A stretch of 64,000 nt of DNA from Oscillospiraceae bacterium. Lineage in GTDB: Bacteria > Bacillota > Clostridia > Oscillospirales > Ruminococcaceae. The notes beneath the pieces are model-generated. The model was not told the DNA's origin. It saw only the letters and a list, made by a program, of their open reading frames with translations, and did no database searches. Position numbers and translations under genes: made by a program. The first letter of the stretch is position 1. Each line of letters starts with the position of its first letter. The stretch lies in assembly GCA_017547525.1 (NCBI GenBank), contig JAFYPL010000010.1, positions 26,141 through 90,140 of the forward strand, written 5' to 3'. Positions 1 through 64,000 of the stretch are shown here, piece after piece.

Positions 1-953
1 AGGAATTTGTAACTCTGCTGGGGCCTTCTGGCTGTGGCAAAACTACAACCTTGCGTATTATCGGTGGCTTCCAGCAGCCAAAATCCGGCAGTGTTTTTTT
101 TGATGGCAAAGAAATCGCCGACCTTCCTCCTTACAAGAGAGAGGTTAACACAGTTTTCCAGAAATATGCGCTTTTCTCACACCTGAACGTGTTTGAAAAC
201 ATTGCATTCGGCCTGCGTCTGAAAAAACTGCCAGACCAGGAAATCAAACAGCGTGTACTGGAAATGCTGGAAATCGTAGGGCTGAAAAACTATGCCCGTC
301 GTGATATCAACACACTTTCCGGTGGTCAGCAGCAGCGTGTAGCTATCGCGCGTGCACTGGTAAACCATCCGAAAATCCTGCTTCTGGACGAACCTCTGGG
401 TGCGCTGGACCTGAAACTGCGTAAAGAAATGCAGATAGAATTGAAAAGAATCCAGCAGGCGCTGAAAATCACATTTATCTATGTAACACATGACCAGGAA
501 GAAGCTCTTACAATGAGTGACACCGTGGTTGTTATGAAAGGCGGTATCATTCAGCAGATTGGTACACCACAGGATATCTATAACGAACCTGTAAACGCCT
601 TTGTTGCCGACTTTATCGGTGAAAGTAATATTCTGGACGGTATTATGGTACGTGACTTTCTGGTGGAAATCAACGGTACCCAGTTTACTTGTGTTGACAA
701 AGGTTTCAAACCTAATGAACTGGTAAACGTAGTGGTACGTCCGGAAGATATAGAGGTTGTTCCTGCTATTCAGGGACAGCTGTCCGGCGTTGTAAAAAGC
801 GTAGTGTTCAAAGGTGTTCATTATGAAATCACTGTTGAACAGGGCGGCTTTGACTGGATTATTCATTCCACACAGAAACAGAATGTGGGTGAGCTGATCG
901 GTATGAATATCGGTCCTGAAGAAATTCACATCATGAAGAGAATGAGGGACTAG
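1..953 (+). CDS. potA: Spermidine/putrescine ABC transporter ATP-binding protein PotA (5' partial)
   Basis: ATPase subunit that powers polyamine import through PotB and PotC. The gene enters the window already in frame (codons from base 3), so its start lies upstream. The Walker A motif GPSGCGKTT is at about 21-47, the signature LSGGQQQR near 314-338, Walker [13 protein letters not shown] near 376-411 and the H-loop THDQEEA near 483-503. A C-terminal TOBE-like regulatory domain fills about 640-930. It is followed after 3 bases by potB, which together with potC and potD identifies the substrate class as polyamines. Other CUT/MOI-family ATPases share these motifs, so the specificity rests on the operon context. 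Confidence 0.93.
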
Positions 954-956
954 TCT

Positions 957-1766
957 ATGAAGAAAAAATACATTAGTGCGCCGTACCTTGTATGGATGGC
1001 ATTGTTTATCTTTGCCCCTTTGTGCCTCGTGGTGTATTTTGCATTCACAGATAAACGGGGTAATTTTACTTTAGAAAATATGAGCCGGCTTTCTGTATAC
1101 GCACCGGTATTTATGCGCAGTATCATACTGGCTGGTGTAGCCACAGTATTTTGTCTGGTTATGGCTTATCCTGTAAGCTACATGCTGTCCAGAATGAAAG
1201 CAAGCAAACAGAAAGTTATGATGATGATTATCATCATGCCTATGTGGATGAACTTCCTGCTGCGCACATATGCATGGATGAGTCTGCTGGAAAGAAACGG
1301 TCTTATCAATAAGTTCCTTGGCCTTTTCGGCGTAGGTCCTTTTAATATGATTAATACCAATGGTGCAGTTATTCTGGGTATGGTTTACAACTATCTGCCA
1401 TTTATGATCCTGCCGCTGTATTCAACAATGGTAAAAATCGACCATTCACTTATCGAAGCTGCGCAGGACCTGGGTGGCAACCTGTATCAGGTGCTGACAA
1501 AAGTACTGATTCCGCTGAGTCTGCCTGGTATAACCACAGGTATCACAATGGTATTCGTACCTAGCTGCTCCACATTCGTTATCTCCAGAATGCTGGGTGG
1601 TGACAGCGCATTTATGATAGGTGACCTTATCGACCTGCAGTTCTTGGGTAATAGCTATAACCCTCATCTGGGGTCAGCAATGAGCCTTGTGCTGATGGCA
1701 CTTGTATTGCTGTGTATGAGTATTACCAATGGCTTTGCCGATGATGATTCGGAGGTGATGCTGTAA
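957..1766 (+). CDS. potB: Spermidine/putrescine ABC transporter permease PotB
   Basis: First integral membrane permease of the polyamine importer, 269 residues, with about six predicted membrane segments beginning near residue 8. The cytoplasmic EAA loop that docks on the ATPase is visible as EAAQDLGG followed by a proline-glycine turn near residues 160-190. It starts 3 bases after the potA stop and overlaps potC by one base (TAATG), so translation is probably coupled. The C-terminus is acidic (ADDDSEVML) rather than the basic tail often seen. Family assignment is secure; the exact polyamine preference is inferred. Confidence 0.93.
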   Translation: MKKKYISAPYLVWMALFIFAPLCLVVYFAFTDKRGNFTLENMSRLSVYAPVFMRSIILAGVATVFCLVMAYPVSYMLSRMKASKQKVMMMIIIMPMWMNFLLRTYAWMSLLERNGLINKFLGLFGVGPFNMINTNGAVILGMVYNYLPFMILPLYSTMVKIDHSLIEAAQDLGGNLYQVLTKVLIPLSLPGITTGITMVFVPSCSTFVISRMLGGDSAFMIGDLIDLQFLGNSYNPHLGSAMSLVLMALVLLCMSITNGFADDDSEVML

Positions 1767-2569
1767 TGAAACTTATCAAAAAACTTTACTGGGCATTCAT
1801 TCTGGCATTCCTCTATATGCCTATATTTGTAATGATAGCTTTCTCTTTTAACCAGTCAAAAAGCCGTACTGTATGGACGGGTTTTACTTTTAAATGGTAC
1901 ATAGAGCTGTTTAAGAATGAAGCTATTATAAAAGCCTTTATCGTTACACTTTTTGTGGCAATTGTGTCTGCTACTGTAGCAACTGTACTGGGTACGGTGG
2001 CTGCTGTAGGCATAGATGCTATGAAAAACTGGGAAAAATCCGTGGTTATCAATATCAGCTATATGCCTGTAGTTAACCCTGATATCATCACCGGTATTTC
2101 ATTGCTGCTGCTGTTCAATGTGTTCAAAGGCTGGTTTGACTTTGAATTCGGTATGGGTACTTTGCTGATTTCCCATATTACATTCAACCTGCCGTACGTT
2201 ATCCTTTCTGTTCTGCCGAAGCTGAAACAGATGGATCATCGTGTGTACGAAGCTGCCCTTGACTTGGGCTGTAACCCTACACAGGCATTTTTCAAAGTAG
2301 TTGTGCCTGAAATTATGCCGGGTATTATCTCCGGTTTCCTCATGGCGCTTACTTTCTCAATTGATGACTTTATTATTTCTTACTTTAACTCTGGTCACGC
2401 CCAGACATTGCCTGTAGCTATCTATGCTATGGCCCGTCGCCGTGTAAGTCCGGAAATGTATGCATTGTCCACTATAATGTTTATAGTTATCCTTGCTGTG
2501 CTTCTGGTGGTAAACATCAAAGCCACAAAAGATGAAAAGGAAATGCGAACAAAGAGAGAGGTAAAATAA
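1766..2569 (+). CDS. potC: Spermidine/putrescine ABC transporter permease PotC
   Basis: Second permease subunit, 267 residues, pairing with PotB in the importer. It has about six hydrophobic segments and the EAA loop EAALDLGCNPTQAFF around residues 165-180, followed by the conserved VVPEIMPGI turn. Its ATG shares a base with the potB stop codon, and its own stop abuts the TTG start of potD, so the three genes form one tightly packed translational unit. Nothing is truncated relative to the family. Confidence 0.93.
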   Translation: MKLIKKLYWAFILAFLYMPIFVMIAFSFNQSKSRTVWTGFTFKWYIELFKNEAIIKAFIVTLFVAIVSATVATVLGTVAAVGIDAMKNWEKSVVINISYMPVVNPDIITGISLLLLFNVFKGWFDFEFGMGTLLISHITFNLPYVILSVLPKLKQMDHRVYEAALDLGCNPTQAFFKVVVPEIMPGIISGFLMALTFSIDDFIISYFNSGHAQTLPVAIYAMARRRVSPEMYALSTIMFIVILAVLLVVNIKATKDEKEMRTKREVK

Positions 2570-3832
2570 TTGAAAAGAATTATTAGTTTGATTGTGGCTC
2601 TCGGTCTGGTTATGGCTATGGCTGTACCTGCTTTTGCACGGGAAACTCTTCTGATTGCACCTGCACCAGATGCAAAAAAGATTGAGGCTGCACAGCTGGC
2701 AGAAAACTATGACTGGGAAAGACTGAAAGGTCAGGATATCACTCTGAATGTTTTCAACTGGGGTGAATATATGTCCTTAGGTCAGGATGGTGCTATGCAT
2801 GTTAACAAAGAGTTTGAAGCACTGACCGGTATCAAAGTAAATTATCAGACTTTTGATAACAACGAAGGTATGTACACAAAACTGAAAAGTGGCGGTGCTA
2901 AATACGATGTTATCATTCCGTCTGACTACATGATTGCAAAAATGATCAAAGAGGATATGCTTCAGCCACTGGATTGGAGTCTTATCCCTAACGCCACAAT
3001 GTATATCAGTGAAAGATATATGGATCTGGAATACGATCCTGGCAACGTATATTCCGTACCATACACATGGGGTACAGTAGGTATTATCTATAATACTACT
3101 CTGGTGGATGAAGTACCTGACAGCTGGAACGCATTATGGGATGAAAGATATGCCAACGATATACTGATGTTTGGCAACAGCCGCGATGCATTTGCTATAG
3201 CACTGCTGAAAAACGGCCTGTCTCTGAACCCTAAAACATCTGATGATATTGAAGTGGCACGTGAAGACCTGATAGCACAGAAAGACGTAGTACAGGCTTA
3301 CGTAAATGATGAAATCTTTGACAAAATGTGTGGCGGTGAGGCTGCTCTGGCACCATACTACGCAGGCGACGCACTGACAATGATGGAAGAAAACCCTGAT
3401 CTGTCTTTTGCTCTTCCTAAAGAAGGCACAAACCTGTTTACAGATGCTGCAGTTATTCCAAAAGACGCAAATAATGTGGAAGCTGCCCATATGTATATCA
3501 ACTTCCTCAATGAAACAGATGTAGCACTGGCAAACGCAGAGTATATTTACTATCCTACACCACATCTGGGTGCATACGAGTTGCTGGATGAAGAAATGAA
3601 AAACAATCTGGTTGCTTACCCTACAGATGAAATGCTGGAAAATACAGAGGTATTCACTACTCTGTCAGATGAAATCAGTGCAGAACTGGATACAGCATGG
3701 AGCGATATCCGCTCTTTCAACCAGTCCAGTAATGATCTGTTTGTTCCTACATTCTTCCTGATGATGGTTATAGCTACAGTAGCTATCAACACTATCCGTT
3801 CAAGACAGGTAAGAAACAGAATAGACTATTAA
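2570..3832 (+). CDS. potD: Polyamine-binding protein PotD with C-terminal membrane anchor
   Basis: Extracytoplasmic substrate-binding protein of the polyamine importer, 420 residues, starting with TTG directly after the potC stop. Residues 1-23 form a signal peptide ending in a type I cleavage site (AFA then RE). There is no lipobox cysteine, which Gram-positive binding proteins normally use for anchoring. Residues about 75-380 match the PotD/PotF fold (FNWGEYM, then YDVIIPSDYM). The last 30 residues hold a hydrophobic stretch (PTFFLMMVIATVAINTI) followed by RSRQVRNR, which reads as a stop-transfer anchor. This is a plausible replacement for the lipid anchor and is unusual. A hairpin terminator follows. 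Confidence 0.92.
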   Translation: MKRIISLIVALGLVMAMAVPAFARETLLIAPAPDAKKIEAAQLAENYDWERLKGQDITLNVFNWGEYMSLGQDGAMHVNKEFEALTGIKVNYQTFDNNEGMYTKLKSGGAKYDVIIPSDYMIAKMIKEDMLQPLDWSLIPNATMYISERYMDLEYDPGNVYSVPYTWGTVGIIYNTTLVDEVPDSWNALWDERYANDILMFGNSRDAFAIALLKNGLSLNPKTSDDIEVAREDLIAQKDVVQAYVNDEIFDKMCGGEAALAPYYAGDALTMMEENPDLSFALPKEGTNLFTDAAVIPKDANNVEAAHMYINFLNETDVALANAEYIYYPTPHLGAYELLDEEMKNNLVAYPTDEMLENTEVFTTLSDEISAELDTAWSDIRSFNQSSNDLFVPTFFLMMVIATVAINTIRSRQVRNRIDY

Positions 3833-3837
3833 TATTA

Positions 3838-3863
3838 AAAGGCAGGTATGACCTGCCTTTTTT
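3838..3863 (+). terminator. Intrinsic terminator of the pot operon
   Basis: Inverted repeat GGCAGGT (3841-3847) and ACCTGCC (3851-3857) with a 3-base loop, followed by a run of six T. It sits directly after the potD stop. Confidence 0.9.
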
Positions 3864-3898
3864 ATTTGTGAATATCTTTTGAAATATTGCGCATTTGT

Positions 3899-3927
3899 TT
3901 GATTTTGATATTTAATTAATATATACT
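3899..3927 (+). promoter_or_regulatory. Candidate sigma-A promoter for the MarR gene
   Basis: TTGATT at 3899-3904 and TATACT at 3922-3927 are separated by 17 bases. The spacer is very AT-rich and contains the palindrome TTAATTAA, a possible autoregulatory site. The coding start is 34 bases past the -10 box. Confidence 0.55.
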
Positions 3928-3960
3928 GAAGATATAACAAGAAATAATGGTGGTGTATTT

Positions 3961-4431
3961 ATGGAGCGCACAAAACATACTCTTAATGAACTGTTGGTAG
4001 GACTGTTCAACTATATTCTGTATATAGAAGAGAAAAACCTGAAAGAATCAGGTGTAAACCTGACAATGAATGAAGTGCATACTCTGGAAAGTATACAGAA
4101 AGCCCGTGACAACAGTATGACATATGTTGCGCGCCGTTGCATGGTGGCGCAAAGCACTCTTACAAGTAATGTGGCAAAACTGGAAAGAAAAGGCTATGTG
4201 CAACGTTATAAAGATGAGGTTGATAAACGTATTACCCGTGTTTCTGTTACCGGAAAAGCAGACGAAGTGTTAAAAATACATGAAGAGTTCCATACACAGA
4301 TGATAGATAAAATTGTCGGTGATCTGGGGCTTGATGAAAATCAGCTGCTGATGGAATCACTGGAAAATGTGCTGGGCTATTTTAGGGAAGAATATTACGA
4401 TAAAACAATACTTGTGGAAGATCCACAGTAA
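3961..4431 (+). CDS. MarR-family transcriptional regulator
   Basis: Winged-helix DNA-binding protein of 156 residues. The recognition part is around residues 55-85 (ARRCMVAQSTLTSNVAKLERKG) and the wing around 85-100 (RYKDEVDKRITRVSVT), both typical of MarR. Flanking helices form the usual dimer interface. It is a single-gene unit with its own promoter and terminator, sitting between the pot operon and mgtE, so the target cannot be read from context. An AT-rich palindrome in its promoter suggests autoregulation. It resembles FabT-type regulators in size, but no fatty-acid genes are nearby. Confidence 0.88.
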   Translation: MERTKHTLNELLVGLFNYILYIEEKNLKESGVNLTMNEVHTLESIQKARDNSMTYVARRCMVAQSTLTSNVAKLERKGYVQRYKDEVDKRITRVSVTGKADEVLKIHEEFHTQMIDKIVGDLGLDENQLLMESLENVLGYFREEYYDKTILVEDPQ

Positions 4432-4445
4432 TTTTCAGAAAAATA

Positions 4446-4482
4446 AACCGGACAGGGCGGTAGTGCTCAGTCCGGTTTTTTA
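4446..4482. terminator. Bidirectional terminator between the MarR gene and mgtE
   Basis: Stem ACCGGAC (4447-4453) pairs with GTCCGGT (4470-4476) and is followed by T6 on the plus strand. On the minus strand the same stem is followed by a T-rich tract, so it can also end mgtE transcripts. Confidence 0.8.
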
Positions 4483-4498
4483 TTATATTATTGAGTAA

Positions 4499-5959
4499 TT
4501 ATACCAACAGTGGCATAAACAGATTTGCAAGGCTTAAGAATACGAAAAAGCCCAGTACGTCTGTTGCTGTGGTCAGGAATATGGAACTGGCCAGAGCAGG
4601 GTCGACTTTCAGTGCTTTGAGAACCAGTGGCACAAAGAAACCGAAAACACCTGCAACGATGTTGTTCATTATCATAGCCAGTACAACTATAACACCCAGA
4701 TAAATATTGCCGTAGCGCACCGCTGTGATAGCACCTGCTACAGATCCGATGATAGCGCCGTTTATAATACCGGCTGCAATTGGTTTGAATACTTTCTGCC
4801 AGTCGTCTTTCAGGTTTATTTCGCCCAGAGTGATACTGCGCAAGACGATGGACATTGTCTGGTTGCCGGCATTACCACCCATGTTTGCGATAATTGTCAT
4901 AACAGCAGACAGAGCAACTACCTGTGAGATGGTGTCTTCAAACAGAGAAAGTGTGAATGAAGCCAAAAATGCAGTGCACAGGTTAACCAAAAGCCAAGGC
5001 AGACGGAATTTTACGCTTTCTGCTACAGTGGAATCAATGCTTTCTTCGGCACTGGCACCACCCATTTTCAGAATATCTTCGGTCTGTTCTTCAAAGAGAA
5101 CGTCGATGATATCGTCGACAGTAATAATACCCAGCAAGGCACCTTTTCTGTTTACAACAGGGATAGCTGTAAGGTCGTATTTGGATGCAATATGTGACAC
5201 TTCTTCCTGGTCAATATCAGGAGTAACAGAAATTACATTGTCATCCATAATTTCTGACAGGATGGTGTCGTTGTCTTCCACCAGAATATCACGAAGGTCA
5301 GCTACGCCTATCAGTTCTTTTTTGCCATTCAGAACAAATATTGTATCGATAACTTCGGTCTTAGGGCCGATTTCTTTGATTTTGTTCAGGGCTTTTTCTA
5401 TTGTCATGTTGCCGGACAGAGCGATGTATTCAGTGGTCATGATACCACCCGCAGTATCGTCTTCGTACAGCAGCAGGCTGGCGATATCCACGCTGACTTT
5501 GTTTTTCAGCATGCGCATTATGGTTTTGCGGCGGTCCATAGGCATTTCGCCAATGATGTCGGCAATATCGTCGTTTGACATATATTTGAACATGCCCATT
5601 ATGTCAGGGTAGTCCAGTAATTCCACAAACCTCTGCTGCAGGTCTTCATCCATCTGCTCCAGAATCTGTGCCATGTGTTCGTGGTCAGTTCTTCCGAAGA
5701 ATTTCAGCAGTTCTTCGTCCTCGAAATCTTCCAGTGCAATGGCGATATCGATGGCGTAGGCTGATTCAATTACTTCGTACAGTTCTTCCTCACTGCTGTT
5801 CATCAGCATGTCTTTCAGGCTTACATCAGCCTCTTCCAGTTCATCTTCGTCAGCAGTGATGGCATCTATAAGTTCGATGATTTCGTTGTCATCTTCTTCA
5901 ATGAAGTCAGGTTCTTCACTCGGGGTAAATCCAACTTCATTCAGGATTTTTTCATCCAT
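4499..5959 (-). CDS. mgtE: Magnesium transporter MgtE
   Basis: Homodimeric Mg2+ channel of 486 residues. The order is an acidic N-terminal helical domain (about 40-150), a pair of CBS domains (about 155-275) that sense cytoplasmic Mg2+, and a membrane domain of five helices (about 310-485). The conserved selectivity motif GGNAGNQTMS and the late aspartate of TTATDVLGFF are present. The start is set by AAGGAGG seven bases upstream. That SD lies inside an 11-bp hairpin at the end of a roughly 180-base structured leader, and a Fur-like box overlaps the promoter, so the gene is probably controlled by metal at two levels. Some MgtE proteins also move Mn2+ or Co2+. Confidence 0.95.
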   Translation of the reverse strand: MDEKILNEVGFTPSEEPDFIEEDDNEIIELIDAITADEDELEEADVSLKDMLMNSSEEELYEVIESAYAIDIAIALEDFEDEELLKFFGRTDHEHMAQILEQMDEDLQQRFVELLDYPDIMGMFKYMSNDDIADIIGEMPMDRRKTIMRMLKNKVSVDIASLLLYEDDTAGGIMTTEYIALSGNMTIEKALNKIKEIGPKTEVIDTIFVLNGKKELIGVADLRDILVEDNDTILSEIMDDNVISVTPDIDQEEVSHIASKYDLTAIPVVNRKGALLGIITVDDIIDVLFEEQTEDILKMGGASAEESIDSTVAESVKFRLPWLLVNLCTAFLASFTLSLFEDTISQVVALSAVMTIIANMGGNAGNQTMSIVLRSITLGEINLKDDWQKVFKPIAAGIINGAIIGSVAGAITAVRYGNIYLGVIVVLAMIMNNIVAGVFGFFVPLVLKALKVDPALASSIFLTTATDVLGFFVFLSLANLFMPLLV

Positions 5960-5966
5960 AAAAATA

Positions 5967-5992
5967 CCTCCTTTTCGGCGTCGAAAAAGAGG
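5967..5992 (-). promoter_or_regulatory. SD-sequestering hairpin before mgtE
   Basis: Plus-strand bases 5967-5977 and 5982-5992 are complementary over 11 bp with one G-U pair and a 4-base loop. In the minus-strand transcript the 3' arm is CGAAAAGGAGG, which contains the whole mgtE SD. The hairpin would block translation when formed, which is how a translational riboswitch expression platform looks. Confidence 0.75.
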
Positions 5993-6007
5993 CTCCTGTT
6001 TATTTAC

Positions 6008-6098
6008 AGATGACCGCTCTGTGCTTTCGCGCCGGTATTATATTTTTTTGCGTATAATCGCTTACTCCCGCTCGGGTCGCTACTCACAACAGTCATCT
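6008..6098 (-). promoter_or_regulatory. Structured mgtE 5' leader, candidate aptamer domain
   Basis: A closing stem AGATGAC/GTCATCT (6008-6014 with 6092-6098) encloses about 77 bases. Inside are a CCC-GAGC-GGG hairpin, GCG-ATTATA-CGC and a small GC-GCGAAA-GC hairpin. Further upstream in the transcript is an 8-bp hairpin TAGTAAAG/CTTTACTA (6115-6122 with 6128-6135). I could not match this to the M-box consensus usual for mgtE, nor to the yybP-ykoY Mn2+ riboswitch beyond a short GAGTAGCG. The RNA class is therefore unassigned. Confidence 0.55.
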
Positions 6099-6139
6099 CC
6101 TTTGTGTTTTCTCATAGTAAAGCATAACTTTACTACTAT

Positions 6140-6169
6140 ATCTTATTGCAAAACGATAATCATTGTCAA
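6140..6169 (-). promoter_or_regulatory. mgtE promoter
   Basis: On the minus strand a perfect TTGACA (6164-6169) is followed after 18 bases by TAAGAT (6140-6145). It lies at the start of the structured leader and has the right orientation for mgtE. Confidence 0.65.
6154..6168. promoter_or_regulatory. Fur-family-like box overlapping the mgtE -35
   Basis: CGATAATCATTGTCA matches the 7-1-7 Fur/PerR-type inverted repeat TGATAAT-N-ATTATCA at 13 of the 15 positions (mismatches at the first base and at one A to G). It overlaps the -35 hexamer, where a repressor would block RNA polymerase. Confidence 0.5.
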
Positions 6170-6209
6170 CACTTTTTTGGTGGCAAAAGTTGGTATTTTA
6201 ATATAGATA

Positions 6210-6244
6210 AAAAATAGGGCAGTGTGCTTTTCAGCACGCTGCCC
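6210..6244 (-). terminator. Terminator of the DUF3021 chimeric gene
   Basis: On the minus strand GGGCAG...GTGC pairs with GCAC...CTGCCC around a short A-rich loop, and TATTTTTTAT follows. It sits directly downstream of the stop at 6252. Confidence 0.75.
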
Positions 6245-6251
6245 GCTGTTG

Positions 6252-6764
6252 TTATTTATTCCGTATGGTGTTTTGTTTCAGCCGGAGTATTTTGTTCAGC
6301 TGTGCTGTGCGCTTTTTGGTTATGCAGTAAATAATAACCCATATTGCAATATAACCACAAACAAAAAAGACAGTAAATAACGTAATGGGAATAAAGCCCC
6401 GGGGTAACCAGCCGTTTACAAGGTAAGTGACAAAATAGCTTATATACAAAACCATGCCATGTATTGTAACTGCCACCATAAGGGGGAGTTGTTCCAGCTG
6501 ATAAACTACATTCATGCCGCTGGCTATAAAGCCAAGGACGGAAAGGGAGATAATCCCCACACATACTTCATTTACAGTAAGGGTTGTAATACCGGATTTT
6601 TGCCGGTGAATAAAATACAGAACAGCCAATACCAAAGGACCAAGGCTCCGGCCAGTTAAACCACGGCGTAAAAATTCACCTTTCTGTATTTCAAGGTCAA
6701 GGCTGTCTACCACAGTAACATCTGCATACTTTTTCGTAAGGTTGTTTGTTTTTATGGCGTACAT
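6252..6764 (-). pseudogene. Chimera of an ABC ATPase N-terminus with a DUF3021 membrane protein
   Basis: The first 31 residues (for example NNLTKKYADVTVVDSLDLEI) are the start of an ABC-transporter ATPase, ending just before the place where Walker A should follow (KGEF). From residue 32 the sequence becomes a DUF3021 four-helix membrane protein (LRRGLTG, then VVYQLEQLPLMVAV and LVNGWLP), complete to its C-terminus. The junction is in frame near base 6670. This looks like an internal deletion that removed the rest of the ATPase and whatever lay between. The DUF3021 part may still be made; the ATPase part cannot function. DUF3021 genes usually sit beside LytTR regulators or ABC exporters, neither of which remains here. 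Confidence 0.75.
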
Positions 6765-6869
6765 ATATCAGTCTCCTTGTTATGTTCTGATTGCAGGTAA
6801 CATAATAACAGATAAAAACAGGTGTGTGGGGATTTTTGACTGTTCGGTTATTTAAAGTAACTTATCGGT

Positions 6870-6909
6870 TAAAATAAAAACAGCGGTAACCTTAAAACCG
6901 GATACCGCT
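6870..6909 (-). terminator. Terminator of mnmA
   Basis: On the minus strand AGCGGTA (6903-6909) pairs with TACCGCT (6882-6888), followed by GTTTTTATTTT. It lies just downstream of the mnmA stop. Confidence 0.75.
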
Positions 6910-6925
6910 ATTTTAAAACTTTTAT

Positions 6926-7972
6926 TTATTGTACTGCTTTTGCAATAAAACCGCCGCCCATAACGTAATCTCCGTTATAGATAACTACGCTCTGACCTCT
7001 TGCAGCAGCTCTTACTGGCTGTAAAAATTCCAGAATCACTTTTTCATCATCACTATATACCACTTTGGCCTGATCGCCCTTTGAAGCGCTGCGTACTTTT
7101 ACAGTAAAAACATCGCCGGCATTTAGTGATTTGCCTTCGGTATATACAGGTGAAGAAAGTTCAACAGAGGTGAAAAATTCATCGCCGGCATAACCTAGAA
7201 GAATATTGCCGTTTTCCTGAATTTCTTTTACGAATGCAGGCTTACCGAGGGCGATACCCAGATGTTTTCTCTGACCTACTGTATAGTTGTGAACACCGTT
7301 GTGTTTTTTGATTTTTTTACCTTCCGGTGAAATAAACCAGCCGTACTTTGTTTTATAGCCCAGATTTTCAATAAACCGGCCATGGTTGCCATCAGGAATA
7401 AAGCAGATTTCCTGACTGTCTGGTTTATCTGCGTTAAACAGACCGATATCACCAGCCATAGTACGGATATCAGGCTTTTCATAACTGCCTATTGGTAACA
7501 GAAGTCGGGACAGCACATCCTGTTTCAGCCTGTACAACATATAACTCTGGTCTTTTGCAACACTTATTGCTTTTTTTACATAAAACAGATCGTTTATTTT
7601 TTCTGTCTGAGCATAGTGGCCTGTGGCAATATAACCTATGCCCAGTTCATCAGCTTTTGCTATGATAGTGGCAAATTTTACATAAGGGTTACATACGATG
7701 CATGGATTAGGGGTCATTCCATTTACGTAATTTTCACAGAAAGAGATAACCACATATTTTTTGAAAGCTTCCTGTGCATCTGCTACATGCAGTTTTATAC
7801 CCAGTTTATCACATACTTTCTGTGCGTCCTGCACAGCTTCTTCTGACTCCGGGGAAAAGCGTATTACCACGCCTTCAACTTCTAGCCCCTGTTTTTGCAA
7901 CAGGTCTATACATACTGAAGAGTCCACACCGCCAGAAACGCCTACCAATACTTTATTGAAATCAAGGTTCAT
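6926..7972 (-). CDS. mnmA: tRNA-specific 2-thiouridylase MnmA
   Basis: Cytosolic enzyme that adds sulfur to the wobble uridine (U34) of tRNA-Lys, Glu and Gln, using persulfide from a cysteine desulfurase. The 348-residue frame starts at 7972, chosen because AAGGAGA lies 6-7 bases upstream and the protein then begins MNLDFNKVLVGVSGGVDSS; an in-frame extension to 8038 lacks family similarity. The PP-loop SGGVDSS is at residues 13-19. The two catalytic cysteines are in CNPYVKF (about 100) and QEICF (about 195), with the tRNA-binding and beta-barrel domains after. A cysteine desulfurase gene lies 32 kb away in this window. Confidence 0.93.
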   Translation of the reverse strand: MNLDFNKVLVGVSGGVDSSVCIDLLQKQGLEVEGVVIRFSPESEEAVQDAQKVCDKLGIKLHVADAQEAFKKYVVISFCENYVNGMTPNPCIVCNPYVKFATIIAKADELGIGYIATGHYAQTEKINDLFYVKKAISVAKDQSYMLYRLKQDVLSRLLLPIGSYEKPDIRTMAGDIGLFNADKPDSQEICFIPDGNHGRFIENLGYKTKYGWFISPEGKKIKKHNGVHNYTVGQRKHLGIALGKPAFVKEIQENGNILLGYAGDEFFTSVELSSPVYTEGKSLNAGDVFTVKVRSASKGDQAKVVYSDDEKVILEFLQPVRAAARGQSVVIYNGDYVMGGGFIAKAVQ

Positions 7973-8084
7973 TTTTGTCTCCTTGTAATTAAGATTAAAA
8001 GTGAATATATTATCCCACCATAGTTTTATGAAATACATAAATCAGCAGATTAAGTTATCGGAACCGGTGCGATAATAAAGAATA

Positions 8085-8522
8085 TTATTTGAATTTAAGG
8101 CTTTCGGCTACAGCCATCCGGTCACACCTTTCGTTTTCAGGGTGTCCGGCATGACCTTTTATCCAATTGAATGTTACCTTGTGTTTTGCCAGCAGAGGTA
8201 ATAGCTGTTCCCACAGGTCCACATTCAGGGCAGGTTTACCGTCAGATTTTTTCCAGCCTTTCTTTTTCCAGCCATATACCCAGCCTTTTTCTATACTGTC
8301 TACTACATACTTGGAATCACTGGTGATTATTACATTGCATTCTTCTTTCAGTGCATTCAGGCTGAACAGTACAGCACTCAGCTCCATACGATTGTTGGTA
8401 GTATGTGCTTCACCGCCGCTTAATTCTTTTTCATGGCCGTTGTATCTCAGTATAGCACCCCAGCCACCCGGGCCTGGGTTACCACTGCAAGCACCATCTG
8501 TAAAAATTTCTACGGTTTTCAT
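8085..8522 (-). CDS. rnhA: Ribonuclease HI
   Basis: Cleaves the RNA strand of RNA-DNA hybrids; 145 residues, normal for the family. The catalytic carboxylates can be seen as D9 in [14 protein letters not shown], the glutamate of NNRMELSAV, the aspartate of TSDSKYVVD and the final aspartate in [15 protein letters not shown] lies before the ATG. It follows the same direction as mnmA with a 112-base gap and may be read together with it. Confidence 0.95.
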
Positions 8523-8624
8523 ATATTTTTTCCTTTCATATATATGTTAGCAAAGCATATCGCCAATGTAATTATATAATAAAAGGCTGATTATGTAAAG
8601 AATTCACAAGATTGTCCGGTGCGC

Positions 8625-8653
8625 TTGACAATGGTTGACGAAATAAGTATCAT
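8625..8653 (+). promoter_or_regulatory. Promoter of rnjA
   Basis: Perfect TTGACA (8625-8630), 17-base spacer, TATCAT (8648-8653). It gives a leader of about 165 bases before the rnjA ATG. The rest of the 300-base gap between rnhA and rnjA is this leader and AT-rich sequence without a gene. Confidence 0.75.
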
Positions 8654-8699
8654 TTAAGTATAAGGCGAAAAATTGCCTGAGAGATCGTTATTATTTTTC

Positions 8700-8773
8700 A
8701 GGGGTATACCCCTATTACATGAGTCCGTTACATAAAAATATTGAAAGAAAAGCAGCACCATTTTCCAATGGTG
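8700..8773 (+). promoter_or_regulatory. Hairpins in the rnjA leader
   Basis: Two compact structures lie in the 5' leader: the perfect palindrome AGGGGTATACCCCT (8700-8713) and the hairpin CACCATT-TTCC-AATGGTG (8756-8773). Neither is followed by a T-run, so they are not simple terminators. They could stabilise the message or serve autoregulation by RNase J. Confidence 0.45.
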
Positions 8774-8822
8774 GTATTTGGTGTATAAATTTATGCCTCT
8801 GCCTTTTCGGAAAGGAAGATTA

Positions 8823-10559
8823 ATGTCGAAAAAAACAGAAAAGAACTACAGAAAGCCAAAGCACTTTGACAGAAAAAATAATGTGGTTGAAAATTCTCCT
8901 GCACCTGCTATCCGACTGATACCGCTTGGTGGTCTTAATGAAATCGGGAAAAATATGACAGTATACGAATGCATGGGCGACATGTTTATCGTTGACTGTG
9001 GTAACTCCTTCCCTGACAGCGAAATGTTTGGCGTAGACCTTGTTATTCCGGATTTTACATTTGTTCTTGAAAATATAGATAAAATCAAAGGTATAGTTAT
9101 TACTCACGGTCACGAAGACCATATAGGTTCACTGCCTTATCTGATGAAAGAAATAAAAGTGCCTATATATGCTACACTTCTGACAAAAGGTCTGATTGAA
9201 AATAAACTCAGTGAGCATTCACTGAAGAGCGTGGTTGAGATAAATGTAATAAAACCGGGCGACAGAATACAGCTGGGTTGTATGACAGTGGTACCTATCC
9301 ATGTAAACCACTCTATACCTGATGCTGTTGGTCTGGCTATTGAATCACCTGCAGGTACAGTGATTACTACAGGCGACTTTAAAATAGACTATACTCCACC
9401 ACAGGGTGAAACCACAGACCTGGCAACTTTCGCTGAATATGGCCGAAAGGGTGTACTGGCATTTATGTCAGATTCTACAAACGCAGAAAGAGCAGGTTCA
9501 TCAGCCAGTGAAAAAACCGTAGGCCGCAGTTTTGAACAGTTTTTTGAAAAGGCCAGCGGTAAACGTATAATCATCGCTACATTCTCATCCAATATTTACC
9601 GCATCCAGCAGATTCTGGATTTGGCGGTAAGACATAACAGAAAAGTGGCTGTATCCGGCCGCAGTATGGTGAATAACATTCAGATGGCGTTCGAACTTGG
9701 CTATCTGAAAGCACCGGAAACAATTATGATAGATGCTGACAAGGTTAAAGATTATGAACCTGGTCAGGTTGTATTGCTGACAACAGGCAGCCAGGGTGAA
9801 CCATTGTCTGCACTGTCCAGAATGGCAGGCGGCACACACAGACAGTTCTCCATAGGACCTAACGACTTCATCATCATTTCTGCTACACCTATTCCTGGTA
9901 ACGAAAAGATGGTTACAAAGGTTGTAAACGGCCTGCTGAAACTGGGTGCATATGTGATTTACGAATCAATGTACGATGTTCACGTATCGGGTCACGCATG
10001 TCAGGAAGAGTTGAAACTGATGCTTAATCTGGTGAAGCCTAAGTATTTCATTCCAGTGCACGGTGAATACAAACACCTCAAACGTCATGCTATACTGGCA
10101 GAAGGTTCAGGTGTACCGGTAGAAAATATCGTGATGGCCAATATAGGCGAAGTGTTGAGAATAGATAATAACGGCATTACTGTTGAAGAAACTGTTACAT
10201 CCGGCCAGGTACTGGTAGACGGCCTGGGGGTAGGTGATGTAGGCAGCGTTGTACTGCGTGACCGCCGTCATCTGTCACAGGATGGTCTTGTTGTCGTTGT
10301 ATTCACAGTTGATGGTGCTTCCGGCCAGCTGTTGAGTGGTCCGGATATTGTGTCACGCGGTTTTGTATATGTTAAGGAAAGCGAAGCACTTATCAGCGAA
10401 GCACGTCTGGCTGCCCGTGAGGTTATAGAAAAATATCAGGCCTACGATTATCAGGACTGGTCTGTAATAAAATCAAAAATCCGTGACCGGGTTTCATTGT
10501 CTCTCTATAAAAAGACAAAGAGAAGCCCGATGGTGCTTCCTATTGTAATGGAAGTTTAA
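8823..10559 (+). CDS. rnjA: Ribonuclease J
   Basis: Metallo-beta-lactamase/beta-CASP ribonuclease with 5'-3' exo- and endonuclease activity, central to mRNA decay and rRNA maturation in Gram-positives. The start at 8823 (578 residues) follows GGAAAGGAAG at a good distance; a longer frame to 8778 adds residues without SD support. Zinc ligands are seen in THGHEDH (H95, H97, D99, H100), the later HVNHS and GDFKID motifs, and HVSGHA in the beta-CASP part. The C-terminal RNase J domain follows. The leader carries two hairpins. Confidence 0.95.
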   Translation: MSKKTEKNYRKPKHFDRKNNVVENSPAPAIRLIPLGGLNEIGKNMTVYECMGDMFIVDCGNSFPDSEMFGVDLVIPDFTFVLENIDKIKGIVITHGHEDHIGSLPYLMKEIKVPIYATLLTKGLIENKLSEHSLKSVVEINVIKPGDRIQLGCMTVVPIHVNHSIPDAVGLAIESPAGTVITTGDFKIDYTPPQGETTDLATFAEYGRKGVLAFMSDSTNAERAGSSASEKTVGRSFEQFFEKASGKRIIIATFSSNIYRIQQILDLAVRHNRKVAVSGRSMVNNIQMAFELGYLKAPETIMIDADKVKDYEPGQVVLLTTGSQGEPLSALSRMAGGTHRQFSIGPNDFIIISATPIPGNEKMVTKVVNGLLKLGAYVIYESMYDVHVSGHACQEELKLMLNLVKPKYFIPVHGEYKHLKRHAILAEGSGVPVENIVMANIGEVLRIDNNGITVEETVTSGQVLVDGLGVGDVGSVVLRDRRHLSQDGLVVVVFTVDGASGQLLSGPDIVSRGFVYVKESEALISEARLAAREVIEKYQAYDYQDWSVIKSKIRDRVSLSLYKKTKRSPMVLPIVMEV

Positions 10560-10604
10560 AATAATATTCCCTGTATCGGGGAGTATAGAAAAACAGGTGT
10601 TTTT

Positions 10605-12551
10605 ATGAAAAATAGATTCTGGGGCACAGACCTGATGATTTTTATTCTGGTACTGGTATCTGTTGGTATGGGGGTTGCCTTTGGTTTTGCATCCCCTCCT
10701 CATATCCCGTTGGTGGCAGGATGTATACTGGTAGTAATGCTGGTAGTATTTACCAATGCCCACGCAGTGAGAAAAATTATCCGCGGTGTATTCTTTGGTT
10801 ATGGTAAACACAGCGCCAGACAGCAGCTCAGTTTTGAAAATCTGTCAGTGCCTGTGGCTATCGTAAATAAAGGCAGTATCGTATGGTACAATAACTCTTT
10901 CCGCACAGATATTCTGGGGGAAAGCGATTGCTACCTCACACCGCTGACTAAAGTGGTACCTGGTTTTAAAATCGAAGATGGCGATGTGAAAAGAGGTACA
11001 AATATCATAATAAATGGCCGTGAGTACACAGCTTTTTCATCTCTCGCATCAGAGGATGATAACCTGTGGGTGTGCTATTTTGTGGATGATACTGAACTGA
11101 AATGGGAAGCCAGAGAATACCACATGACAAGGCCAGTTGTTATTCAGGTTATTGTTGATACTTACGATGAAGTTCTTAAAGAACTGAAAGAAAGTAATCG
11201 TGCACAGATTATGGCACAGCTGGATAAACTGATTGAAGATGCCGCAAACGATGCCAAAGGTGTATCTACAAAAGTGGGTACTAGCCGTTATCATCTGATT
11301 ATAGAGGAAAGATATTTCCCTATGTTCTACGATAACCGTTTTGAAATCCTTACAAGAGCCAGAAACATAGAAAAAGACATGGTTACATTGTCTATCGGTG
11401 TAGGCCGTGGTGGCAACGATTTCGCTGAAAACGATATGCTGGCACATCAGGCTTTGGATATGGCGCTGGGCCGTGGTGGTGACCAGGCAGTTATCAAAAG
11501 CCAGGAAGGATATGAATTCTTTGGTGGCGTTCTGCCTAGTGTGGAAAAACGCAGTAAAGTACGTAGCCGTATAGTGGCCAAAGCTCTGAAAGACGTTATC
11601 ATGCAGTCTGAAACAGTACTGATTATGGGTCATTCCAATTCTGATCTTGACGCTATCGGTTCTGCTACAGGTGTGGCTGCAATGGTTGAAAGTTTGGGTA
11701 AAAAAGCCTATATCGTGGTACGTGATGATATTACACTGGCATACAATCTCATTGACAAAGTAAGAAAAACGGAAGGCTTTGAAGATCTGTTTATCACTCC
11801 TGAAAAAGCACATCCTTATACTATAGGCACAGGTACACTGCTGATAGTAGTAGATACCCATACAGCCAAAATGACAGAAAATGCCGACATTGTTACAAAA
11901 TGCAGCAAAAAAGTGGTTATTGACCACCATAGACGTATGGTAGGTTATATCAGCGATACAGTTGTTTCTTATCATGAACCATATGCTTCATCCACATCTG
12001 AGCTGGTATGTGAACTCATACCTTACATAACACCTGCAGATTACAAACTGCCACAGGTGGTGGCAGAGGCTATGCTGGCTGGTATCATGCTGGATACAAG
12101 AAATTTTGCTGAAAAAGCCGGTGTACGTACATTTGAGGCTGCTGCATGGTTACGCAGACAGGGTGCAATATCCACCGAAGTGCTTAAAATGTTCAATGTA
12201 CCTAAAGATGTTTACAAAGCAAAAAGTAATCTTGTAAACGATGCGTTCATCTACAAAGATGTGGCGGTTTCATTGGCCGAAAACATGACCAGTGATCTTT
12301 ATGTTGCTGTGCCACAAGCTGCCAATGACCTGCTGACACTGGATGGTGTACTGGCTTCAGTGGTTGCAGTTAAATTTGAAGACAAAATCAGTATTTCTGC
12401 CCGCAGTCTCGGTGAAATTAATGTACAGGTTCTTATGGAACACCTTGGCGGTGGCGGCCACCTGACAATGGCGGGCGCACAGCTGCGTGACTGTACACTG
12501 GAAGAAGCCGGTGAAAAAATCAAAGATAGCATAGACAATTACAGAAAATAA
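10605..12551 (+). CDS. gdpP: Cyclic-di-AMP phosphodiesterase GdpP
   Basis: Membrane-bound enzyme that hydrolyses c-di-AMP to pApA, controlling osmolyte transport and wall stress. The 648 residues comprise two N-terminal membrane helices (about 8-55), a PAS-like domain (about 80-150), a degenerate GGDEF domain (about 175-305), and DHH/DHHA1 catalytic domains from about 335. The metal-binding motif GHSNSDLDAIGSA begins near residue 342, VVDTHT and DHHRR follow, and GGGGHLTMAGAQ lies near 613-624. It precedes rplI and dnaB, an order conserved in many Firmicutes. Confidence 0.95.
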   Translation: MKNRFWGTDLMIFILVLVSVGMGVAFGFASPPHIPLVAGCILVVMLVVFTNAHAVRKIIRGVFFGYGKHSARQQLSFENLSVPVAIVNKGSIVWYNNSFRTDILGESDCYLTPLTKVVPGFKIEDGDVKRGTNIIINGREYTAFSSLASEDDNLWVCYFVDDTELKWEAREYHMTRPVVIQVIVDTYDEVLKELKESNRAQIMAQLDKLIEDAANDAKGVSTKVGTSRYHLIIEERYFPMFYDNRFEILTRARNIEKDMVTLSIGVGRGGNDFAENDMLAHQALDMALGRGGDQAVIKSQEGYEFFGGVLPSVEKRSKVRSRIVAKALKDVIMQSETVLIMGHSNSDLDAIGSATGVAAMVESLGKKAYIVVRDDITLAYNLIDKVRKTEGFEDLFITPEKAHPYTIGTGTLLIVVDTHTAKMTENADIVTKCSKKVVIDHHRRMVGYISDTVVSYHEPYASSTSELVCELIPYITPADYKLPQVVAEAMLAGIMLDTRNFAEKAGVRTFEAAAWLRRQGAISTEVLKMFNVPKDVYKAKSNLVNDAFIYKDVAVSLAENMTSDLYVAVPQAANDLLTLDGVLASVVAVKFEDKISISARSLGEINVQVLMEHLGGGGHLTMAGAQLRDCTLEEAGEKIKDSIDNYRK

Positions 12552-12597
12552 TTGTACAATGTAAAGATAAGATTTATAGATAGAGGAGAATAACACA

Positions 12598-13038
12598 ATG
12601 AAAGTTTTACTTTTACAGGATGTTAAAGATATAGGCAAAAAAGATACTGTTGTTTCAGTATCTGATGGCTATGCAAGAAACTACCTTTTCCCAAGAAAAC
12701 TGGCAAAAGAAGCTACAGCCTCAGTTATGGCTGATGTAAAAACAAAAGAAAGCGCTAAAGCCCACCACAAACGGGAAGAAATCAAAGCTGCCAACGAACT
12801 GAAAGCCAAACTGGATGGTAAAGAAGTAACCATTAAAGCAAAAGCAGGCAAAGAAGGCAAACTGTTTGGCGCTGTTACTACAAAAGATGTTTCTGTTGCT
12901 ATCAAAGATCAGCTGAAACTGGACATTGATAAAAAGAAACTGGTTATGAAGGATATCAAAACTTTCTCCAGAGTAGAATGCGAAGTTAAGGTATATCCTG
13001 AAATTCAGGCAAAAATCACAGTAAACGTGGTTGAATAA
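12598..13038 (+). CDS. rplI: 50S ribosomal protein L9
   Basis: Large-subunit ribosomal protein, 146 residues, with the canonical N-terminal RNA-binding signature ([16 protein letters not shown], then [13 protein letters not shown]), a long central helix and the C-terminal domain. AGAGGAGAA precedes the ATG. It lies 46 bases after gdpP and probably shares its transcript; a strong terminator follows. Confidence 0.98.
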
Positions 13039-13049
13039 TAAAACATATA

Positions 13050-13083
13050 AAACCACCTTGCCATGGCAGGGTGGTTTTTATTA
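13050..13083 (+). terminator. Terminator after rplI
   Basis: AACCACC (13051-13057) pairs with GGTGGTT (13070-13076), enclosing the palindrome TGCCATGGCA, and is followed by TTTTTATTATT. Confidence 0.88.
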
Positions 13084-13137
13084 TTCGTACAATGTTAAAA
13101 ATTTATTATTTAAATTGATTTATGGCAGTCCATACTG

Positions 13138-13166
13138 GTGACAATAAGTTGGCAATATGCTATAAT
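13138..13166 (+). promoter_or_regulatory. Promoter of dnaB
   Basis: GTGACA (13138-13143), 17-base spacer, perfect TATAAT (13161-13166), 38 bases ahead of the dnaB ATG. Confidence 0.75.
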
Positions 13167-13204
13167 ATAAAATACTCATAAAAACGAAAGAAGAGGAATA
13201 AACT

Positions 13205-14587
13205 ATGGACCAGCTTTCAGTTGCTCTGGAGGGAATGGGAATAAACCAGCCCTTCTCCATAGAAGCTGAACAGGCTGTTCTCGGTGCCGCCATAATAGAC
13301 CCTGAACTGGTGTCTGCAATTATGGAGCAGGTGAGAAGTGAATACTTCTATGTACGCCAGAACAGACTTATTTTCAATGAAATACATACTCTTTTTATGG
13401 CTAATACACCGTCCGATATAGTGACGGTTGTTAATGCTGTTGTTTCAGCAAAAATATTTGCTGATGAAAACGAAGCAAAAGTTTACCTCATGCAGTTGGC
13501 TGATACAGTACCTAGCCTTTCCAATGTACTGTATTATGCAAAAATACTTAAAGACAAGTACAACATAAGAACCCTTCTGGAAACTGCAGGAGAAATTATA
13601 CGCCAGACACAGGAATCAGATGATGCTGATTTACTGCTGGAAAGCGCAGAACAGAAAATTTACGCACTGCGTCAGGGCAAGGACACACAGAGTCTGAAGC
13701 ATATTTCTGATGCAGCGGCAAAAACTTTTGACCGTCTGCGTAAAATGAGCGGTAAAGATAAAGAAAAATATCAGGGCATACCTACAGGCTTCCGATTCCT
13801 TGATGATAAGCTGGGCAAAATGGGCCGCAGTGACCTTGTGGTACTGGCTGCCCGTCCAGGTATGGGTAAAACATCATTTGCACTGAATATTGCTACAAAT
13901 GTGGCATCACAGCAGAAACTTCCTGTAGCTATCTTCTCTCTGGAAATGTCCAGCGAACAGCTGCATGAAAGAATCCTGTCTTCTCAGGCAGGTATCAGCA
14001 GCCATGACCTGCGTACAGGTGATATTCAGCCGGTACAGTGGGATATGATTTCCAATGCTATCGGTCAGATTGCAGAATACCCTATCTATACAGATGACAC
14101 ACCTAACATTACTGTAAGTGATATGAAGGCGAAAATCCGCCGCATTAACCAGAATCCTGAGACAGACAATATAGGCGTGGTAATTGTGGACTATATTCAG
14201 CTGATGAGCACAGGTAAACGCAGTGATAACCGTGTACAGGAAATCAGTGAAATTACACGTAATCTGAAAATTATGGCGAAAGAGCTGGACGTGCCTATTA
14301 TAGCTCTGTCACAGCTGTCCCGTTCTGCTGAAAAAGGCAGCGGCCGCGACGGCAGACCACAGCTGTCTGACCTGCGTGACTCCGGTTCTATCGAACAGGA
14401 TGCTGACGTAGTACTGTTTCTGTATCGTGATGCATATTACAATAAAAATGAAGATGCAGACCAGACCATGGCAGAATGTATCATAGCCAAAAACCGTCAT
14501 GGTGAAAGCGGCACTATACCTCTCAGCTGGGACGGTGCACATACAAGATTCTACGATGTGGACTTTACACACAATGATGATTACTAA
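13205..14587 (+). CDS. dnaB: Replicative DNA helicase DnaB
   Basis: Hexameric fork helicase, 460 residues. The N-terminal DnaB domain (about 15-120, starting PFSIEAEQAVLGA) is followed by the RecA-like ATPase with Walker A ARPGMGKTS near residue 219 and Walker B VIVDYIQLM. The DnaB motifs LSQLSR and LRDSGSIEQDADVV are intact. No intein is present. Its last 14 bases overlap the start of tilS, so the two are co-transcribed. Confidence 0.97.
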   Translation: MDQLSVALEGMGINQPFSIEAEQAVLGAAIIDPELVSAIMEQVRSEYFYVRQNRLIFNEIHTLFMANTPSDIVTVVNAVVSAKIFADENEAKVYLMQLADTVPSLSNVLYYAKILKDKYNIRTLLETAGEIIRQTQESDDADLLLESAEQKIYALRQGKDTQSLKHISDAAAKTFDRLRKMSGKDKEKYQGIPTGFRFLDDKLGKMGRSDLVVLAARPGMGKTSFALNIATNVASQQKLPVAIFSLEMSSEQLHERILSSQAGISSHDLRTGDIQPVQWDMISNAIGQIAEYPIYTDDTPNITVSDMKAKIRRINQNPETDNIGVVIVDYIQLMSTGKRSDNRVQEISEITRNLKIMAKELDVPIIALSQLSRSAEKGSGRDGRPQLSDLRDSGSIEQDADVVLFLYRDAYYNKNEDADQTMAECIIAKNRHGESGTIPLSWDGAHTRFYDVDFTHNDDY

Positions 14588-15926
14588 AATTTGCAATACA
14601 ATACAACAATATAATATGATACACACAGGTGATACGGTGGCTGTATGTCTGTCCGGTGGGGCAGACAGCATGGCACTGTTTCACTTTTTGTGTTCTCACA
14701 GGGAATATTACGGGATAAAACTGTATGCTTTACATGTAAACCATGGCCTGCGCAGCGAAAGTGATGAAGAAGAAAAGTTTGTAGAGGGCTATTGTCAGGA
14801 CATGGGTGTTGAGTGTGTAACTACCCATCTGGATATGAACAATAACGAAAAACCACAGGGAATGTCCACAGAAACATGGGCACGTAATCTGCGTTATGAC
14901 TTTTTCTTCACACAGGCAAAAAAGTATGGTGCTGTATTGGCTACGGCTCATACATCATCTGACCGTGCAGAAACAGTGCTGTTCAATATTACCCGCGGAG
15001 CTTCACTGAAAGGAGCTACAGGTATACCACCTGTGCGTGATGGAATTATACGCCCGCTGATTGATTGTACCCGAAAAGAAATAGAAGATTACTGCCGGGA
15101 AAATCAGATACCTTTTGTGAATGACGCTACCAATTTTCAGGATATCTATTCCAGAAATAAAATCAGGCTGAATGTTATTCCACAGCTGAAATCAATAAAC
15201 CCGGGTTTTGAGAAAAATATAGGCGACTTTGCAAAAGAAAATCTGGAAATATACACACTTTTATCGCAACTGAGTGATAATCTTTACAGAAGAAGCATAG
15301 GATTTAACGGACTTGATGTAAATATGCTGAAGTCTGAACATCCTGCTGTGGTAAAAAATCTTATCCGAAATCAGCTGGATAAACTGGGCTGCCTTTCCAG
15401 AGAAAACATCTATCGGGTATATGATGCCCTGGGAAAAGAAACATTCAAACAGCAGTTATCACAGGATACTTTCTGCCGGATAAAAAATGGCAGACTGTAT
15501 TTTTACACACCGGAAAAGGCAAATCCAACACCGGTTTACGATGAAATTCATATTTTACCAGATACAATAGTGAGTTTTGCTGACTCCAGCTATGAAATAA
15601 AGCTGGTTTCACAGGTAGAATTCAAAAAAATCAAAGAAAATGACAAAAACTATTTAACATATCGGGTAAATTATGATAAAATAAATGGTATACTTAAACT
15701 GAGAGCCAGAAAAACCGGAGACAAATTTACTTTTTATAACAGGAAAGTGACCAAATCTCTGAAGAAAATCTTTACAGAGGACAAGCTGCCACGGCAAATA
15801 CGACGGAAAATGGCTGTGCTGACCGATGATAATGATGGTGTTATATGGCTCAGTGACTATGGTACAAACCGGCCTTTTGTACCAGATTCACGTACGGAAA
15901 AAGTATTGATTATTAAAGAGATTTAA
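14574..15926 (+). CDS. tilS: tRNA(Ile)-lysidine synthase TilS
   Basis: Modifies C34 of the AUA-reading tRNA-Ile to lysidine, changing both codon and amino-acid identity; essential in most bacteria. The PP-loop reads CLSGGADSM, followed by HVNHGLR and TAHTSSDRAETVLFN, all typical. I place the start at the ATG pair 14574/14577, inside the end of dnaB, because similarity begins there (MITKICNTIQQYNMIHTGD); the longer frame from 14499 is unlikely. No clear SD is visible, so translational coupling to dnaB is probable. The C-terminal TilS domain is present. Confidence 0.92.
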   Translation: MMITKICNTIQQYNMIHTGDTVAVCLSGGADSMALFHFLCSHREYYGIKLYALHVNHGLRSESDEEEKFVEGYCQDMGVECVTTHLDMNNNEKPQGMSTETWARNLRYDFFFTQAKKYGAVLATAHTSSDRAETVLFNITRGASLKGATGIPPVRDGIIRPLIDCTRKEIEDYCRENQIPFVNDATNFQDIYSRNKIRLNVIPQLKSINPGFEKNIGDFAKENLEIYTLLSQLSDNLYRRSIGFNGLDVNMLKSEHPAVVKNLIRNQLDKLGCLSRENIYRVYDALGKETFKQQLSQDTFCRIKNGRLYFYTPEKANPTPVYDEIHILPDTIVSFADSSYEIKLVSQVEFKKIKENDKNYLTYRVNYDKINGILKLRARKTGDKFTFYNRKVTKSLKKIFTEDKLPRQIRRKMAVLTDDNDGVIWLSDYGTNRPFVPDSRTEKVLIIKEI

Positions 15927-15945
15927 ATGTACTCGGAGGATTATT

Positions 15946-16485
15946 ATGAAAAACGACATCAGAGAAGTTATTCTCAGCGAAGCAGAACTGAAAGAAATTG
16001 TAACTGAACTGGGTAAAAAAATCACAGAAGATTACAAAGACAAAAACCTGTTTCTTGTTACAGTTCTTAAAGGTGCAGTAGTATTTATGACTGACCTTAT
16101 GAGAGCTATCGACAAACCATGTGAAACAGAATTTATGGTTATTTCTTCTTACGGCGCAAGCACTCATTCTTCCGGCAATGTAAAAATTGTTAAGGATATT
16201 GATGTTCCGCTGGATGATAAAGACGTTCTGGTTGTTGAAGACATTCTGGATACAGGTCTCACACTCAGCTTCCTCGTTGATCTGCTGAAAAACCGCAACC
16301 CAAAAAGCCTTGCTATCTGCACACTGCTGGATAAACCAAGCCGCCGTGTGAAAGAAATCAGCGCTGACTATGTGGGCCGCGAAATTCCTGATGAATTCGT
16401 TGTAGGTTATGGTCTGGACTACGATGAAAAATATCGTAACCTGCCATATATCGGCGTACTGAAACCTGAGGTTTATGCAAAATAA
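15946..16485 (+). CDS. hpt: Hypoxanthine phosphoribosyltransferase
   Basis: Purine salvage enzyme of 179 residues converting hypoxanthine or guanine with PRPP to the nucleotide. The PRPP-binding motif VVEDILDTGLTL is near residues 93-104 and the family features GAVVFMTDLMR and VGYGLDYDEKYRNLPYIGVL are intact. CGGAGG precedes the ATG. The order tilS-hpt-ftsH is the classic Firmicute arrangement. Confidence 0.97.
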   Translation: MKNDIREVILSEAELKEIVTELGKKITEDYKDKNLFLVTVLKGAVVFMTDLMRAIDKPCETEFMVISSYGASTHSSGNVKIVKDIDVPLDDKDVLVVEDILDTGLTLSFLVDLLKNRNPKSLAICTLLDKPSRRVKEISADYVGREIPDEFVVGYGLDYDEKYRNLPYIGVLKPEVYAK

Positions 16486-16517
16486 TCCTTAAAAATAAAT
16501 AGAAGGAGGACCAGTTT

Positions 16518-18407
16518 TTGGTCAAACAGAGAAACAGAAGAGGCGCGTCACTGCGGAGTCTGCTTTTAATGTTGCTGCTGATGGCAATTATGCTGAACAG
16601 ACCATCCAATTACACTGATATGAAAACTAGTGAAATTATCGGACTGTTCCAGGATCACAAAGTTGAATCCTATACACTGAACCTGGGCAATGGCAATGTG
16701 GAAATCCAGACAAAAGACAGTGAAGATGCCATCATTTACAAAGTGCCTGACGTAGGCTACTTTGTGCAGAAAATCGATCCTTACGTAGAAGAATACAACA
16801 GTAAACATCCAACAGCTCCTATGGAGTATGACTGGATTACACCTGTTACTTTCCCAGCGTGGGTGAATGCTATTCCTTACGGTATTACCATCCTTGGTAT
16901 GTTGTTCCTGCTGTACTTCCTGTATAATCAGGGTGGTGCCAAAGGCGGTATGTCTGTAGGTAAAGCAAAAACAAAAGATATCACAGACCTGAAAGTGCGT
17001 AAAACTTTTGCGGACGTTGCAGGTGCTGATGAAGAAAAAGAAGAATTGGTTGAAATTGTAGAATTCCTGAAAAACCCGGGTAAATTCAATTCCCTGGGTG
17101 CCAGAATTCCTAAGGGCGTACTGCTGGTAGGCCCTCCAGGTACCGGTAAAACTCTGCTGGCTAAGGCTACTGCAGGCGAAGCAGGTGTACCATTCTTCTC
17201 CATTTCCGGTTCTGACTTTATCGAACTTTATGTTGGTGTAGGTGCATCCCGTGTGCGTGACCTTTTTGAAAAAGCAAAGAAAAGTTCACCAGCTATCATC
17301 TTCATCGATGAAATTGACGCTGTAGGCCGCCAGAGAGGTGCTGGTCTGGGCGGTGGTCAGGACGAAAGAGAACAGACTCTCAACCAGCTGCTGGTAGAAA
17401 TGGACGGTTTCGGTGTAAACGAAGGCGTTATCGTTATGGCAGCTACAAACCGTGCTGACATTCTGGACAAAGCACTGCTGAGAGCAGGTCGTTTTGACAG
17501 ACAGATTTATGTAGGCGTACCGGACATCAAAGGCCGTGAAGAAGTACTGGCTGTTCATTTCAAAGGCAAGCCAATCGGTCCGGATATTGACCTGAAAACC
17601 ATTGCAAAGCAAACACCGGGCTTTACAGGGGCTGACCTTGAAAACCTGGTAAACGAAGCAGCTCTTATGGCTGCTAAAAAAGGTAAAAAAGCAATCACTC
17701 AGGTAGAAATTGAAGCAGCTACTATCAAAGTTATTGCAGGTCCTGAAAAGAAATCACGTGTTGTGACACCACAGGAAAAGAAACTGGTTTCCTATCATGA
17801 AGCAGGTCATGCACTGGCACATTACTTCTGCCAGACAGCAAACCCTGTGCAGGAAATTTCCATTATTCCTCGTGGCATGGCAGGCGGCTACACACTGTCA
17901 CTGCCTGAAAATGATTCCAACTACCGCACAAAAACACAGATGAGCGAAGAAATCGTAACTCTGCTGGGCGGTCGTTGTGCGGAACAGCTGATTCTGGAAG
18001 ATATCTCCACAGGCGCATCTAATGACCTGGAAAGAGTTACAGCTATTGCCAAGGCTATGGTTACACGTTATGGCTTCTCTGAAAAACTGGGTAATGTTGT
18101 TTACGGTGGTGCACCTGAACAGACATTCCTTGGCCGTGACTACACACAGGGCAGAGGCTATTCTGAAGCAGTTGCAAACGATATTGACGTAGAAATCCGT
18201 GCTATAGTTGATGCAGGTTACCAGAAATGTATGGATATTCTCCGTGCGAACGAAGAAAAACTGCATATCGTAGCAAAAGAGCTGATTGAAAAAGAAAAAA
18301 TCAGCGGTGAACGATTTAAAGAACTGATGTCATCTGATTATGGCAAAGAATCTGTTGCTGAAGAACCAGTACAGGAAACACAGCCAGAATCCACAGAAGA
18401 AATTTAA
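16518..18407 (+). CDS. ftsH: ATP-dependent zinc metalloprotease FtsH
   Basis: Membrane-anchored AAA+ protease for quality control of membrane and regulatory proteins, 629 residues. It starts with TTG, set by AGAAGGAGGA seven bases upstream. Membrane helices lie at about 13-29 and 117-137 around a short extracytoplasmic domain. Walker A GPPGTGKT begins at residue 205, the second region of homology has [18 protein letters not shown], and the zinc site is HEAGH at 427-431 with the later aspartate in [11 protein letters not shown]. The tail is acidic and low-complexity. Confidence 0.97.
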
Positions 18408-18412
18408 TTATC

Positions 18413-18450
18413 TACAGAGCAGGGGTTACACCCTGCTCTGTTTATATAAC
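18413..18450 (+). terminator. Terminator after ftsH
   Basis: ACAGAGCAGGG pairs with CCCTGCTCTGT across a short loop and is followed by TTATAT. The stem is strong and the T-tract weak. Confidence 0.7.
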
Positions 18451-18471
18451 GGGCATTATGACTATAATCTC

Positions 18472-18501
18472 TTGACAGATACAGCTTTTTTATAATAAGA
18501 T
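18472..18501 (+). promoter_or_regulatory. Candidate promoter for the topoisomerase pair
   Basis: Perfect TTGACA (18472-18477), 18-base spacer, TAAGAT (18496-18501), 70 bases before the first topoisomerase gene. Confidence 0.5.
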
Positions 18502-18571
18502 AATTATTCAAGGGTAAAACCTGATTATGTAATCAATTATATGTATATATAAATTTTATTGGAGATTTTTA

Positions 18572-20557
18572 ATGGCAAAGAAAACACCTTCATATGACAA
18601 CGAAAGTATCAGTAGTCTTAAAGGTGCTGACAGAGTAAGAAAACGCCCTGCGGTTATTTTCGGCTCTGATGGTATCGAAGGCTGCCAGCATTCGATTTTT
18701 GAAATTTTGACAAACTCTATTGACGAGGCCCGCGAAGGCTATGGTAAAAAAATCACTCTTACACGTTTTGCTGATGGCAGCGTTGAAGTAGAGGACGAAG
18801 GCCGTGGTATTCCGGTGGATTTCAACAACCGTGAAAACCGTTACAACTGGGAACTGGTTTTCTGCGAAATGTATGCCGGCGGTAAATACAATAATAATGA
18901 TGGCGATAACTATCAGTATTCTCTGGGCCTTAATGGTCTGGGCCTGTGTGCTACACAGTACGCCAGTGAATACATGACTGCAGATATTGTACGTGATGGT
19001 TTTGAGTATCATCTGGATTTTGCCCATGGTGAAAATGTAGGCGGCCTGCAGAAAACACCTACAAACAGAAAGAAAACAGGCTCACGTATCAAATGGAAAC
19101 CTGACAATCAGGTTTTCAGTGATATAAATGTTTCTGTTGACTATTTTGCTGATGTTATCAAAAAACAGGCTGTAGTAAACCCTGGCATTACTTTTGTGCT
19201 GAAAAATGAAGTGGGCAAAAGTTTTGAAATACAGGAATTCTACTACGAAAATGGTATTGAAGATTACGCACGGGAAATCTGCGGCGGCGAAAATATGGGC
19301 AAGGTTATCTTCTCCACAGCTGAAACAAAGGGCCGTGACCGTGATGATATGCCAGAGTACAAAGTGAAGATGAATGTGGCCTATACTTTCTCCAACAAAG
19401 TAAACAAAATAGAGTATTACCATAACTCATCCTATCTGGAATATGGCGGCAGCCCGGATAAAGCTCTGAGATCTGCTTTTGTCAGCCAGTTTGATGCGTT
19501 TCTCAAACAGAAAGGCCTGTACAAAAAGAACGAAACAAAAATCAAGTTCGAAGATATTCAGGACTGTCTGGTGTTTGTTTCCAGCTGTTTCTCCACACTG
19601 ACCAGCTATGAAAACCAGACTAAAAAAGCCATTACAAATAAATTTATCACACAGGCCATGACTGATTTTCTCAAGCGCTCACTGGAAGTTTACTTTATAG
19701 AAAATCCGGAAGAAGCACAGAAAATCGCATCTCAGGTACTAGTAAACAAACAGTCCCGTGAGCAGGCAGACAAAACCCGTCAGGGGCTGAAAAAGACACT
19801 GAGTGAAAAAATCGATATAGCCAACCGCGTGCAGAAGTTTGTTGACTGCCGTAGCAAAGATGTAAGTGAACGTGAGCTGTACATAGTGGAAGGTGACTCT
19901 GCTCTTGGCGCATGTAAAACCAGCCGTGACGCACAGTTCCAGGCGCTGATGCCTGTAAGAGGTAAAATTCTTAACTGTCTGAAAAGTGACTACGACAGAA
20001 TTTTCAAAAGCGAAATCATCACAGACCTTATCAAAGTATTGGGTTGTGGTGTTGAAAGTCCTGCCAAATACAAAAATAACGGTATTGCCACTTTCAATAT
20101 AGACAATCTCCGTTACAATAAAGTAATCATCTGTACCGATGCTGACGTTGACGGTTTCCAGATCAGAACATTGATTCTCACCATGATCTACCGCCTGACA
20201 CCTGCACTGATTGAACAGGGTTATGTATATATAGCTGAATCACCGCTGTATGAAATAACCACAAAAAACAAAACCTATTTTGCATATACAGAAGCTGAAA
20301 AAGCTGATGTTCTGAAAAGAATAGAAAAAGAAAAATTCACCATCCAGCGTTCAAAAGGGCTTGGTGAAAACGAAGCTGACATGATGTGGCTGACTACTAT
20401 GAATCCACAGACACGTCGTCTGATCAAAGTATGTCCTACAGATGTTCAGCGTACACGGGATATGTTCGAACTGCTGCTGGGGGATAACCTGACAGGCAGA
20501 AAACAACATATTGCCGATTACGGTGCTGATTACCTCGATCAGCTGGATTTATCATAA
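18572..20557 (+). CDS. parE: Type IIA DNA topoisomerase subunit B (ParE/GyrB-like)
   Basis: ATPase and TOPRIM subunit of a type IIA topoisomerase, 661 residues. The GHKL ATP site is seen in EILTNSIDEAREG, DEGRGIPV and GLNGLGLCATQ. TOPRIM residues are E440 in EGDSALG and DADVDG starting at D523. The motifs are recognisable but differ from both gyrase (EGDSAGG, GLHGVG) and ordinary ParE, so this belongs to a divergent lineage. It is followed 15 bases later by its A subunit. I use parE as the best name; whether it acts as topoisomerase IV or a third enzyme beside gyrase cannot be told from sequence alone. Confidence 0.82.
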   Translation: MAKKTPSYDNESISSLKGADRVRKRPAVIFGSDGIEGCQHSIFEILTNSIDEAREGYGKKITLTRFADGSVEVEDEGRGIPVDFNNRENRYNWELVFCEMYAGGKYNNNDGDNYQYSLGLNGLGLCATQYASEYMTADIVRDGFEYHLDFAHGENVGGLQKTPTNRKKTGSRIKWKPDNQVFSDINVSVDYFADVIKKQAVVNPGITFVLKNEVGKSFEIQEFYYENGIEDYAREICGGENMGKVIFSTAETKGRDRDDMPEYKVKMNVAYTFSNKVNKIEYYHNSSYLEYGGSPDKALRSAFVSQFDAFLKQKGLYKKNETKIKFEDIQDCLVFVSSCFSTLTSYENQTKKAITNKFITQAMTDFLKRSLEVYFIENPEEAQKIASQVLVNKQSREQADKTRQGLKKTLSEKIDIANRVQKFVDCRSKDVSERELYIVEGDSALGACKTSRDAQFQALMPVRGKILNCLKSDYDRIFKSEIITDLIKVLGCGVESPAKYKNNGIATFNIDNLRYNKVIICTDADVDGFQIRTLILTMIYRLTPALIEQGYVYIAESPLYEITTKNKTYFAYTEAEKADVLKRIEKEKFTIQRSKGLGENEADMMWLTTMNPQTRRLIKVCPTDVQRTRDMFELLLGDNLTGRKQHIADYGADYLDQLDLS

Positions 20558-20572
20558 GGAAAGGAGAAACAT

Positions 20573-22816
20573 ATGGCGAAGAAAAAGACAAAACAGCCGG
20601 CAGCACAGCATACCGGTCTGGATGATAAAGTAGAGATTCTGTCTGCCGGTGAAGTGGTGGAAACTGCCATTACTGACACACTGGAACAGAACTATATGCC
20701 ATACGCCATGAGCGTTATTGTTTCCCGTGCCCTTCCGGAGATAGACGGTTTCAAACCATCACACCGTAAATTGCTGTACACAATGTACGATATGGGTCTG
20801 CTGAAAGGTGCTAAAACTAAATCTGCCAACATTGTAGGTCAGACAATGCGTCTGAACCCTCATGGTGATGCGGCTATTTATGAAACTATGGTGCGTCTTT
20901 CCCGCGGCAACGAAAGCCTGCTGGTACCGTTTGTAGACAGTAAAGGTAACTTCGGTAAAGCATACAGCCGTGATATGGCTTATGCGGCTTCACGTTATAC
21001 AGAAGCGAAACTGGATAGCGTATGTGAGGAGCTTTTCCGTGATATCGACAGTGATACTGTTGATTTTGTGGATAACTACGACTCCACCACAAAAGAACCT
21101 ACACTTCTGCCTGTAACATTCCCTAATATCCTTACCAACAATACTCTGGGTATTGCGGTAGGTATGGCATCTTCCATCTGTTCTTTTAATCTGGAAGAAG
21201 TATGTAACACAACTATCGCTCTTATCAAAGATGAAAACCATAATATCAAAGATACTCTGCTGGCACCTGACTTTGCCGGCGGTGGTACTATACTGTACGA
21301 CGCCAGTGATATTGATGGCGTGTACGAAAACGGCCGTGGCTCAATACGTGTACAGAGCAAGTGGGAATATATAAAAGATGGCAACCTTATTGAAGTAAGC
21401 CAGATACCTCCTACCACTACAGTAGAAGCTATTATGGACAAGGTAGCTGATCTGGTAAAACAGGGTAAAATCAAAGAAATCAACGATATGCGTGATGAAA
21501 CTGACAAACACGGCCTGAAACTTACTTTCGATCTGAAACGTGGTCAGGACCCTGAAAAACTTATGGCAAAACTGTTTAAATCCACCCCGCTGGAAGACAG
21601 TTTTTCCGCAAACTTCAATGTGCTTATCGGCGGTGTGCCAAAAGTAATGGGCGTGAAGGAAATCATCACCGAATGGCTGGCATTCAGAACTGAATGTGTA
21701 AAACGCCGCACATATCACACACTTAAAGGCAAAAAAGACAGACTGCATCTGGTAAAAGGTCTGGAATACATTTTGCTGGATATCGATAGAGCTATTGCTA
21801 TTGTACGTGAAACAGAAGATGAAAAAGAAGTGGTACCAAACCTGATGATAGGTTTCGGTATTGATGAAATCCAGGCTGAATACGTGGCTGAAATCCGTCT
21901 GCGTCAGCTGAACAGAAACTATATCCTGAAAAGAATAGAAGAAAAAGAACAGCTGATAGCAGAAATCGCAGAACTGGAATCAATTCTGAAAAGCGAGTCA
22001 AAAATCAAACGTATTATCATAAAAGAACTGGAAGCAGTTATCAAAAAATATGCACAGCCTAGAAAAAGCGATATCCGCTATGGTGCACCACAGGTTGAAG
22101 CAGAAGAAGTGGAAGAAATCCCTGCATATCCTGTACATGTTTTTGTTACAGCCCATGGCTATATCAAAAAAATCACACCACAGTCACTGCGTATGTCCGG
22201 TGAACACAAACTGAAAGACGATGATACCATTGTACAGCAGTTTGAAACCACCAATGATGCACATCTGCTGTTCTTTACAGATGGCGCCAGTGTATATAAA
22301 GCAAGGGCTGCCCATTTTGAAGACAGTAAAGCCAGTGTGCTGGGTGAATATGTGCCGGCACGTCTGGGTATGGATGATAGTGAAAACATAGTTCATACTG
22401 TTGTTACCAAAGACTACAGCGGTTTCCTGCTGTTTGTGTTTGAAAACGGTAAAGTGGCAAAAATACCACTGGCTTCCTATGAAACAAAAACTAACCGTAA
22501 AAAACTGATAAATGCATTTTCCGATAAAGCTAAACTGGTAAAAATCATGCACTTCACTGGAAATACTGATGTGGTGCTGATTTCCACAGTAAACCGTGCA
22601 CTGGTGGTAAACACTTCCCAGATTCCGGAAAAAACCACCAAAAACAGTATCGGTGTACAGGTGCAGACACTGAAGAAGAATCAGACTGTGAAATCTGTGG
22701 TTACACTGGAGGCCGCACAGCTGGAAAACCATTCCAAATTCCGCACAAAAAACGTACCTGCTGCCGGTAGTTTTCTGAAAGAAAACGATATTGCCCAGCA
22801 GCTGACATTGGAATAA
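20573..22816 (+). CDS. parC: Type IIA DNA topoisomerase subunit A (ParC/GyrA-like)
   Basis: DNA cleavage-religation subunit, 747 residues. The start MAKKKTKQ follows AAGGAAAGGAG. The winged-helix region has VIVSRALPEIDGFKPSHRK, with E-I where gyrase has a V-R-D-G run, and the catalytic tyrosine is Y142 in ASRYTEAKL. A coiled-coil dimer gate lies around residues 380-500. The C-terminal part from about 520 looks like a shortened beta-pinwheel, and no GyrA-box is visible, which favours a decatenase over a supercoiling gyrase. It is co-transcribed with the B subunit. Confidence 0.82.
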   Translation: MAKKKTKQPAAQHTGLDDKVEILSAGEVVETAITDTLEQNYMPYAMSVIVSRALPEIDGFKPSHRKLLYTMYDMGLLKGAKTKSANIVGQTMRLNPHGDAAIYETMVRLSRGNESLLVPFVDSKGNFGKAYSRDMAYAASRYTEAKLDSVCEELFRDIDSDTVDFVDNYDSTTKEPTLLPVTFPNILTNNTLGIAVGMASSICSFNLEEVCNTTIALIKDENHNIKDTLLAPDFAGGGTILYDASDIDGVYENGRGSIRVQSKWEYIKDGNLIEVSQIPPTTTVEAIMDKVADLVKQGKIKEINDMRDETDKHGLKLTFDLKRGQDPEKLMAKLFKSTPLEDSFSANFNVLIGGVPKVMGVKEIITEWLAFRTECVKRRTYHTLKGKKDRLHLVKGLEYILLDIDRAIAIVRETEDEKEVVPNLMIGFGIDEIQAEYVAEIRLRQLNRNYILKRIEEKEQLIAEIAELESILKSESKIKRIIIKELEAVIKKYAQPRKSDIRYGAPQVEAEEVEEIPAYPVHVFVTAHGYIKKITPQSLRMSGEHKLKDDDTIVQQFETTNDAHLLFFTDGASVYKARAAHFEDSKASVLGEYVPARLGMDDSENIVHTVVTKDYSGFLLFVFENGKVAKIPLASYETKTNRKKLINAFSDKAKLVKIMHFTGNTDVVLISTVNRALVVNTSQIPEKTTKNSIGVQVQTLKKNQTVKSVVTLEAAQLENHSKFRTKNVPAAGSFLKENDIAQQLTLE

Positions 22817-22822
22817 AAATAT

Positions 22823-22864
22823 AAAGCAGCCGTTCAGGACGCCTTATATCCTGATGACTGCTTT
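22823..22864 (+). terminator. Stem-loop after the topoisomerase genes
   Basis: AAAGCAG (22823-22829) pairs with CTGCTTT (22858-22864), with an inner TCAGGA/TCCTGA stem. No T-run follows, so termination is uncertain. The roughly 240-base gap to secG also holds a GTAAGAG/CTCTTAC inverted repeat. Confidence 0.5.
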
Positions 22865-22948
22865 ACTGTATAGGTAAGAGTTTTGTTTATATAAACTTAT
22901 AAACTTTTCTCTTACTGATTATGGATAAGAGAAAGGTTTCTCTCGTCC

Positions 22949-22977
22949 TTGACAGTATTATTCGCACAAAATAAAGT
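22949..22977 (+). promoter_or_regulatory. Candidate promoter of secG
   Basis: TTGACA (22949-22954), 17-base spacer, TAAAGT (22972-22977). A second candidate, TTGCAA (22996-23001) with TATATT (23019-23024), also has 17-base spacing and lies nearer the gene. Confidence 0.55.
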
Positions 22978-23057
22978 ATTATACACAAAATCTTATTGCA
23001 AAAAAAACTAATATATGATATATTTATTAGGTCATTTAATATGAAAGGTCAGATACT

Positions 23058-23294
23058 ATGAGTATTTTAGAAGTAATTGCAGGCTTTATGCTGATTTTCT
23101 GCGGCGTTGTAATCATTATGCTGGTTATGGCTCAGCAGGGTAAAAGTGATATGGGCACACTGGGTGGTTCAAGCATGTTCGCTGATATGAACTCCCGTTC
23201 CACAGACGCAAAAATGGCACAGGTTACAAAGTATGCAGGTATTGCATTTTTTGCACTTGCTCTGGCTGTAAGTGCTATCAGCATTTTTGCTTAA
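23058..23294 (+). CDS. secG: Preprotein translocase subunit SecG
   Basis: Small membrane subunit of the SecYEG channel, 78 residues, with two hydrophobic helices (about 3-25 and 55-76) and the conserved LVMAQQGKSD and GGSSMF between them. It stands before rnr, the usual Firmicute order. It has its own promoter and terminator. Confidence 0.93.
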   Translation: MSILEVIAGFMLIFCGVVIIMLVMAQQGKSDMGTLGGSSMFADMNSRSTDAKMAQVTKYAGIAFFALALAVSAISIFA

Positions 23295-23314
23295 TAATCA
23301 ATCAGACAAATGTT

Positions 23315-23346
23315 AAAAAGCCGTTGCATAATGTAACGGCTTTTTG
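23315..23346 (+). terminator. Terminator after secG
   Basis: AAAAAGCCGTT pairs with AACGGCTTTTT around a 9-base loop; the T-run is part of the stem. Confidence 0.88.
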
Positions 23347-23408
23347 TCATGTAATAATTTGATTCTTATGTGACAGAATAATTGCAAAAATAATGGAAAG
23401 AGAAACAA

Positions 23409-25634
23409 ATGCCAATCAAAGACAGAATTCTTAAAGAATTAAAAGAAGGTCCTAAAAAATATAAAAAACTCCGGGCAAAATTCAAAGGCAGTAAAAAGTT
23501 TTACGATGCTATGGATGAATTGTATAACCGGGGCATCATTACCGAAAGAAACGGATATATCCACATAGTGGACACTGAAAAGAAAATGAAAAAAGCCAAA
23601 GCAGACCCATCTCTGCTGGAAGGTACAGTTGTGAAACTGACAGAAAATTTTGGCTTTGTACGTGTGCCACGGCTGGAAAGAGATGTATTTGTTTCTGGTA
23701 AATATATGATGGGCACAGTACCGGGTGATGAAGTATTGCTGAAGCCGGTAAAATCCACCCGCCGTGATATGGAGGGTGAAGTGGTGGCCATAACAAAAGA
23801 AAAAACAAATGTGGTTGCCATAGTTACCCGTGTAGGCAGGGACATCGCCATGACACTGAAAGACTGCCCGTATGTAAGCCTGCGCAGTGTGAACAAAGCG
23901 CCAGTGGTAGAAGATGACATTGTGCTGATAGACCTGATAGGCCGTGGTACATCACACAGCAGATTGTCTGCACGTATTACAGAGGTAATAGGCAGTGTAT
24001 CTTCTTCACAGAAAGCGGTACGGGTGCTGCTGGCAGAAAAAAATCTGGAGACAGAATTTCCACAGCGGGTTATAAACGATGCCCGCAGAATGATAGATAA
24101 AACTGATATGGAACTGGAAATGGAAAAACGCACAGACCTCCGCGACCAGGATATATTCACCATAGACTCTGCTGCTACAAAAGATATAGACGATGCCATA
24201 AGCATTGAAAAAACCGAAACAGGCTACAGTCTTGGGGTGCATATTGCGGATGTAAGCTTTTATGTGCGCGGAGGCAGCGATACCGATAATGAAGCGTATA
24301 AACGCGGTACATCTGTTTATTTTGGCAACAGCGTTATACCAATGCTGCCAAAGGAGTATTCCAATGATGTATGTTCCCTCAACGAAAAGTCTGACAGACT
24401 GGCATTTTCCTGCCTTATGCAACTGGACAATGCCGGCAATATTACAGATTACCGTTTTGAAAAAACAGTTATTAACAGCTGTGTAAAGGGTGTTTACGGT
24501 GAAATAAATACCATTCTTGCCGGTGAAGAAGACTCTCAGCTGAAAGAAAAATACGGCCGTGTATATGACCGGATTTTTACATCGTATGAATTGTTTAAAC
24601 TGTTGCGTGCAAAAAGAGTACAGCGAGGCAGTATGGACATCGAAAGCGATGAATCCAAAATCATTTTTGACGAAACAGGAAAAGCTGTGGATATTGAAAA
24701 ACGTACCCGTGGCCGGTCAGAAATGATAATAGAAGAATTTATGCTGCTGGCAAACAGCTGCAGTGCAAATCTTGCCAAAAAGATGAATCTGCCTTTCGTT
24801 TACCGTGTTCATACACAGCCGGATGCGGAAAAACTTATTACTCTGCGCGAAAATCTGGGCAGACTGGGTCTTTCACTGAATAATGGTGAAAATAAAAGCC
24901 TGCAGCAGGCAATGAGTGACCTGCTGGATGAAACACGCGGTACAAATCTGGAAACAACAGTGCACAAAATGGTATTGCGCAGCCAGTCAAAGGCGAAATA
25001 TTCACCGGACCCTGTAGGCCATTTTGGTATTGTGCTGGATGACTATGCTCACTTTACCAGCCCTATCCGTCGTTATTCTGACCTGGCGATACACCGCATA
25101 CTGTCAGATTTTGTAGCAGGTAAAAGCCACGAGGCAATATCAAAAAGATATTCACGTTTTGCCACATCCCGGTCACAGCAGGCATCAGCCACAGAACTGG
25201 TAGCAATGCGGACAGAACGTGATGCTACAGATATCTACAAAGCTGAAATCATGGCAGATAAAATCGGCTGTGAATATGTGGGTACGGTTTCCGGTGTGGC
25301 AAACTATGGTATTTATGTATCATTGGAAAACACAGTGGAAGGTCTTGTGCATGTATCTCTGCTGGATATGTTTAACCCTATACTGACAGAAGGCTACAGC
25401 CTGCACTGTCCGGTTTCCGGTGAAGAGTACAAAATAGGTGACAGCATTACTGTAAAAGTAGTAGGTACAGATATTCTTAACGGTAATGTGGACTTTGCAC
25501 CACGGGACGTGGAAATGGACCATAAACCGGCCAAAAGATCACAGCCAGAAATAAGAACATTCAAAGAAAAACGCCCTAAAAAAGATACAGGCAAAGAAAA
25601 ACGCACAAAGCTTAAACATAAAAGAAAAAGATAA
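23409..25634 (+). CDS. rnr: Ribonuclease R
   Basis: 3'-5' exoribonuclease able to degrade structured RNA, 741 residues. Order: N-terminal winged-helix region (about 1-60), cold-shock/OB domains (about 70-225), RNB catalytic domain (about 245-570) with DSAATKDIDDA carrying the metal-binding aspartates, and S1 domain (about 620-705, CEYVGTVSGVANYGIYV). The basic lysine-rich tail (TGKEKRTKLKHKRKR) is typical. smpB, which often follows, is absent here; a bidirectional terminator closes the unit. Confidence 0.95.
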   Translation: MPIKDRILKELKEGPKKYKKLRAKFKGSKKFYDAMDELYNRGIITERNGYIHIVDTEKKMKKAKADPSLLEGTVVKLTENFGFVRVPRLERDVFVSGKYMMGTVPGDEVLLKPVKSTRRDMEGEVVAITKEKTNVVAIVTRVGRDIAMTLKDCPYVSLRSVNKAPVVEDDIVLIDLIGRGTSHSRLSARITEVIGSVSSSQKAVRVLLAEKNLETEFPQRVINDARRMIDKTDMELEMEKRTDLRDQDIFTIDSAATKDIDDAISIEKTETGYSLGVHIADVSFYVRGGSDTDNEAYKRGTSVYFGNSVIPMLPKEYSNDVCSLNEKSDRLAFSCLMQLDNAGNITDYRFEKTVINSCVKGVYGEINTILAGEEDSQLKEKYGRVYDRIFTSYELFKLLRAKRVQRGSMDIESDESKIIFDETGKAVDIEKRTRGRSEMIIEEFMLLANSCSANLAKKMNLPFVYRVHTQPDAEKLITLRENLGRLGLSLNNGENKSLQQAMSDLLDETRGTNLETTVHKMVLRSQSKAKYSPDPVGHFGIVLDDYAHFTSPIRRYSDLAIHRILSDFVAGKSHEAISKRYSRFATSRSQQASATELVAMRTERDATDIYKAEIMADKIGCEYVGTVSGVANYGIYVSLENTVEGLVHVSLLDMFNPILTEGYSLHCPVSGEEYKIGDSITVKVVGTDILNGNVDFAPRDVEMDHKPAKRSQPEIRTFKEKRPKKDTGKEKRTKLKHKRKR

Positions 25635-25637
25635 AAA

Positions 25638-25678
25638 TTACCCGGACTTAGATAAACCAAGTCCGGGTTTTGTTTTAT
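25638..25678. terminator. Bidirectional terminator between rnr and the chromate-type transporter
   Basis: ACCCGGACTT (25640-25649) pairs with AAGTCCGGGT (25659-25668), with TTTTGTTTT on the plus side and a T-rich tract on the minus side. Confidence 0.88.
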
Positions 25679-26235
25679 CAGAAAATAAGCATGCCGCTAA
25701 AGGCAGAAATTATAATAAGCATTATAGGGGAAAGTTTCTTTTTAAAAATTGCTTTCCATGCCGCTGTGGCGCCAAACAGTATAGCTGTTATAATCAAAGC
25801 CTGCAGGTTTACAGCAGGGGCAGTTACTTTGCCAAAGCAGTTTGTAATCACCATGTATATACCTGTTGCCAGTACAATGCCTATAACGCAGGGTTTAAGC
25901 CCCCTTAACACTGCCTGCACGTATTTGTTTTTAAGGGCTGTTTTAAGCAGTGCGGTTACCAGCAGAATTATAATAAATGAAGGCAGCACCACTGCCAGTG
26001 TGGAAATTACAGCGCCGGCAAAACCTGCCTGACTGCTGCCTACGTAGGTGGCAAGGTTTACCATTATAGGACCCGGGGTGCTTTCGCTTACAGCTATCAT
26101 GTAGGTAAGCATTTCGTCAGTAAGCCAGCCGTAGGACATAACCACATCACGTATAAGTGGAATTGCGCCGTAGGCACCGCCAAAGGCAAAGCAACCCACT
26201 TTAAGAAAACCTAAAAACAAATCAAGGTAAATCAT
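25678..26235 (-). CDS. chrA: Chromate-transporter family protein, second subunit
   Basis: Membrane protein of 185 residues with one CHR domain and about six hydrophobic stretches. The family signatures GCFAFGGAYGAIPLIRDVV and ESTPGPIMVNLATYVG are intact. This is the short-chain form, which works as a pair with the neighbouring gene. Its start overlaps the stop of the upstream subunit (ATGA). Chromate is the textbook substrate, but anaerobes carry many CHR proteins of unknown substrate, so the name reflects the family only. Confidence 0.88.
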   Translation of the reverse strand: MIYLDLFLGFLKVGCFAFGGAYGAIPLIRDVVMSYGWLTDEMLTYMIAVSESTPGPIMVNLATYVGSSQAGFAGAVISTLAVVLPSFIIILLVTALLKTALKNKYVQAVLRGLKPCVIGIVLATGIYMVITNCFGKVTAPAVNLQALIITAILFGATAAWKAIFKKKLSPIMLIIISAFSGMLIF

Positions 26236-26810
26236 TTGCCATTACCCCCTTTCTGCTGTGGTGCCCCGTTTAAAATAAAAACTGTAAGGCTTACAGCCGC
26301 CGCAACTATCATAAGGCTGATAGAAGAAAAATTAACTGAAAAAATATTTATGCAAAGCATTGCCATGCAGGAACAAACCATAATGGTTCTTGGCAGTTTT
26401 TTGTTATGCATTTTTTTAACCATTGTAATGGCCGCATCAAGTATAAGTATGCCAACAGCAATTTTTATGCCTTTGAAAGCACTGGCAATAAGGGTAAGTT
26501 CCAGAAAATTATCCAGAAACATGGAAATACAATAAATTACCACAAATGAAGGCACAACTATGCCCAGTGTGGCCACTACCGCACCAGTAAAGCCGGCTTT
26601 TTTGTAACCGGTAAAGGTTGCACAGTTTATGGCAATAGGACCCGGGGTGGATTCAGCAATAACTGTAATATCCATCATTTCATCGTGGGTAATCCATTTT
26701 TTCTGTTCAACACAGCTGTTGTTAATCATTGCTATCATGGCGTAGCCACCGCCAAAGGTAAACAGGCCAATTCTGGCAAATGTCAAAAATAAATCAAGCA
26801 GAATGTTCAT
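26232..26810 (-). CDS. chrA: Chromate-transporter family protein, first subunit
   Basis: Short-chain CHR membrane protein, 192 residues from the start at 26810. I chose that start because MNILLDLFLTFARIG begins the family similarity and GAAAGGA lies upstream; the longer frame to 26864 runs through the end of the regulator gene. Signatures are FTFGGGYAMIAMI and AESTPGPIAINCATFTG. It overlaps the ArsR-type gene by about 17 bases and the second subunit by 4, so regulator and transporter form one operon. Confidence 0.88.
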   Translation of the reverse strand: MNILLDLFLTFARIGLFTFGGGYAMIAMINNSCVEQKKWITHDEMMDITVIAESTPGPIAINCATFTGYKKAGFTGAVVATLGIVVPSFVVIYCISMFLDNFLELTLIASAFKGIKIAVGILILDAAITMVKKMHNKKLPRTIMVCSCMAMLCINIFSVNFSSISLMIVAAAVSLTVFILNGAPQQKGGNGK

Positions 26811-27135
26811 TTTTTGCACCGTCCTTTCGGTATTCACACTGGCAGGCTGTAACAGTGCGGTCAACAGTCCGAGAAGATTTTTTTATACGGTCAAAGCAGT
26901 CGGAAAGAAAAACTGCACTTTCGTGCACAGGCAGGTAGTGGGTGTGGTAACCGTACTTTTCACCATAAACCAGTCCGGCGTTTTTCATGATTTTCAAATG
27001 CTGGGAAACAGCAGATTCAGAAATTGCAAACTTTCTGGAAAGGGAGCGTACGCAGTGCTTTCTTTCCAGCAGTGCTGTGTAAATTTTAAGGCGGGTTGGT
27101 TCGCCCAGTGCTTTAAGCATAATGTCCAGCTGCAT
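26794..27135 (-). CDS. ArsR-family metal-sensing repressor
   Basis: Winged-helix regulator of 113 residues. The recognition helix region is SRKFAISESAVSQHLKIMKN and the wing has YGEKYGYHTHY. Possible metal or thiol ligands are a cysteine at the alpha-3 position (RKHCVRSL) and a C-terminal C-x-C (TACQCEY). It is the first gene of an operon with the two CHR transporter genes. A perfect 14-bp inverted repeat overlies its -35 box, the expected position for an autorepressor. The inducer is unknown: chromate, arsenite or another metal, or a redox signal. Confidence 0.88.
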   Translation of the reverse strand: MQLDIMLKALGEPTRLKIYTALLERKHCVRSLSRKFAISESAVSQHLKIMKNAGLVYGEKYGYHTHYLPVHESAVFLSDCFDRIKKSSRTVDRTVTACQCEYRKDGAKNEHSA

Positions 27136-27167
27136 AAAAACCTCAATATAATTTAGTAGTTGTTTAA

Positions 27168-27196
27168 ATTATATCACCGAATTTTAATTAAGTAAA
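27168..27196 (-). promoter_or_regulatory. Promoter of the ArsR-CHR operon
   Basis: On the minus strand TTTACT (27191-27196), 17-base spacer, TATAAT (27168-27173). The -35 box lies inside the operator palindrome. Confidence 0.65.
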
Positions 27197-27210
27197 TACT
27201 TAATTAAAAT
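27181..27210. promoter_or_regulatory. ArsR-type operator, perfect 14-bp inverted repeat
   Basis: ATTTTAATTAAGTA (27181-27194), two bases, then TACTTAATTAAAAT (27197-27210), an exact 14-bp inverted repeat. It covers the -35 region of the operon read leftward and also lies upstream of the rightward yaaL gene. Confidence 0.7.
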
Positions 27211-27307
27211 ATTGTGAGTTATGTCCAGCGGGGTAATTTTTTATTTGTCTTGCGCATAAATATATATAAATTACCAACAATTACTAAAAAAGAAATGGAG
27301 AGTTGGT

Positions 27308-27559
27308 ATGAAAATATTGTCCAAAAAGGAAGTTTTAACCCCGAGGCAAAAACAGCTTAACAGCCTTAAAGAGGATCTGCGTCACTGCGAAATGCTTATA
27401 AACCGCACTCATCGGATGTTTGAAATGGCTGTAGATGAAACGCTTATAGAAGCCAGAATATACGAGCTCAAAAGCCTTATAAAGCACCATGAATATCTTA
27501 TGAGCGCCATACGCGATCTTGCTTTGCAGGAAAACGACCGGGGGGCCATAACTGTTTAG
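27308..27559 (+). CDS. yaaL: YaaL-like DUF2508 protein
   Basis: Small, highly charged, helical cytosolic protein of 83 residues. Its pattern (an N-terminal basic stretch, then LKEDLRHCEMLINRTHRMFEMAVDE and a helix ending in LMSAIRDLA) and its position right before a bofA-type gene match DUF2508/YaaL. Function is unknown in the family. It starts at ATG after TGGAGAGTTGGT and ends 8 bases before bofA. In Bacillus this pair follows recR, which is not present here. Confidence 0.7.
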   Translation: MKILSKKEVLTPRQKQLNSLKEDLRHCEMLINRTHRMFEMAVDETLIEARIYELKSLIKHHEYLMSAIRDLALQENDRGAITV

Positions 27560-27567
27560 GAGTAAAA

Positions 27568-27825
27568 ATGACTGTTTTTATGTTTGTGTGCCGGGTGGTG
27601 ATTTTGGTTTGCATTTGCATTGGTTACTCCCGTTGCCGCCACCCTTTTGTTACCGCTGCCCGTAACAGCATAAGCGGCGTTGGTGCAATGCTGCTTGTAA
27701 ACCTGCTTTCCGGTTATACGGGATGTTACATAGCTGTGAACACAGCTACTGTTTTTGTAAGCAGTGTGCTTTCCATGCCGGGGGTGGTGTGCCTGCTTGT
27801 AATGAAACTTATATATAATTATTGA
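27568..27825 (+). CDS. bofA: BofA-family membrane protein
   Basis: 85-residue protein with two to three hydrophobic segments. The C-terminal half (INVNTATVF-like VNTATVFVSSVLSMPGVV, then LVMKLIYNY) matches the BofA signature. In Bacillus, BofA holds the SpoIVFB protease inactive until pro-sigma-K is processed; in other Clostridia its role is less clear. TAGGAG precedes the ATG. Together with YaaL it suggests a spore-forming ancestry, though no other sporulation-specific gene lies beside it. Confidence 0.75.
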   Translation: MTVFMFVCRVVILVCICIGYSRCRHPFVTAARNSISGVGAMLLVNLLSGYTGCYIAVNTATVFVSSVLSMPGVVCLLVMKLIYNY

Positions 27826-27884
27826 TAAATGGTTCTTTGTAAGGTATAATTTTCTTAAGAAATACCGGGAAAAGGGGCTAAACT

Positions 27885-28313
27885 ATGGAATTTAAATGGT
27901 ACAGATACGGCGAAGAAGGTATTGAAGATGCTTTTGAAATACGCAGGGAAGTTTTTTGCAGGGAAGTAGGCTTTACAGAAGACTTTGAATTTGACGAAGG
28001 TGACAAAACAAGCCACCACCTTGTATGTTACGAAGGTGGCGTACCTGTATGTACAGCACGTCTTTTACCGGAAGGCGATAACTGCCGCATAGGCAGATTG
28101 CGGCGGCCTGCTGAATGTCGTGGCAAGGGTTATGGCAAGGCAACAATGGCACGGGTAATGGAAAAGTGTGAATTGCTGGGTGCAAAAACAGCAACCCTTG
28201 GTGCCAAGTATGACAAACGTGGCTTTTACAAACCACTGGGCTTTACAGAGTTTGGCGAAATATTTGATGAAGAGGGCATACCTCACATCATGATGAAAAA
28301 AGATTTAAAATAA
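27885..28313 (+). CDS. GNAT-family N-acetyltransferase
   Basis: 142-residue acyl-CoA-dependent acetyltransferase. The acetyl-CoA binding motif A is visible as RIGRLRRPAECRGKGYGKATM (about residues 66-85), followed by the helix of motif B (LGAKTATLGAKYDKRGFYKPLGF). The N-terminus (EIRREVFCREVGFTEDFEFD) resembles the ElaA/YjcF-type GNATs. The substrate cannot be inferred. It has a strong terminator directly downstream and follows bofA by 59 bases. Confidence 0.85.
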   Translation: MEFKWYRYGEEGIEDAFEIRREVFCREVGFTEDFEFDEGDKTSHHLVCYEGGVPVCTARLLPEGDNCRIGRLRRPAECRGKGYGKATMARVMEKCELLGAKTATLGAKYDKRGFYKPLGFTEFGEIFDEEGIPHIMMKKDLK

Positions 28314-28320
28314 TTATCTG

Positions 28321-28356
28321 TAAAAAGTACAGTTCTTTACAGGACTGTACTTTTTA
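28321..28356 (+). terminator. Terminator after the GNAT gene
   Basis: TAAAAAGTACAGT (28321-28333) pairs exactly with ACTGTACTTTTTA (28344-28356) around a 10-base loop. Confidence 0.88.
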
Positions 28357-28378
28357 CCATTTATTTACAATTTTTGTA

Positions 28379-28407
28379 TTGCATTAATAGTGATGTGGTG
28401 CTATTAT
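28379..28407 (+). promoter_or_regulatory. Promoter of the mgtC-like gene
   Basis: TTGCAT (28379-28384), 17-base spacer, TATTAT (28402-28407). A small TCTC-GTTTT-GAGA hairpin lies near the transcript start. Confidence 0.65.
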
Positions 28408-28458
28408 ATATTCTCGTTTTGAGATATATTTGATTATTTACATATAAAGGAGGATACA

Positions 28459-29127
28459 ATGACATTACAGGAAATTGTTATCAGATTACTTTTTGCCACA
28501 CTGGTTGGCACACTTATAGGTCTTGAAAGACAGCTTAAAGGCCACCCTATAGGTATGCGTACAAACGTGCTGGTTTGTATTTCTTCAGCCATGGTCATGA
28601 TACTCTCTCACCGCATGATGATAGATACTTACGATACATACGGTGTTCTCAATGACCCGCGTCTGGCGGCACAGGTTATTACAGGTATGGGCTTTCTGGG
28701 TGCAGGTACCATTATTCATTCCGATTCCAATGTAAAAGGACTTACTACTGCGGCCAGCCTGTGGAGTGTATCCTGCATAGGTCTGGTAATTGGTGTAGGT
28801 TATTATCAGTTGGCTGTAGTTGCTACTCTGCTGGTGCTTTTCGTGCTTATGATGATGAACTATATTTCAAATTATCTGCAGCGTAAAGTACAGCATCGTC
28901 ATATTTACCTGACACTCCAGCCTGATATGGATGTTTTTCTTGCGGCTATTTCTCATCTGCGTGACTGCGGCATAGATATAGACCGGGCAGATGCCAGAAT
29001 TGATCTGACAGGAAGTGATAAGTCTGCACATATTTCTTTCTCTGTAAAAGGTATCCGTCAGGCACAGGCTGTTATCAAATCATTACAGCAGCTGGAAGGT
29101 ATTTGCAGTATAAACTACAATTCATAA
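28459..29127 (+). CDS. MgtC/SapB-family membrane protein
   Basis: 222-residue protein with four to five membrane helices in residues 1-140 and a soluble ACT-like C-terminal domain. The family motifs LVGTLIGLERQLKGHPIGMRTN and GMGFLGAGTIIH are intact. MgtC proteins modulate membrane ATPases and Mg2+-limitation responses; the activity of this homologue is unknown. A full AAAGGAGG precedes the ATG. It has its own promoter and shares a terminator with the cyclophilin gene on the other strand. Confidence 0.9.
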   Translation: MTLQEIVIRLLFATLVGTLIGLERQLKGHPIGMRTNVLVCISSAMVMILSHRMMIDTYDTYGVLNDPRLAAQVITGMGFLGAGTIIHSDSNVKGLTTAASLWSVSCIGLVIGVGYYQLAVVATLLVLFVLMMMNYISNYLQRKVQHRHIYLTLQPDMDVFLAAISHLRDCGIDIDRADARIDLTGSDKSAHISFSVKGIRQAQAVIKSLQQLEGICSINYNS

Positions 29128-29143
29128 TTACATAATCATATAA

Positions 29144-29175
29144 AAAAGCCACAGCATATGCTGTGGCTTTTATTT
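29144..29175. terminator. Bidirectional terminator between mgtC-like and cyclophilin genes
   Basis: AAAAGCCACAGC and GCTGTGGCTTTT form a 12-bp stem around ATAT, with T-rich tracts on both sides. Confidence 0.88.
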
Positions 29176-29191
29176 TGTTGTGTTATTGATA

Positions 29192-29662
29192 TTATTCGAT
29201 AACTACGGATTTCATCACTACATCCTGCAGTGGTTTGTCCCATGGGTTTGTTCTGGAAGCTGCGATTCTGTCAACAACGTCCATACCTTCTACTACTTTA
29301 CCGAAAGCAGCATACTGGCCGTCCAGATGTGGTGCGTTCTGGTGCATGATGAAGAACTGGCTGCCTGCAGAGTTTGGTGCAGCTGTACGTGCCATGGAGA
29401 TAACGCCTCTTTCGTGTTTCAGGTCATTTTTGAAACCGTTTGCTGCGAATTCACCTTTGATTGTCCAGCCTGGACCGCCCATACCGTTGCCGTTTGGACA
29501 GCCGCCCTGAATCATAAAGCCACGGATTACTCTGTGGAAAATCAGGCCATTGTAGAAACCGGAGTTTACCAGTTTTTCAAAGTTTGCTACTGTTTCAGGT
29601 GCGATTTCTGGATAGAGTTCCAGTTTGATTACTTCACCTGTGTCCATTGTCATAACTACCAT
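29192..29662 (-). CDS. Peptidyl-prolyl cis-trans isomerase, cyclophilin type
   Basis: 156-residue cytosolic cyclophilin (no signal peptide) that speeds proline isomerisation during folding. The active-site arginine lies in FHRVIRGFMIQGG and the other core residues in ARTAAPNSAGSQFFIMHQ. AAAGGAG sits ahead of the ATG at 29662; a second in-frame ATG three codons later is less well placed. A promoter with an extended -10 lies just upstream. Confidence 0.95.
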   Translation of the reverse strand: MVVMTMDTGEVIKLELYPEIAPETVANFEKLVNSGFYNGLIFHRVIRGFMIQGGCPNGNGMGGPGWTIKGEFAANGFKNDLKHERGVISMARTAAPNSAGSQFFIMHQNAPHLDGQYAAFGKVVEGMDVVDRIAASRTNPWDKPLQDVVMKSVVIE

Positions 29663-29702
29663 AATATATTTCTCCTTTGGTTATTTGTCAGTTGTATTGG
29701 TA

Positions 29703-29731
29703 ATAATACCATAAAATTACGTATAAAGCAA
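29703..29731 (-). promoter_or_regulatory. Promoter of the cyclophilin gene
   Basis: On the minus strand TTGCTT (29726-29731), 17-base spacer ending TGG, TATTAT (29703-29708), giving an extended -10. It starts 6 bases past the coaX stop. Confidence 0.55.
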
Positions 29732-29736
29732 AGAAT

Positions 29737-30504
29737 TTATCCTCTGGCGCGTTTGTAATACATATACAGGCCTTCCAGCAGGAGGTTATCGTTTACTACA
29801 CAGTTACATTCGCACAGTGGCATTATCACTTTTGATATACCACCTGTAGCATAAACATGGCATTTTTCGCCGATTTCCTTTTCAAATGCCCTCACCATGC
29901 CATCCATAGCATAGGCACTGCCGTAAACAATACCGCTGGCAATACTGTCTGGCGTATTGGTGCCTATTACTTTGCCTGGTGGGGTCAGGCTTTCATCTAT
30001 AGGCAGACCGGTGGATGTTTTCAGTGCACGCAGTGTAGTAATAGCACCTGTCAGAATACTTACCCCCAGAATAGCACCATCTTTATCCATGGCAGTAACT
30101 GTTGTCGCAGTACCCATATCTATAACTATGGCAGGCAGGGAATATCTTTCTTTTACTGCCATACAGCCAGCTATAATATCCAGACCTACTTCCCGAGGAT
30201 TATCGGTTTTTATTACGAGATCAGTTGTTTCGTTATTTTCAAACATTACAGGCTTGTGTGAGAAAGCTATTTCCATAGCTTCATACACGCTGGCGGTGGT
30301 GTTTGAAACCACACTGCACAGTATACTGCCTCTTACGTCTCCGGGTTTTATATCGTTCTGCTGCAGGGCTTTAAGTATGCTGCCAAGATAGGTCCAGCAA
30401 CCCTGTTCTTTTTCATAAGGTATGTGAAAGTCCTTTACGTGGACATCATTTTCGAATACGCCTACATCTATGTCAGTGTTTCCTATATCAAAACAAAGTA
30501 TCAT
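29737..30504 (-). CDS. coaX: Type III pantothenate kinase
   Basis: Catalyses the first step of coenzyme A synthesis, phosphorylating pantothenate; 255 residues. The ASKHA phosphate motif FDIGNTDIDVGVF is at the N-terminus, followed by PREVGLDIIAGC, VIDMGTATTV and GAITTLRALKTSTGLP, all diagnostic of CoaX rather than CoaA. GAGGTGCT precedes the ATG. It is read leftward ahead of the cyclophilin gene. Confidence 0.95.
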   Translation of the reverse strand: MILCFDIGNTDIDVGVFENDVHVKDFHIPYEKEQGCWTYLGSILKALQQNDIKPGDVRGSILCSVVSNTTASVYEAMEIAFSHKPVMFENNETTDLVIKTDNPREVGLDIIAGCMAVKERYSLPAIVIDMGTATTVTAMDKDGAILGVSILTGAITTLRALKTSTGLPIDESLTPPGKVIGTNTPDSIASGIVYGSAYAMDGMVRAFEKEIGEKCHVYATGGISKVIMPLCECNCVVNDNLLLEGLYMYYKRARG

Positions 30505-30620
30505 ATCAGCACCTCTTTTCTTAACTACATTGTATCATATTTTTGTAAAAATAAAAGTATGTGATAATTTTATTTTATGCGGCATAAAAATTATTAAAGA
30601 TATGCCGAAAGGGGAACAAA

Positions 30621-31118
30621 ATGTTTGTACTGACACTCAGCAGAAAAAACACCAGAAGGTTACTGGCGGGTTTTCTGGCCGTAACAGCGATTGTGGCCGC
30701 AGGTGCAGGAATAAAAAATTTCATCATGAAAGACGAGCGGACTGCACGGATTACTTCCAGCATAAAGCTGACCACCACGCAGGAGATGGCAGATTACGTA
30801 CTGGCCAAAGGATACACCGTGGATATGCAGTCTGCCACTGTAAAAGAAGTGAAGATACCTAAAAAATTTGACGCAGAGTTTGAAAATTTCAATGGAAAAA
30901 TAAACCGGACCGACGGATTATCCTTGGAGAAATACAAAAATGATAAAGTAAATAAATGGACGTTTGATATAGTGGATTATGGTGTGGAAGGAAAGAGCGC
31001 ATCTGCAGTGTTGCTGCTGAAAAAGGATAAATTGATAGGCGCATATCTGCTGGAAATGCCTGACGGTACGGCGTGTCCATTGGCTAAAAGTGCCGGGCAA
31101 GGAGATATTCTTCAGTAA
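30621..31118 (+). CDS. DUF4830-type membrane-anchored protein
   Basis: 165 residues with a basic N-terminus and one membrane helix (about 14-32, LAGFLAVTAIVAAGAGI), then an extracytoplasmic domain. That domain (MADYVLAKGYTV, then EVKIPKKFDAEFENFN and LEKYKNDKVNKWTFDI) resembles DUF4830, a Clostridia-specific family without known function. An AAAGGGG element precedes the ATG. It lies between coaX (opposite strand) and rsuA, 87 bases before the latter. Nothing else in the neighbourhood points to a role. Confidence 0.7.
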   Translation: MFVLTLSRKNTRRLLAGFLAVTAIVAAGAGIKNFIMKDERTARITSSIKLTTTQEMADYVLAKGYTVDMQSATVKEVKIPKKFDAEFENFNGKINRTDGLSLEKYKNDKVNKWTFDIVDYGVEGKSASAVLLLKKDKLIGAYLLEMPDGTACPLAKSAGQGDILQ

Positions 31119-31158
31119 AAGGTTTATTTGAAGAAATAAATATGATAAAATAAACTCA

Positions 31159-31180
31159 ATGGGGCGGCAAACCGCCCCAT
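31159..31180. repeat. GC-rich hairpin before rsuA
   Basis: ATGGGGCGG-CAAA-CCGCCCCAT, a perfect 9-bp stem, 25 bases ahead of the rsuA start. It lacks a T-run on the plus strand, so it may be an incomplete terminator for the upstream gene or an mRNA-stabilising structure. Confidence 0.6.
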
Positions 31181-31205
31181 AAAATAAAATTAAAAGGATT
31201 TTTTT

Positions 31206-31928
31206 ATGCAATACAGACTGGACAGGCTGGTATGCGAGGTGACAGGTTTATCCCGTGCCGATGCAAAAAAACTGATAACAAAGGGCCTGGTAAAAATAAA
31301 CGGAGAAATAATTAAAAAAGCAGACCGGAAAGCAGAAGACACTGACGATATAGTTATAAATGGTAAAAGTTATACACATGAAAAATACGTGTACATTATG
31401 CTGAACAAACCTGAGGGTGTTGTAAGCGCAACAGGGGATAAAAATGACGTGACAGTTATTGACTTGGTGCAGGATGATTTTCCGCGCCGTAACCTTTTTC
31501 CGGCAGGTCGTCTGGATAAAACCAGCACGGGTTTTGTACTGATTACCGATGATGGTAATTTTGCCCATGACATACTTAGTCCTAAACATCACGTACCTAA
31601 AACATACATAGTGACAGTGGACAACCCTGTTACTGACCGGGTTGTAAAAGGTTTTGAAGAAGGTGTGACCCTTGCAGATGGCACACTGCTGAAAAGTGCA
31701 ACCATAACACCATATGACGATGGATACACCGCTCAGATTATATTACATCAGGGGGTATATCATCAGATAAAACGCATGCTGGGTGTATTCGATATAGGGG
31801 TTAATACTCTGCACCGCACAGCTATAGGAGGACTGGAAATGCCTCATGACCTTGCACCGGGCGAATACGTAAAACTGACAAAAAGTCAGGTGGAAATGAT
31901 TGCCGGTGACTTGTTTACAGAAAATTAA
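31206..31928 (+). CDS. rsuA: 16S rRNA pseudouridine synthase, RsuA/RluB family
   Basis: 240-residue enzyme that isomerises uridine in ribosomal RNA. An S4 RNA-binding domain (about 1-55, MQYRLDRLVCEVTGLSRADA) precedes the catalytic domain, with the catalytic aspartate in AGRLDKTSTGFVLIT and the later motif GVYHQIKRMLGVF. RsuA (U516 of 16S) is the best match; RluB or RluE-like specificity cannot be excluded. AAAAGGATT precedes the ATG. Confidence 0.9.
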   Translation: MQYRLDRLVCEVTGLSRADAKKLITKGLVKINGEIIKKADRKAEDTDDIVINGKSYTHEKYVYIMLNKPEGVVSATGDKNDVTVIDLVQDDFPRRNLFPAGRLDKTSTGFVLITDDGNFAHDILSPKHHVPKTYIVTVDNPVTDRVVKGFEEGVTLADGTLLKSATITPYDDGYTAQIILHQGVYHQIKRMLGVFDIGVNTLHRTAIGGLEMPHDLAPGEYVKLTKSQVEMIAGDLFTEN

Positions 31929-32028
31929 AAAAAGTAACACATTTGTGATATACAATAAACAATATCACTATTTCATGCTTTATTTTCTGTTTTGCACATA
32001 AAAAAGCACAGTTTTTTGTAAAAAAATG

Positions 32029-32057
32029 TTGCATTTTATGAATCTATTGTGTAAAAT
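32029..32057 (+). promoter_or_regulatory. Promoter of the CdaR/PucR-type regulator
   Basis: TTGCAT (32029-32034), 17-base spacer ending TGTG, TAAAAT (32052-32057). A CTGTTG/CAACAG inverted repeat follows in the leader. Confidence 0.65.
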
Positions 32058-32119
32058 ATAGATAATTTAATTATAACTGTTGTGTAAAACAACAACAGTA
32101 TATTTTTGGGGAGTCAAGT

Positions 32120-33205
32120 ATGTCAAATAGGATGTTTCAAGGCGTTATATATCAGATGAAAGATGCTATCGGCAGAATCGCCGGTGTAGCAGATGAAATG
32201 GGCGTTGTAGTAGCATGCAGCGACTTAAGTCAGATAGACAGTATCAAAGACGGTGTACAGGCAGAAAGAATGTCTAACAGCCAGTCTTTTGTACGTAACG
32301 GCTATACATATAAAGGTTTTACAAATTCAAAAAGAAACGATTTCTATGTGTTTGTTGAAGGCACAGATGAAATGGCAGACAGATTTGCAACTATGCTGTC
32401 AATCTCTCTGCAGAGTCTCAAACAGTTCCACGATGAAAAATTCGACCGTCTGAACTTTATCAAAAATGTTGTTATGGACAACATCATGCCGGGCGATATT
32501 TATGCACGTGCCAGAGAAATGCATTTCTCCACTGATATTCCTAGAGTAGTTCTGGTTATCCGTGTAGAACAGCAGAAAGATATGTCCACATTTGATGTGG
32601 TACAGAATCTGTTCCCTGACAAACAGAAAGACTTTGTTTTCGATACCAGCGAAAATGATACTGTTTTGATCAAAGAACTGAAAAAAGGTATCGAAACAAA
32701 AGATATAGAAAAACTGGCTGCTTCTATAGTAGATACACTGAATGTTGAATACTACATCAAAGCATCTGTAGGTATCGGCACACAGGTAACAAACATCAAA
32801 GACCTGGCGGCTTCTTTTAAAGAAGCACAGATTGCTCTGGAAGTAGGTAAAGTATTCGATACAGAACACACTATCGTAAACTACGAAAGTCTGGGTATCG
32901 CACGTCTGATCTATCAGCTGCCTACTACTCTGTGCGAAATGTTCCTTAAAGAAGTATTCAAACAGGGTTCTATCGACAGTCTTGATCAGGAAACACTGTT
33001 TACTATCCAGAGTTTCTTTGAAAACAACCTGAACGTAAGCGAAACCTCACGTGGACTGTTTGTACACAGAAATACTTTGGTTTACCGTCTGGAAAAAATC
33101 AGAAAAATCACAGGTCTTGATCTGAGAGAATTTGATGACGCTATTATATTCAAGGTAGCTCTGATGGTTAAAAAATACCTGCAGTCCAGTCAGGAAAGAT
33201 TTTAA
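32120..33205 (+). CDS. CdaR/PucR-type transcriptional regulator
   Basis: 361-residue cytosolic regulator. The N-terminal part (about 1-110, IGRIAGVADEMGVVVACSDLS) resembles a diacid-recognition/PAS-type sensor, the middle (about 130-270, YYIKASVGIGTQVTNIKDL) a degenerate GGDEF-like fold, and the C-terminus (about 295-355, ETSRGLFVHRNTLVYRLEKI) the helix-turn-helix of the PucR/CdaR class. It sits upstream of ftsEX with a hairpin-T6 element between, so it may be partly co-transcribed with the division genes. The ligand and regulon are unknown. Confidence 0.83.
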   Translation: MSNRMFQGVIYQMKDAIGRIAGVADEMGVVVACSDLSQIDSIKDGVQAERMSNSQSFVRNGYTYKGFTNSKRNDFYVFVEGTDEMADRFATMLSISLQSLKQFHDEKFDRLNFIKNVVMDNIMPGDIYARAREMHFSTDIPRVVLVIRVEQQKDMSTFDVVQNLFPDKQKDFVFDTSENDTVLIKELKKGIETKDIEKLAASIVDTLNVEYYIKASVGIGTQVTNIKDLAASFKEAQIALEVGKVFDTEHTIVNYESLGIARLIYQLPTTLCEMFLKEVFKQGSIDSLDQETLFTIQSFFENNLNVSETSRGLFVHRNTLVYRLEKIRKITGLDLREFDDAIIFKVALMVKKYLQSSQERF

Positions 33206-33215
33206 TTGATTTTCG

Positions 33216-33258
33216 GCCCTTGAATGTACCTTTATGATACACAAAAGGGCGGTTTTTT
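33216..33258 (+). terminator. Terminator or attenuator between the regulator and ftsE
   Basis: GCCCTT (33216-33221) pairs with AAGGGC (33245-33250), with an inner TGTA/TACA stem, followed by GG and six T. The 6+4 bp stem is moderate, so read-through is likely. Confidence 0.65.
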
Positions 33259-33276
33259 ACCGTTAAGGCAACGGTA
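33258..33276 (+). promoter_or_regulatory. Second hairpin upstream of ftsE
   Basis: TACCGTT-AAGGC-AACGGTA, a perfect 7-bp stem, begins at the end of the preceding T-run and stops 26 bases before the ftsE ATG. Confidence 0.55.
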
Positions 33277-33302
33277 CAACGAATAAATACTCTGAGGATT
33301 AT

Positions 33303-33989
33303 ATGATAGACTTTAAACACGTTACAAAGGTTTACGAGCCTAAAATCACAGCTCTCCGTGATGTGTCCGTACACATCGACGAAGGTGAGTTTGTATTTGT
33401 CCTGGGTCATTCAGGTGCGGGCAAAAGTACATTTATCAAACTTATGCTGCGCGAAGAAAAAGCCACAAAAGGCGAAGTGGTTGTAAATGGTTACAACCTT
33501 TCAAAAATAAAAGAACGAGATATTCCATACATGCGTCGTACACTGGGTGTAGTTTTTCAGGATTTCCGCCTGATTCCTAATCTGACAGCCTATGAAAACA
33601 TCGCCTTTGCCATGCGTGTAACAAATATAGATGAAAAAGAAATCAAACGCAGAGTTCCATATATACTGAATCTGGTTGGTCTGGCTGGCAAAGCCAATAA
33701 ACTGCCTGCACAGTTGTCCGGTGGTGAACAGCAGCGTGTGGCGCTGGCCCGTGCTCTGGTACACAACCCTGACCTGGTTATTGCGGACGAGCCTACAGGT
33801 AATATCGACCCGCAGTTGTCCATAGAAATTATGGAACTGCTGAAAGCCATCAACTCCACTGGTACAACAGTAGTTGTTGTAACCCACGAGCATGATCTGG
33901 CCAGACGTTATGCCAAACGTACAATTGAAATGCGCGGTGGCGTAATCGTACGTGACACAGCGGCACAGGCAAGGGAGGGTGTATTATGA
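33303..33989 (+). CDS. ftsE: Cell division ATP-binding protein FtsE
   Basis: ABC-type ATPase of 228 residues that works with FtsX to switch on peptidoglycan hydrolases during division or elongation. Walker A LGHSGAGKST is near residue 36, the signature LSGGEQQR near 138, and Walker B LVIADEPTGNIDP near 158. The family-typical MIDFKHVTKVYEP start is present. Its stop overlaps the ftsX ATG (ATGA). Confidence 0.95.
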   Translation: MIDFKHVTKVYEPKITALRDVSVHIDEGEFVFVLGHSGAGKSTFIKLMLREEKATKGEVVVNGYNLSKIKERDIPYMRRTLGVVFQDFRLIPNLTAYENIAFAMRVTNIDEKEIKRRVPYILNLVGLAGKANKLPAQLSGGEQQRVALARALVHNPDLVIADEPTGNIDPQLSIEIMELLKAINSTGTTVVVVTHEHDLARRYAKRTIEMRGGVIVRDTAAQAREGVL

Positions 33990-34900
33990 GATTTTCAAGT
34001 TTCAAGTACCTTCTCGGTCAGGGCTGGAACAACTTCAGCGGTAAAGGTAACCGTCTGATGAGCATGGCCTCAGTGGGCGTAGTTACATCCTGTCTTATAT
34101 TGGTAGGTATCTGTGCTTCACTGGCGCTGAATGTAAACAGTTTTGTACAGTATCTGGGTGCCCAGAATGAAGTGGTAGTTTACATGGCTGACACTGCCAC
34201 AGAATCTGATATCGCTGAAGCCAATGCACAGCTTACAGCAGATGAAGAAGTTTCTTCTTTCACCTATGTTTCCAAAGAACAGGCACTGGAAGAACAGATG
34301 GGCTATATGGGTCAATACGCTTCATTGCTGTCCGGTTACCGGGGTGCTAACAACCCATTGCCTGCATCTTTCAGAATTCATCTGGAAGATCTGACAAAAC
34401 TGGAACCAGCTTCAATGCGATTCTCTACAATGAACGGTGTAGATTATGTTTCTACACCTACTGAGCTGGCCAGTGTGCTTATTGCTCTTAAAAACACCAC
34501 ATACTATGCAGGTCTTGCAATTCTGCTGATATTGTTTATGGTAAGCATGGTAGTTATTTCCAATACAATCCGTCTTACTGTATTTGCACGCAGACGCGAA
34601 ATCAGCATCATGAAATATGTTGGTGCAACAAACAGCTTTATTCAGTTTCCATTTGTTGTGGAAGGTCTGATTATCGGCACTGTGTCTGCATGTATCACAT
34701 TTGCACTTCTCAGTGGTGGTTACATCTACCTTTACAACTATATTTCTACTCAGGCTTCTGGCTTCATAGCAATGCTCAGTATGTGCATGGTGCCTTATGA
34801 AAGCATGTGGCTGGTAATGCTGATAGGTTTCTTCGGCTTTGGCTGGTTTATCGGTGGCGTGGGCAGTGCCCTCTCAATGAGAAAATACCTGAAAGTATAG
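33986..34900 (+). CDS. ftsX: Cell division protein FtsX
   Basis: Membrane partner of FtsE, 304 residues, with four membrane helices (about 25-50, 175-200, 225-250 and 275-297) and a large first extracellular loop (about 50-172) that contacts the hydrolase. The C-terminal FtsX core reads VISNTIRLTVFARRREISIMKYVGA, as expected. It overlaps ftsE by 4 bases and is followed 10 bases later by an M23 hydrolase, the likely partner. Confidence 0.95.
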   Translation: MRFSSFKYLLGQGWNNFSGKGNRLMSMASVGVVTSCLILVGICASLALNVNSFVQYLGAQNEVVVYMADTATESDIAEANAQLTADEEVSSFTYVSKEQALEEQMGYMGQYASLLSGYRGANNPLPASFRIHLEDLTKLEPASMRFSTMNGVDYVSTPTELASVLIALKNTTYYAGLAILLILFMVSMVVISNTIRLTVFARRREISIMKYVGATNSFIQFPFVVEGLIIGTVSACITFALLSGGYIYLYNYISTQASGFIAMLSMCMVPYESMWLVMLIGFFGFGWFIGGVGSALSMRKYLKV

Positions 34901-34910
34901 GAGGCCTGTC

Positions 34911-36080
34911 ATGAACAAAAGAAAAATTATCACAGCCTGTCTTGCTTTTGCAATGGCGTTTATAATGGGCTTTGGCCTTATACATCCACTGGTGGCATCT
35001 GCTAACGCACAGAGTGATTTTAATGATGCACAGCAGAAACTGGATGAAATAAATAAAGAAATCTCCAGTCTGAGAACAAAGAAAAGCAAACAGCAGGCTG
35101 AAAAGAAAAATGCACAGACACAGATAAATCTGGTAAAAACACAGATTTCTGCGCTTAACAAAGAAATAGAAGAAGCTAATGTACAGCTTGCTGAAAAACA
35201 GCGGCAGCTGGAGCAGAAAAAAGCAGATATCCTCTGGACAGATGAACTGTTCAAAGAACGTCTGAAAGCTATGTACATTATGCGTAGCGGTGGTACTCTT
35301 TCCACAGTACTGGCAGTTGATTCATTCTCTGAACTTCTGACAGCCACAGATACATTACAGCGTATTTCTGTAGCTGATACACAGTTGTTGAAATATATGG
35401 ATGATGAAAAGAAAGCCATTGAAGCTGAAGAAGCTGCAATTCAGGAAGAACTGAATGCGCTGGTGGAAAAACAGGGTACACTGGAAAACAAACAGGCTGA
35501 ACTGGCTGGCTATATGCAGAAGCTGGACAGCCAGCTGTCTGAAACTGCGGCTAAAGAAAAAGCTGCACAGGAAACACAGACAGAGGTTTATGCACGGTAT
35601 CAGGCTGCTAAAGCAGCACTGGAAGCAGAACTTGCAAACCAGAATTCATCCGGTGATTATGTAGGTGGCGAATGGATATGGCCTGTACCATCCAATGGTC
35701 ATATTTCATCACCATTCGGCTGGCGTACATTGTATGGTGTAGCTGACAACCACATCGGTATAGATATTTCCACAGGCAGCGGTACATGGATATACAACAA
35801 ACCTATCGTTGCTTCCAACTCCGGCGTGGTAACAAAAGCTGTTTATGGAACTACCGGTTACGGCAGATATGTTGTTATCGACCATGGCGGAAACAATCTT
35901 ACTCTTTACGGCCACTGCAATTCTCTGGCTGTAAACGTGGGTGATTATGTTCAGCAGGGACAGATTATTGCCTACGTAGGTTCTACTGGTAACTCCACAG
36001 GACCTCATCTCCATTTTGAAATCAGACTTAACGGCACACCGGTTGACCCGGCACCACTGGTAGCATCTACCAGACCATAG
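34911..36080 (+). CDS. EnvC/PcsB-type coiled-coil M23 peptidoglycan hydrolase
   Basis: Secreted 389-residue wall hydrolase or activator. Residues 1-30 form a signal peptide (cleavage after ANA). A long coiled coil (about 32-115 and 150-240) would bind the FtsX loop. The LytM/M23 domain (about 250-385) keeps all zinc and catalytic residues: H281 and D285 in NHIGID, the histidine of LYGHC, and H366/H368 in PHLHF. It should therefore be an active endopeptidase, unlike the degenerate EnvC of Proteobacteria. It is in the ftsEX cluster, which suggests control by FtsEX. Confidence 0.9.
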   Translation: MNKRKIITACLAFAMAFIMGFGLIHPLVASANAQSDFNDAQQKLDEINKEISSLRTKKSKQQAEKKNAQTQINLVKTQISALNKEIEEANVQLAEKQRQLEQKKADILWTDELFKERLKAMYIMRSGGTLSTVLAVDSFSELLTATDTLQRISVADTQLLKYMDDEKKAIEAEEAAIQEELNALVEKQGTLENKQAELAGYMQKLDSQLSETAAKEKAAQETQTEVYARYQAAKAALEAELANQNSSGDYVGGEWIWPVPSNGHISSPFGWRTLYGVADNHIGIDISTGSGTWIYNKPIVASNSGVVTKAVYGTTGYGRYVVIDHGGNNLTLYGHCNSLAVNVGDYVQQGQIIAYVGSTGNSTGPHLHFEIRLNGTPVDPAPLVASTRP

Positions 36081-36095
36081 CCGAGAGGGAGGAAT

Positions 36096-37298
36096 ATGAG
36101 AAAGAAAATTACTTTAAGCGCAGCCATCAGCTATATGTTTATTGCTATGACTGTTACATTCTGCCTGACAATGATACTGTCTGCCAGAATGTTTGAAGCA
36201 ACAGTATCATCAGTAAACGAAAAAGAGGCAATGTACGACAAAGTGTCTGACATTGACCGGGTAGTAAGACAGAACTACTATACTGTTATCGATGATACAG
36301 CTATAAATGACAGCCTTTCTTCCGGCTATATGGCAGGTCTTAAGGATTCTGAATCTAGATATCTGTCAGCTGCAGCAGTAACAGAATATCAGGAAGAAAT
36401 GAGTGGTAAAATAATCGGTATTGGTATGGATATCGTGAAATCCAAAGAAGACGGTGGTTACCTGCGTGTATACAAAGTGTACGCAGAATCACCTGCGGAT
36501 GTACAGGGTATAGTAGTTGATGACCTGCTGACAGCTATCAACGGTATCAGCACTATCAATATGTCTGAACAGGATGCTGTAAAAATGCTGTCCGGTAAAT
36601 CTGGTACAGTGGTAAACGTAACATATCGCCACGAAGATGCTGAAACTTCAGCTGACCTGGTTCACAAAGCATATGATGCACCATCTGTATCCTACTCTAT
36701 TGAAGATACTGTAGGTTATATCAAAATCACAAACTTCTCATCCAGAACAGCTTCTGAACTGGAATACGCAGCAAACAACCTGACCAGTCAGGGTGCAACA
36801 AGCCTGTGTATCGATATCAGAAGCAACAGCAGCCGTGACTTTGACAGTGCCGCTGACGCAGCGGATATCCTGCTGAAAGAAGGCACAACAATGTATGCTG
36901 TATATCAGGATGGCGAAAGAAAAGTACTGTACACATCTGATAAAACCAGCACAACATTGCCAGTGGCACTTATAACAAACGGTGGCACAGGCTATGCAGC
37001 AGAAATGTTTGCAGTTATGCTGAAAGACTCAGCAGGTGCAAAAACTGTAGGTACAACTACAATGGGTAAAGGCACCCTGCAGAAACTGTTCCGTCTGCCT
37101 GACGGCAGTGGTGTAGTACTGACTGTAGCTACACTGTCACCTGTTTCATCCACATCTTACGCTGGTACAGGTATTGCACCTGACTACGAAAAAGCACTGG
37201 ATGCAGCACAGGAATCAAACGCACACACATTCACTGTAAGCAATGACCCACAGATTCTCCGCGCATTTGAAGTAGCGAAGAATCTGACAGTTCAGTAA
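36096..37298 (+). CDS. S41-family C-terminal processing protease homologue, nucleophile missing
   Basis: Exported 400-residue protein related to CtpA/CtpB. It has an N-terminal membrane anchor (about 9-30), a linker (to about 90), a PDZ domain (about 110-195) and an S41 core (about 205-370). In active enzymes the nucleophile serine is in TASAS, 25 residues before the lysine of GKG. Here the corresponding block is TGYAAE, so the serine position is Y300, while K325 in MGKGTLQ is kept. The enzyme should be inactive by the Ser-Lys mechanism and may act as a scaffold or regulator. In Bacillus ctpB also lies near ftsEX. AGGGAGG precedes the ATG. Confidence 0.88.
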   Translation: MRKKITLSAAISYMFIAMTVTFCLTMILSARMFEATVSSVNEKEAMYDKVSDIDRVVRQNYYTVIDDTAINDSLSSGYMAGLKDSESRYLSAAAVTEYQEEMSGKIIGIGMDIVKSKEDGGYLRVYKVYAESPADVQGIVVDDLLTAINGISTINMSEQDAVKMLSGKSGTVVNVTYRHEDAETSADLVHKAYDAPSVSYSIEDTVGYIKITNFSSRTASELEYAANNLTSQGATSLCIDIRSNSSRDFDSAADAADILLKEGTTMYAVYQDGERKVLYTSDKTSTTLPVALITNGGTGYAAEMFAVMLKDSAGAKTVGTTTMGKGTLQKLFRLPDGSGVVLTVATLSPVSSTSYAGTGIAPDYEKALDAAQESNAHTFTVSNDPQILRAFEVAKNLTVQ

Positions 37299-37308
37299 TT
37301 GCACGAAT

Positions 37309-37343
37309 AAAAAAAGAGTGGTTTTTAACCACTCTTTTATTTT
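37309..37343. terminator. Bidirectional terminator after the ftsEX cluster
   Basis: AAAAGAGTGGTT pairs with AACCACTCTTTT around a 3-base T loop, followed by ATTTTTT on the plus strand; A-rich sequence on the other side serves the minus-strand gene. Confidence 0.88.
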
Positions 37344-37350
37344 TTATATA

Positions 37351-38298
37351 TTACTGTTTCAGCAGCCACGCAGCGCATGCCACGTCTTCACAGGCTAGCC
37401 CCTGAGATTCAAACATAGTGATATCTTTGTTGTCAGTTCTGGCGGTTACTTTGCCGCTTATTACCCGTGCCAGATCGCCTTGTATATGGCTTTCACCTAT
37501 AATACCTTCGTTGAGAGGGAACAGGTAGTCACCAGCTTCATTACGACAGGAATCATAGTTATCACAGAAAAGTCGCGCTTTTGCCACACATTCGCTGTCC
37601 AGTTCGCGTGTGGTTTTACTGCATGCGCCTACGGCATTTATGTGGGCACCAGGTTTCACCCACTTACCAAAAAGAACAGGTACAGGGGATGGTGTCAGAG
37701 TGTTTATTATATCTGCATCCCTTACTGCATCTTCGCATTTTTCGCAAGGAATAAATTCTATTTCAGGATACTCATCTTTGTGTGTTTCGCAGAACTTTTC
37801 GCTTTCGGCCAATGTAGGACACCACACAGTTACTTTCTTTATATCTCTTACCAGTGTGATAGCTTTCAGATGCATTACTGCCTGTACACCGCCACCGATA
37901 AGACACATTGTATGGCTGTCTTTTTTTGCCATATAGTCTGTGGCCAGAGCACTTACTGCACCGGTACGTATAGCAGTGATTGCTGTACCATCGCAGATGC
38001 CCAGCAACTGACCATCATCATTGGAGAATACTGCTACTATACCCAGATGGCTAGGCAGGCCTTTGGCATGGTTTGTATGAAAAGCTGTGATAAGTTTTGC
38101 GCCGCATACATCTTCTGTAGGAATAACAGCGGGCATGACACCGAATACTTTTCCTGCTTCCACAGGAAAAACACTGCGCAGTTTGTTTTCTATTTTTTCT
38201 TCTGCAAAAGCAGTGAAAACGTTTTTCATCAGACCTATGCAGGTTTTCATGTCCAGCATGTTGTTTATCTGATGTTCAGATAAAAATTTCAGATCCAT
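37351..38298 (-). CDS. Ornithine cyclodeaminase/mu-crystallin family protein
   Basis: NAD(P)-dependent enzyme of 315 residues. The Rossmann motif LIGGGVQAVMHLKAI is near residues 130-146, and the family features LPSHLGIVAVFSNDDG, DGTAITAIRTGAVSALA and VGACSKTTRELD are present. Members act as ornithine cyclodeaminase, alanine dehydrogenase, ketimine reductase or amino-acid dehydrogenases, so the substrate is not assignable. It is monocistronic on the minus strand, between two terminators. Confidence 0.85.
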   Translation of the reverse strand: MDLKFLSEHQINNMLDMKTCIGLMKNVFTAFAEEKIENKLRSVFPVEAGKVFGVMPAVIPTEDVCGAKLITAFHTNHAKGLPSHLGIVAVFSNDDGQLLGICDGTAITAIRTGAVSALATDYMAKKDSHTMCLIGGGVQAVMHLKAITLVRDIKKVTVWCPTLAESEKFCETHKDEYPEIEFIPCEKCEDAVRDADIINTLTPSPVPVLFGKWVKPGAHINAVGACSKTTRELDSECVAKARLFCDNYDSCRNEAGDYLFPLNEGIIGESHIQGDLARVISGKVTARTDNKDITMFESQGLACEDVACAAWLLKQ

Positions 38299-38379
38299 TT
38301 TACATTACCTCGGTTCACAGTTATTAATATTTTCAGTATATCAGTAAAATCCTATAAAATAAAGAGAAAAAATTTTCAA

Positions 38380-38410
38380 TAAAAACAGGCGGTACACTAT
38401 GTACCGCCTG
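38380..38410 (-). terminator. Terminator of fhs
   Basis: CAGGCGGTACA (38386-38396) and TGTACCGCCTG (38400-38410) form an 11-bp stem with a 3-base loop; TTTTTATTG follows on the minus strand. Confidence 0.9.
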
Positions 38411-38422
38411 AAAATATTTATA

Positions 38423-40090
38423 TCAGAACAGACCTTTGATTACGCCGTTTTCATCTATATCAATGTTCAGTGCGGCTGGCTGCTTTGGCAGACCAGGCAT
38501 TGTCATGATTTCACCCATTACAGCTACTACAAAGCCCGCACCGGCTGAAAGTCTCAGCTCGCGTACATTCATTGTAAAGCCTTCCGGTGCAGCCAGCAGA
38601 CTGGCGTTATCAGAGAAGGAGTACTGTGTCTTAGCTATACATACAGGAAGTCTGTCATAACCGGCAGCAGCCAGTGTTTTCAGCATTGTTTGTGCAGATT
38701 TTGCAAACGTAACGTCATCAGCACCATATATTTTTTTACATACAGCTCTGATTTTTTCGTCTACTGTCAGGTCAGCGTCATAAGTGAACTGGATTTCTGT
38801 GTTTTCATGCATTACTTCCAGTACTTTTTCAGCCAGTTCAATGCCGCCTTCGCCACCTTTGGCGAACACATCACTGTTGGCACATTCCACGCCCATTTCA
38901 GCACAGTATGCGAACACAGCCTGTTTTTCGGCTTCAGTATCTGTAGGGAAGCTGTTTATAGCTACCACACATGGCAGTCCGAAATTATCTTTGATATTGT
39001 GGATATGTCTGCCGAGGTTAGGCAGGCCTTTTTTCAGCGCTTCCAGATTTTCGTTGTTCAATTCAACTTTTGCCACACCACCGTGGTGTTTCAGTGCCCT
39101 GATTGTAGCTACGATAACCACCGCATTAGGTGACAGGCCGTTCATGCGGCATTTGATGTCCAGAAATTTTTCAGCACCGAGGTCAGCGCCAAAGCCTGCT
39201 TCTGTTACTACATAGTCGCCCAGTTTCATAGCCAATTTTGTGGCCACTGCGCTGTTGCAACCATGAGCAATATTTGCGAAAGGACCGCCATGGATAAGGC
39301 ATGGTGTGTTTTCCAGAGTCTGTACAAGGTTAGGATTGATAGCATCTTTCAGCAGGGAAGCCAGTGCACCCTGTACACCCAGCTGTGCCACTGTTACAGG
39401 TTCGTTTGCAAATGTGTAGCCTACAACGATTCTGGACAGTCTTTCTTTCAGGTCAGCAAGGTCTGCTGCCAGACAGAATACCGCCATGATTTCACTGGCT
39501 ACAGTGATGTCAAAACCGTCTTCTCGTGGGGTACCGTTGATACGACCGCCTAGACCATCGGTTATAAAACGTAGCTGTCTGTCGTTCATGTCAACACAGC
39601 GTTTCCATGTAACTCTTCTAGGGTCAATGTTCAGCTGGTTACCCTGATAAATATGGTTATCAACAATAGCAGCCAACAGGTTGTTTGCGGCACCTATAGC
39701 ATGAAGATCACCTGTGAAATGCAGGTTGATGTCTTCCATAGGTACTACCTGTGCATAACCGCCGCCTGCGGCACCACCTTTCACACCAAATACAGGGCCA
39801 AGGCTTGGTTCTCTCAGAGCCAGCACTACGTTTTTACCCAGTTTTGCCAGACCGTCACCCAGACCAATGGATGTGGTTGTTTTACCTTCGCCGGCAGGTG
39901 TAGGGCTTATGGCAGTAACCAGAATAAGCTTTCCTTTTTTATCAGGTATTTCTTTTACTTTTGCCAGATCGATTTTTGCCTTGTAATCGCCATACAGGCT
40001 GATTTCTTTACGGCTGAGTCCGATTTTTCCGGCTACTTCTTCGATAGGCAGCATAACAGCTGACTGTGCGATTTCGATATCACTTCTCAT
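38423..40090 (-). CDS. fhs: Formate-tetrahydrofolate ligase
   Basis: ATP-dependent synthesis of 10-formyl-THF from formate, feeding purine and one-carbon metabolism (or the methyl branch of the Wood-Ljungdahl pathway). 555 residues, full length. The P-loop [11 protein letters not shown] is at 63-73, and [21 protein letters not shown] and [11 protein letters not shown] are intact. AGGAGG precedes the ATG. No other acetogenesis genes are nearby, so a biosynthetic role is the simpler reading. Confidence 0.97.
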
Positions 40091-40166
40091 TTTTACCTCC
40101 TATATGTTTAGACTGATGATGGTGAATTGCTTTCAGAGCAAAACCCATGAAACATATATAGGAATC

Positions 40167-40195
40167 ATTGTACACTATAGCAAAAATTATTTCAA
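40167..40195 (-). promoter_or_regulatory. Promoter of fhs
   Basis: On the minus strand TTGAAA (40190-40195), 17-base spacer, TACAAT (40167-40172). It leaves a leader of about 70 bases, in which I see no known riboswitch. Confidence 0.65.
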
Positions 40196-40244
40196 TCCAG
40201 GTGTGAAAAATTCATCATAATCGCAAATTTCACAATACAATATA

Positions 40245-40274
40245 TTGTACAAAAAGTTAAAAATATGGTATAAT
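40245..40274 (+). promoter_or_regulatory. Promoter of the cysteine desulfurase-thiI operon
   Basis: TTGTAC (40245-40250), 18-base spacer ending TGG, perfect TATAAT (40269-40274) with extended -10. Confidence 0.65.
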
Positions 40275-40360
40275 TTATCGGATAATATTTATATTTTTTG
40301 TGTACAGTTTTCCGGGAGCATAATACCGGCAGAACTGTTTTGAAAAAGAGGTTGTTATTT

Positions 40361-41497
40361 ATGATATATCTTGATAATGCGGCTACTACTCCGGTAAATC
40401 CACAGGTGGCACGGGTAATAGCGGAAAGCCTTAAAAACGACTTTGCAAATCCGTCTTCACTGTACTCTATTGGTGCTAAAAGTGAAATGGCCATGGACAA
40501 AGCCAGAGAATTCGTAGCAGGTTGCATCGGTGCAAAAGGCAGTGAACTTTACTTTACTTCCTGCGCCAGTGAAAGCAACAATATAGCTATTTACGGCTTG
40601 GCACTGGCACGCAGAAACTGGGGTAAAAAAGTGATTACCACAGGTTATGAACATCCTGCTGTACGTCAGCCATTTGAGTTTCTGGGAGAAATGGGTTTTG
40701 AAGTAGTGGAAATAAACCCTGATAAAACAGGTGTGGTTGACGAAAATGCCATACTTGATGCAGTAGACAGCAAAACCTGTCTGGTAAGTCTGATTCATGT
40801 AAACAATGAAACAGGTGCAAAAATAGATATAGAAAAACTGACAGCAAGGATAAAAGAAAAAAATCCACGTACAGCTATCCATATCGATGCAGTACAGAGT
40901 TTTATGAAATATCCGCTGGATGTAAAAAAACTGAAAATAGAATCCCTTTCATTTTCAGGTCATAAAATAAATGGCCCAAAAGGCATCGGTGGTCTGTACC
41001 TGAGACAGGGTACAAACATCAAACCGGTATTCCTGGGCGGTGGTCAGGAAAAAGGCCTGCGCGCAGGCACCGAAAACATTCACTACATTCAGGGTCTGGC
41101 AAAAGCATGTGAACTGCTGAAACCAAACATGATGAACAATCTGCGTCATTATGCTCAGCTGAAAAAACAGCTGATGGAAGGTCTTGCACAGTTTGACAAT
41201 GTGGTTATAAACAGCCCTGAAAACGCAGTACCTTACACAGTGAACCTGTCATTTACAGGATACCGCAGCGAAACTTTACTGCACTTCCTTGACAGCAAAG
41301 GTATTTGTGTATCATCCGGGTCAGCTTGTTCAAAAGGCAGCCGGAGCCATACTCTTACAGTTATGAAACTGCCTGCTGACAGAATAGATTCGTCTCTGCG
41401 TGTATCATTCGGTGTACAGAATACCGAAGCAGACGTAGATGCATTGCTGACAGCACTGGCAGAAGCCAAAGAAAAATTACAGAAGGTGAAAAGATAA
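40361..41497 (+). CDS. Cysteine desulfurase (NifS/IscS type)
   Basis: PLP enzyme of 378 residues that removes sulfur from cysteine and passes it on as a persulfide. The start at 40361 gives the canonical MIYLDNAATTP; the longer frame from 40298 is spurious, and AAGAGG lies upstream. The PLP lysine is K202 in SGHKINGPKG, and the persulfide cysteine C323 is in SSGSACSKGS. It abuts thiI, so its main client is probably ThiI; it could also supply MnmA. A role in Fe-S assembly is possible, but no iscU/sufU lies beside it. Confidence 0.92.
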   Translation: MIYLDNAATTPVNPQVARVIAESLKNDFANPSSLYSIGAKSEMAMDKAREFVAGCIGAKGSELYFTSCASESNNIAIYGLALARRNWGKKVITTGYEHPAVRQPFEFLGEMGFEVVEINPDKTGVVDENAILDAVDSKTCLVSLIHVNNETGAKIDIEKLTARIKEKNPRTAIHIDAVQSFMKYPLDVKKLKIESLSFSGHKINGPKGIGGLYLRQGTNIKPVFLGGGQEKGLRAGTENIHYIQGLAKACELLKPNMMNNLRHYAQLKKQLMEGLAQFDNVVINSPENAVPYTVNLSFTGYRSETLLHFLDSKGICVSSGSACSKGSRSHTLTVMKLPADRIDSSLRVSFGVQNTEADVDALLTALAEAKEKLQKVKR

Positions 41498-42682
41498 ATG
41501 AAACAGCTTATTATGTGTTATCTGGGCGAAATGGCTCTGAAAGGCCTGAACAAATCCACTTTTGAAGCCCAGCTGATGAAAACAATCAGAAACAGAATCA
41601 GAAATCTGGGTCAGTTCAAAATTTACAAAGCCCAGTCTACATTCTACATCGAACCAGAAGATGAATTCTGCGATGTGGATGCAGCATTTGAAAAAATCAA
41701 AAAAGTATTCGGTATTGCTGCAGTTTCCAAAGCAGTAGTTACAGAAAAAGACTTTGATAAAATCGCAGAAATCGCACCTGTATATCTGGAAGATGCACTG
41801 AAAAATGCCAGAACTTTCAAAGTAACAGCAAAAAGAAGTGATAAGTCTTTCCCAATGGGCTCACTGGAAATTTCCCGTGAAGTAGGCGCGGCTATCCTGC
41901 GCAAATTCCACCACCTGAAAGTAGATGTGCACAATCCACAGGTTACAGTTATGGTTGAAATCCGTGACTTTGGTGCATACATCCACGAAGCAAAACAGCC
42001 AGGTGCGGGCGGTATGCCTGTTTCCACTTCCGGTAAAGGTGCGCTGATGCTGTCCGGTGGTATCGACAGCCCGGTTGCAGCATATATGATGGCAAAACGT
42101 GGTATGTCCATTATGTCTGTTCATTTTGCGTCTCCACCATACACAAGTGAAAGAGCAAGAAACAAAGTAATCACACTGGCAGAAAAACTGACAGACTACA
42201 CAGGCGACATGAACCTGTTTATTGTACCGTTCACAACAGTACAGGAATATATCCGTGACCATGGTGTACCAGAGCTGTTCACTATCCTGATGCGCCGCAG
42301 TATGATGCGTATCACAGAAAAACTGGCACAGAAATTTGGTGCCAGCGCTATCATCACAGGCGAAAGTCTGGGGCAGGTAGCCAGCCAGACTATGGCCGCT
42401 ATCACAGCTACAAATGACAGCGTGGATATGCCTATATTCCGCCCAGTAATCGGTATGGACAAAACAGAAATCACAGAAATCGCAAGAAAGATCGATACAT
42501 TCGAAACATCTATACTGCCATTTGAAGACTGCTGTACAATCTTTACTCCACCACATCCAAAGACAAAACCTAGTCTGGCTGAAGTAATCGCTGCAGAAGA
42601 AGCAATGGGTCTGGAAGAACTTTTCCGTCTGGAAGCTGAAGCTACAGCAGAATCAGAAAAACTGCGCATCAACGTACAGTAA
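41498..42682 (+). CDS. thiI: tRNA 4-thiouridine synthase ThiI
   Basis: Transfers sulfur to U8 of tRNA and, in some bacteria, to ThiS for thiamine synthesis. 394 residues: an N-terminal ferredoxin-like part, THUMP domain (about 60-165), and PP-loop domain with MLSGGIDSPVAAYM near residue 185. It lacks a C-terminal rhodanese domain, as usual in Firmicutes, so it relies directly on the cysteine desulfurase whose stop codon it abuts. Confidence 0.95.
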   Translation: MKQLIMCYLGEMALKGLNKSTFEAQLMKTIRNRIRNLGQFKIYKAQSTFYIEPEDEFCDVDAAFEKIKKVFGIAAVSKAVVTEKDFDKIAEIAPVYLEDALKNARTFKVTAKRSDKSFPMGSLEISREVGAAILRKFHHLKVDVHNPQVTVMVEIRDFGAYIHEAKQPGAGGMPVSTSGKGALMLSGGIDSPVAAYMMAKRGMSIMSVHFASPPYTSERARNKVITLAEKLTDYTGDMNLFIVPFTTVQEYIRDHGVPELFTILMRRSMMRITEKLAQKFGASAIITGESLGQVASQTMAAITATNDSVDMPIFRPVIGMDKTEITEIARKIDTFETSILPFEDCCTIFTPPHPKTKPSLAEVIAAEEAMGLEELFRLEAEATAESEKLRINVQ

Positions 42683-42745
42683 TTTATTCTGTAAATAAAA
42701 ACGGCTGTGAATCCACAGCGAAAAATCTGATATAGAGGTGATACA

Positions 42746-45700
42746 TTGAAAGCTGAAATAATCTGCGTCGGCACAGAGTTGCTTTTAGGCGACATAGTAA
42801 ATACCAACGCACAGTTTATAGCACAGCAATTATCTGCTCTGGGTATTTCTGTTTACCATCAGCAGGTGGTAGGTGATAACCCTGACAGACTGCATCAGGC
42901 GGCAGAAATAGCGAAAATCCGCAGTGATATTGTTATTTTTACCGGCGGTCTGGGACCTACAGATGACGACCTGACAAAAGAAACAATAGCAAAACTGTAT
43001 AACGACACTCTGGTGTTCAATCAGGATATATGTGACGATATACAGGACTATTTCAATCGTCTTGGCCGCACAATGACAGAAAACAACAAAAAGCAGGCCA
43101 TGGTACCAGCCAACGGCAAATATCTGGAAAACAACTACGGTACTGCACCGGGCATTGTATTTATCGATGATGAAAAAATGGCTATCCTTATGCCTGGTGT
43201 ACCACGCGAAATGAAGCCGATGATGGAAAAACAGGTAGTACCTATGTTGAAAAGGTTGGTACGCGGTGTTATCGAATCCCGTTATGTACATACCATCGGT
43301 ATAGGCGAAAGCGCACTGGAAGAAAAGATAAAAGTACTGCTTGCTTCACGGAATCCTTCCATGGCATTGTATGCCGCGGAGGGAGAGGTTACTGTGCGCA
43401 TAACAGCATCTGCCGTCGATTCAGCTACAGCAAACGATATGCTGGACAGAGCCTACAGCCAGCTGGACAGCCTCATTCATGACTATATTTATAGTGTGGG
43501 TGAAGAGAATATTGAAACCGTGCTGGTAAAGAAACTGAAAGCAGAAAAGAAAACTGTAGCCACAGCTGAAAGCTGCACAGGCGGCACTCTCAGTGCCAGA
43601 ATCACTTCTGTACCTGGTGCATCCGGTGTGTTTTCACTGGGGGTATGCACTTATTCTGACCGGCAGAAACATAAAATACTGGGTGTAAGTCAGGAAGAAC
43701 TGGAAACATATACAGCTGTATCACAGCCGGTAGTATGCCGGATGGCCAGAGGTATTCTGGAAAAGAGTGGTGCTGATTATGCCATAGCCACTACAGGTTA
43801 TGCAGGTCCTGACGGCGGTACACCACAGGAACCTGTGGGTACAGTATATATTGCTGTAGCTACAGCAGACTGCACCTATGTGCGTAAATGTTCATTTGCT
43901 GGTGAAAGAAGCAGAATAATACACCTGGCCAGCCAGAGTGCACTTGATCTTCTGCGCGGAGTGCTTTACGGCATAGATAATCCTGAAGTAAAAATCATTG
44001 ATAATTTCAATGATGATACAATAAACGATGATGAACCAGAAAAGAAAACTGGTTGTTTTAAAACTTTCTTCACACTGATTACTATGATACTTCTGGCTGG
44101 TCTACTGGCCTGGGGTTATCTCTGGTATAAAAATGATGGTAATATAGCTGTAAATCTGCCAAAGGTAGACCTGCCGGCCATAGTTACACAGATAGTGGAC
44201 AAGTTCAAAAAGGATCCGGCTGATGTTTCAGCTGTCCTCAGCGAAAGACAGGCAATCGATTTTTTTTCAAAAGGTTTTGAGAAAGACACCATAAAAACAT
44301 TGGGCAGCCTTCAGTCTCAAAACCATAATCTTGAAGGCTGGCTCACATTCCGCTATTCGAAAAATGAATATCCTGTTTATTCACGGCAGGAAAATCTGCC
44401 GGATGGCGGAGAAATTTACTATCTCCCGGATGGTAAAATCAGCGAATATACATATATATCAGGTTTTACAGACAAAAACTTTTTTGACCTGACTGATTTA
44501 CAGTCTGTACGTGACAACAGCAGTTTTATACTGTTCAGTGACGACAGCCACACCGATTACCAGATTTTCGCGGTGGGTACTTTTTCCCAGCGGGACCTGG
44601 ACGAACTGACAGCCACTGTGGATAAACAGCAGTATATTGTGCAGATACGTGCACGCAGTCTTTTTGATGTGGATGTGTCTGTAAAAGATGCTGATAATCT
44701 GGTGGTTCTGGTCCAGAACAAAGGCGGGGAAAAATATGTGGTGGCTTTTGCAGTAAAAGGCAGCCGTAATACATTCCCTAGTGTGGACATAAAAACAGCG
44801 GCTATATACTCCGACTGGTATATGGTAGATAATAATCTGACAGACGAACTAGCTGGTGAGGCACTGTTGTATGCACAGGAAGTATACGATCGTGATAACT
44901 GGCTGCTGACACCGGTTGTTGTTGAAACACCATCACCTGACAGCAGTGACGATGACACATCTGATACATCACGGTCTCAGGCGGTAAGTCCGTCACCATC
45001 TGTTAAACCAAGTGCGTCACCATCCGCATCACCAAGCCCAACACCAAAAACATCACCGACCCCTACTGCAAGACCAGCGGTTAGCCCGAGTCCGTCACCA
45101 TCTGCCAGACCTACAGTAACACCAAGTGCCACTCCGGCGGTATTACCTAGCCCAGCGGCCACAGTGTCACCATCTGCTACACCGGTGGCAACAGCTACAC
45201 CGACCCCTACTGTTCAGCCTACACCTACTCCACGGTCCACACCTACACCGGTGCCGACTCCGGAACCTACTCCGGTGCCTACACCTGCCGGTGAAATACT
45301 GACAGTAACTATGAACGGTGAGGTAGTATCCGGTCCGGCGGTGCAGATACTTAGCCAGATTGTAGCCATTGAAATGACTTCATCATGGAATCCTGAAGCT
45401 TTGAAAGCTCAGGCGGTAGCTGCACATACATACCTGCTTTATCAGTACTCCAACGGTGTTACAGCTCCATCTGTAGCCGGCAGAACCAGTCCATCACAGG
45501 TGGTGGTAAATGCTGTAAGCGAAGTAGCTGATATTATTATGACAGTTGGCGGCCGTGCGGTATACACACCTTACACTGCATCTGTAGCCGGCAGAACAAA
45601 CCCTGCTGATCAGGTATGGGGCACACCACACTCACATCTGCAGAGCGTGGAAAGTAAGTATGACTATATGTCCAGCGGTTACGAAAAGGTGTATACAATT

Positions 45701-46108
45701 TCTGCTGAAGTTATGAAATCCATTCTTGACGCCAGAATCGGTACAAACCTGGATCTGGAAAGAGCAGGAGAATGGTTCAGTGTAGTTGACTATACTGATG
45801 GTGGTTATGTGCGCAGAATGCACATTGATGGTACAACCACATATATCTCACAGTCAGGCAATGTGCGCAATATAACAGGTAACTGGTTTGCCACAGATAT
45901 TCTGTCTGACGCAGGCTATCCTCTGCGTAGTGCGGCGTTTACCATTTCTTACGCCGATGGTATGTTTACCATTGTTACACAGGGCTACGGCCATGGTGTA
46001 GGTATGAGCCAGTGGGGTGCACAGCTGTATGCACAGCTGGAAGGCTGGACCTACGACAGAATACTTACGCACTATTACACAGGTGTCACACTGCAGAAAG
46101 TCAGCTGA
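42746..46108 (+). CDS. cinA: CinA fused to a transmembrane, sortase B-like and SpoIID-domain protein
   Basis: One uninterrupted 1120-codon frame with a TTG start after AGAGGTG. Residues 1-415 are a complete CinA: MoCF domain (IICVGTELLLGDIVNTNAQF, GGLGPTDDD) plus nicotinamide-nucleotide amidase (TAESCTGGTLSARITSVPGAS, TGYAGPDGG). An acidic linker and a membrane helix (441-461) follow. Residues about 490-715 resemble a class B sortase (GWLTF, EYPVYS, IRARSLFDVDVSV) but lack the catalytic His and Cys. A Pro/Ser/Thr linker (about 727-848) leads to a SpoIID/LytB domain (850-1120) with E876 in AIEMTSSW and H1083 in GHGVGMSQWG. A cytosolic metabolic enzyme is thus tethered to a wall-remodelling exodomain. 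It may be a lost stop between cinA and a spoIID-like gene, or a real fusion. ltaE follows. Confidence 0.85.
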   Translation: MKAEIICVGTELLLGDIVNTNAQFIAQQLSALGISVYHQQVVGDNPDRLHQAAEIAKIRSDIVIFTGGLGPTDDDLTKETIAKLYNDTLVFNQDICDDIQDYFNRLGRTMTENNKKQAMVPANGKYLENNYGTAPGIVFIDDEKMAILMPGVPREMKPMMEKQVVPMLKRLVRGVIESRYVHTIGIGESALEEKIKVLLASRNPSMALYAAEGEVTVRITASAVDSATANDMLDRAYSQLDSLIHDYIYSVGEENIETVLVKKLKAEKKTVATAESCTGGTLSARITSVPGASGVFSLGVCTYSDRQKHKILGVSQEELETYTAVSQPVVCRMARGILEKSGADYAIATTGYAGPDGGTPQEPVGTVYIAVATADCTYVRKCSFAGERSRIIHLASQSALDLLRGVLYGIDNPEVKIIDNFNDDTINDDEPEKKTGCFKTFFTLITMILLAGLLAWGYLWYKNDGNIAVNLPKVDLPAIVTQIVDKFKKDPADVSAVLSERQAIDFFSKGFEKDTIKTLGSLQSQNHNLEGWLTFRYSKNEYPVYSRQENLPDGGEIYYLPDGKISEYTYISGFTDKNFFDLTDLQSVRDNSSFILFSDDSHTDYQIFAVGTFSQRDLDELTATVDKQQYIVQIRARSLFDVDVSVKDADNLVVLVQNKGGEKYVVAFAVKGSRNTFPSVDIKTAAIYSDWYMVDNNLTDELAGEALLYAQEVYDRDNWLLTPVVVETPSPDSSDDDTSDTSRSQAVSPSPSVKPSASPSASPSPTPKTSPTPTARPAVSPSPSPSARPTVTPSATPAVLPSPAATVSPSATPVATATPTPTVQPTPTPRSTPTPVPTPEPTPVPTPAGEILTVTMNGEVVSGPAVQILSQIVAIEMTSSWNPEALKAQAVAAHTYLLYQYSNGVTAPSVAGRTSPSQVVVNAVSEVADIIMTVGGRAVYTPYTASVAGRTNPADQVWGTPHSHLQSVESKYDYMSSGYEKVYTISAEVMKSILDARIGTNLDLERAGEWFSVVDYTDGGYVRRMHIDGTTTYISQSGNVRNITGNWFATDILSDAGYPLRSAAFTISYADGMFTIVTQGYGHGVGMSQWGAQLYAQLEGWTYDRILTHYYTGVTLQKVS
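44920..45290 (+). repeat. Pro/Ser/Thr low-complexity repeat inside the fusion gene
   Basis: About 120 codons are almost only Pro, Ser, Thr and Ala, with many near-repeats of SPSPS and TPTPT. The DNA is correspondingly repetitive (ACACCTACTCC-like units). It acts as an extended wall-spanning linker and is likely to vary in length between strains. Confidence 0.85.
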
Positions 46109-46140
46109 CAACTGTAAATATTACTCAAAGGATTGATTCA

Positions 46141-47178
46141 ATGAATTACATAGATTTACGCTCTGACAGCGTTACACAGCCTACCCAGGAAATGCGTGAT
46201 GCTATGTACACAGCGCTTGTGGGTGATGATGAATACGGCGATGACCCTACTGTCAAAAGACTGGAACAGCTGTGCGCCCGAAAAGTAGGTAAGGAAGCAG
46301 GCCTCTTTGTTGCTTCCGGTACTATGGGCAACCAGCTGGCAGTTATGACCCATACAGTACGCGGAGATGAAATTATCATTTCCTCCGGCAGCCATATAGT
46401 TGTGCATGAAGTAGGTGCTGCAGCGGTTCTCAGTGGTGTTATGGTCCGTGCACTGGAGTGCCAGGACGATATGCTGACACCGGACTTGATAGAAAAAGCC
46501 TGCAGACCGGCAGAAGATTATATGTCTCCACGCACCAGTCTTGTGTGTCTGGAAAATGCCCTGACCAATGGTAAAGTAATGCCACTGAAAAAAATGAAGG
46601 CATGCTATGATAAAGCGAAAGAGCATAACCTGCCGGTACATCTGGATGGTGCCAGATTGTTCAATGCAGCTGTTTCACTGGGAGTGGACGCCACAGAGGT
46701 GACACAGTACTGTGACAGCGTAATGGTCTGCCTTTCAAAAGGTTTGTGTGCGCCTGTGGGCAGTGTGCTGTGTGGCAGCAAGGAATTTATAGAAAAAGCC
46801 CGTCGTAACAGAAAAATCCTGGGCGGTGGCATGCGTCAGGCCGGTCTGGTAGCAGCATGCGGTATTATCGCACTGGAAAAAATGGTTGACCGACTGAAAG
46901 ATGACCACGACAATGCAAAATACATGGCACAGCGTCTGAACAAAATGAAAGACGTAAAAGTGCTGATGGATAATGTAGATGTGAATATGGTGTTTTTTAA
47001 ATTGGAAAGACCACGTGAGTTTATTCATGCGCTGCCGGGCAAAATGCTGGAACATGGTATTAAAATGGCTGGTGAAGAAGGCGGCCTGTTGCGTTTTATC
47101 ACAAATAATGATGTGTCACGTCCGGATGTGGAACGTGTATGCGATGTATTTGAAAAGATACTTAAAGAAAGCGAATAA
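46141..47178 (+). CDS. ltaE: Low-specificity L-threonine aldolase
   Basis: PLP enzyme of 345 residues that cleaves threonine or allo-threonine to glycine and acetaldehyde. The start at 46141 gives [15 protein letters not shown], the classic opening, with CAAAGGATT ahead of it; the longer frame runs into the upstream gene. The PLP lysine is K200 in [12 protein letters not shown], and [13 protein letters not shown] and [11 protein letters not shown] are typical. It lies 32 bases after the CinA fusion with no terminator between, so the two are probably co-transcribed. Confidence 0.93.
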
Positions 47179-47188
47179 ATCATAATAA

Positions 47189-47229
47189 ACAACCGGAAGT
47201 CAAAGAGTGCTTCCGGTTGTCTTTTTTTA
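47189..47229 (+). terminator. Terminator after ltaE
   Basis: ACAACCGGAAG pairs with CTTCCGGTTGT around a 10-base loop and is followed by CTTTTTTT. Confidence 0.9.
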
Positions 47230-47275
47230 TTTGTATGGTAAAATTATTCTATAATTATATTAAGGACGTGACGTT

Positions 47276-47782
47276 ATGAACAATATTATTTTTACACGCC
47301 GCAGTGTGCGTAAATATCTGGATAAGGCTGTAGAGCCTGAAAAAATCGACCGCATGCTTCGTGCTGCTATGCAGGCGCCATCTGCAACTAACCAGCAACC
47401 ATGGGAATTTATAGTTATTGATGACAGAAAAACCATAGATAAACTGGCGGAATTTTCTCCATACGCAAAAATGTTGCCACAGGCACCGCTGGCAGTGGTT
47501 ATACTGGAAAAACAGGGTATGCGTGCTGCGCTGTTTACTGAACAGGATCTGGGTGCTGCTGCACAGAACATGATGCTGCAGGCTGTGGAAGATAGTCTGG
47601 GTACTGTGTGGATGGGCGTAGGCCGAGGCAGTGAAAGAGAAACATTCGTTACAGAAATGTTCTCATTGCCTGAAACAGTAAAGCCATTCGGTGTTTTTGC
47701 CGTAGGTTATCCTGCTGAAGAAAATGCCAATAAATTTGTGGACAGATATGATGAAAACAGAATCCACTGGAATAAATACTAA
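47276..47782 (+). CDS. Nitroreductase-family flavoprotein (first of two)
   Basis: FMN-dependent oxidoreductase of 168 residues. The N-terminal FMN-phosphate motif TRRSVRKYLDKAV and the helix APSATNQQPWEFIVI are typical; DLGAAAQNMMLQAVEDSLGTVW completes the pocket. A TATAAT at 47250-47255 may be its -10. The next gene, 12 bases on, is a second family member, so the two are co-transcribed. The physiological substrate is unknown. Confidence 0.9.
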   Translation: MNNIIFTRRSVRKYLDKAVEPEKIDRMLRAAMQAPSATNQQPWEFIVIDDRKTIDKLAEFSPYAKMLPQAPLAVVILEKQGMRAALFTEQDLGAAAQNMMLQAVEDSLGTVWMGVGRGSERETFVTEMFSLPETVKPFGVFAVGYPAEENANKFVDRYDENRIHWNKY

Positions 47783-47794
47783 AGGAGAATAATC

Positions 47795-48304
47795 ATGGCT
47801 GTACTTGATGTAATCAAAACAAGAAAATCCATAAGAAAATATAAAAGCACACCAGTAGAAGCTGAAAAACTGGCCAATGTACTGGAGGCTGCACGTCTGG
47901 CACCATCTGCACGTAATCTTCAGGATTGGAAATTCATTGCAGTTACGGACGATGATAAACGTGCACAGTTACAGCAGGCCTGTGGTGGACAGCGTCAGGT
48001 AGGTCAGGCACCGGTTACACTGGTGGTATGTGCAAACAACGATATGGTTATGTCTTGTGGTCAGTCAAAAACAACAATCGACTGTTCCATCGCTATGTCC
48101 TTTATGCTTTTACAGGCAGAAGAGGAAGGCTTGGGTATGTGCTGGCTGGGACATTTCTTTGCTGATCAGGTAAAACAGATATTGAATATACCGGAAGATT
48201 ATATCGTAGTGGCGGTTTCTCCACTGGGTTATGCGGATGAAGACCCTGCACCAAAACCTAGAAAAACAGCCGAAGAAGTAATCTGTTACAACAAATTCGA
48301 ATAA
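47795..48304 (+). CDS. Nitroreductase-family flavoprotein (second of two)
   Basis: 169-residue paralogue of the preceding gene, sharing the layout TRKSIRKYKSTPV, APSARNLQDWKFIAV and a C-terminal MCWLGHFF segment. Sequence identity between the two looks modest, so they are old paralogues rather than a recent duplication. They could form homo- or heterodimers. AAAGGAGAA precedes the ATG and a strong bidirectional terminator follows. Confidence 0.9.
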   Translation: MAVLDVIKTRKSIRKYKSTPVEAEKLANVLEAARLAPSARNLQDWKFIAVTDDDKRAQLQQACGGQRQVGQAPVTLVVCANNDMVMSCGQSKTTIDCSIAMSFMLLQAEEEGLGMCWLGHFFADQVKQILNIPEDYIVVAVSPLGYADEDPAPKPRKTAEEVICYNKFE

Positions 48305-48307
48305 AAA

Positions 48308-48341
48308 ATAAAAGGCGGAGTGCAATCACTCCGCCTTTTTA
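48308..48341. terminator. Bidirectional terminator between the nitroreductases and rnpB
   Basis: AAAGGCGGAGTG pairs with CACTCCGCCTTT around a 4-base loop, followed by TT on the plus strand; on the minus strand TTTTATTTTTT follows, ending rnpB. Confidence 0.9.
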
Positions 48342-48687
48342 TACGAGCAAACCGTAAGCCGTGTTCTGTATTAAACGATAATCTATCTAGACTGCACATT
48401 GCTGTACAGTTCAAGCCTCCTCCTGAGAGCTGCAGGACAACATACGCTCTGCTGTCGGGAGTTGCTGCGGGTAAGGTTTACATAGCCGGTATGTCTCCAC
48501 ACCGCTGGTGGGCTCTTACCCCACCTTTCCACCCTTACCGGGGTAATACCCCGGCGGTATATCTCTGTTGCACTATCTCTAAGGTCGCCCTCGGCTGACG
48601 TTATCAGCTACCCTTGTCCTGAGCAGCACGGACTTTCCTCACGGGCATTCTTGCGAAACGCCCCCGCTATCGTATGTTTTACTCGTA
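48342..48687 (-). ncRNA. rnpB: RNase P RNA (bacterial)
   Basis: Catalytic RNA that matures tRNA 5' ends. Read on the minus strand, the universal core elements are in order: GAGGAAAGTCCG near the 5' end, then GAGGGCGACC-type and GGTAAGGGTGGAAAGGTG regions, and ACAGAACACGGCTTA near the 3' end. The terminal P1 helix pairs TACGAGTAAA with TTTGCTCGTA, defining ends at about 48687 and 48342 (around 346 nt). The ends may be off by a few bases. It begins 12 bases after the stop of the TM2 gene. A frame on the plus strand here is only its shadow. Confidence 0.95.
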
Positions 48688-48698
48688 TTTAAAACTTA

Positions 48699-49061
48699 TC
48701 AATCGGTAAGAGGTATACCTTTTGCATCGGTATCCATCCTGCCGGTCAGAATTTTCAGTGCATGTATAATGGCTAAAATCTGGCTGAGCCAGCCCAGGAA
48801 AAATACATACATAAGAAGATGTGTAACACCTTTGCGTGTATATCCCAGATAAAACCAATGTGCACCCACACTGCCCAGTACTATTGCCAGAATACCTGCC
48901 AGCAGACGGCTTTTTGGTTTTTCCATTATACCGTTATAGCTGTTTTTGATGTTCTGGGCAAAATCCGGATTCTGCTGTGTTCTCTGTTCCAGTTTATAAC
49001 CACACTGAGGGCAGAAAACAGAATTATCTTCTATTTTGAAACCGCACTGTGTACAATACAT
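48699..49061 (-). CDS. Zinc-ribbon and TM2-domain membrane protein
   Basis: 120-residue protein. An N-terminal zinc ribbon (CTQCG, then CPQCG, residues 3-21) is joined by a polar linker to a TM2 domain with two membrane helices (about 53-75 and 83-105) around GAHWFYLGYTRKG. The function of TM2 proteins is unknown. It has a promoter (TTGAAT, 17 bases, TAAACT at 49092-49120) and a TAGGAGTG SD. rnpB follows on the same strand with no terminator between them. Confidence 0.88.
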   Translation of the reverse strand: MYCTQCGFKIEDNSVFCPQCGYKLEQRTQQNPDFAQNIKNSYNGIMEKPKSRLLAGILAIVLGSVGAHWFYLGYTRKGVTHLLMYVFFLGWLSQILAIIHALKILTGRMDTDAKGIPLTD

Positions 49062-49091
49062 TTACATCACTCCTAAAATTTTGACTAAAAT

Positions 49092-49120
49092 AGTTTATCA
49101 CATATCTCTATATAATTCAA
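49092..49120 (-). promoter_or_regulatory. Promoter of the TM2 gene, possibly also of rnpB
   Basis: On the minus strand TTGAAT (49115-49120), 17-base spacer, TAAACT (49092-49097). Confidence 0.6.
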
Positions 49121-49237
49121 CACTATAAAAGTGTAAATTATGCAAAAAAACATCGATTTTTTTAAAATTTTTTATGTTAATGGGTTATGATATATGGTAA
49201 AATATAATTTAAAGGCTTAAAAAAGGGGGAGAAATGT

Positions 49238-50122
49238 ATGAAATTCAGCTTTGTAGCGGACAAATTGCAGGAAAGACAGAGACTGAATATTTTTCTGCGA
49301 GAAAACGGAGTATCTGCTGCCCTCATTAAAAAAATTAAATTCACACCTGATGGCATACTGGTAAATGGAGAAAAGAAGAATACCGATTATATGGTACAGC
49401 CAGGTGATATAGTAGAGATAAATACTGCAGATGAGGATATGGACTCTACTGTGATACCACAGCGTGGCGAAATGAATATTGTATACATGGATGATTGCTG
49501 TATGGTGGTGGACAAGCCGTACGATATGCCATGCCACCCGTCTTTCAACCATCCTACTGACACCATTGCTAATTATTTTATGGGATACTGGCAGGACAGA
49601 GGAGAAAGCAAAATCTGTCGCATTATAAACCGTCTGGACAGAAATACATCCGGCCTTGTGCTGATAGCGCTGGATGCTCACTCTGCGGAAAAATTTAAAG
49701 GAAAAGTTGATAAAACATACACAGCTGTAATAGCAGGTTGTCCCGAAACAATCCATGGTGTAATAGACCTGCCTATCGCACGACAGGAAGAGTCTATAAT
49801 CACACGCTGTGTGAGAGAAGACGGTCAGCGTGCCGTTACGGAATACAATGTGGTGAAAACCGATGGCCAGCTGTCACTGCTGGATATAAAACTGCACACA
49901 GGGCGTACTCATCAGATAAGAGTGCATTTTTCACATCTGGGTTACTCTCTGGAAGGTGATGAACTTTACGGCGGTAATATGAGCAATATTAACCGTCACG
50001 CATTGCATTGTTCGGTGCTAAGATTTCCCGCGGTAACGGGTGAAGGCTATGTGGAAGTCAGATCAGAACTGCCACAGGATATGCAGGAACTGGTAAATAA
50101 AATAGGTAAAAATTCACTTTAA
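49238..50122 (+). CDS. RluA-family pseudouridine synthase
   Basis: 294-residue rRNA or tRNA modification enzyme. An S4-like domain (about 10-70, with ILVNGEKKNTDYMVQPGD) precedes the catalytic core with the active-site aspartate in NRLDRNTSGLVLIAL and the later RTHQIRVHFSHLG. It is of the RluA/C/D group, but the target site cannot be told. The strong SD AAGGGGGAGAA precedes the ATG. The upstream region is very AT-rich. Confidence 0.9.
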   Translation: MKFSFVADKLQERQRLNIFLRENGVSAALIKKIKFTPDGILVNGEKKNTDYMVQPGDIVEINTADEDMDSTVIPQRGEMNIVYMDDCCMVVDKPYDMPCHPSFNHPTDTIANYFMGYWQDRGESKICRIINRLDRNTSGLVLIALDAHSAEKFKGKVDKTYTAVIAGCPETIHGVIDLPIARQEESIITRCVREDGQRAVTEYNVVKTDGQLSLLDIKLHTGRTHQIRVHFSHLGYSLEGDELYGGNMSNINRHALHCSVLRFPAVTGEGYVEVRSELPQDMQELVNKIGKNSL

Positions 50123-50207
50123 ATACATATATTGCCTTATTTATGTATACAGGCTGAACATTATGTGAAATAAATACTACAAAAGAGTAAAAAATGTTCG
50201 GATTTCC

Positions 50208-50236
50208 TTGAAAAATAAAGAAAAAAACGATATAAT
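50208..50236 (+). promoter_or_regulatory. Promoter of the LysM-G5-M23 gene
   Basis: TTGAAA (50208-50213), 17-base spacer, perfect TATAAT (50231-50236). Confidence 0.75.
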
Positions 50237-50290
50237 ATTAAATTGGATATCAGCGTGCTGATGAGATAAAAAAGAAAAGGAGAGGAATGC

Positions 50291-52048
50291 ATGCCATTAA
50301 ACAGCAAAAACAAAAGTGCAAAAACTAATGGTTCAAAAGAAGCAGGCTCTACTATTAAGATAATATTTAAAAAATATAACCCTGAAAAGGTTACAATAGA
50401 TGGTTTAAAAAAATTCTTCGGTTTCATATTTTACCATGTAGGTTACAATATCGAAATCAATACAGGTATTATAGGTAAACGCCTTGATAAAGTACTTGAT
50501 AAAGTATTTTCTACACTGTCCGGTATGGCTGGTAGTGCGGCAGTTTTCTTTGATAAACTGACAGATACTATTATGGATGACCTTGGAGAACCTATGGAAA
50601 GACTGGGACGTGCTTTCACAGCCATTTCAGCCATCCGCAAAGAGTCAAAAGAAGATAAAAACAGAAATGCTGGTAAAGAAATGCGTGCCTACATGAAAGA
50701 TGGTATGGCAAAACATAAAGAACTGGCAAAAATGCTGTATAGCTATGTAACACCATTGGTTTGCTGTATAATTTTTATAACTACAGTATCACTGGGCTTG
50801 GGTCGTGAGTATGCCATTCAGGTAATGGTAGATGATGAGCCTATAGGCGCAATCAAAAACTATACAGTTCTTGAAAATGCAAACAAAATAATTGAAAACA
50901 AACTGGTAAGTACAAATGACCAGAGCTGGTCACTGAACTCTTCCATTAAGATGGTTGCACTTAACGGAAAAGAAACAGTTGATGAAAGACAGCTGGCAAA
51001 CAATATACTTGCCACATCAGATGAAAATATTGTGGAAGCTACAGGTCTTTATGTAGACGGTGTGTTTATGGGTGCTGTGCAGGACCCAACATTACTGAAC
51101 AATGCACTGGAATCACTTAAAGCGCCATATATCAATGGTGACCCTAACAGAACAGTATCATTTGTACAGCAGGTAAGCGTACTGGATGGTATTTTCTTCA
51201 CAGACAGTGTTGTACCTGATGAGCAACTGGCAAACATGGTAGTCAGCGAAGTAAGCGGTGAAAAACATTACACTGTAGTTTCCGGTGATAACCCATGGGT
51301 TATTGCAAGAAAGAATGGTATAACGCTCAATACTCTTTACAGTCTTAACCCTGGTATGCAGGGCGGCGGTATGTGGGTAGGTGATGTTGTTATCGTTGGT
51401 GCATCAGTTCCTTTCCTCCAGGTTAAATACGTGGAAACAAGCACACGTCAGGTGGAAATCAACTATACAACAAAAACAGAAAGAAATAACAGCATGAACC
51501 TGGGTACAAGCAAAGTTTCCCAGAAAGGTGAAAAAGGCCTTAACGAACAGACAGTTGAATCTACATATATTGATGGTATTCTGCAGAGCGAAATAGTAAC
51601 ACAGACAGTGGTACTGAAAGAGCCTGTACAGGAAATTATCCAGCAGGGTACTCTGTGGAATGGTCAGGTTATCCAGGGTGGTAACGGCAGACTTATCTGG
51701 CCTACAGCGGCTGGCCGTGTATCCCGTGGCTTTACTGGTCAGTATCCAAGCCATAACGGTGTTGACATAGCTGCACCAATCGGTACACATATTTACGCAG
51801 CTGACAGCGGCGTGGTAACAAAAGCAAAATACACTAACGTAGGTTATGGTGTATATGTAGAAATCGAACACGGCGGCTACCAGACACTTTACGGTCACTG
51901 TTCAAGACTGTTGGTAAGCGTAGGTCAGCAGGTTACACAGGGTCAGGTAATTGCTTACATGGGCTCTACAGGTAACTCTACAGGTCCTCATCTCCATTTC
52001 GAAGTTAAGAGAGGTAACTACCGTTACGATCCATACGGTTGGTTCTAA
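50291..52048 (+). CDS. Membrane-anchored LysM, G5 and M23 peptidoglycan endopeptidase
   Basis: 585-residue cell-wall protein. A long basic cytoplasmic N-terminus (1-145) is followed by a membrane helix (about 150-172, VTPLVCCIIFITTVSLGLG). The extracellular part has a mixed region (175-330), a LysM domain (about 332-378, HYTVVSGDNPWVIARKNGI), a G5 domain (about 380-455) and an M23 domain (about 465-585). The zinc residues are present: HNGVDIA, LYGHC and PHLHFEVK, so it should be active. The 145-residue cytosolic extension is unusually long for this class. AAGGAGAGG precedes the ATG. Confidence 0.9.
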   Translation: MPLNSKNKSAKTNGSKEAGSTIKIIFKKYNPEKVTIDGLKKFFGFIFYHVGYNIEINTGIIGKRLDKVLDKVFSTLSGMAGSAAVFFDKLTDTIMDDLGEPMERLGRAFTAISAIRKESKEDKNRNAGKEMRAYMKDGMAKHKELAKMLYSYVTPLVCCIIFITTVSLGLGREYAIQVMVDDEPIGAIKNYTVLENANKIIENKLVSTNDQSWSLNSSIKMVALNGKETVDERQLANNILATSDENIVEATGLYVDGVFMGAVQDPTLLNNALESLKAPYINGDPNRTVSFVQQVSVLDGIFFTDSVVPDEQLANMVVSEVSGEKHYTVVSGDNPWVIARKNGITLNTLYSLNPGMQGGGMWVGDVVIVGASVPFLQVKYVETSTRQVEINYTTKTERNNSMNLGTSKVSQKGEKGLNEQTVESTYIDGILQSEIVTQTVVLKEPVQEIIQQGTLWNGQVIQGGNGRLIWPTAAGRVSRGFTGQYPSHNGVDIAAPIGTHIYAADSGVVTKAKYTNVGYGVYVEIEHGGYQTLYGHCSRLLVSVGQQVTQGQVIAYMGSTGNSTGPHLHFEVKRGNYRYDPYGWF

Positions 52049-52060
52049 AATGTATATGAT

Positions 52061-52091
52061 TCTATCCGTCTGTGTGTAACAGACGGATAGA
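52061..52091 (+). terminator. Strong stem-loop after the LysM-M23 gene
   Basis: TCTATCCGTCTG pairs with CAGACGGATAGA around a short loop; no T-run follows, so termination efficiency is doubtful. Confidence 0.6.
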
Positions 52092-52151
52092 AATTGGCAT
52101 AAAATGGTTTAAATGTAACAAAAACACAAAAATTCCCTTGTATTGTTAATG

Positions 52152-52176
52152 TTTACTCATTACCATAATGAGTAAA
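52152..52176. promoter_or_regulatory. 11-bp inverted repeat upstream of murA
   Basis: TTTACTCATTA, three bases, TAATGAGTAAA: a perfect inverted repeat 55 bases ahead of the murA start, in the promoter region. It has the size and symmetry of a repressor operator. Confidence 0.5.
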
Positions 52177-52230
52177 ATACTGTAGGGATATATACTTGTA
52201 TTTTTTACTGTATTCCAAAGGAGAAAAAAC

Positions 52231-53517
52231 TTGGAAAAATATATTATCACAGGCGGTAAGCCTTTAAAAGGTGAAGTTGTTATCAGCGGTGCCAAAAATG
52301 CAGCAGTTGCACTGTTGCCTGCCACTGTGCTGGCTAATGATGTGTGCGTTCTGGAAAACGTACCTGATATCAGCGACATCCGCAAAGAAATTGAAATATT
52401 GAGACAGATGGGTGCAAAAGTAACAAGACTGAGCCCATCTACTCTGGAAATAGATACATCAACAGTTAACACTACAGAAGTACCACTGGATCTGGGTATT
52501 AAATTCCGTGCATCTTACTACTTCCTGGGCAGTCTGCTGTCCCGTTTTGGTGATGCTAAAGTTCCTATGCCAGGTGGTTGTGATCTGGGTGCACGTCCTA
52601 TCGACCAGCATCTGAAAGCTTTCACAGCACTGGGGGCTGGCCATGAACTGGATTACGCAATGATCAATGTGAAAACTAATAACCTTCAGGGTGCACATAT
52701 TTTCTTTGATACGGTTTCTGTAGGTGCTACTATCAACGCTATGCTGGCGGCTGTAAAAGCTAAAGGTACAACAGTACTGGAAAACGTAGCAAAAGAACCA
52801 CATATCGTTGACGTGGCAAACTTTCTGAATACAATGGGTGCTGATGTACGTGGTGCAGGTACTGACGTTATCAAAATCCGTGGTGTTGAAAGAATGCACG
52901 GTGCAACATACACAGTTATTCCTGACCAGATTGAAGCAGGTACATTTATGGTAGCTGCTGCAGCTACACGTGGCGATATTCTGGTAAAAAATGTTACACC
53001 AGAACATCTGGAAATCATCACAAGCAAACTCCGTGCTACAGGCGCTATCGTAGAAGAATTTGATGAAGCAGTAAGAGTAAGAGGTGTTGAAGAATACCAG
53101 AATATCAACATCAAAACACGGCCACATCCTGGTTTCCCTACAGACCTGCAGTCTGTTATGGGTGTACTGCTCTGCCTTGCAAAAGGTACATCAATCATTA
53201 CAGAAAACATCTGGGACAGCCGTTTCAGATACTGCGACGAACTTACCAAAATGGGTGCAAATATTCAGGTAGAAAGCAAAGTAGCAGTTTTCGAAGGTGT
53301 TGAAAAACTGCAGCCAGCTCCTGTAAAAGCAACTGATCTGCGTGCAGGTGCAGCTCTGGTTATTGCAGCTCTCTGTGCTGAAGGCCAGAGTGAAGTTACT
53401 GAAATTCACCATGTGGAACGTGGTTACGTGGATATGGTAAAGAAAATTCGTGCACTGGGCGGCGATATCTGCAAAGTGGATATTCCGGACGGCGAAGTGC
53501 TGAAAAAAGCACACTGA
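52231..53517 (+). CDS. murA: UDP-N-acetylglucosamine 1-carboxyvinyltransferase
   Basis: First committed step of peptidoglycan synthesis: transfer of enolpyruvate from PEP to UDP-GlcNAc. 428 residues, starting with TTG after AAAGGAGAA. The catalytic cysteine C117 lies in PGGCDLGARPIDQHL, so fosfomycin should still alkylate it. SGAKNAAVALLPA near the N-terminus binds substrate. Clostridia often carry two paralogues (MurA1/MurA2); only one is seen here. A perfect inverted repeat upstream suggests regulation. Confidence 0.96.
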   Translation: MEKYIITGGKPLKGEVVISGAKNAAVALLPATVLANDVCVLENVPDISDIRKEIEILRQMGAKVTRLSPSTLEIDTSTVNTTEVPLDLGIKFRASYYFLGSLLSRFGDAKVPMPGGCDLGARPIDQHLKAFTALGAGHELDYAMINVKTNNLQGAHIFFDTVSVGATINAMLAAVKAKGTTVLENVAKEPHIVDVANFLNTMGADVRGAGTDVIKIRGVERMHGATYTVIPDQIEAGTFMVAAAATRGDILVKNVTPEHLEIITSKLRATGAIVEEFDEAVRVRGVEEYQNINIKTRPHPGFPTDLQSVMGVLLCLAKGTSIITENIWDSRFRYCDELTKMGANIQVESKVAVFEGVEKLQPAPVKATDLRAGAALVIAALCAEGQSEVTEIHHVERGYVDMVKKIRALGGDICKVDIPDGEVLKKAH

Positions 53518-53536
53518 GATTATAAAAGGATAAAAT

Positions 53537-53568
53537 CTAAAGCGGAGTGATAATACACTCCGCTTTAT
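53537..53568 (+). terminator. Terminator after murA
   Basis: AAAGCGGAGTG pairs with CACTCCGCTTT around a 6-base loop; the T-run is in the stem and is weak beyond it. Confidence 0.75.
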
Positions 53569-53596
53569 TGAGTAATTACATCAAAAAGGAATTTAA

Positions 53597-54388
53597 ATGG
53601 CAAGATATATTTCTTTATACTCCGGATCCTCCGGTAACTGTTCAGTGGTGGAGGAAAACGGAAAATTTATTCTCATAGATATGGGTAAATCTGCACGCCA
53701 GACCAACAAAGCGTTGACTGAACTGGGATTGGATATTAAAAATCTGCAGGGCATACTGGTAAGCCATGAACATACTGATCACACATCTGGTCTGAAAGTA
53801 TTTCTGAAAAATCTGAACGTACCTGTTTACACCGGTGCGGCCACACTTGATTATATGCAGGATAACCTGTTGGTACCAGCCCATATAGAAATGCAGGATC
53901 TTTCTTTCAACGGTGCGGATGTAGGCCCTTTCCACATAACTGGTTTTGAAACACCCCATGACTCAGTGGGTTGTCTTGGCTTCCGTATACATACAGAAAA
54001 AGGCCGCTCAATGTCTATTGCCACCGACCTTGGTATGGTGACAGAAAACATATTTGAGAATCTCAAAAATGTGGATTTGTCAGTGGTAGAATCAAACTAT
54101 GATGTGCAGATGCTGAAAGATGGCCCATACCCATATTATCTGAAAAGCAGAATTGCTTCCAACCGTGGTCATCTGTCAAACCGGCAGTCCAGTGAAATCA
54201 CACTGCGACTTATAGAAAGCGGTGTGGAAAAAATACAGCTGTGCCATCTGTCAAACAACAATAATACTCCTACGCTGGCGCTTCAGCAGGTAGCATTGAC
54301 AGCTATGGCAAAGGGGATCAGAATACCGGATCATGTGCAGGTTAAAGTAAACCGCCGCCATGAAATCACATCAGATACAGAATTTTAA
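53597..54388 (+). CDS. MBL-fold hydrolase, YycJ/WalJ type
   Basis: 263-residue metallo-beta-lactamase-fold protein. The metal motif SHEHTDH (H57, H59, D61, H62) and the starting signature SLYSGSSGNCSVVE match YycJ/WalJ, which in Bacilli lies near the WalRK genes and may process DNA ends. In this window WalRK is absent and the partner is rlmH, which is also close to yycJ in Firmicutes. AAAAGGAA precedes the ATG. Confidence 0.9.
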   Translation: MARYISLYSGSSGNCSVVEENGKFILIDMGKSARQTNKALTELGLDIKNLQGILVSHEHTDHTSGLKVFLKNLNVPVYTGAATLDYMQDNLLVPAHIEMQDLSFNGADVGPFHITGFETPHDSVGCLGFRIHTEKGRSMSIATDLGMVTENIFENLKNVDLSVVESNYDVQMLKDGPYPYYLKSRIASNRGHLSNRQSSEITLRLIESGVEKIQLCHLSNNNNTPTLALQQVALTAMAKGIRIPDHVQVKVNRRHEITSDTEF

Positions 54389-54407
54389 TTTACAGAAAGT
54401 ATTGAAA

Positions 54408-54893
54408 ATGCAAAATATTACAATTATCGCACTGGGTAAAGTACAGAAAGGCTATCTTTCTGATGGTTGCAACGAATTTATCAAACGCCTGCGCCCTATG
54501 TGCAACTTTAAACTCATAGAACTGGACGATGAACCGTTGCCAGAAAAAAATCTGAACCAGACACTTATAGATCGTGCACTAGATAAAGAAAGTGTTAAAA
54601 TACTGGCATCTATTCCAAAACAGAGTTATGTGATAACACTGTGTATCGAAGGTAAACAGCTGTCCAGTGAAGATCTGGCAAAAACAATAGAGCAGAAAGG
54701 CATAGAAGGCTATTCAAATATATGCCTTATTATAGGTTCCAGCCATGGTTTGTCTGAGAAAGTAAAGCAGGCCAGCCATATGAGACTGTCGTTTTCAAAA
54801 ATGACCTTCCCACATCAGCTGGCGCGTCTTATTGCACTAGAACAGATTTATCGTGCACTGTCTATTAATGCAGGCAGTAAATATCATAAATAA
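54408..54893 (+). CDS. rlmH: 23S rRNA pseudouridine-1915 N3-methyltransferase RlmH
   Basis: SPOUT methyltransferase acting on helix 69 of 23S rRNA, 161 residues. The start at 54408 gives MQNITIIALGKVQKGYL, the family opening; an upstream in-frame ATG at 54360 overlaps yycJ and is unlikely. The SAM-knot signature LIIGSSHGLSEKVK and the C-terminal FSKMTFPHQLARLIALEQIYRA are complete. The SD is weak, so coupling to yycJ 20 bases upstream is likely. Confidence 0.93.
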   Translation: MQNITIIALGKVQKGYLSDGCNEFIKRLRPMCNFKLIELDDEPLPEKNLNQTLIDRALDKESVKILASIPKQSYVITLCIEGKQLSSEDLAKTIEQKGIEGYSNICLIIGSSHGLSEKVKQASHMRLSFSKMTFPHQLARLIALEQIYRALSINAGSKYHK

Positions 54894-54926
54894 AAACAGA
54901 GGAGTCTATGACTCCTCTGTTTTTAT
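54892..54926. terminator. Bidirectional terminator between rlmH and the TetR gene
   Basis: AAAAACAGAGGAGTC and GACTCCTCTGTTTTT form a 15-bp stem with a 3-base loop. Confidence 0.9.
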
Positions 54927-55465
54927 ATGTTTTTTGGTCTGTGATATGTATCAAAGTATTCTATCATATCAACGAGTTCTTCTTTGGTTTCTTTTTTACC
55001 AGTGCGTATCCATTCAAGGCAAATCTGGCTTATACCCAGATAGGTATACATGTAAAAATAATTCTGGTGACTACCTATAAATTCATCAGAAATATTCTTA
55101 AAGATGCTTTCTCTGTGGCTTGTCACAAATTCCCTGCCCAGATACCAGAGGATATCCTGTTCAAACAGAACAAAGAAAATATCGGAGTATTTATCGTACA
55201 ACGATACGATATCGTATTTGTACTGACGTGAAAAATAATATGCAGCCGGTCTGTCAGGACTGAATATATCGCCTTTTTCGGAAAGATTTTTAAAAAAAGT
55301 TTTGAAGATATCGTCTTTTGTTTTGAAATGATTGTAGAAAGTCTGACGGGAGATATCTGCAGATTCACATATATCCTTTATGGTTATATCCACGTAAGAT
55401 TTGCTTTTCATCAGATTTACGGTGGTAAGCAGTATTTTTTGTATACTTACGGTTGATTGTGCCAT
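54923..55465 (-). CDS. TetR/AcrR-family transcriptional regulator
   Basis: 180-residue repressor. The helix-turn-helix occupies about residues 8-55 (VDITIKDICESADISRQTFYNHFKTKDDIF); the rest is a helical ligand-binding domain rich in aromatic residues. No efflux gene sits beside it; the next gene leftward on the strand is rlmH, convergent. Upstream it faces ccdA, which runs in the same direction and ends 80 bases before it, so the target is unknown. The start follows GGTTAAT without a strong SD. Confidence 0.88.
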   Translation of the reverse strand: MAQSTVSIQKILLTTVNLMKSKSYVDITIKDICESADISRQTFYNHFKTKDDIFKTFFKNLSEKGDIFSPDRPAAYYFSRQYKYDIVSLYDKYSDIFFVLFEQDILWYLGREFVTSHRESIFKNISDEFIGSHQNYFYMYTYLGISQICLEWIRTGKKETKEELVDMIEYFDTYHRPKNI

Positions 55466-55545
55466 ATTAACCTCGTGATCAATATATTTATATTTATAGA
55501 ACTATAATACATTATATAGATAAAATCGTGAAAAAACAATAGATA

Positions 55546-56199
55546 TTATGTGAAAATAGCAAGATAATAGCCTAAAAGATCAAAAATCATGGCTAAACCT
55601 ACTAATATCAGTATTACACCACCCACAGTTTTGATTTTTTCGCTGTGAATTTTCAGAAAATTAACCACACTTTTCAGTCTTTCATACATCAGTGAAAACA
55701 CTATGAATGGCACGCCAAGGCCGAGACCAAAGCAGGCTAAAAGCAGCATGCCCTGGATTACAGTTTCCTGCACACCGGCAAGGGCAAGAGCACTGCCTAA
55801 AAATGCACCCATGCATGGAGTCCATCCGAATGAATAGCTGACACCAAAAAGGAAGTTTGACAGAAAACCGCTTTTTTCTTTTTTAGCTGTGCTGCCACCG
55901 ATATTAAGTGTAATAAAATCCATATAAACAAAGCCGAAAAACACCAGCATAACTCCGGCCAGTTTTATAAGGAATGTTTTATAGCGGGAAAGGAAACTGG
56001 CCAGTGAAAAGGCCGTAGCCCCCATAGCCACAAAGGCTGTTGTAAAGCCAAGTACAAAGAAAAGTGTGTTTATAAAGCGTTTTGAAAGGCTCTGTTTTTC
56101 ATCTGCCGAAATATATGCCAGAAAAATTGGCAGCATAGGCAGTATACAGGGGGATACAAAGGCCAGCATCCCTTCAGAGAAAGTAAATAAATACTGCAT
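55546..56199 (-). CDS. ccdA: Cytochrome c biogenesis/thiol-disulfide transporter CcdA
   Basis: 217-residue, six-helix membrane protein that passes electrons from cytosolic thioredoxin to extracytoplasmic thiol proteins. The two redox cysteines are seen in SPCILPMLPIFLAYI (near residue 18) and GWTPCMGAFLGS (near 120). It follows the thioredoxin-like gene by 15 bases, and the two form a classic CcdA-TlpA redox pair. AGGAGAG precedes the ATG. No c-type cytochrome genes are nearby, so the client proteins are unknown. Confidence 0.93.
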   Translation of the reverse strand: MQYLFTFSEGMLAFVSPCILPMLPIFLAYISADEKQSLSKRFINTLFFVLGFTTAFVAMGATAFSLASFLSRYKTFLIKLAGVMLVFFGFVYMDFITLNIGGSTAKKEKSGFLSNFLFGVSYSFGWTPCMGAFLGSALALAGVQETVIQGMLLLACFGLGLGVPFIVFSLMYERLKSVVNFLKIHSEKIKTVGGVILILVGLAMIFDLLGYYLAIFT

Positions 56200-56214
56200 A
56201 GCACTCTCCTGTTT

Positions 56215-56775
56215 TTACAGCATAGCGTTTATATTCGCTACAATTTCATCATAACTTGTCATGCCGGATTTGGCATTGAAGAAATAGCCTTCGCTGTCGA
56301 TATAAACTGTAAGAGGGAAACTGTTTACGCCAAAAATGTATATGCCATAACCTGGGTCATCGTAATAGGTTGTAAGGTTTTCAATGCCTTTTTCTGCAAG
56401 GTAGTCTGCCACAGCCTGTCTTGTCATATTTGAATCCTCTTCAACGTCAAGCAGTATAAAATTTACCTTGTCGCCATATTCTGCGGCTGCTTTGTCGAAT
56501 TCCGGAAGTTCAAGGGTGCAGAATGGGCACCATGTACCCCAGAAGTTCATAACTATAGGTTTACCCGCAAAATCGCTTAAATTTACTGTTTCTCCTTCCA
56601 GGTTTTTAAATTCAAAGTCCGGAATTGCAATTTTTTCTTCATTCTGCACTGCGTTTTTATCCACAGTTTCGGTGTCAAAATTCTGCAGATAAGGTACTAC
56701 CAGACCGCTTATAACAGAAAAAATAAGCAACACTGTAACGCTGGCAATAGCAATTTTCTGTTTGGTATTTTTCAT
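56215..56775 (-). CDS. Membrane-anchored TlpA/ResA-like thioredoxin
   Basis: 186-residue extracytoplasmic thiol oxidoreductase. One N-terminal membrane helix (about 8-28) is followed by a linker and a thioredoxin fold with the active site WCPFC in NFWGTWCPFCTLELPEF (about residue 82) and the cis-proline region NSFPLTVYI. It is reduced through CcdA encoded next to it. Its codon choice, with more CTT and less CTG for leucine than the flanking housekeeping genes, hints at separate ancestry. Confidence 0.92.
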   Translation of the reverse strand: MKNTKQKIAIASVTVLLIFSVISGLVVPYLQNFDTETVDKNAVQNEEKIAIPDFEFKNLEGETVNLSDFAGKPIVMNFWGTWCPFCTLELPEFDKAAAEYGDKVNFILLDVEEDSNMTRQAVADYLAEKGIENLTTYYDDPGYGIYIFGVNSFPLTVYIDSEGYFFNAKSGMTSYDEIVANINAML

Positions 56776-56854
56776 ATATAAATCACCTCATGGTTAAAAT
56801 ATAATATTTATTGTAGATTATTATACAATAAGCTGAAAATATAATAAAGTAAGT

Positions 56855-56883
56855 TTGTCACACATATTTATTTGTGGTATAAT
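56855..56883 (+). promoter_or_regulatory. Promoter of the PHP-phosphatase gene
   Basis: TTGTCA (56855-56860), 17-base spacer ending TGTGG, perfect TATAAT (56878-56883) with extended -10. Confidence 0.72.
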
Positions 56884-56933
56884 ATGTGGCGTAAAAAAAC
56901 AGGGGAACAGTATGTTTCAGAAAGTGTAATGTT

Positions 56934-57719
56934 ATGAATATTGTTGACTGCCATGTACACACCGCATTTTCCTTTGACAGCAAAGAGCCAATGGAAAATT
57001 ATGTAAAAACAGCGGCAGAATTGGGGGACACTTATTTTATATCCACAGAACATGTTGATCTTGAAAGCTTTATACTTAACAGGGAAGATATTCTGCGGGA
57101 TATTGACCGGCAGGTGGAAGTGGTAAAACAGCTTAACGAAAAATACCCGGTAAAGGTACTGCTGGGTGTGGAATTGGGTTGGCGCAAAAGCATAAGGGAC
57201 AGAATTGACCGGATAGGCAAAAAATATCCTTTTGATATGATTTTGCTTTCCATACACGAAACCGAATATGCCGACGTTGCCCACCCGGACTATATAAAAG
57301 GGCGTAGTGTGGACGATTGTTTTGAAGAATACCTTAGCCTTGCCCTGCAGGCCATAGAAGATTTTGAAAACTTTGACAGCTTTACCCACATAGACTACTT
57401 ACTGCGATATATAGGGGACACCGACCTTAACAAGCACAGGGAAAGCCTTGAAAAGGTTTTTAAAGGGCTTATCAGCAAAGGCAAAGCCCTTGAAATAAAC
57501 AGCAAAATTTTCCCGGATACAGCTTCTATGCGCCGTGCTGAGGAAATCATTAAAATGTATACCGATTTAGGCGGTGAAAAGTTTACACTGGGCAGCGATT
57601 CCCACTCTGCGGCGGTTTATAAAAATGGTGTTGATGCTGTGATAAATATGCTCAAAGCACACGGTGTGAAATATGTATGCCACTATGTTTCAAGACAGGA
57701 ACATCATGTGGAAATATAG
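56934..57719 (+). CDS. hisK: Histidinol-phosphatase of the PHP family
   Basis: 261-residue metal-dependent phosphoesterase. The metal ligands are in VDCHVHTAFSFD (residues 4-15), STEHVD, LGVELGW, SIHETEY and GSDSHSAA near the end. It matches HisK (the penultimate step of histidine synthesis) in length and motif order, but no other his genes lie nearby and other PHP phosphatases share the pattern. The message would start about 45 bases upstream. There is no clear SD. Confidence 0.82.
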   Translation: MNIVDCHVHTAFSFDSKEPMENYVKTAAELGDTYFISTEHVDLESFILNREDILRDIDRQVEVVKQLNEKYPVKVLLGVELGWRKSIRDRIDRIGKKYPFDMILLSIHETEYADVAHPDYIKGRSVDDCFEEYLSLALQAIEDFENFDSFTHIDYLLRYIGDTDLNKHRESLEKVFKGLISKGKALEINSKIFPDTASMRRAEEIIKMYTDLGGEKFTLGSDSHSAAVYKNGVDAVINMLKAHGVKYVCHYVSRQEHHVEI

Positions 57720-57827
57720 AAAAAACACTGAAATATAAAGGAAAAATAAACTTTTGATTATGTAAAAACTGTACAAAAATATATAAACTACACAGTATGT
57801 TTTTGATATTTTTGTATAAAATTTTAC

Positions 57828-57855
57828 TTGAAAAAATTTATATAAATGGTAAGAT
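57828..57855 (+). promoter_or_regulatory. Candidate promoter of the glg operon
   Basis: TTGAAA (57828-57833), 16-base spacer ending TGG, TAAGAT (57850-57855). It lies ahead of an approximately 140-base leader before glgC. Confidence 0.6.
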
Positions 57856-57870
57856 AATATAGAGGAAGTC

Positions 57871-57972
57871 TTTTTAAAAGGCATCATAGCGTCTATACCG
57901 CATTTTAATTGCAAAATGGGGTGTTTTATGCTTTTTAAAAACCAATTTTCTTAATTAACAGGTGATGACCTG
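57871..57972 (+). promoter_or_regulatory. Structured leader RNA of glgC
   Basis: A long stem pairs TTTTTAAAAGGCAT (57871-57884) with ATGCTTTTTAAAAA (57928-57941), 14 bp with one G-U. Inside are ATACC/GGGGT-type pairing and the hairpin CATTTT-AAAATG (57901-57918). A second small hairpin, CAGGT-GATG-ACCTG, lies at 57959-57972. I do not recognise a known riboswitch. The rest of the 284-base gap after the PHP gene is AT-rich without a gene. Confidence 0.55.
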
Positions 57973-58003
57973 AATAATGTAAATAAAAAGTGAGGGTAAA
58001 ATT

Positions 58004-59209
58004 ATGTCTAAAGAGTGTATTGCTATGCTCCTGGCTGGTGGCCAGGGTTCCAGACTTTATGCACTTACACAAGCAACAGCCAAACCGGCAGTTTACTTTG
58101 GCGGTAAGTACAGAATTATCGACTTTCCACTGTCTAACTGTGTAAACAGCGGCATCGACACAGTAGGTGTTCTTACACAGTATCAGCCACTGGAACTGAA
58201 TGAATACCTGGGCAACGGCCAGCCATGGGACTTGGACCGTCTGTACGGTGGTGTTCATGTTCTGCCTCCATACCAGAAAGCTACAGGTTCTGACTGGTAC
58301 AAAGGTACAGCTAATGCTATCTACCAGAACATCAAATTCATCGAAAGATATGACCCAGAATACGTTCTGATTCTTTCCGGTGACCATATCTACAAAATGG
58401 ACTACGAAAAAATGCTGGCTCAGCATAAAGAAAAAGATGCTGACATTACTATCGCAGTTCTGGATGTTCCAATGGAAGAAGCAAGCCGTTTCGGTATCAT
58501 GACTTGTGATGCAGAAGGCAGAATTGTTAAATTTACAGAAAAACCAAAGAACCCTGATTCAACTCTGGCTTCTATGGGTATCTATATTTTCACATGGGAC
58601 AAACTGAGAAAATATCTTATCGAAGACGAAGCAAACCCAGAATCTGAAAACGACTTTGGTAAAAACATCATCACTTCCATGCTGGCAGATAACCAGAAAC
58701 TGTACGCTTACAACTTTGAAGGCTACTGGAAAGACGTTGGTACAATCGACTCCCTGTGGGAATCCAACATGGACCTGCTGGATCCTAACGTACCATTTGA
58801 CGTATGGGATAACTCCTGGAAAATTTACTCCAGAACACATAACGTTCCACCACAGTATGTAGGCCCAGAAGCTGTTGTAGAAAACAGTATGGTTTCCGAA
58901 GGCTGCGTTGTTGACGGCTGTGTAGATTTCTCTGTACTGTTCCAGTCAGTAGTTGTTGAAGAAGGCGCTACAGTTCGTGACAGTATCGTACTTCCTGGCT
59001 CCGTAATCAAAAAAGGCGCTAACATCCAGTACGCTATCATCGGCGAAAACTGTGTTGTTGAAGAAGGCGCTACAGTTGGCCAGCGCCCAGAAACTATGGA
59101 AAACATGGATAACTGGGGTATTGCTGTTCTTGGTAACGGCGTAACAGTTGGCGCAAAACTGACAGTACCTGCAAAAGGTATGATTTACGAAGACGTTAAG
59201 GAGGGCTAA
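58004..59209 (+). CDS. glgC: Glucose-1-phosphate adenylyltransferase, catalytic subunit GlgC
   Basis: Makes ADP-glucose for glycogen synthesis; 401 residues. The nucleotidyltransferase signature [14 protein letters not shown] is near residues 7-20, [19 protein letters not shown] and [10 protein letters not shown] follow, and the C-terminal left-handed beta-helix (from about 300) has the hexapeptide repeats [10 protein letters not shown] and [16 protein letters not shown] precedes the ATG. glgD follows after 5 bases and glgA after that; the transcript starts with a structured leader. Confidence 0.96.
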
Positions 59210-59214
59210 TAATC

Positions 59215-60336
59215 ATGAAAAAAGGCGATAAAGTATTAGGGATTATCTTCCCTAACATGCACGATAATGCTATCGGCGAACTGACAAAACTTAGAACTAT
59301 GGCCAGCGTACCTTTTGGCGGCCGTTACAGATTGGTTGACTTCACACTGTCTGAAATGGTAGCTGCAGGTATCGATGATATCGGCCTTATCGTAAAAAGA
59401 AACTACATGTCTCTGATGGACCACCTGGGCTCTGGCCGTGTTTACGACCTGGCAAGAAAAATCGGCGGTCTGAAAGTATTCCCACCATTCAGCGAAATCG
59501 GCACACAGGTTTACACAGGTAAACTGCAGGCTCTTTCCAACGTGGTTGGTTATATTGAAAAAACAGGCGCAAAAGCTGTTATCCTGGCAGACAGCGGTCT
59601 GGTAAGTGCTATCAACTATAACGAAGTACTGGACCAGCACGTTGCAACAGGCGCACAGATTACTGCCCTGTACAAAAAAGAAACAATTGACCCAGCAAGC
59701 AAAACTGATAACGTTGTTTTCAAAGTAGAAGAAGACAATACAATCAGCGCTGTTTACCTTAACGACGACACAACAGAAGTTGTTGCTAATGGTATGTGGG
59801 CATATGTAATTGAAACAGAACTGCTGCTTAAACTGGTTAAAGAAGGCGTTAAACAGGGCCTGACAAACTTCGAAGCAGACGTTCTGCAGAAAATTGTTAA
59901 AGAAGTTAAAGTTTGCGGCTACGAATACAAAGGCGAACTTAAACGTATCACAAGCCTTCTGACATATTTCAAAGCTAACCTTGATATGGTTAATAGAGAA
60001 ACAATGAAAGGTCTGTTCTCTGACCACCCAGTATATACAAAAATCCGTGACGACGCTCCAGTAAGATACGCTCTGGGCAGCGAAGTTAAAGATGTAGTAT
60101 GTGCTGATGGTTGCTACATTGAAGGCTACGTAGAAAACAGCGTGCTGTTCCGTGGCGTTAAAATCGGTAAAGGTGCTATCGTAAGAAACTGCGTTCTCAT
60201 GCAGGATACAGTTGTTGAAGATGGCGCAGTTCTGGAAAACGTTATCTGTGACAAAGACGTTGTTATCACAAAAGAAAAGAAACTGGTTGGCGATGAAAAC
60301 CTGCCAGTATTTGTAGAAAAAGCTGCAAAAGTATAA
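59215..60336 (+). CDS. glgD: ADP-glucose pyrophosphorylase regulatory subunit GlgD
   Basis: 373-residue paralogue of GlgC. The catalytic GGxGSRL loop is replaced (FPNMHDNAIGELTKLR), while ASVPFGGRYRLVDFTLSEM and the C-terminal beta-helix remain, as is usual for GlgD, which activates GlgC in a heterotetramer. GGAGGG lies inside the end of glgC as its SD. Strong codon bias suggests high expression. Long reverse-strand frames across this gene are shadows. Confidence 0.94.
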   Translation: MKKGDKVLGIIFPNMHDNAIGELTKLRTMASVPFGGRYRLVDFTLSEMVAAGIDDIGLIVKRNYMSLMDHLGSGRVYDLARKIGGLKVFPPFSEIGTQVYTGKLQALSNVVGYIEKTGAKAVILADSGLVSAINYNEVLDQHVATGAQITALYKKETIDPASKTDNVVFKVEEDNTISAVYLNDDTTEVVANGMWAYVIETELLLKLVKEGVKQGLTNFEADVLQKIVKEVKVCGYEYKGELKRITSLLTYFKANLDMVNRETMKGLFSDHPVYTKIRDDAPVRYALGSEVKDVVCADGCYIEGYVENSVLFRGVKIGKGAIVRNCVLMQDTVVEDGAVLENVICDKDVVITKEKKLVGDENLPVFVEKAAKV

Positions 60337-60351
60337 TAGGAGGCACACAAT

Positions 60352-61776
60352 TTGAAAATTTTATTCTGTTCCAGTGAAGCTGTTCCTTTTGCGGCCAGCG
60401 GTGGTCTGGGTGATGTAGCAGGTTCTCTTCCTAAAAACCTTGTTGCACAGGGTCAGGAAGTAAGAGTAGTTTTGCCACTCTACGGCCAGATTAAAGAAAA
60501 ATACGGTGATCAGCTGAAATTTGTTGACAGTTTCAATGTATCCCTGGGCTGGAGAAACCAGTATTGTGGTCTGTTTACAATGGACTATGAAGGTGTTACA
60601 TACTACTTTATTGACAACGAATTTTACTTCTACCGTCAGACACTTTATGGTTACGGCGATGACGGCGAACGTTTTGCTTTCTTCTCAAAAGCAATTCTGG
60701 AAAGCCTGCTGCACGTTGACTTTGAACCAGACATCATACACACAAATGACTGGCAGACAGCTCTGGTAACACTGTACATCAACGTTTACTATCGTCATAT
60801 CCAGAAATTCCAGCATGTAAAAACAATATTTACTATCCATAATATTGCATACCAGGGTCAGTACGGTTACAATATGATCGCTGAAACACTGGGCCTGCCA
60901 CAGGAATGGGCACATCATGCTGAATACAATGGTGATACAAACTTTATGAAAGCTGCTATCGAAAATGCAGATAAAGTTTCCACAGTATCTCCAACATACG
61001 CACACGAAATCCTTGACCCATGGTTTGCTCATGGTCTGGATCCAATCCTGCGTGAAAAACAGTACAAACTGGTTGGTATCCTCAACGGTATCGACTACGA
61101 TGAATACAATCCAAAAACAGATAAAATCATCGTTAAAAACTTCCATTCAGATGCATTTATCAAAAATAAAGCTGTATGTAAAGCTGAACTCCGCTCTCTC
61201 TTCGGTCTGGAAGAAGACGGCAGCCCAATCATCTCCATGGTTACACGTCTGGTAGGCCATAAAGGTGTAGACATCATCTGTGATGCTATGCAGGGTCTGG
61301 TAGACAAAGGTTATCAGGTAGTATGTCTGGGTAGCGGCGAAGCTCAGTTTGAAACATTCTTCAATGACCTGGCTGCAAGATACCCAGGCCGCGTAGGTGT
61401 AAAAATCGGCTTTATTCCAGCTCTGGCTAGAAAAATCTATGCTGGTTCTGATATGTTCCTTATGCCAAGTAAATCTGAACCATGTGGTCTGTCACAGATG
61501 ATCGCTCTGCGTTACGGTGCTATCCCAATCGTTCGCGAAACAGGCGGTCTGAAAGACTCCGTACATGACTCACAGGGTGGCGAAGGTAACGGCTTCACAT
61601 TTGCAAACTATTCTGCATCCGAACTTTACGAATGCTGCATGCGTGCATACGAAGGCTATCAGGATACAAAAGGCTGGCGTGTACTTATCAAACGCGCTAT
61701 GAAAGGTGACTACAGCTGGAAATCCAGTGCACTTGAATACATCAAAATGTACGAAGATACACTCTCACTCTGGTAA
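60352..61776 (+). CDS. glgA: Glycogen synthase GlgA
   Basis: GT5-family retaining glucosyltransferase that extends glycogen from ADP-glucose; 474 residues. It starts with TTG, set by AGGAGG eight bases upstream. The N-terminal substrate loop reads AASGGLGDVAGSLPK, so the lysine of the textbook KTGGL motif is alanine, a variant I recall from other Clostridia. HTNDWQTAL, HNIAYQGQY and the C-terminal EPCGLSQMIALRYG are intact. No branching enzyme or phosphorylase is in the window. Confidence 0.95.
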   Translation: MKILFCSSEAVPFAASGGLGDVAGSLPKNLVAQGQEVRVVLPLYGQIKEKYGDQLKFVDSFNVSLGWRNQYCGLFTMDYEGVTYYFIDNEFYFYRQTLYGYGDDGERFAFFSKAILESLLHVDFEPDIIHTNDWQTALVTLYINVYYRHIQKFQHVKTIFTIHNIAYQGQYGYNMIAETLGLPQEWAHHAEYNGDTNFMKAAIENADKVSTVSPTYAHEILDPWFAHGLDPILREKQYKLVGILNGIDYDEYNPKTDKIIVKNFHSDAFIKNKAVCKAELRSLFGLEEDGSPIISMVTRLVGHKGVDIICDAMQGLVDKGYQVVCLGSGEAQFETFFNDLAARYPGRVGVKIGFIPALARKIYAGSDMFLMPSKSEPCGLSQMIALRYGAIPIVRETGGLKDSVHDSQGGEGNGFTFANYSASELYECCMRAYEGYQDTKGWRVLIKRAMKGDYSWKSSALEYIKMYEDTLSLW

Positions 61777-61786
61777 TATACTTATA

Positions 61787-61833
61787 AAAAGAAGAGAAAC
61801 AGCTCCTTCAAAGGGGCTGTTTCTCTTCTTTTA
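61787..61833 (+). terminator. Terminator of the glg operon
   Basis: AAGAAGAGAAACAGC pairs with GCTGTTTCTCTTCTT, a 15-bp stem, followed by TTATAT. Confidence 0.9.
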
Positions 61834-61901
61834 TATAGTGTTTGATATCTTTATTATTCGTATGTTTATGATATAATGAAATATATGAAAGGAGAGATAT
61901 T

Positions 61902-62381
61902 ATGAAGAATTTTATGGAAAAGGCTTTCAGACTTTACAATAATGAGTGGGCACTGGTTACTGCAGGTCCTGTGGATAACTTTAACACTATGACCATCAGC
62001 TGGGGTGGACTTGGCACACTTTGGAACAGACCAGTGGCAACAGTTTATGTAAAACCAATACGTTATACTCACGGTTTTATGGACGCCAACGACTATTTCA
62101 CAGTAAGCTTCTACGACGAACAGCATAAAGAGGCTCTGGCATATTTGGGCAGTCACTCCGGTAAAGATGAAGACAAAGTGGCAACTGCAGGTTTTACACC
62201 GGTTACAGTGGGGGAAAGTACTACTTTTGCACAGGCAAAGATAACGCTGCTGTGTAAAAAAGTGTATCGTCAGGATATGACTGTGGAAACTATGCCACAG
62301 TTTGCAATTGACAGATATTATACAGATGAAGAGCCACACACTATTTTTATAGGTGAGGTTGTGGATATAATAGAAGGGTAA
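61902..62381 (+). CDS. Flavin reductase-like FMN-binding protein
   Basis: 159-residue protein of the flavin-reductase/pyridoxamine-oxidase-like split-barrel class. The pattern WALVTAGPVDNFNTMTISWGG followed by RPVATVYVKPIRYTHG and YFTVSFYDE is typical of the DIM6/NTAB group that binds FMN. The reaction is not assignable. GAAAGGAGAG precedes the ATG and a TATAAT at 61872-61877 may be its -10. It is the last gene before the mobile-element boundary. Confidence 0.85.
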   Translation: MKNFMEKAFRLYNNEWALVTAGPVDNFNTMTISWGGLGTLWNRPVATVYVKPIRYTHGFMDANDYFTVSFYDEQHKEALAYLGSHSGKDEDKVATAGFTPVTVGESTTFAQAKITLLCKKVYRQDMTVETMPQFAIDRYYTDEEPHTIFIGEVVDIIEG

Positions 62382-62382
62382 T

Positions 62383-62410
62383 ATGTTACTTTTGGAGTAA
62401 AAAGTAACAT
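62383..62410. repeat. Inverted repeat after the flavin-reductase gene
   Basis: ATGTTACTTTT (62383-62393) and AAAAGTAACAT (62400-62410) form a perfect 11-bp stem with a 6-base loop directly after the stop codon. No T-run follows; it may be a weak terminator or mark the edge of the inserted element. Confidence 0.6.
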
Positions 62411-62494
62411 GCTGATGAAGTCAGTATGAAAATAAGGAATGATAAGAGTGTTCCCTGCATTTTATCGCAACATTTATTTACCCAAAATTTAATC

Positions 62495-62523
62495 ATACAA
62501 AAAAACAGCCCCACAAGGGGCGG
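62495..62523 (-). terminator. Terminator of the serine recombinase gene
   Basis: On the minus strand GCCCC-TTGT-GGGGC (62508-62521) is followed by TGTTTTTTTG. Confidence 0.8.
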
Positions 62524-62556
62524 TCCAATAAAACAGTATAATAATGTTTTCGGTGA

Positions 62557-62580
62557 GGCGGCATGAGTAATCATGCCGCC
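62557..62580. repeat. Perfect inverted repeat spanning the recombinase stop codon
   Basis: GGCGGCATGA (62557-62566), GTAA, TCATGCCGCC (62571-62580), an exact 10-bp inverted repeat. Its right arm encodes the last codons and TGA stop of the recombinase. Confidence 0.7.
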
Positions 62581-64000
62581 TTTCCGTCCATAATGTCATA
62601 GAGTAAATTGGCGGGGAGTATGCCGATGTGATTGTAGCTGATATCTACATCCTGTACTCTGTGTCCGCTGGACTTGTCCGGTGCGTGAACATATACGGCT
62701 TTCACCATATCGTTCAGCACATCGGGAGTCAGCTTCTCAATGTACAAGTGCTTCTTCGCCAAGCGGATGAAGTTATCGACACTCTCCACATGATTTTCTT
62801 GGTTCTGTATTTCGTTTTCAAGCATTTCAATCTTGGCTCTCAGTTCTTCCTGTTCGTGCTCATAATCATCAGACAACATCTGAAAACGAGCTTCGGACAG
62901 TTTCCCGTTGACCATATCCTCATAAATACGCTTGAACAACCTGTCCAGTTCAGCCAGACGGTTTTCGGATTTCTGTAAGGTTCGCTTCTTGGCAGCAAGC
63001 TCTTTCTTGGCTTCAGCAGTTCGCTTTGCGCCCATTGCCTTGCGGAACTCGTCCTCATAGTTTGCGATACAGAGGAAAAGCAAACGCATATGCTGCAAAG
63101 TGCCTTCCTCCAATACAACCGCACGGATGAAGTGAGTTTCGCAGACATCCTTGCCCTTTTTACGGGAAGTAGAGCATACAAAGTGGTCTTGCCTTGTTTC
63201 AAAACTGTTGCTCGTACAGTAGTACAATTTCTCACCGCAATCAGCACAGTGAACGAGACCGGAGAACATATTGCTCTTTCCTGTTCTGGTGGGTCTGCGT
63301 TTGTTCTTGCGAAGTTCCTGCACACGGGCGAAGGTATCTTCGTCAATAATAGCTTCATGGGTATTCTCGAAAATCTTCCATTGATCGGGAGGGTTTTCGA
63401 GTTTCTTTTTGCTCTTGTACGACAGCTTGCGGGTTTTGAAGTTGACCATGTGACCAAGGTATTCCTGCTTTTCCAGTATGCCGGTGATGGTGCGTGGTGC
63501 CCAAGCATAAGGGTCATCGGGTGTGTTGGCAGGAGCATTTCGTCCCATCTTCATCCAATGAACAGTAGGACAATCTACCTTTGCTTCTCTCAGCTTCTTT
63601 GCAATCTGAGAAGGGCCGTAGCCCTCCATACACCAAGCGAATATCTGACGGACAACAGCTGCGGCTTCATCGTCCACAATCCAATGTCTCTTTGGATTGT
63701 CGGGGTCTTTCATGTAGCCGTAGGGCGGGTTAGTGGTCAGATACTCACCGGATTCGCCTTTCTGCTTCATGGATGCCTTGACCTTTTTACTGCTGTCCTT
63801 GACATAGAATTCGTTGATAATATTCAAGAACGGAGTAAAATCGTTGTCCTGCTGATTGGCGCTGTCCACACCGCTGTTCACAGCGATGAAACGGACATCG
63901 TGTTCGGGGAAAAGCACCTCTGTGTAGATGCCGACCTCCAGATAGTTTCTGCCGATACGGCTCATGTCCTTGGCGAGAATGATGCCAACTTTGTCATTCT
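62571..64000 (-). CDS. Large serine recombinase of an integrated element (5' partial)
   Basis: Site-specific recombinase that would integrate and excise a mobile element. The frame is open to the window edge (codons before 63965 read NDKVGIILAKD), so the N-terminal part including the catalytic serine is outside. Visible are the end of the resolvase domain (KDMSRIGRNYLEVGIYTE), the Recombinase domain (about GESGEYLTTNPPYGY to ILEKQEYLGHM), the zinc ribbon (CADCGEKLYYC, then CSTSRKKGKDVC) and a long coiled coil (AEAKKELAAKKRTLQKSENR). It resembles the TndX/TnpX recombinases of clostridial conjugative or mobilisable elements. Its 3' end faces the chromosome, so the element extends beyond base 64000. 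Base composition is richer in GC than the flank. Confidence 0.93.
   Translation of the reverse strand, partial: NDKVGIILAKDMSRIGRNYLEVGIYTEVLFPEHDVRFIAVNSGVDSANQQDNDFTPFLNIINEFYVKDSSKKVKASMKQKGESGEYLTTNPPYGYMKDPDNPKRHWIVDDEAAAVVRQIFAWCMEGYGPSQIAKKLREAKVDCPTVHWMKMGRNAPANTPDDPYAWAPRTITGILEKQEYLGHMVNFKTRKLSYKSKKKLENPPDQWKIFENTHEAIIDEDTFARVQELRKNKRRPTRTGKSNMFSGLVHCADCGEKLYYCTSNSFETRQDHFVCSTSRKKGKDVCETHFIRAVVLEEGTLQHMRLLFLCIANYEDEFRKAMGAKRTAEAKKELAAKKRTLQKSENRLAELDRLFKRIYEDMVNGKLSEARFQMLSDDYEHEQEELRAKIEMLENEIQNQENHVESVDNFIRLAKKHLYIEKLTPDVLNDMVKAVYVHAPDKSSGHRVQDVDISYNHIGILPANLLYDIMDGKAA

Follow-up and report, generated by a model that had tools for sequence, protein, structure and literature searches.

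CinA is widespread, and its roles outside NAD recycling, among them a link to competence and to drug tolerance, are unsettled. The free enzyme of Thermus thermophilus (TtCinA) dimerises in its structure, and its COG1058 domain moves during the ADP-ribose reaction (PMC4246079, excerpts); for the one-domain PncC protein of A. tumefaciens (AtCinA), roles have been described for the NMN-deamidase residues S31, Y58, K63, T105 and R145 (PMC5384747, excerpts). CinA is said in a classification of the family to be "occasionally fused with other domains", and the words sortase and SpoIID are absent from the main text of that paper (PMC3855486). In the open-access literature no publication on a CinA-sortase-SpoIID fusion was found, in agreement with the initial annotation of the locus reported here, which knew of no described CinA-SpoIID fusion.

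The window is the whole stretch of 64,000 nucleotides that was analysed, from an Oscillospiraceae bacterium (GCA_017547525.1). On its plus strand, positions 42746-46108 form one frame of 1120 codons with a TTG start and no internal stop, organised as follows:

41498..42682, plus strand: thiI-like gene directly upstream (context; named from sequence reading)
42734..42740, plus strand: Shine-Dalgarno-like AGAGGTG, 5 nt 5' of the TTG start (direct sequence reading)
42746..46108, stop included, plus strand: whole fused gene CinA-membrane helix-dead sortase B-stalk-SpoIID, 1120 aa (frame and translation)
42755..43252, plus strand: MoCF/COG1058 domain, residues 4-169, which retains its conserved motif residues (PF00994 121.8 bits; GENDDK motif columns)
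43277..43492, plus strand: CinA KH domain, residues 178-249 (PF18146 69.3 bits; GIGES Glu kept)
43505..43963, plus strand: PncC/NMN deamidase domain, residues 254-406 (PF02464 180.8 bits; SYKTR columns)
43964..44053, plus strand: acidic cytosolic linker, with the basic stretch EKKTG ahead of the helix (sequence)
44054..44122, plus strand: single membrane helix, putatively N-in/C-out (hydropathy)
44123..44905, plus strand: class B sortase fold, modelled over residues 460-720 and profile-aligned over 514-686, without catalytic His, Cys and Arg (profiles, AlphaFold, Foldseek)
44894..45301, plus strand: Pro/Ser/Thr stalk, residues 717-852, the fastest-evolving part (sequence)
45302..46105, plus strand: SpoIID/LytB domain, residues 869-1118 matched, with E876 and GHGVGMSQWG (TIGR02669; EHS columns kept)

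A thiI-like gene likewise lies upstream at locus L018.

The CinA part matches PRK00549 (NF001813) over its full length with 491.3 bits, against a curated cut-off of 379. Equivalents of the predicted NMN-deamidase residues S31, Y58, K63, T105 and R145 (AtCinA numbering) are all kept as SYKTR; every catalytic residue tested is present, and the intact CinA motifs claimed at the outset are real. In domains and catalytic residues this part is like TtCinA and AtCinA (PMC4246079, PMC5384747, excerpts); those are free enzymes, however, whereas the window CinA forms the N-terminal part of a membrane protein that also bears extracellular domains. The single hydrophobic helix, annotated at residues 441-461, is placed by hydropathy at about 437-459, and with one helix the N-in, C-out topology already proposed is judged right, its orientation being the probable one.

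What follows the helix had been called a sortase B-like domain. The fold is supported, and the catalytic His, Cys and Arg are gone. Equivalents of YGHN or LSTC were sought in the window and in the genus sequences listed, and none was found, so the domain is not filed as a functional sortase. The window scores 13.2 bits with the class B sortase model TIGR03064 (NCBIfam; cut-off 153.75), and the sortase segment by itself has no Pfam match. An AlphaFold model of the segment (pLDDT 83) finds class B sortases as its best PDB matches in Foldseek (5yfk: E 3.9e-11, probability 1.00, TM-scores of 0.54 and 0.65 when normalised by query and by target, respectively), the model not being independent of the sortase hypothesis because its alignment included true sortases. 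Scores of our domain HMMs are likewise not independent, because the models were trained on these same loci; the key sortase test was repeated with a sortase profile from which the window genus had been omitted. A profile of nine genus copies, aligned by hhalign with a profile of relatives' intact sortases (n=21), gave 94% (E 1.4e-7), and an SrtB HMM built without the window genus gave 20 bits, the best of 1000 shuffles reaching 10.6. With this HMM, eight of 15 genus copies score 20-30 bits and L013 scores 11.8. All six members of the other sub-clade fall in the noise (4.5-10.3 bits), and they are identified as sortases by their position and kinship. Among relatives of the fusion, several retain the sortase His, Cys and Arg. 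L075, L096 and L101 pass the TIGR03064 cut-off (167-170 bits), L103 (146.9) falls just under it and L112 gave no match with this model. The segment thus has the fold and N-terminal membrane helix of class B sortases (TIGR03064; PDB 5yfk, 4lfd, 2oqw) but differs from them in lacking all three catalytic residues and in its sub-cut-off score. We know of no class B sortase that carries a CinA domain. To treat the sortase as a minor insert between CinA and SpoIID is incomplete, since the partner with which CinA recurs in this family is sortase B.

The C-terminal domain scores 130.7 bits with the SpoIID/LytB model TIGR02669 (cut-off 83.3). E876, which we take to be the equivalent of B. subtilis SpoIID E88, and GHGVGMSQWG (residues 1082-1091) stand where the initial annotation placed them. 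Of 82 SpoIID proteins, 80 retain all three of Glu, His and Ser; the others are L074, with Asn for His, and one partial match. Domain, catalytic Glu and GHGVGMSQ are shared with SpoIID/LytB lytic transglycosylases such as the SpoIID of C. difficile and B. anthracis and the septal SpoIID of Chlamydiales, and E88 of the B. subtilis protein is essential (PMC6635528, excerpts). Unlike canonical SpoIID, the window domain lies in a separate clade and below the cut-off for stage II sporulation protein D (TIGR02870; 117.3 bits against an equivalog cut-off of 234.75). In a FastTree analysis from which permuted domains were left out, eight canonical SpoIID copies of the genus form their own clade, at 100, apart from the fused SpoIID. 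Score and tree together rule out that the window domain is the sporulation SpoIID.

The fusion is one frame under purifying selection. It had been suspected of being simply a lost stop between neighbours, and the window genome is indeed an incomplete draft (78.6% complete, 43 contigs). The junction-spanning frame, however, is found in all 16 genus genomes, whole in 14 and cut by contig ends in two, which excludes chance (Oscillospiraceae MAG records L034-L038 are the same loci as G008, G009, G012, G005 and G011, already within the 16), and full-length matches to other species are 46-80% identical. Between the window and L005, dN/dS is 0.044 for MoCF, 0.062 for KH, 0.106 for PncC, 0.096 for linker and membrane helix, 0.114 for the dead sortase and 0.076 for SpoIID; it is highest in the stalk (0.30-0.42), and every segment lies well below 1. 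Because the junction is open throughout the genus and selection is purifying across it (0.04-0.11 over folded segments and linker), and because no in-frame start backed by a Shine-Dalgarno-like stretch was found in the window between PncC and the helix end, a lost stop is excluded, and we give an assembly artefact or lost stop codon virtually no credence. Separate genes, the outcome that the initial annotation had named as refuting, do occur in relatives, in other genera only, where they represent the separate state of the same trio and not an artefact. An intact CinA, for its part, would show purifying selection even without any coupling.

From the end of PncC to the end of the helix, the window has no in-frame start with a Shine-Dalgarno-like stretch; the in-frame starts of this interval, a GTG that follows PncC by two codons and an ATG within the helix, both lack one. 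An internal start yielding a separate SpoIID is thereby ruled out in the window for this interval. In genus members L007, L008, L010, L014, L015 and L017 possible internal starts do have such a stretch, and there a second start is for that reason conceivable.

The family carries cinA (or pncC), srtB and spoIID consecutively, either fused or as individual genes; unfused partners keep the same order and strand, and other fusion combinations also occur. The CinA-dead sortase-SpoIID fusion is one state of this wider family module. Of the sampled family genomes, 103 gave a strong CinA match. CinA is fused in 22 of these; in 40 it is directly followed by srtB or by a decayed gene for CinA and a membrane part, usually a sortase; and 41 have a free cinA or pncC with no adjacent srtB found (one locus being cut by a contig end), so the cinA-srtB link is not universal even within the family. 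Second CinA-sortase(-SpoIID) copies are present away from free cinA. At order level, a fused CinA-sortase occurs in at least three other families (L205, L206, L207) among the matches listed, and srtB lies directly downstream in three of 18 free cinA loci from other families. A class-level search (291 genomes, 221 with a match) speaks against a class-wide feature: among the 150 matches listed, only the window has a CinA frame longer than 532 aa. As the best matches were listed, these figures give a minimum for the distribution outside the family. Taken as a whole, the 1120-aa product is on balance best explained as a type II membrane protein derived from the conserved gene trio cinA/pncC-srtB-spoIID.

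Decay of the fused copies proceeds one domain at a time. Of the 72 fused PncC domains examined, 38 have an intact PncC site and 34 have lost it. All 38 intact copies, 14 of them from the window genus alone, are the only PF02464 match of their genome, and for 32 of the 34 lost-site copies another PncC is present in the same genome (29 found first, three by further search; the extra PncC of G037 and G076 counted by domain match and not by catalytic residues). In G041 and G047 the fused copy has decayed and no other PncC was found, and in incomplete genomes a second PncC could be missed. The rule that an only copy stays intact involves four changes of one trait, two of the other and two informative pairs (p 0.5); the intact-or-decayed pattern is a weak one, resting on few independent events.

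In the closer pairs, domains that lack their active site are still under selection. Decayed CinA gave dN/dS of 0.08-0.24 in the pairs L120/L126 and L107/L112, whose dead sortases gave 0.06 and 0.11, respectively, and of 0.2-0.32 in L184/L189 and L092/L093; L197/L200 is near relaxation (MoCF 0.90, KH/PncC 0.43-0.44) and L182/L187 is saturated. In decayed copies of the full-CinA type (n=24), mean retention is 31% at active-site columns versus 51% at other conserved columns. The non-catalytic S71, A75 and A79 are kept at 96-100%, S48 and Y58 are down to 8% and R145 to 21%, and S31 (46%), K63 (46%) and T105 (54%) are still present. Decayed KH-PncC copies (n=10) have also lost many columns that the full type retains, for example S71, at 10%.

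We propose, with slightly more confidence than doubt, that the fusion is a wall hydrolase anchored in the membrane and carried by a CinA scaffold in the cytosol, its dimerisation, localisation and activity being presumed. The CinA part would dimerise like free CinA and so pair and position the outside parts, the dead sortase could act as a rigid spacer or as a wall/lipid-II docking module at the membrane surface, and the stalk would let the SpoIID domain reach the peptidoglycan glycan strands, to be cleaved by lytic transglycosylation. CinA would be kept mainly as a scaffold or sensor; in the window genus it may also supply the only NMN-deamidase activity of the cell, which is the proposed reason why its active site survives there. 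The suggestion that the fusion tethers NAD(P) recycling to the wall accordingly holds as a possibility for this genus but not as the general reason for fusion, because 34 of 72 fused PncC domains lack the NMN-deamidase site and are still kept. The same count weighs against a regulatory CinA, whose active site would sense or process NMN or ADP-ribose and gate the outside SpoIID through the helix, coupling NAD status to wall cleavage: the architecture persists despite the loss of those residues, and a long Pro/Ser/Thr stalk is a poor signal transmitter. We regard such gating as unlikely, even though all tested catalytic residues are kept in the window CinA and SYKTR also in PncC-only fusions (L101-L103, L192), and the movement of the TtCinA COG1058 domain in the ADP-ribose reaction offers a plausible signal (PMC4246079, excerpts).

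Neighbours might also have fused for co-expression or anchoring with each domain working alone, as the trio is a plausible operon, fusions occur in different pairings and selection on each enzyme would by itself conserve each end. Yet purifying selection acts on the dead sortase and on most of the decayed CinA domains tested, for which no remaining catalytic role is known, and the second CinA-sortase(-SpoIID) copies sit away from free cinA, which makes an absence of functional coupling rather improbable. Less credible again is a single chain that is later cut, near the membrane or in the stalk, into free cytosolic CinA and a wall enzyme; the long, variable stalk would be a natural cleavage region, but a cut leaves the retention of decayed CinA domains unexplained. 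The repeated fusion or adjacency of CinA to a sortase and a wall hydrolase, often kept after active-site decay, points to a non-catalytic envelope role of CinA.

In one group of gut bacteria, this conserved trio, separate or fused, suggests a connection from the cell interior to the cell wall that has not been described before. With it, one can test whether peptidoglycan cleavage is controlled by NAD-nucleotide chemistry or by a CinA scaffold, the mixture of intact and dead domains offering naturally occurring mutants. More tentatively, cinA/pncC-srtB-spoIID might form a transenvelope machine, so far undescribed, in Oscillospiraceae-type bacteria; the CinA (gephyrin-like MoCF) fold under the membrane, as scaffold or nucleotide sensor, would place and pair sortase and lytic transglycosylase at a particular wall site such as the septum; selection would keep the physical inside-to-outside link, and the parts may be fused, split, duplicated or catalytically dead. 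In principle this is alike to the Glp/GlpR divisome scaffold of Corynebacterium, where a molybdopterin-type cytosolic enzyme fold has been repurposed as a scaffold with a membrane partner that acts in wall and division control (PMC10522489, excerpts). As systems the two are unrelated: Glp resembles MoeA, its receptor GlpR is a separate protein, and a link to FtsZ would apply to the fusion by analogy only.

The fused gene is a single frame in which the domains can be told apart.

42746-46108, + strand: fused gene, open for 1120 codons, with a TTG start and AGAGGTG upstream.

A complete CinA occupies residues 1-407 of the product (PRK00549, 491 bits); its MoCF, KH and PncC domains all score above the Pfam cut-off, and five of five residues probed by mutagenesis in the A. 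tumefaciens protein (S31, Y58, K63, T105 and R145, hereafter SYKTR; PMC5384747) are kept. A short acidic linker, basic at its end, leads from CinA to the sole hydrophobic helix, and in the window the segment from PncC to the helix end offers no in-frame start preceded by a Shine-Dalgarno-like sequence. Beyond the sortase fold, a Pro/Ser/Thr stalk precedes a SpoIID/LytB domain that features E876 and GHGVGMSQWG and scores 130.7 bits against TIGR02669 (cut-off 83.3). This domain is not the sporulation SpoIID, because it misses the TIGR02870 cut-off and lies outside the canonical clade; in a FastTree of 80 rows, with permuted domains excluded, the eight canonical SpoIID copies of the genus form their own clade apart from the fused SpoIID (support 100). 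By reading, 50291-52048 (+ strand), 4 kb from the fusion, encodes another wall enzyme, a membrane protein whose C-terminus is M23-like and which also has a LysM-like stretch.

An assembly artefact is ruled out, as one frame spans the CinA-SpoIID junction in all 16 genus genomes searched; the frame is complete in 14 and cut by contig ends in G006 and G015 (both checked). Five of these genomes are the Oscillospiraceae MAGs RGIG4658, RGIG4610, RGIG7678, RGIG3025 and RGIG7738 (G008, G009, G012, G005 and G011, respectively) from roe deer, water buffalo and goat rectum; their fused frames are 1133-1149 aa long. Between the window copy and the L005 copy, dN/dS is 0.044 for MoCF, 0.062 for KH, 0.106 for PncC, 0.096 for linker plus helix, 0.114 for the dead sortase, 0.304 for the stalk and 0.076 for SpoIID, values that are only rough because dS is 1.0-1.8; against more distant genus members several dS values are saturated.

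Residues ~460-720 are a class B sortase fold. Searched alone against Pfam, the region gives no match; a profile-profile comparison of nine genus copies with 21 intact sortases from relatives gives a probability of 94% (E 1.4e-7), and an HMM made without the window genus gives the window region 20 bits, the best of 1000 shuffles reaching 10.6. With this HMM, scores reach 20-30 bits in eight of the 15 genus copies and 11.8 in one; the other six score 4.5-10.3 and form a sub-clade (L011, L012 and L015-L018) in which the region's own sortase signal is absent. The top PDB matches of the region's AlphaFold model (pLDDT 83) are the C. perfringens and S. aureus sortases B; because true sortases were in its alignment, the model is not independent support. 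By alignment columns, the window copy lacks all three catalytic residues (His, Cys and Arg). Within alignment reach, His and Cys are gone throughout the window genus, in loci L073, L080-L085, L088, L095, L098, L201 and L202, and in the CinA-remnant proteins that follow a free cinA; all three residues are retained in 33 of the 72 fused proteins that have a PncC domain. A free 264-aa sortase B in the window genome (L229, G000:C24, 3951-4742, - strand) retains, by reading, the motifs of these three residues, which leaves the cell a candidate catalytic class B sortase.

In the family, sortase B repeatedly lies beside CinA/PncC or is fused to it, and SpoIID is often next. Among 148 family genomes evenly drawn from a larger group, a CinA query matched in 104 at E 1e-30 or better and a sortase B query in 142 at E 1e-10. 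The loci fetched surround either a CinA match or a long sortase frame; 5617 open frames in 155 loci were scanned with domain HMMs trained on these same loci. A locus was scored in 121 family genomes, including 15 of the window genus. In 35 genomes, sortase and/or SpoIID is fused to an intact CinA or PncC. In another 40, an intact cinA or pncC stands free, with srtB or a decayed CinA-membrane frame directly after it; in five of these 40 the next frame is a decayed CinA without a sortase match. In 41 the free gene is adjoined by neither, G062 being counted here because its contig ends there. In the last five, the only copy in the fetched loci is fused and decayed. Recounted for the 103 sampled genomes (the 104 CinA-bearing ones minus G110, whose locus was not fetched), the figures are 22 fused, spread over 20 genera, 40 with the partner directly after, and 41 without. 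A second fusion of CinA remnants with sortase and/or SpoIID lies elsewhere in 23 of the 41 genomes that lack an adjoining partner, and a PncC part is detectable in 18 of these fusions.

The unfused order cinA/pncC, srtB, spoIID occurs for example in L109, L136, L141, L158, L165 and L179; in L167, L171 and L172, three sortase B genes stand in tandem between pncC, which comes first, and spoIID. CinA-sortase fusions are found in other families of the order (L205, L206 and L207), where srtB adjoins cinA in three of 18 loci examined. In locus L211 (f24, 805-5039, - strand) a free cinA is followed by a 630-aa frame with sortase B at its end, then by a 775-aa frame in which CinA matches weakly and SpoIID is present as two pieces. 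At class level, the other 149 rows among the matches listed include no CinA frame longer than 532 aa.

SYKTR is kept in 38 of the 72 fused proteins that have a PncC domain; 14 of the 38 belong to the window genus, several genomes being incomplete. The 38 genomes have no free intact PncC copy in the loci fetched and exactly one PncC domain each in a Pfam PF02464 search. SYKTR is lost in the other 34, and 29 of these have a free intact copy among the fetched loci. For the remaining five, the PF02464 search found another PncC in three: within a DHH-PncC protein in G013, and as candidate short frames, identified by domain match, in G037 and G076. It found none in G047 (91% complete) and G041 (87% complete), which carry a decayed fused copy. 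A test of independence had two informative pairs (p 0.5), and the correlation of decay with a second PncC is a pattern, not statistical proof, because few independent events lie behind it. G013 stands alone in the window genus in that the CinA of its CinA-SpoIID fusion has decayed, its SpoIID being intact; in the DHH-PncC protein of the same genome (L228, G013:C30, 2254-3621, - strand), a PncC with an intact-looking ESC...TYSNETK site is joined to a DHH-type phosphoesterase-like part, named by reading.

Purifying selection acts on decayed CinA in L120/L126 (dN/dS 0.084 for KH, 0.19 for PncC), L107/L112 (0.24 and 0.12), and L092/L093 and L184/L189 (about 0.2-0.3); it is weak or absent in L197/L200 (MoCF 0.90, KH and PncC 0.43-0.44), and L182/L187 is saturated. 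Across 24 copies of the full-CinA type that have decayed, retention averages 31% for active-site columns and 51% for other conserved columns: S71, A75 and A79 at 96-100%, S31, K63 and T105 in about half, R145 at 21%, and S48 and Y58 at 8%. Ten decayed copies of the KH-PncC type retain less. Of 82 SpoIID proteins, 80 retain the conserved Glu, His and Ser, the exceptions being L074 (Asn for His) and one partial match.

In a CinA tree (FastTree, 160 rows) the window genus is one clade (support 100), nested in a clade (support 98) that also contains G056, another fused case, and 19 genomes whose intact cinA is free. Directly after cinA, 14 of these 19 have a decayed CinA-membrane(-sortase-SpoIID) frame, four do not, and one is cut by a contig end. 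The tree accommodates either of two histories without deciding between them: the fused form may be older, with cinA duplicated in the sister lineages, or the window lineage may have fused or refreshed its own CinA.

In the open-access literature, no description was found of CinA fused to or linked with sortase or sortase B, of CinA with SpoIID, or of sortase (including class B) with SpoIID, and nothing relevant on sortase with nicotinamide-nucleotide amidohydrolase or with competence in Oscillospiraceae; because only open-access literature was covered, this absence is not proof of novelty. CinA is described as a dimer with moving COG1058 domains (PMC4246079), and a SpoIID homologue as degrading naked glycan strands, with septal localisation outside sporulation (PMC6635528). 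Beside the observed anatomy, conservation, partner genes and residue losses, we propose that the fused protein would be a wall hydrolase with a membrane anchor; its CinA part would hold and pair it, and the sortase fold would be a spacer or dock. CinA of the window genus may also perform the cell's NMN deamidation. The Corynebacterium Glp/GlpR scaffold, whose molybdopterin-enzyme fold is reported to be repurposed for division (PMC10522489), offers the closest working parallel, one that we draw as analogy, claiming no membership.
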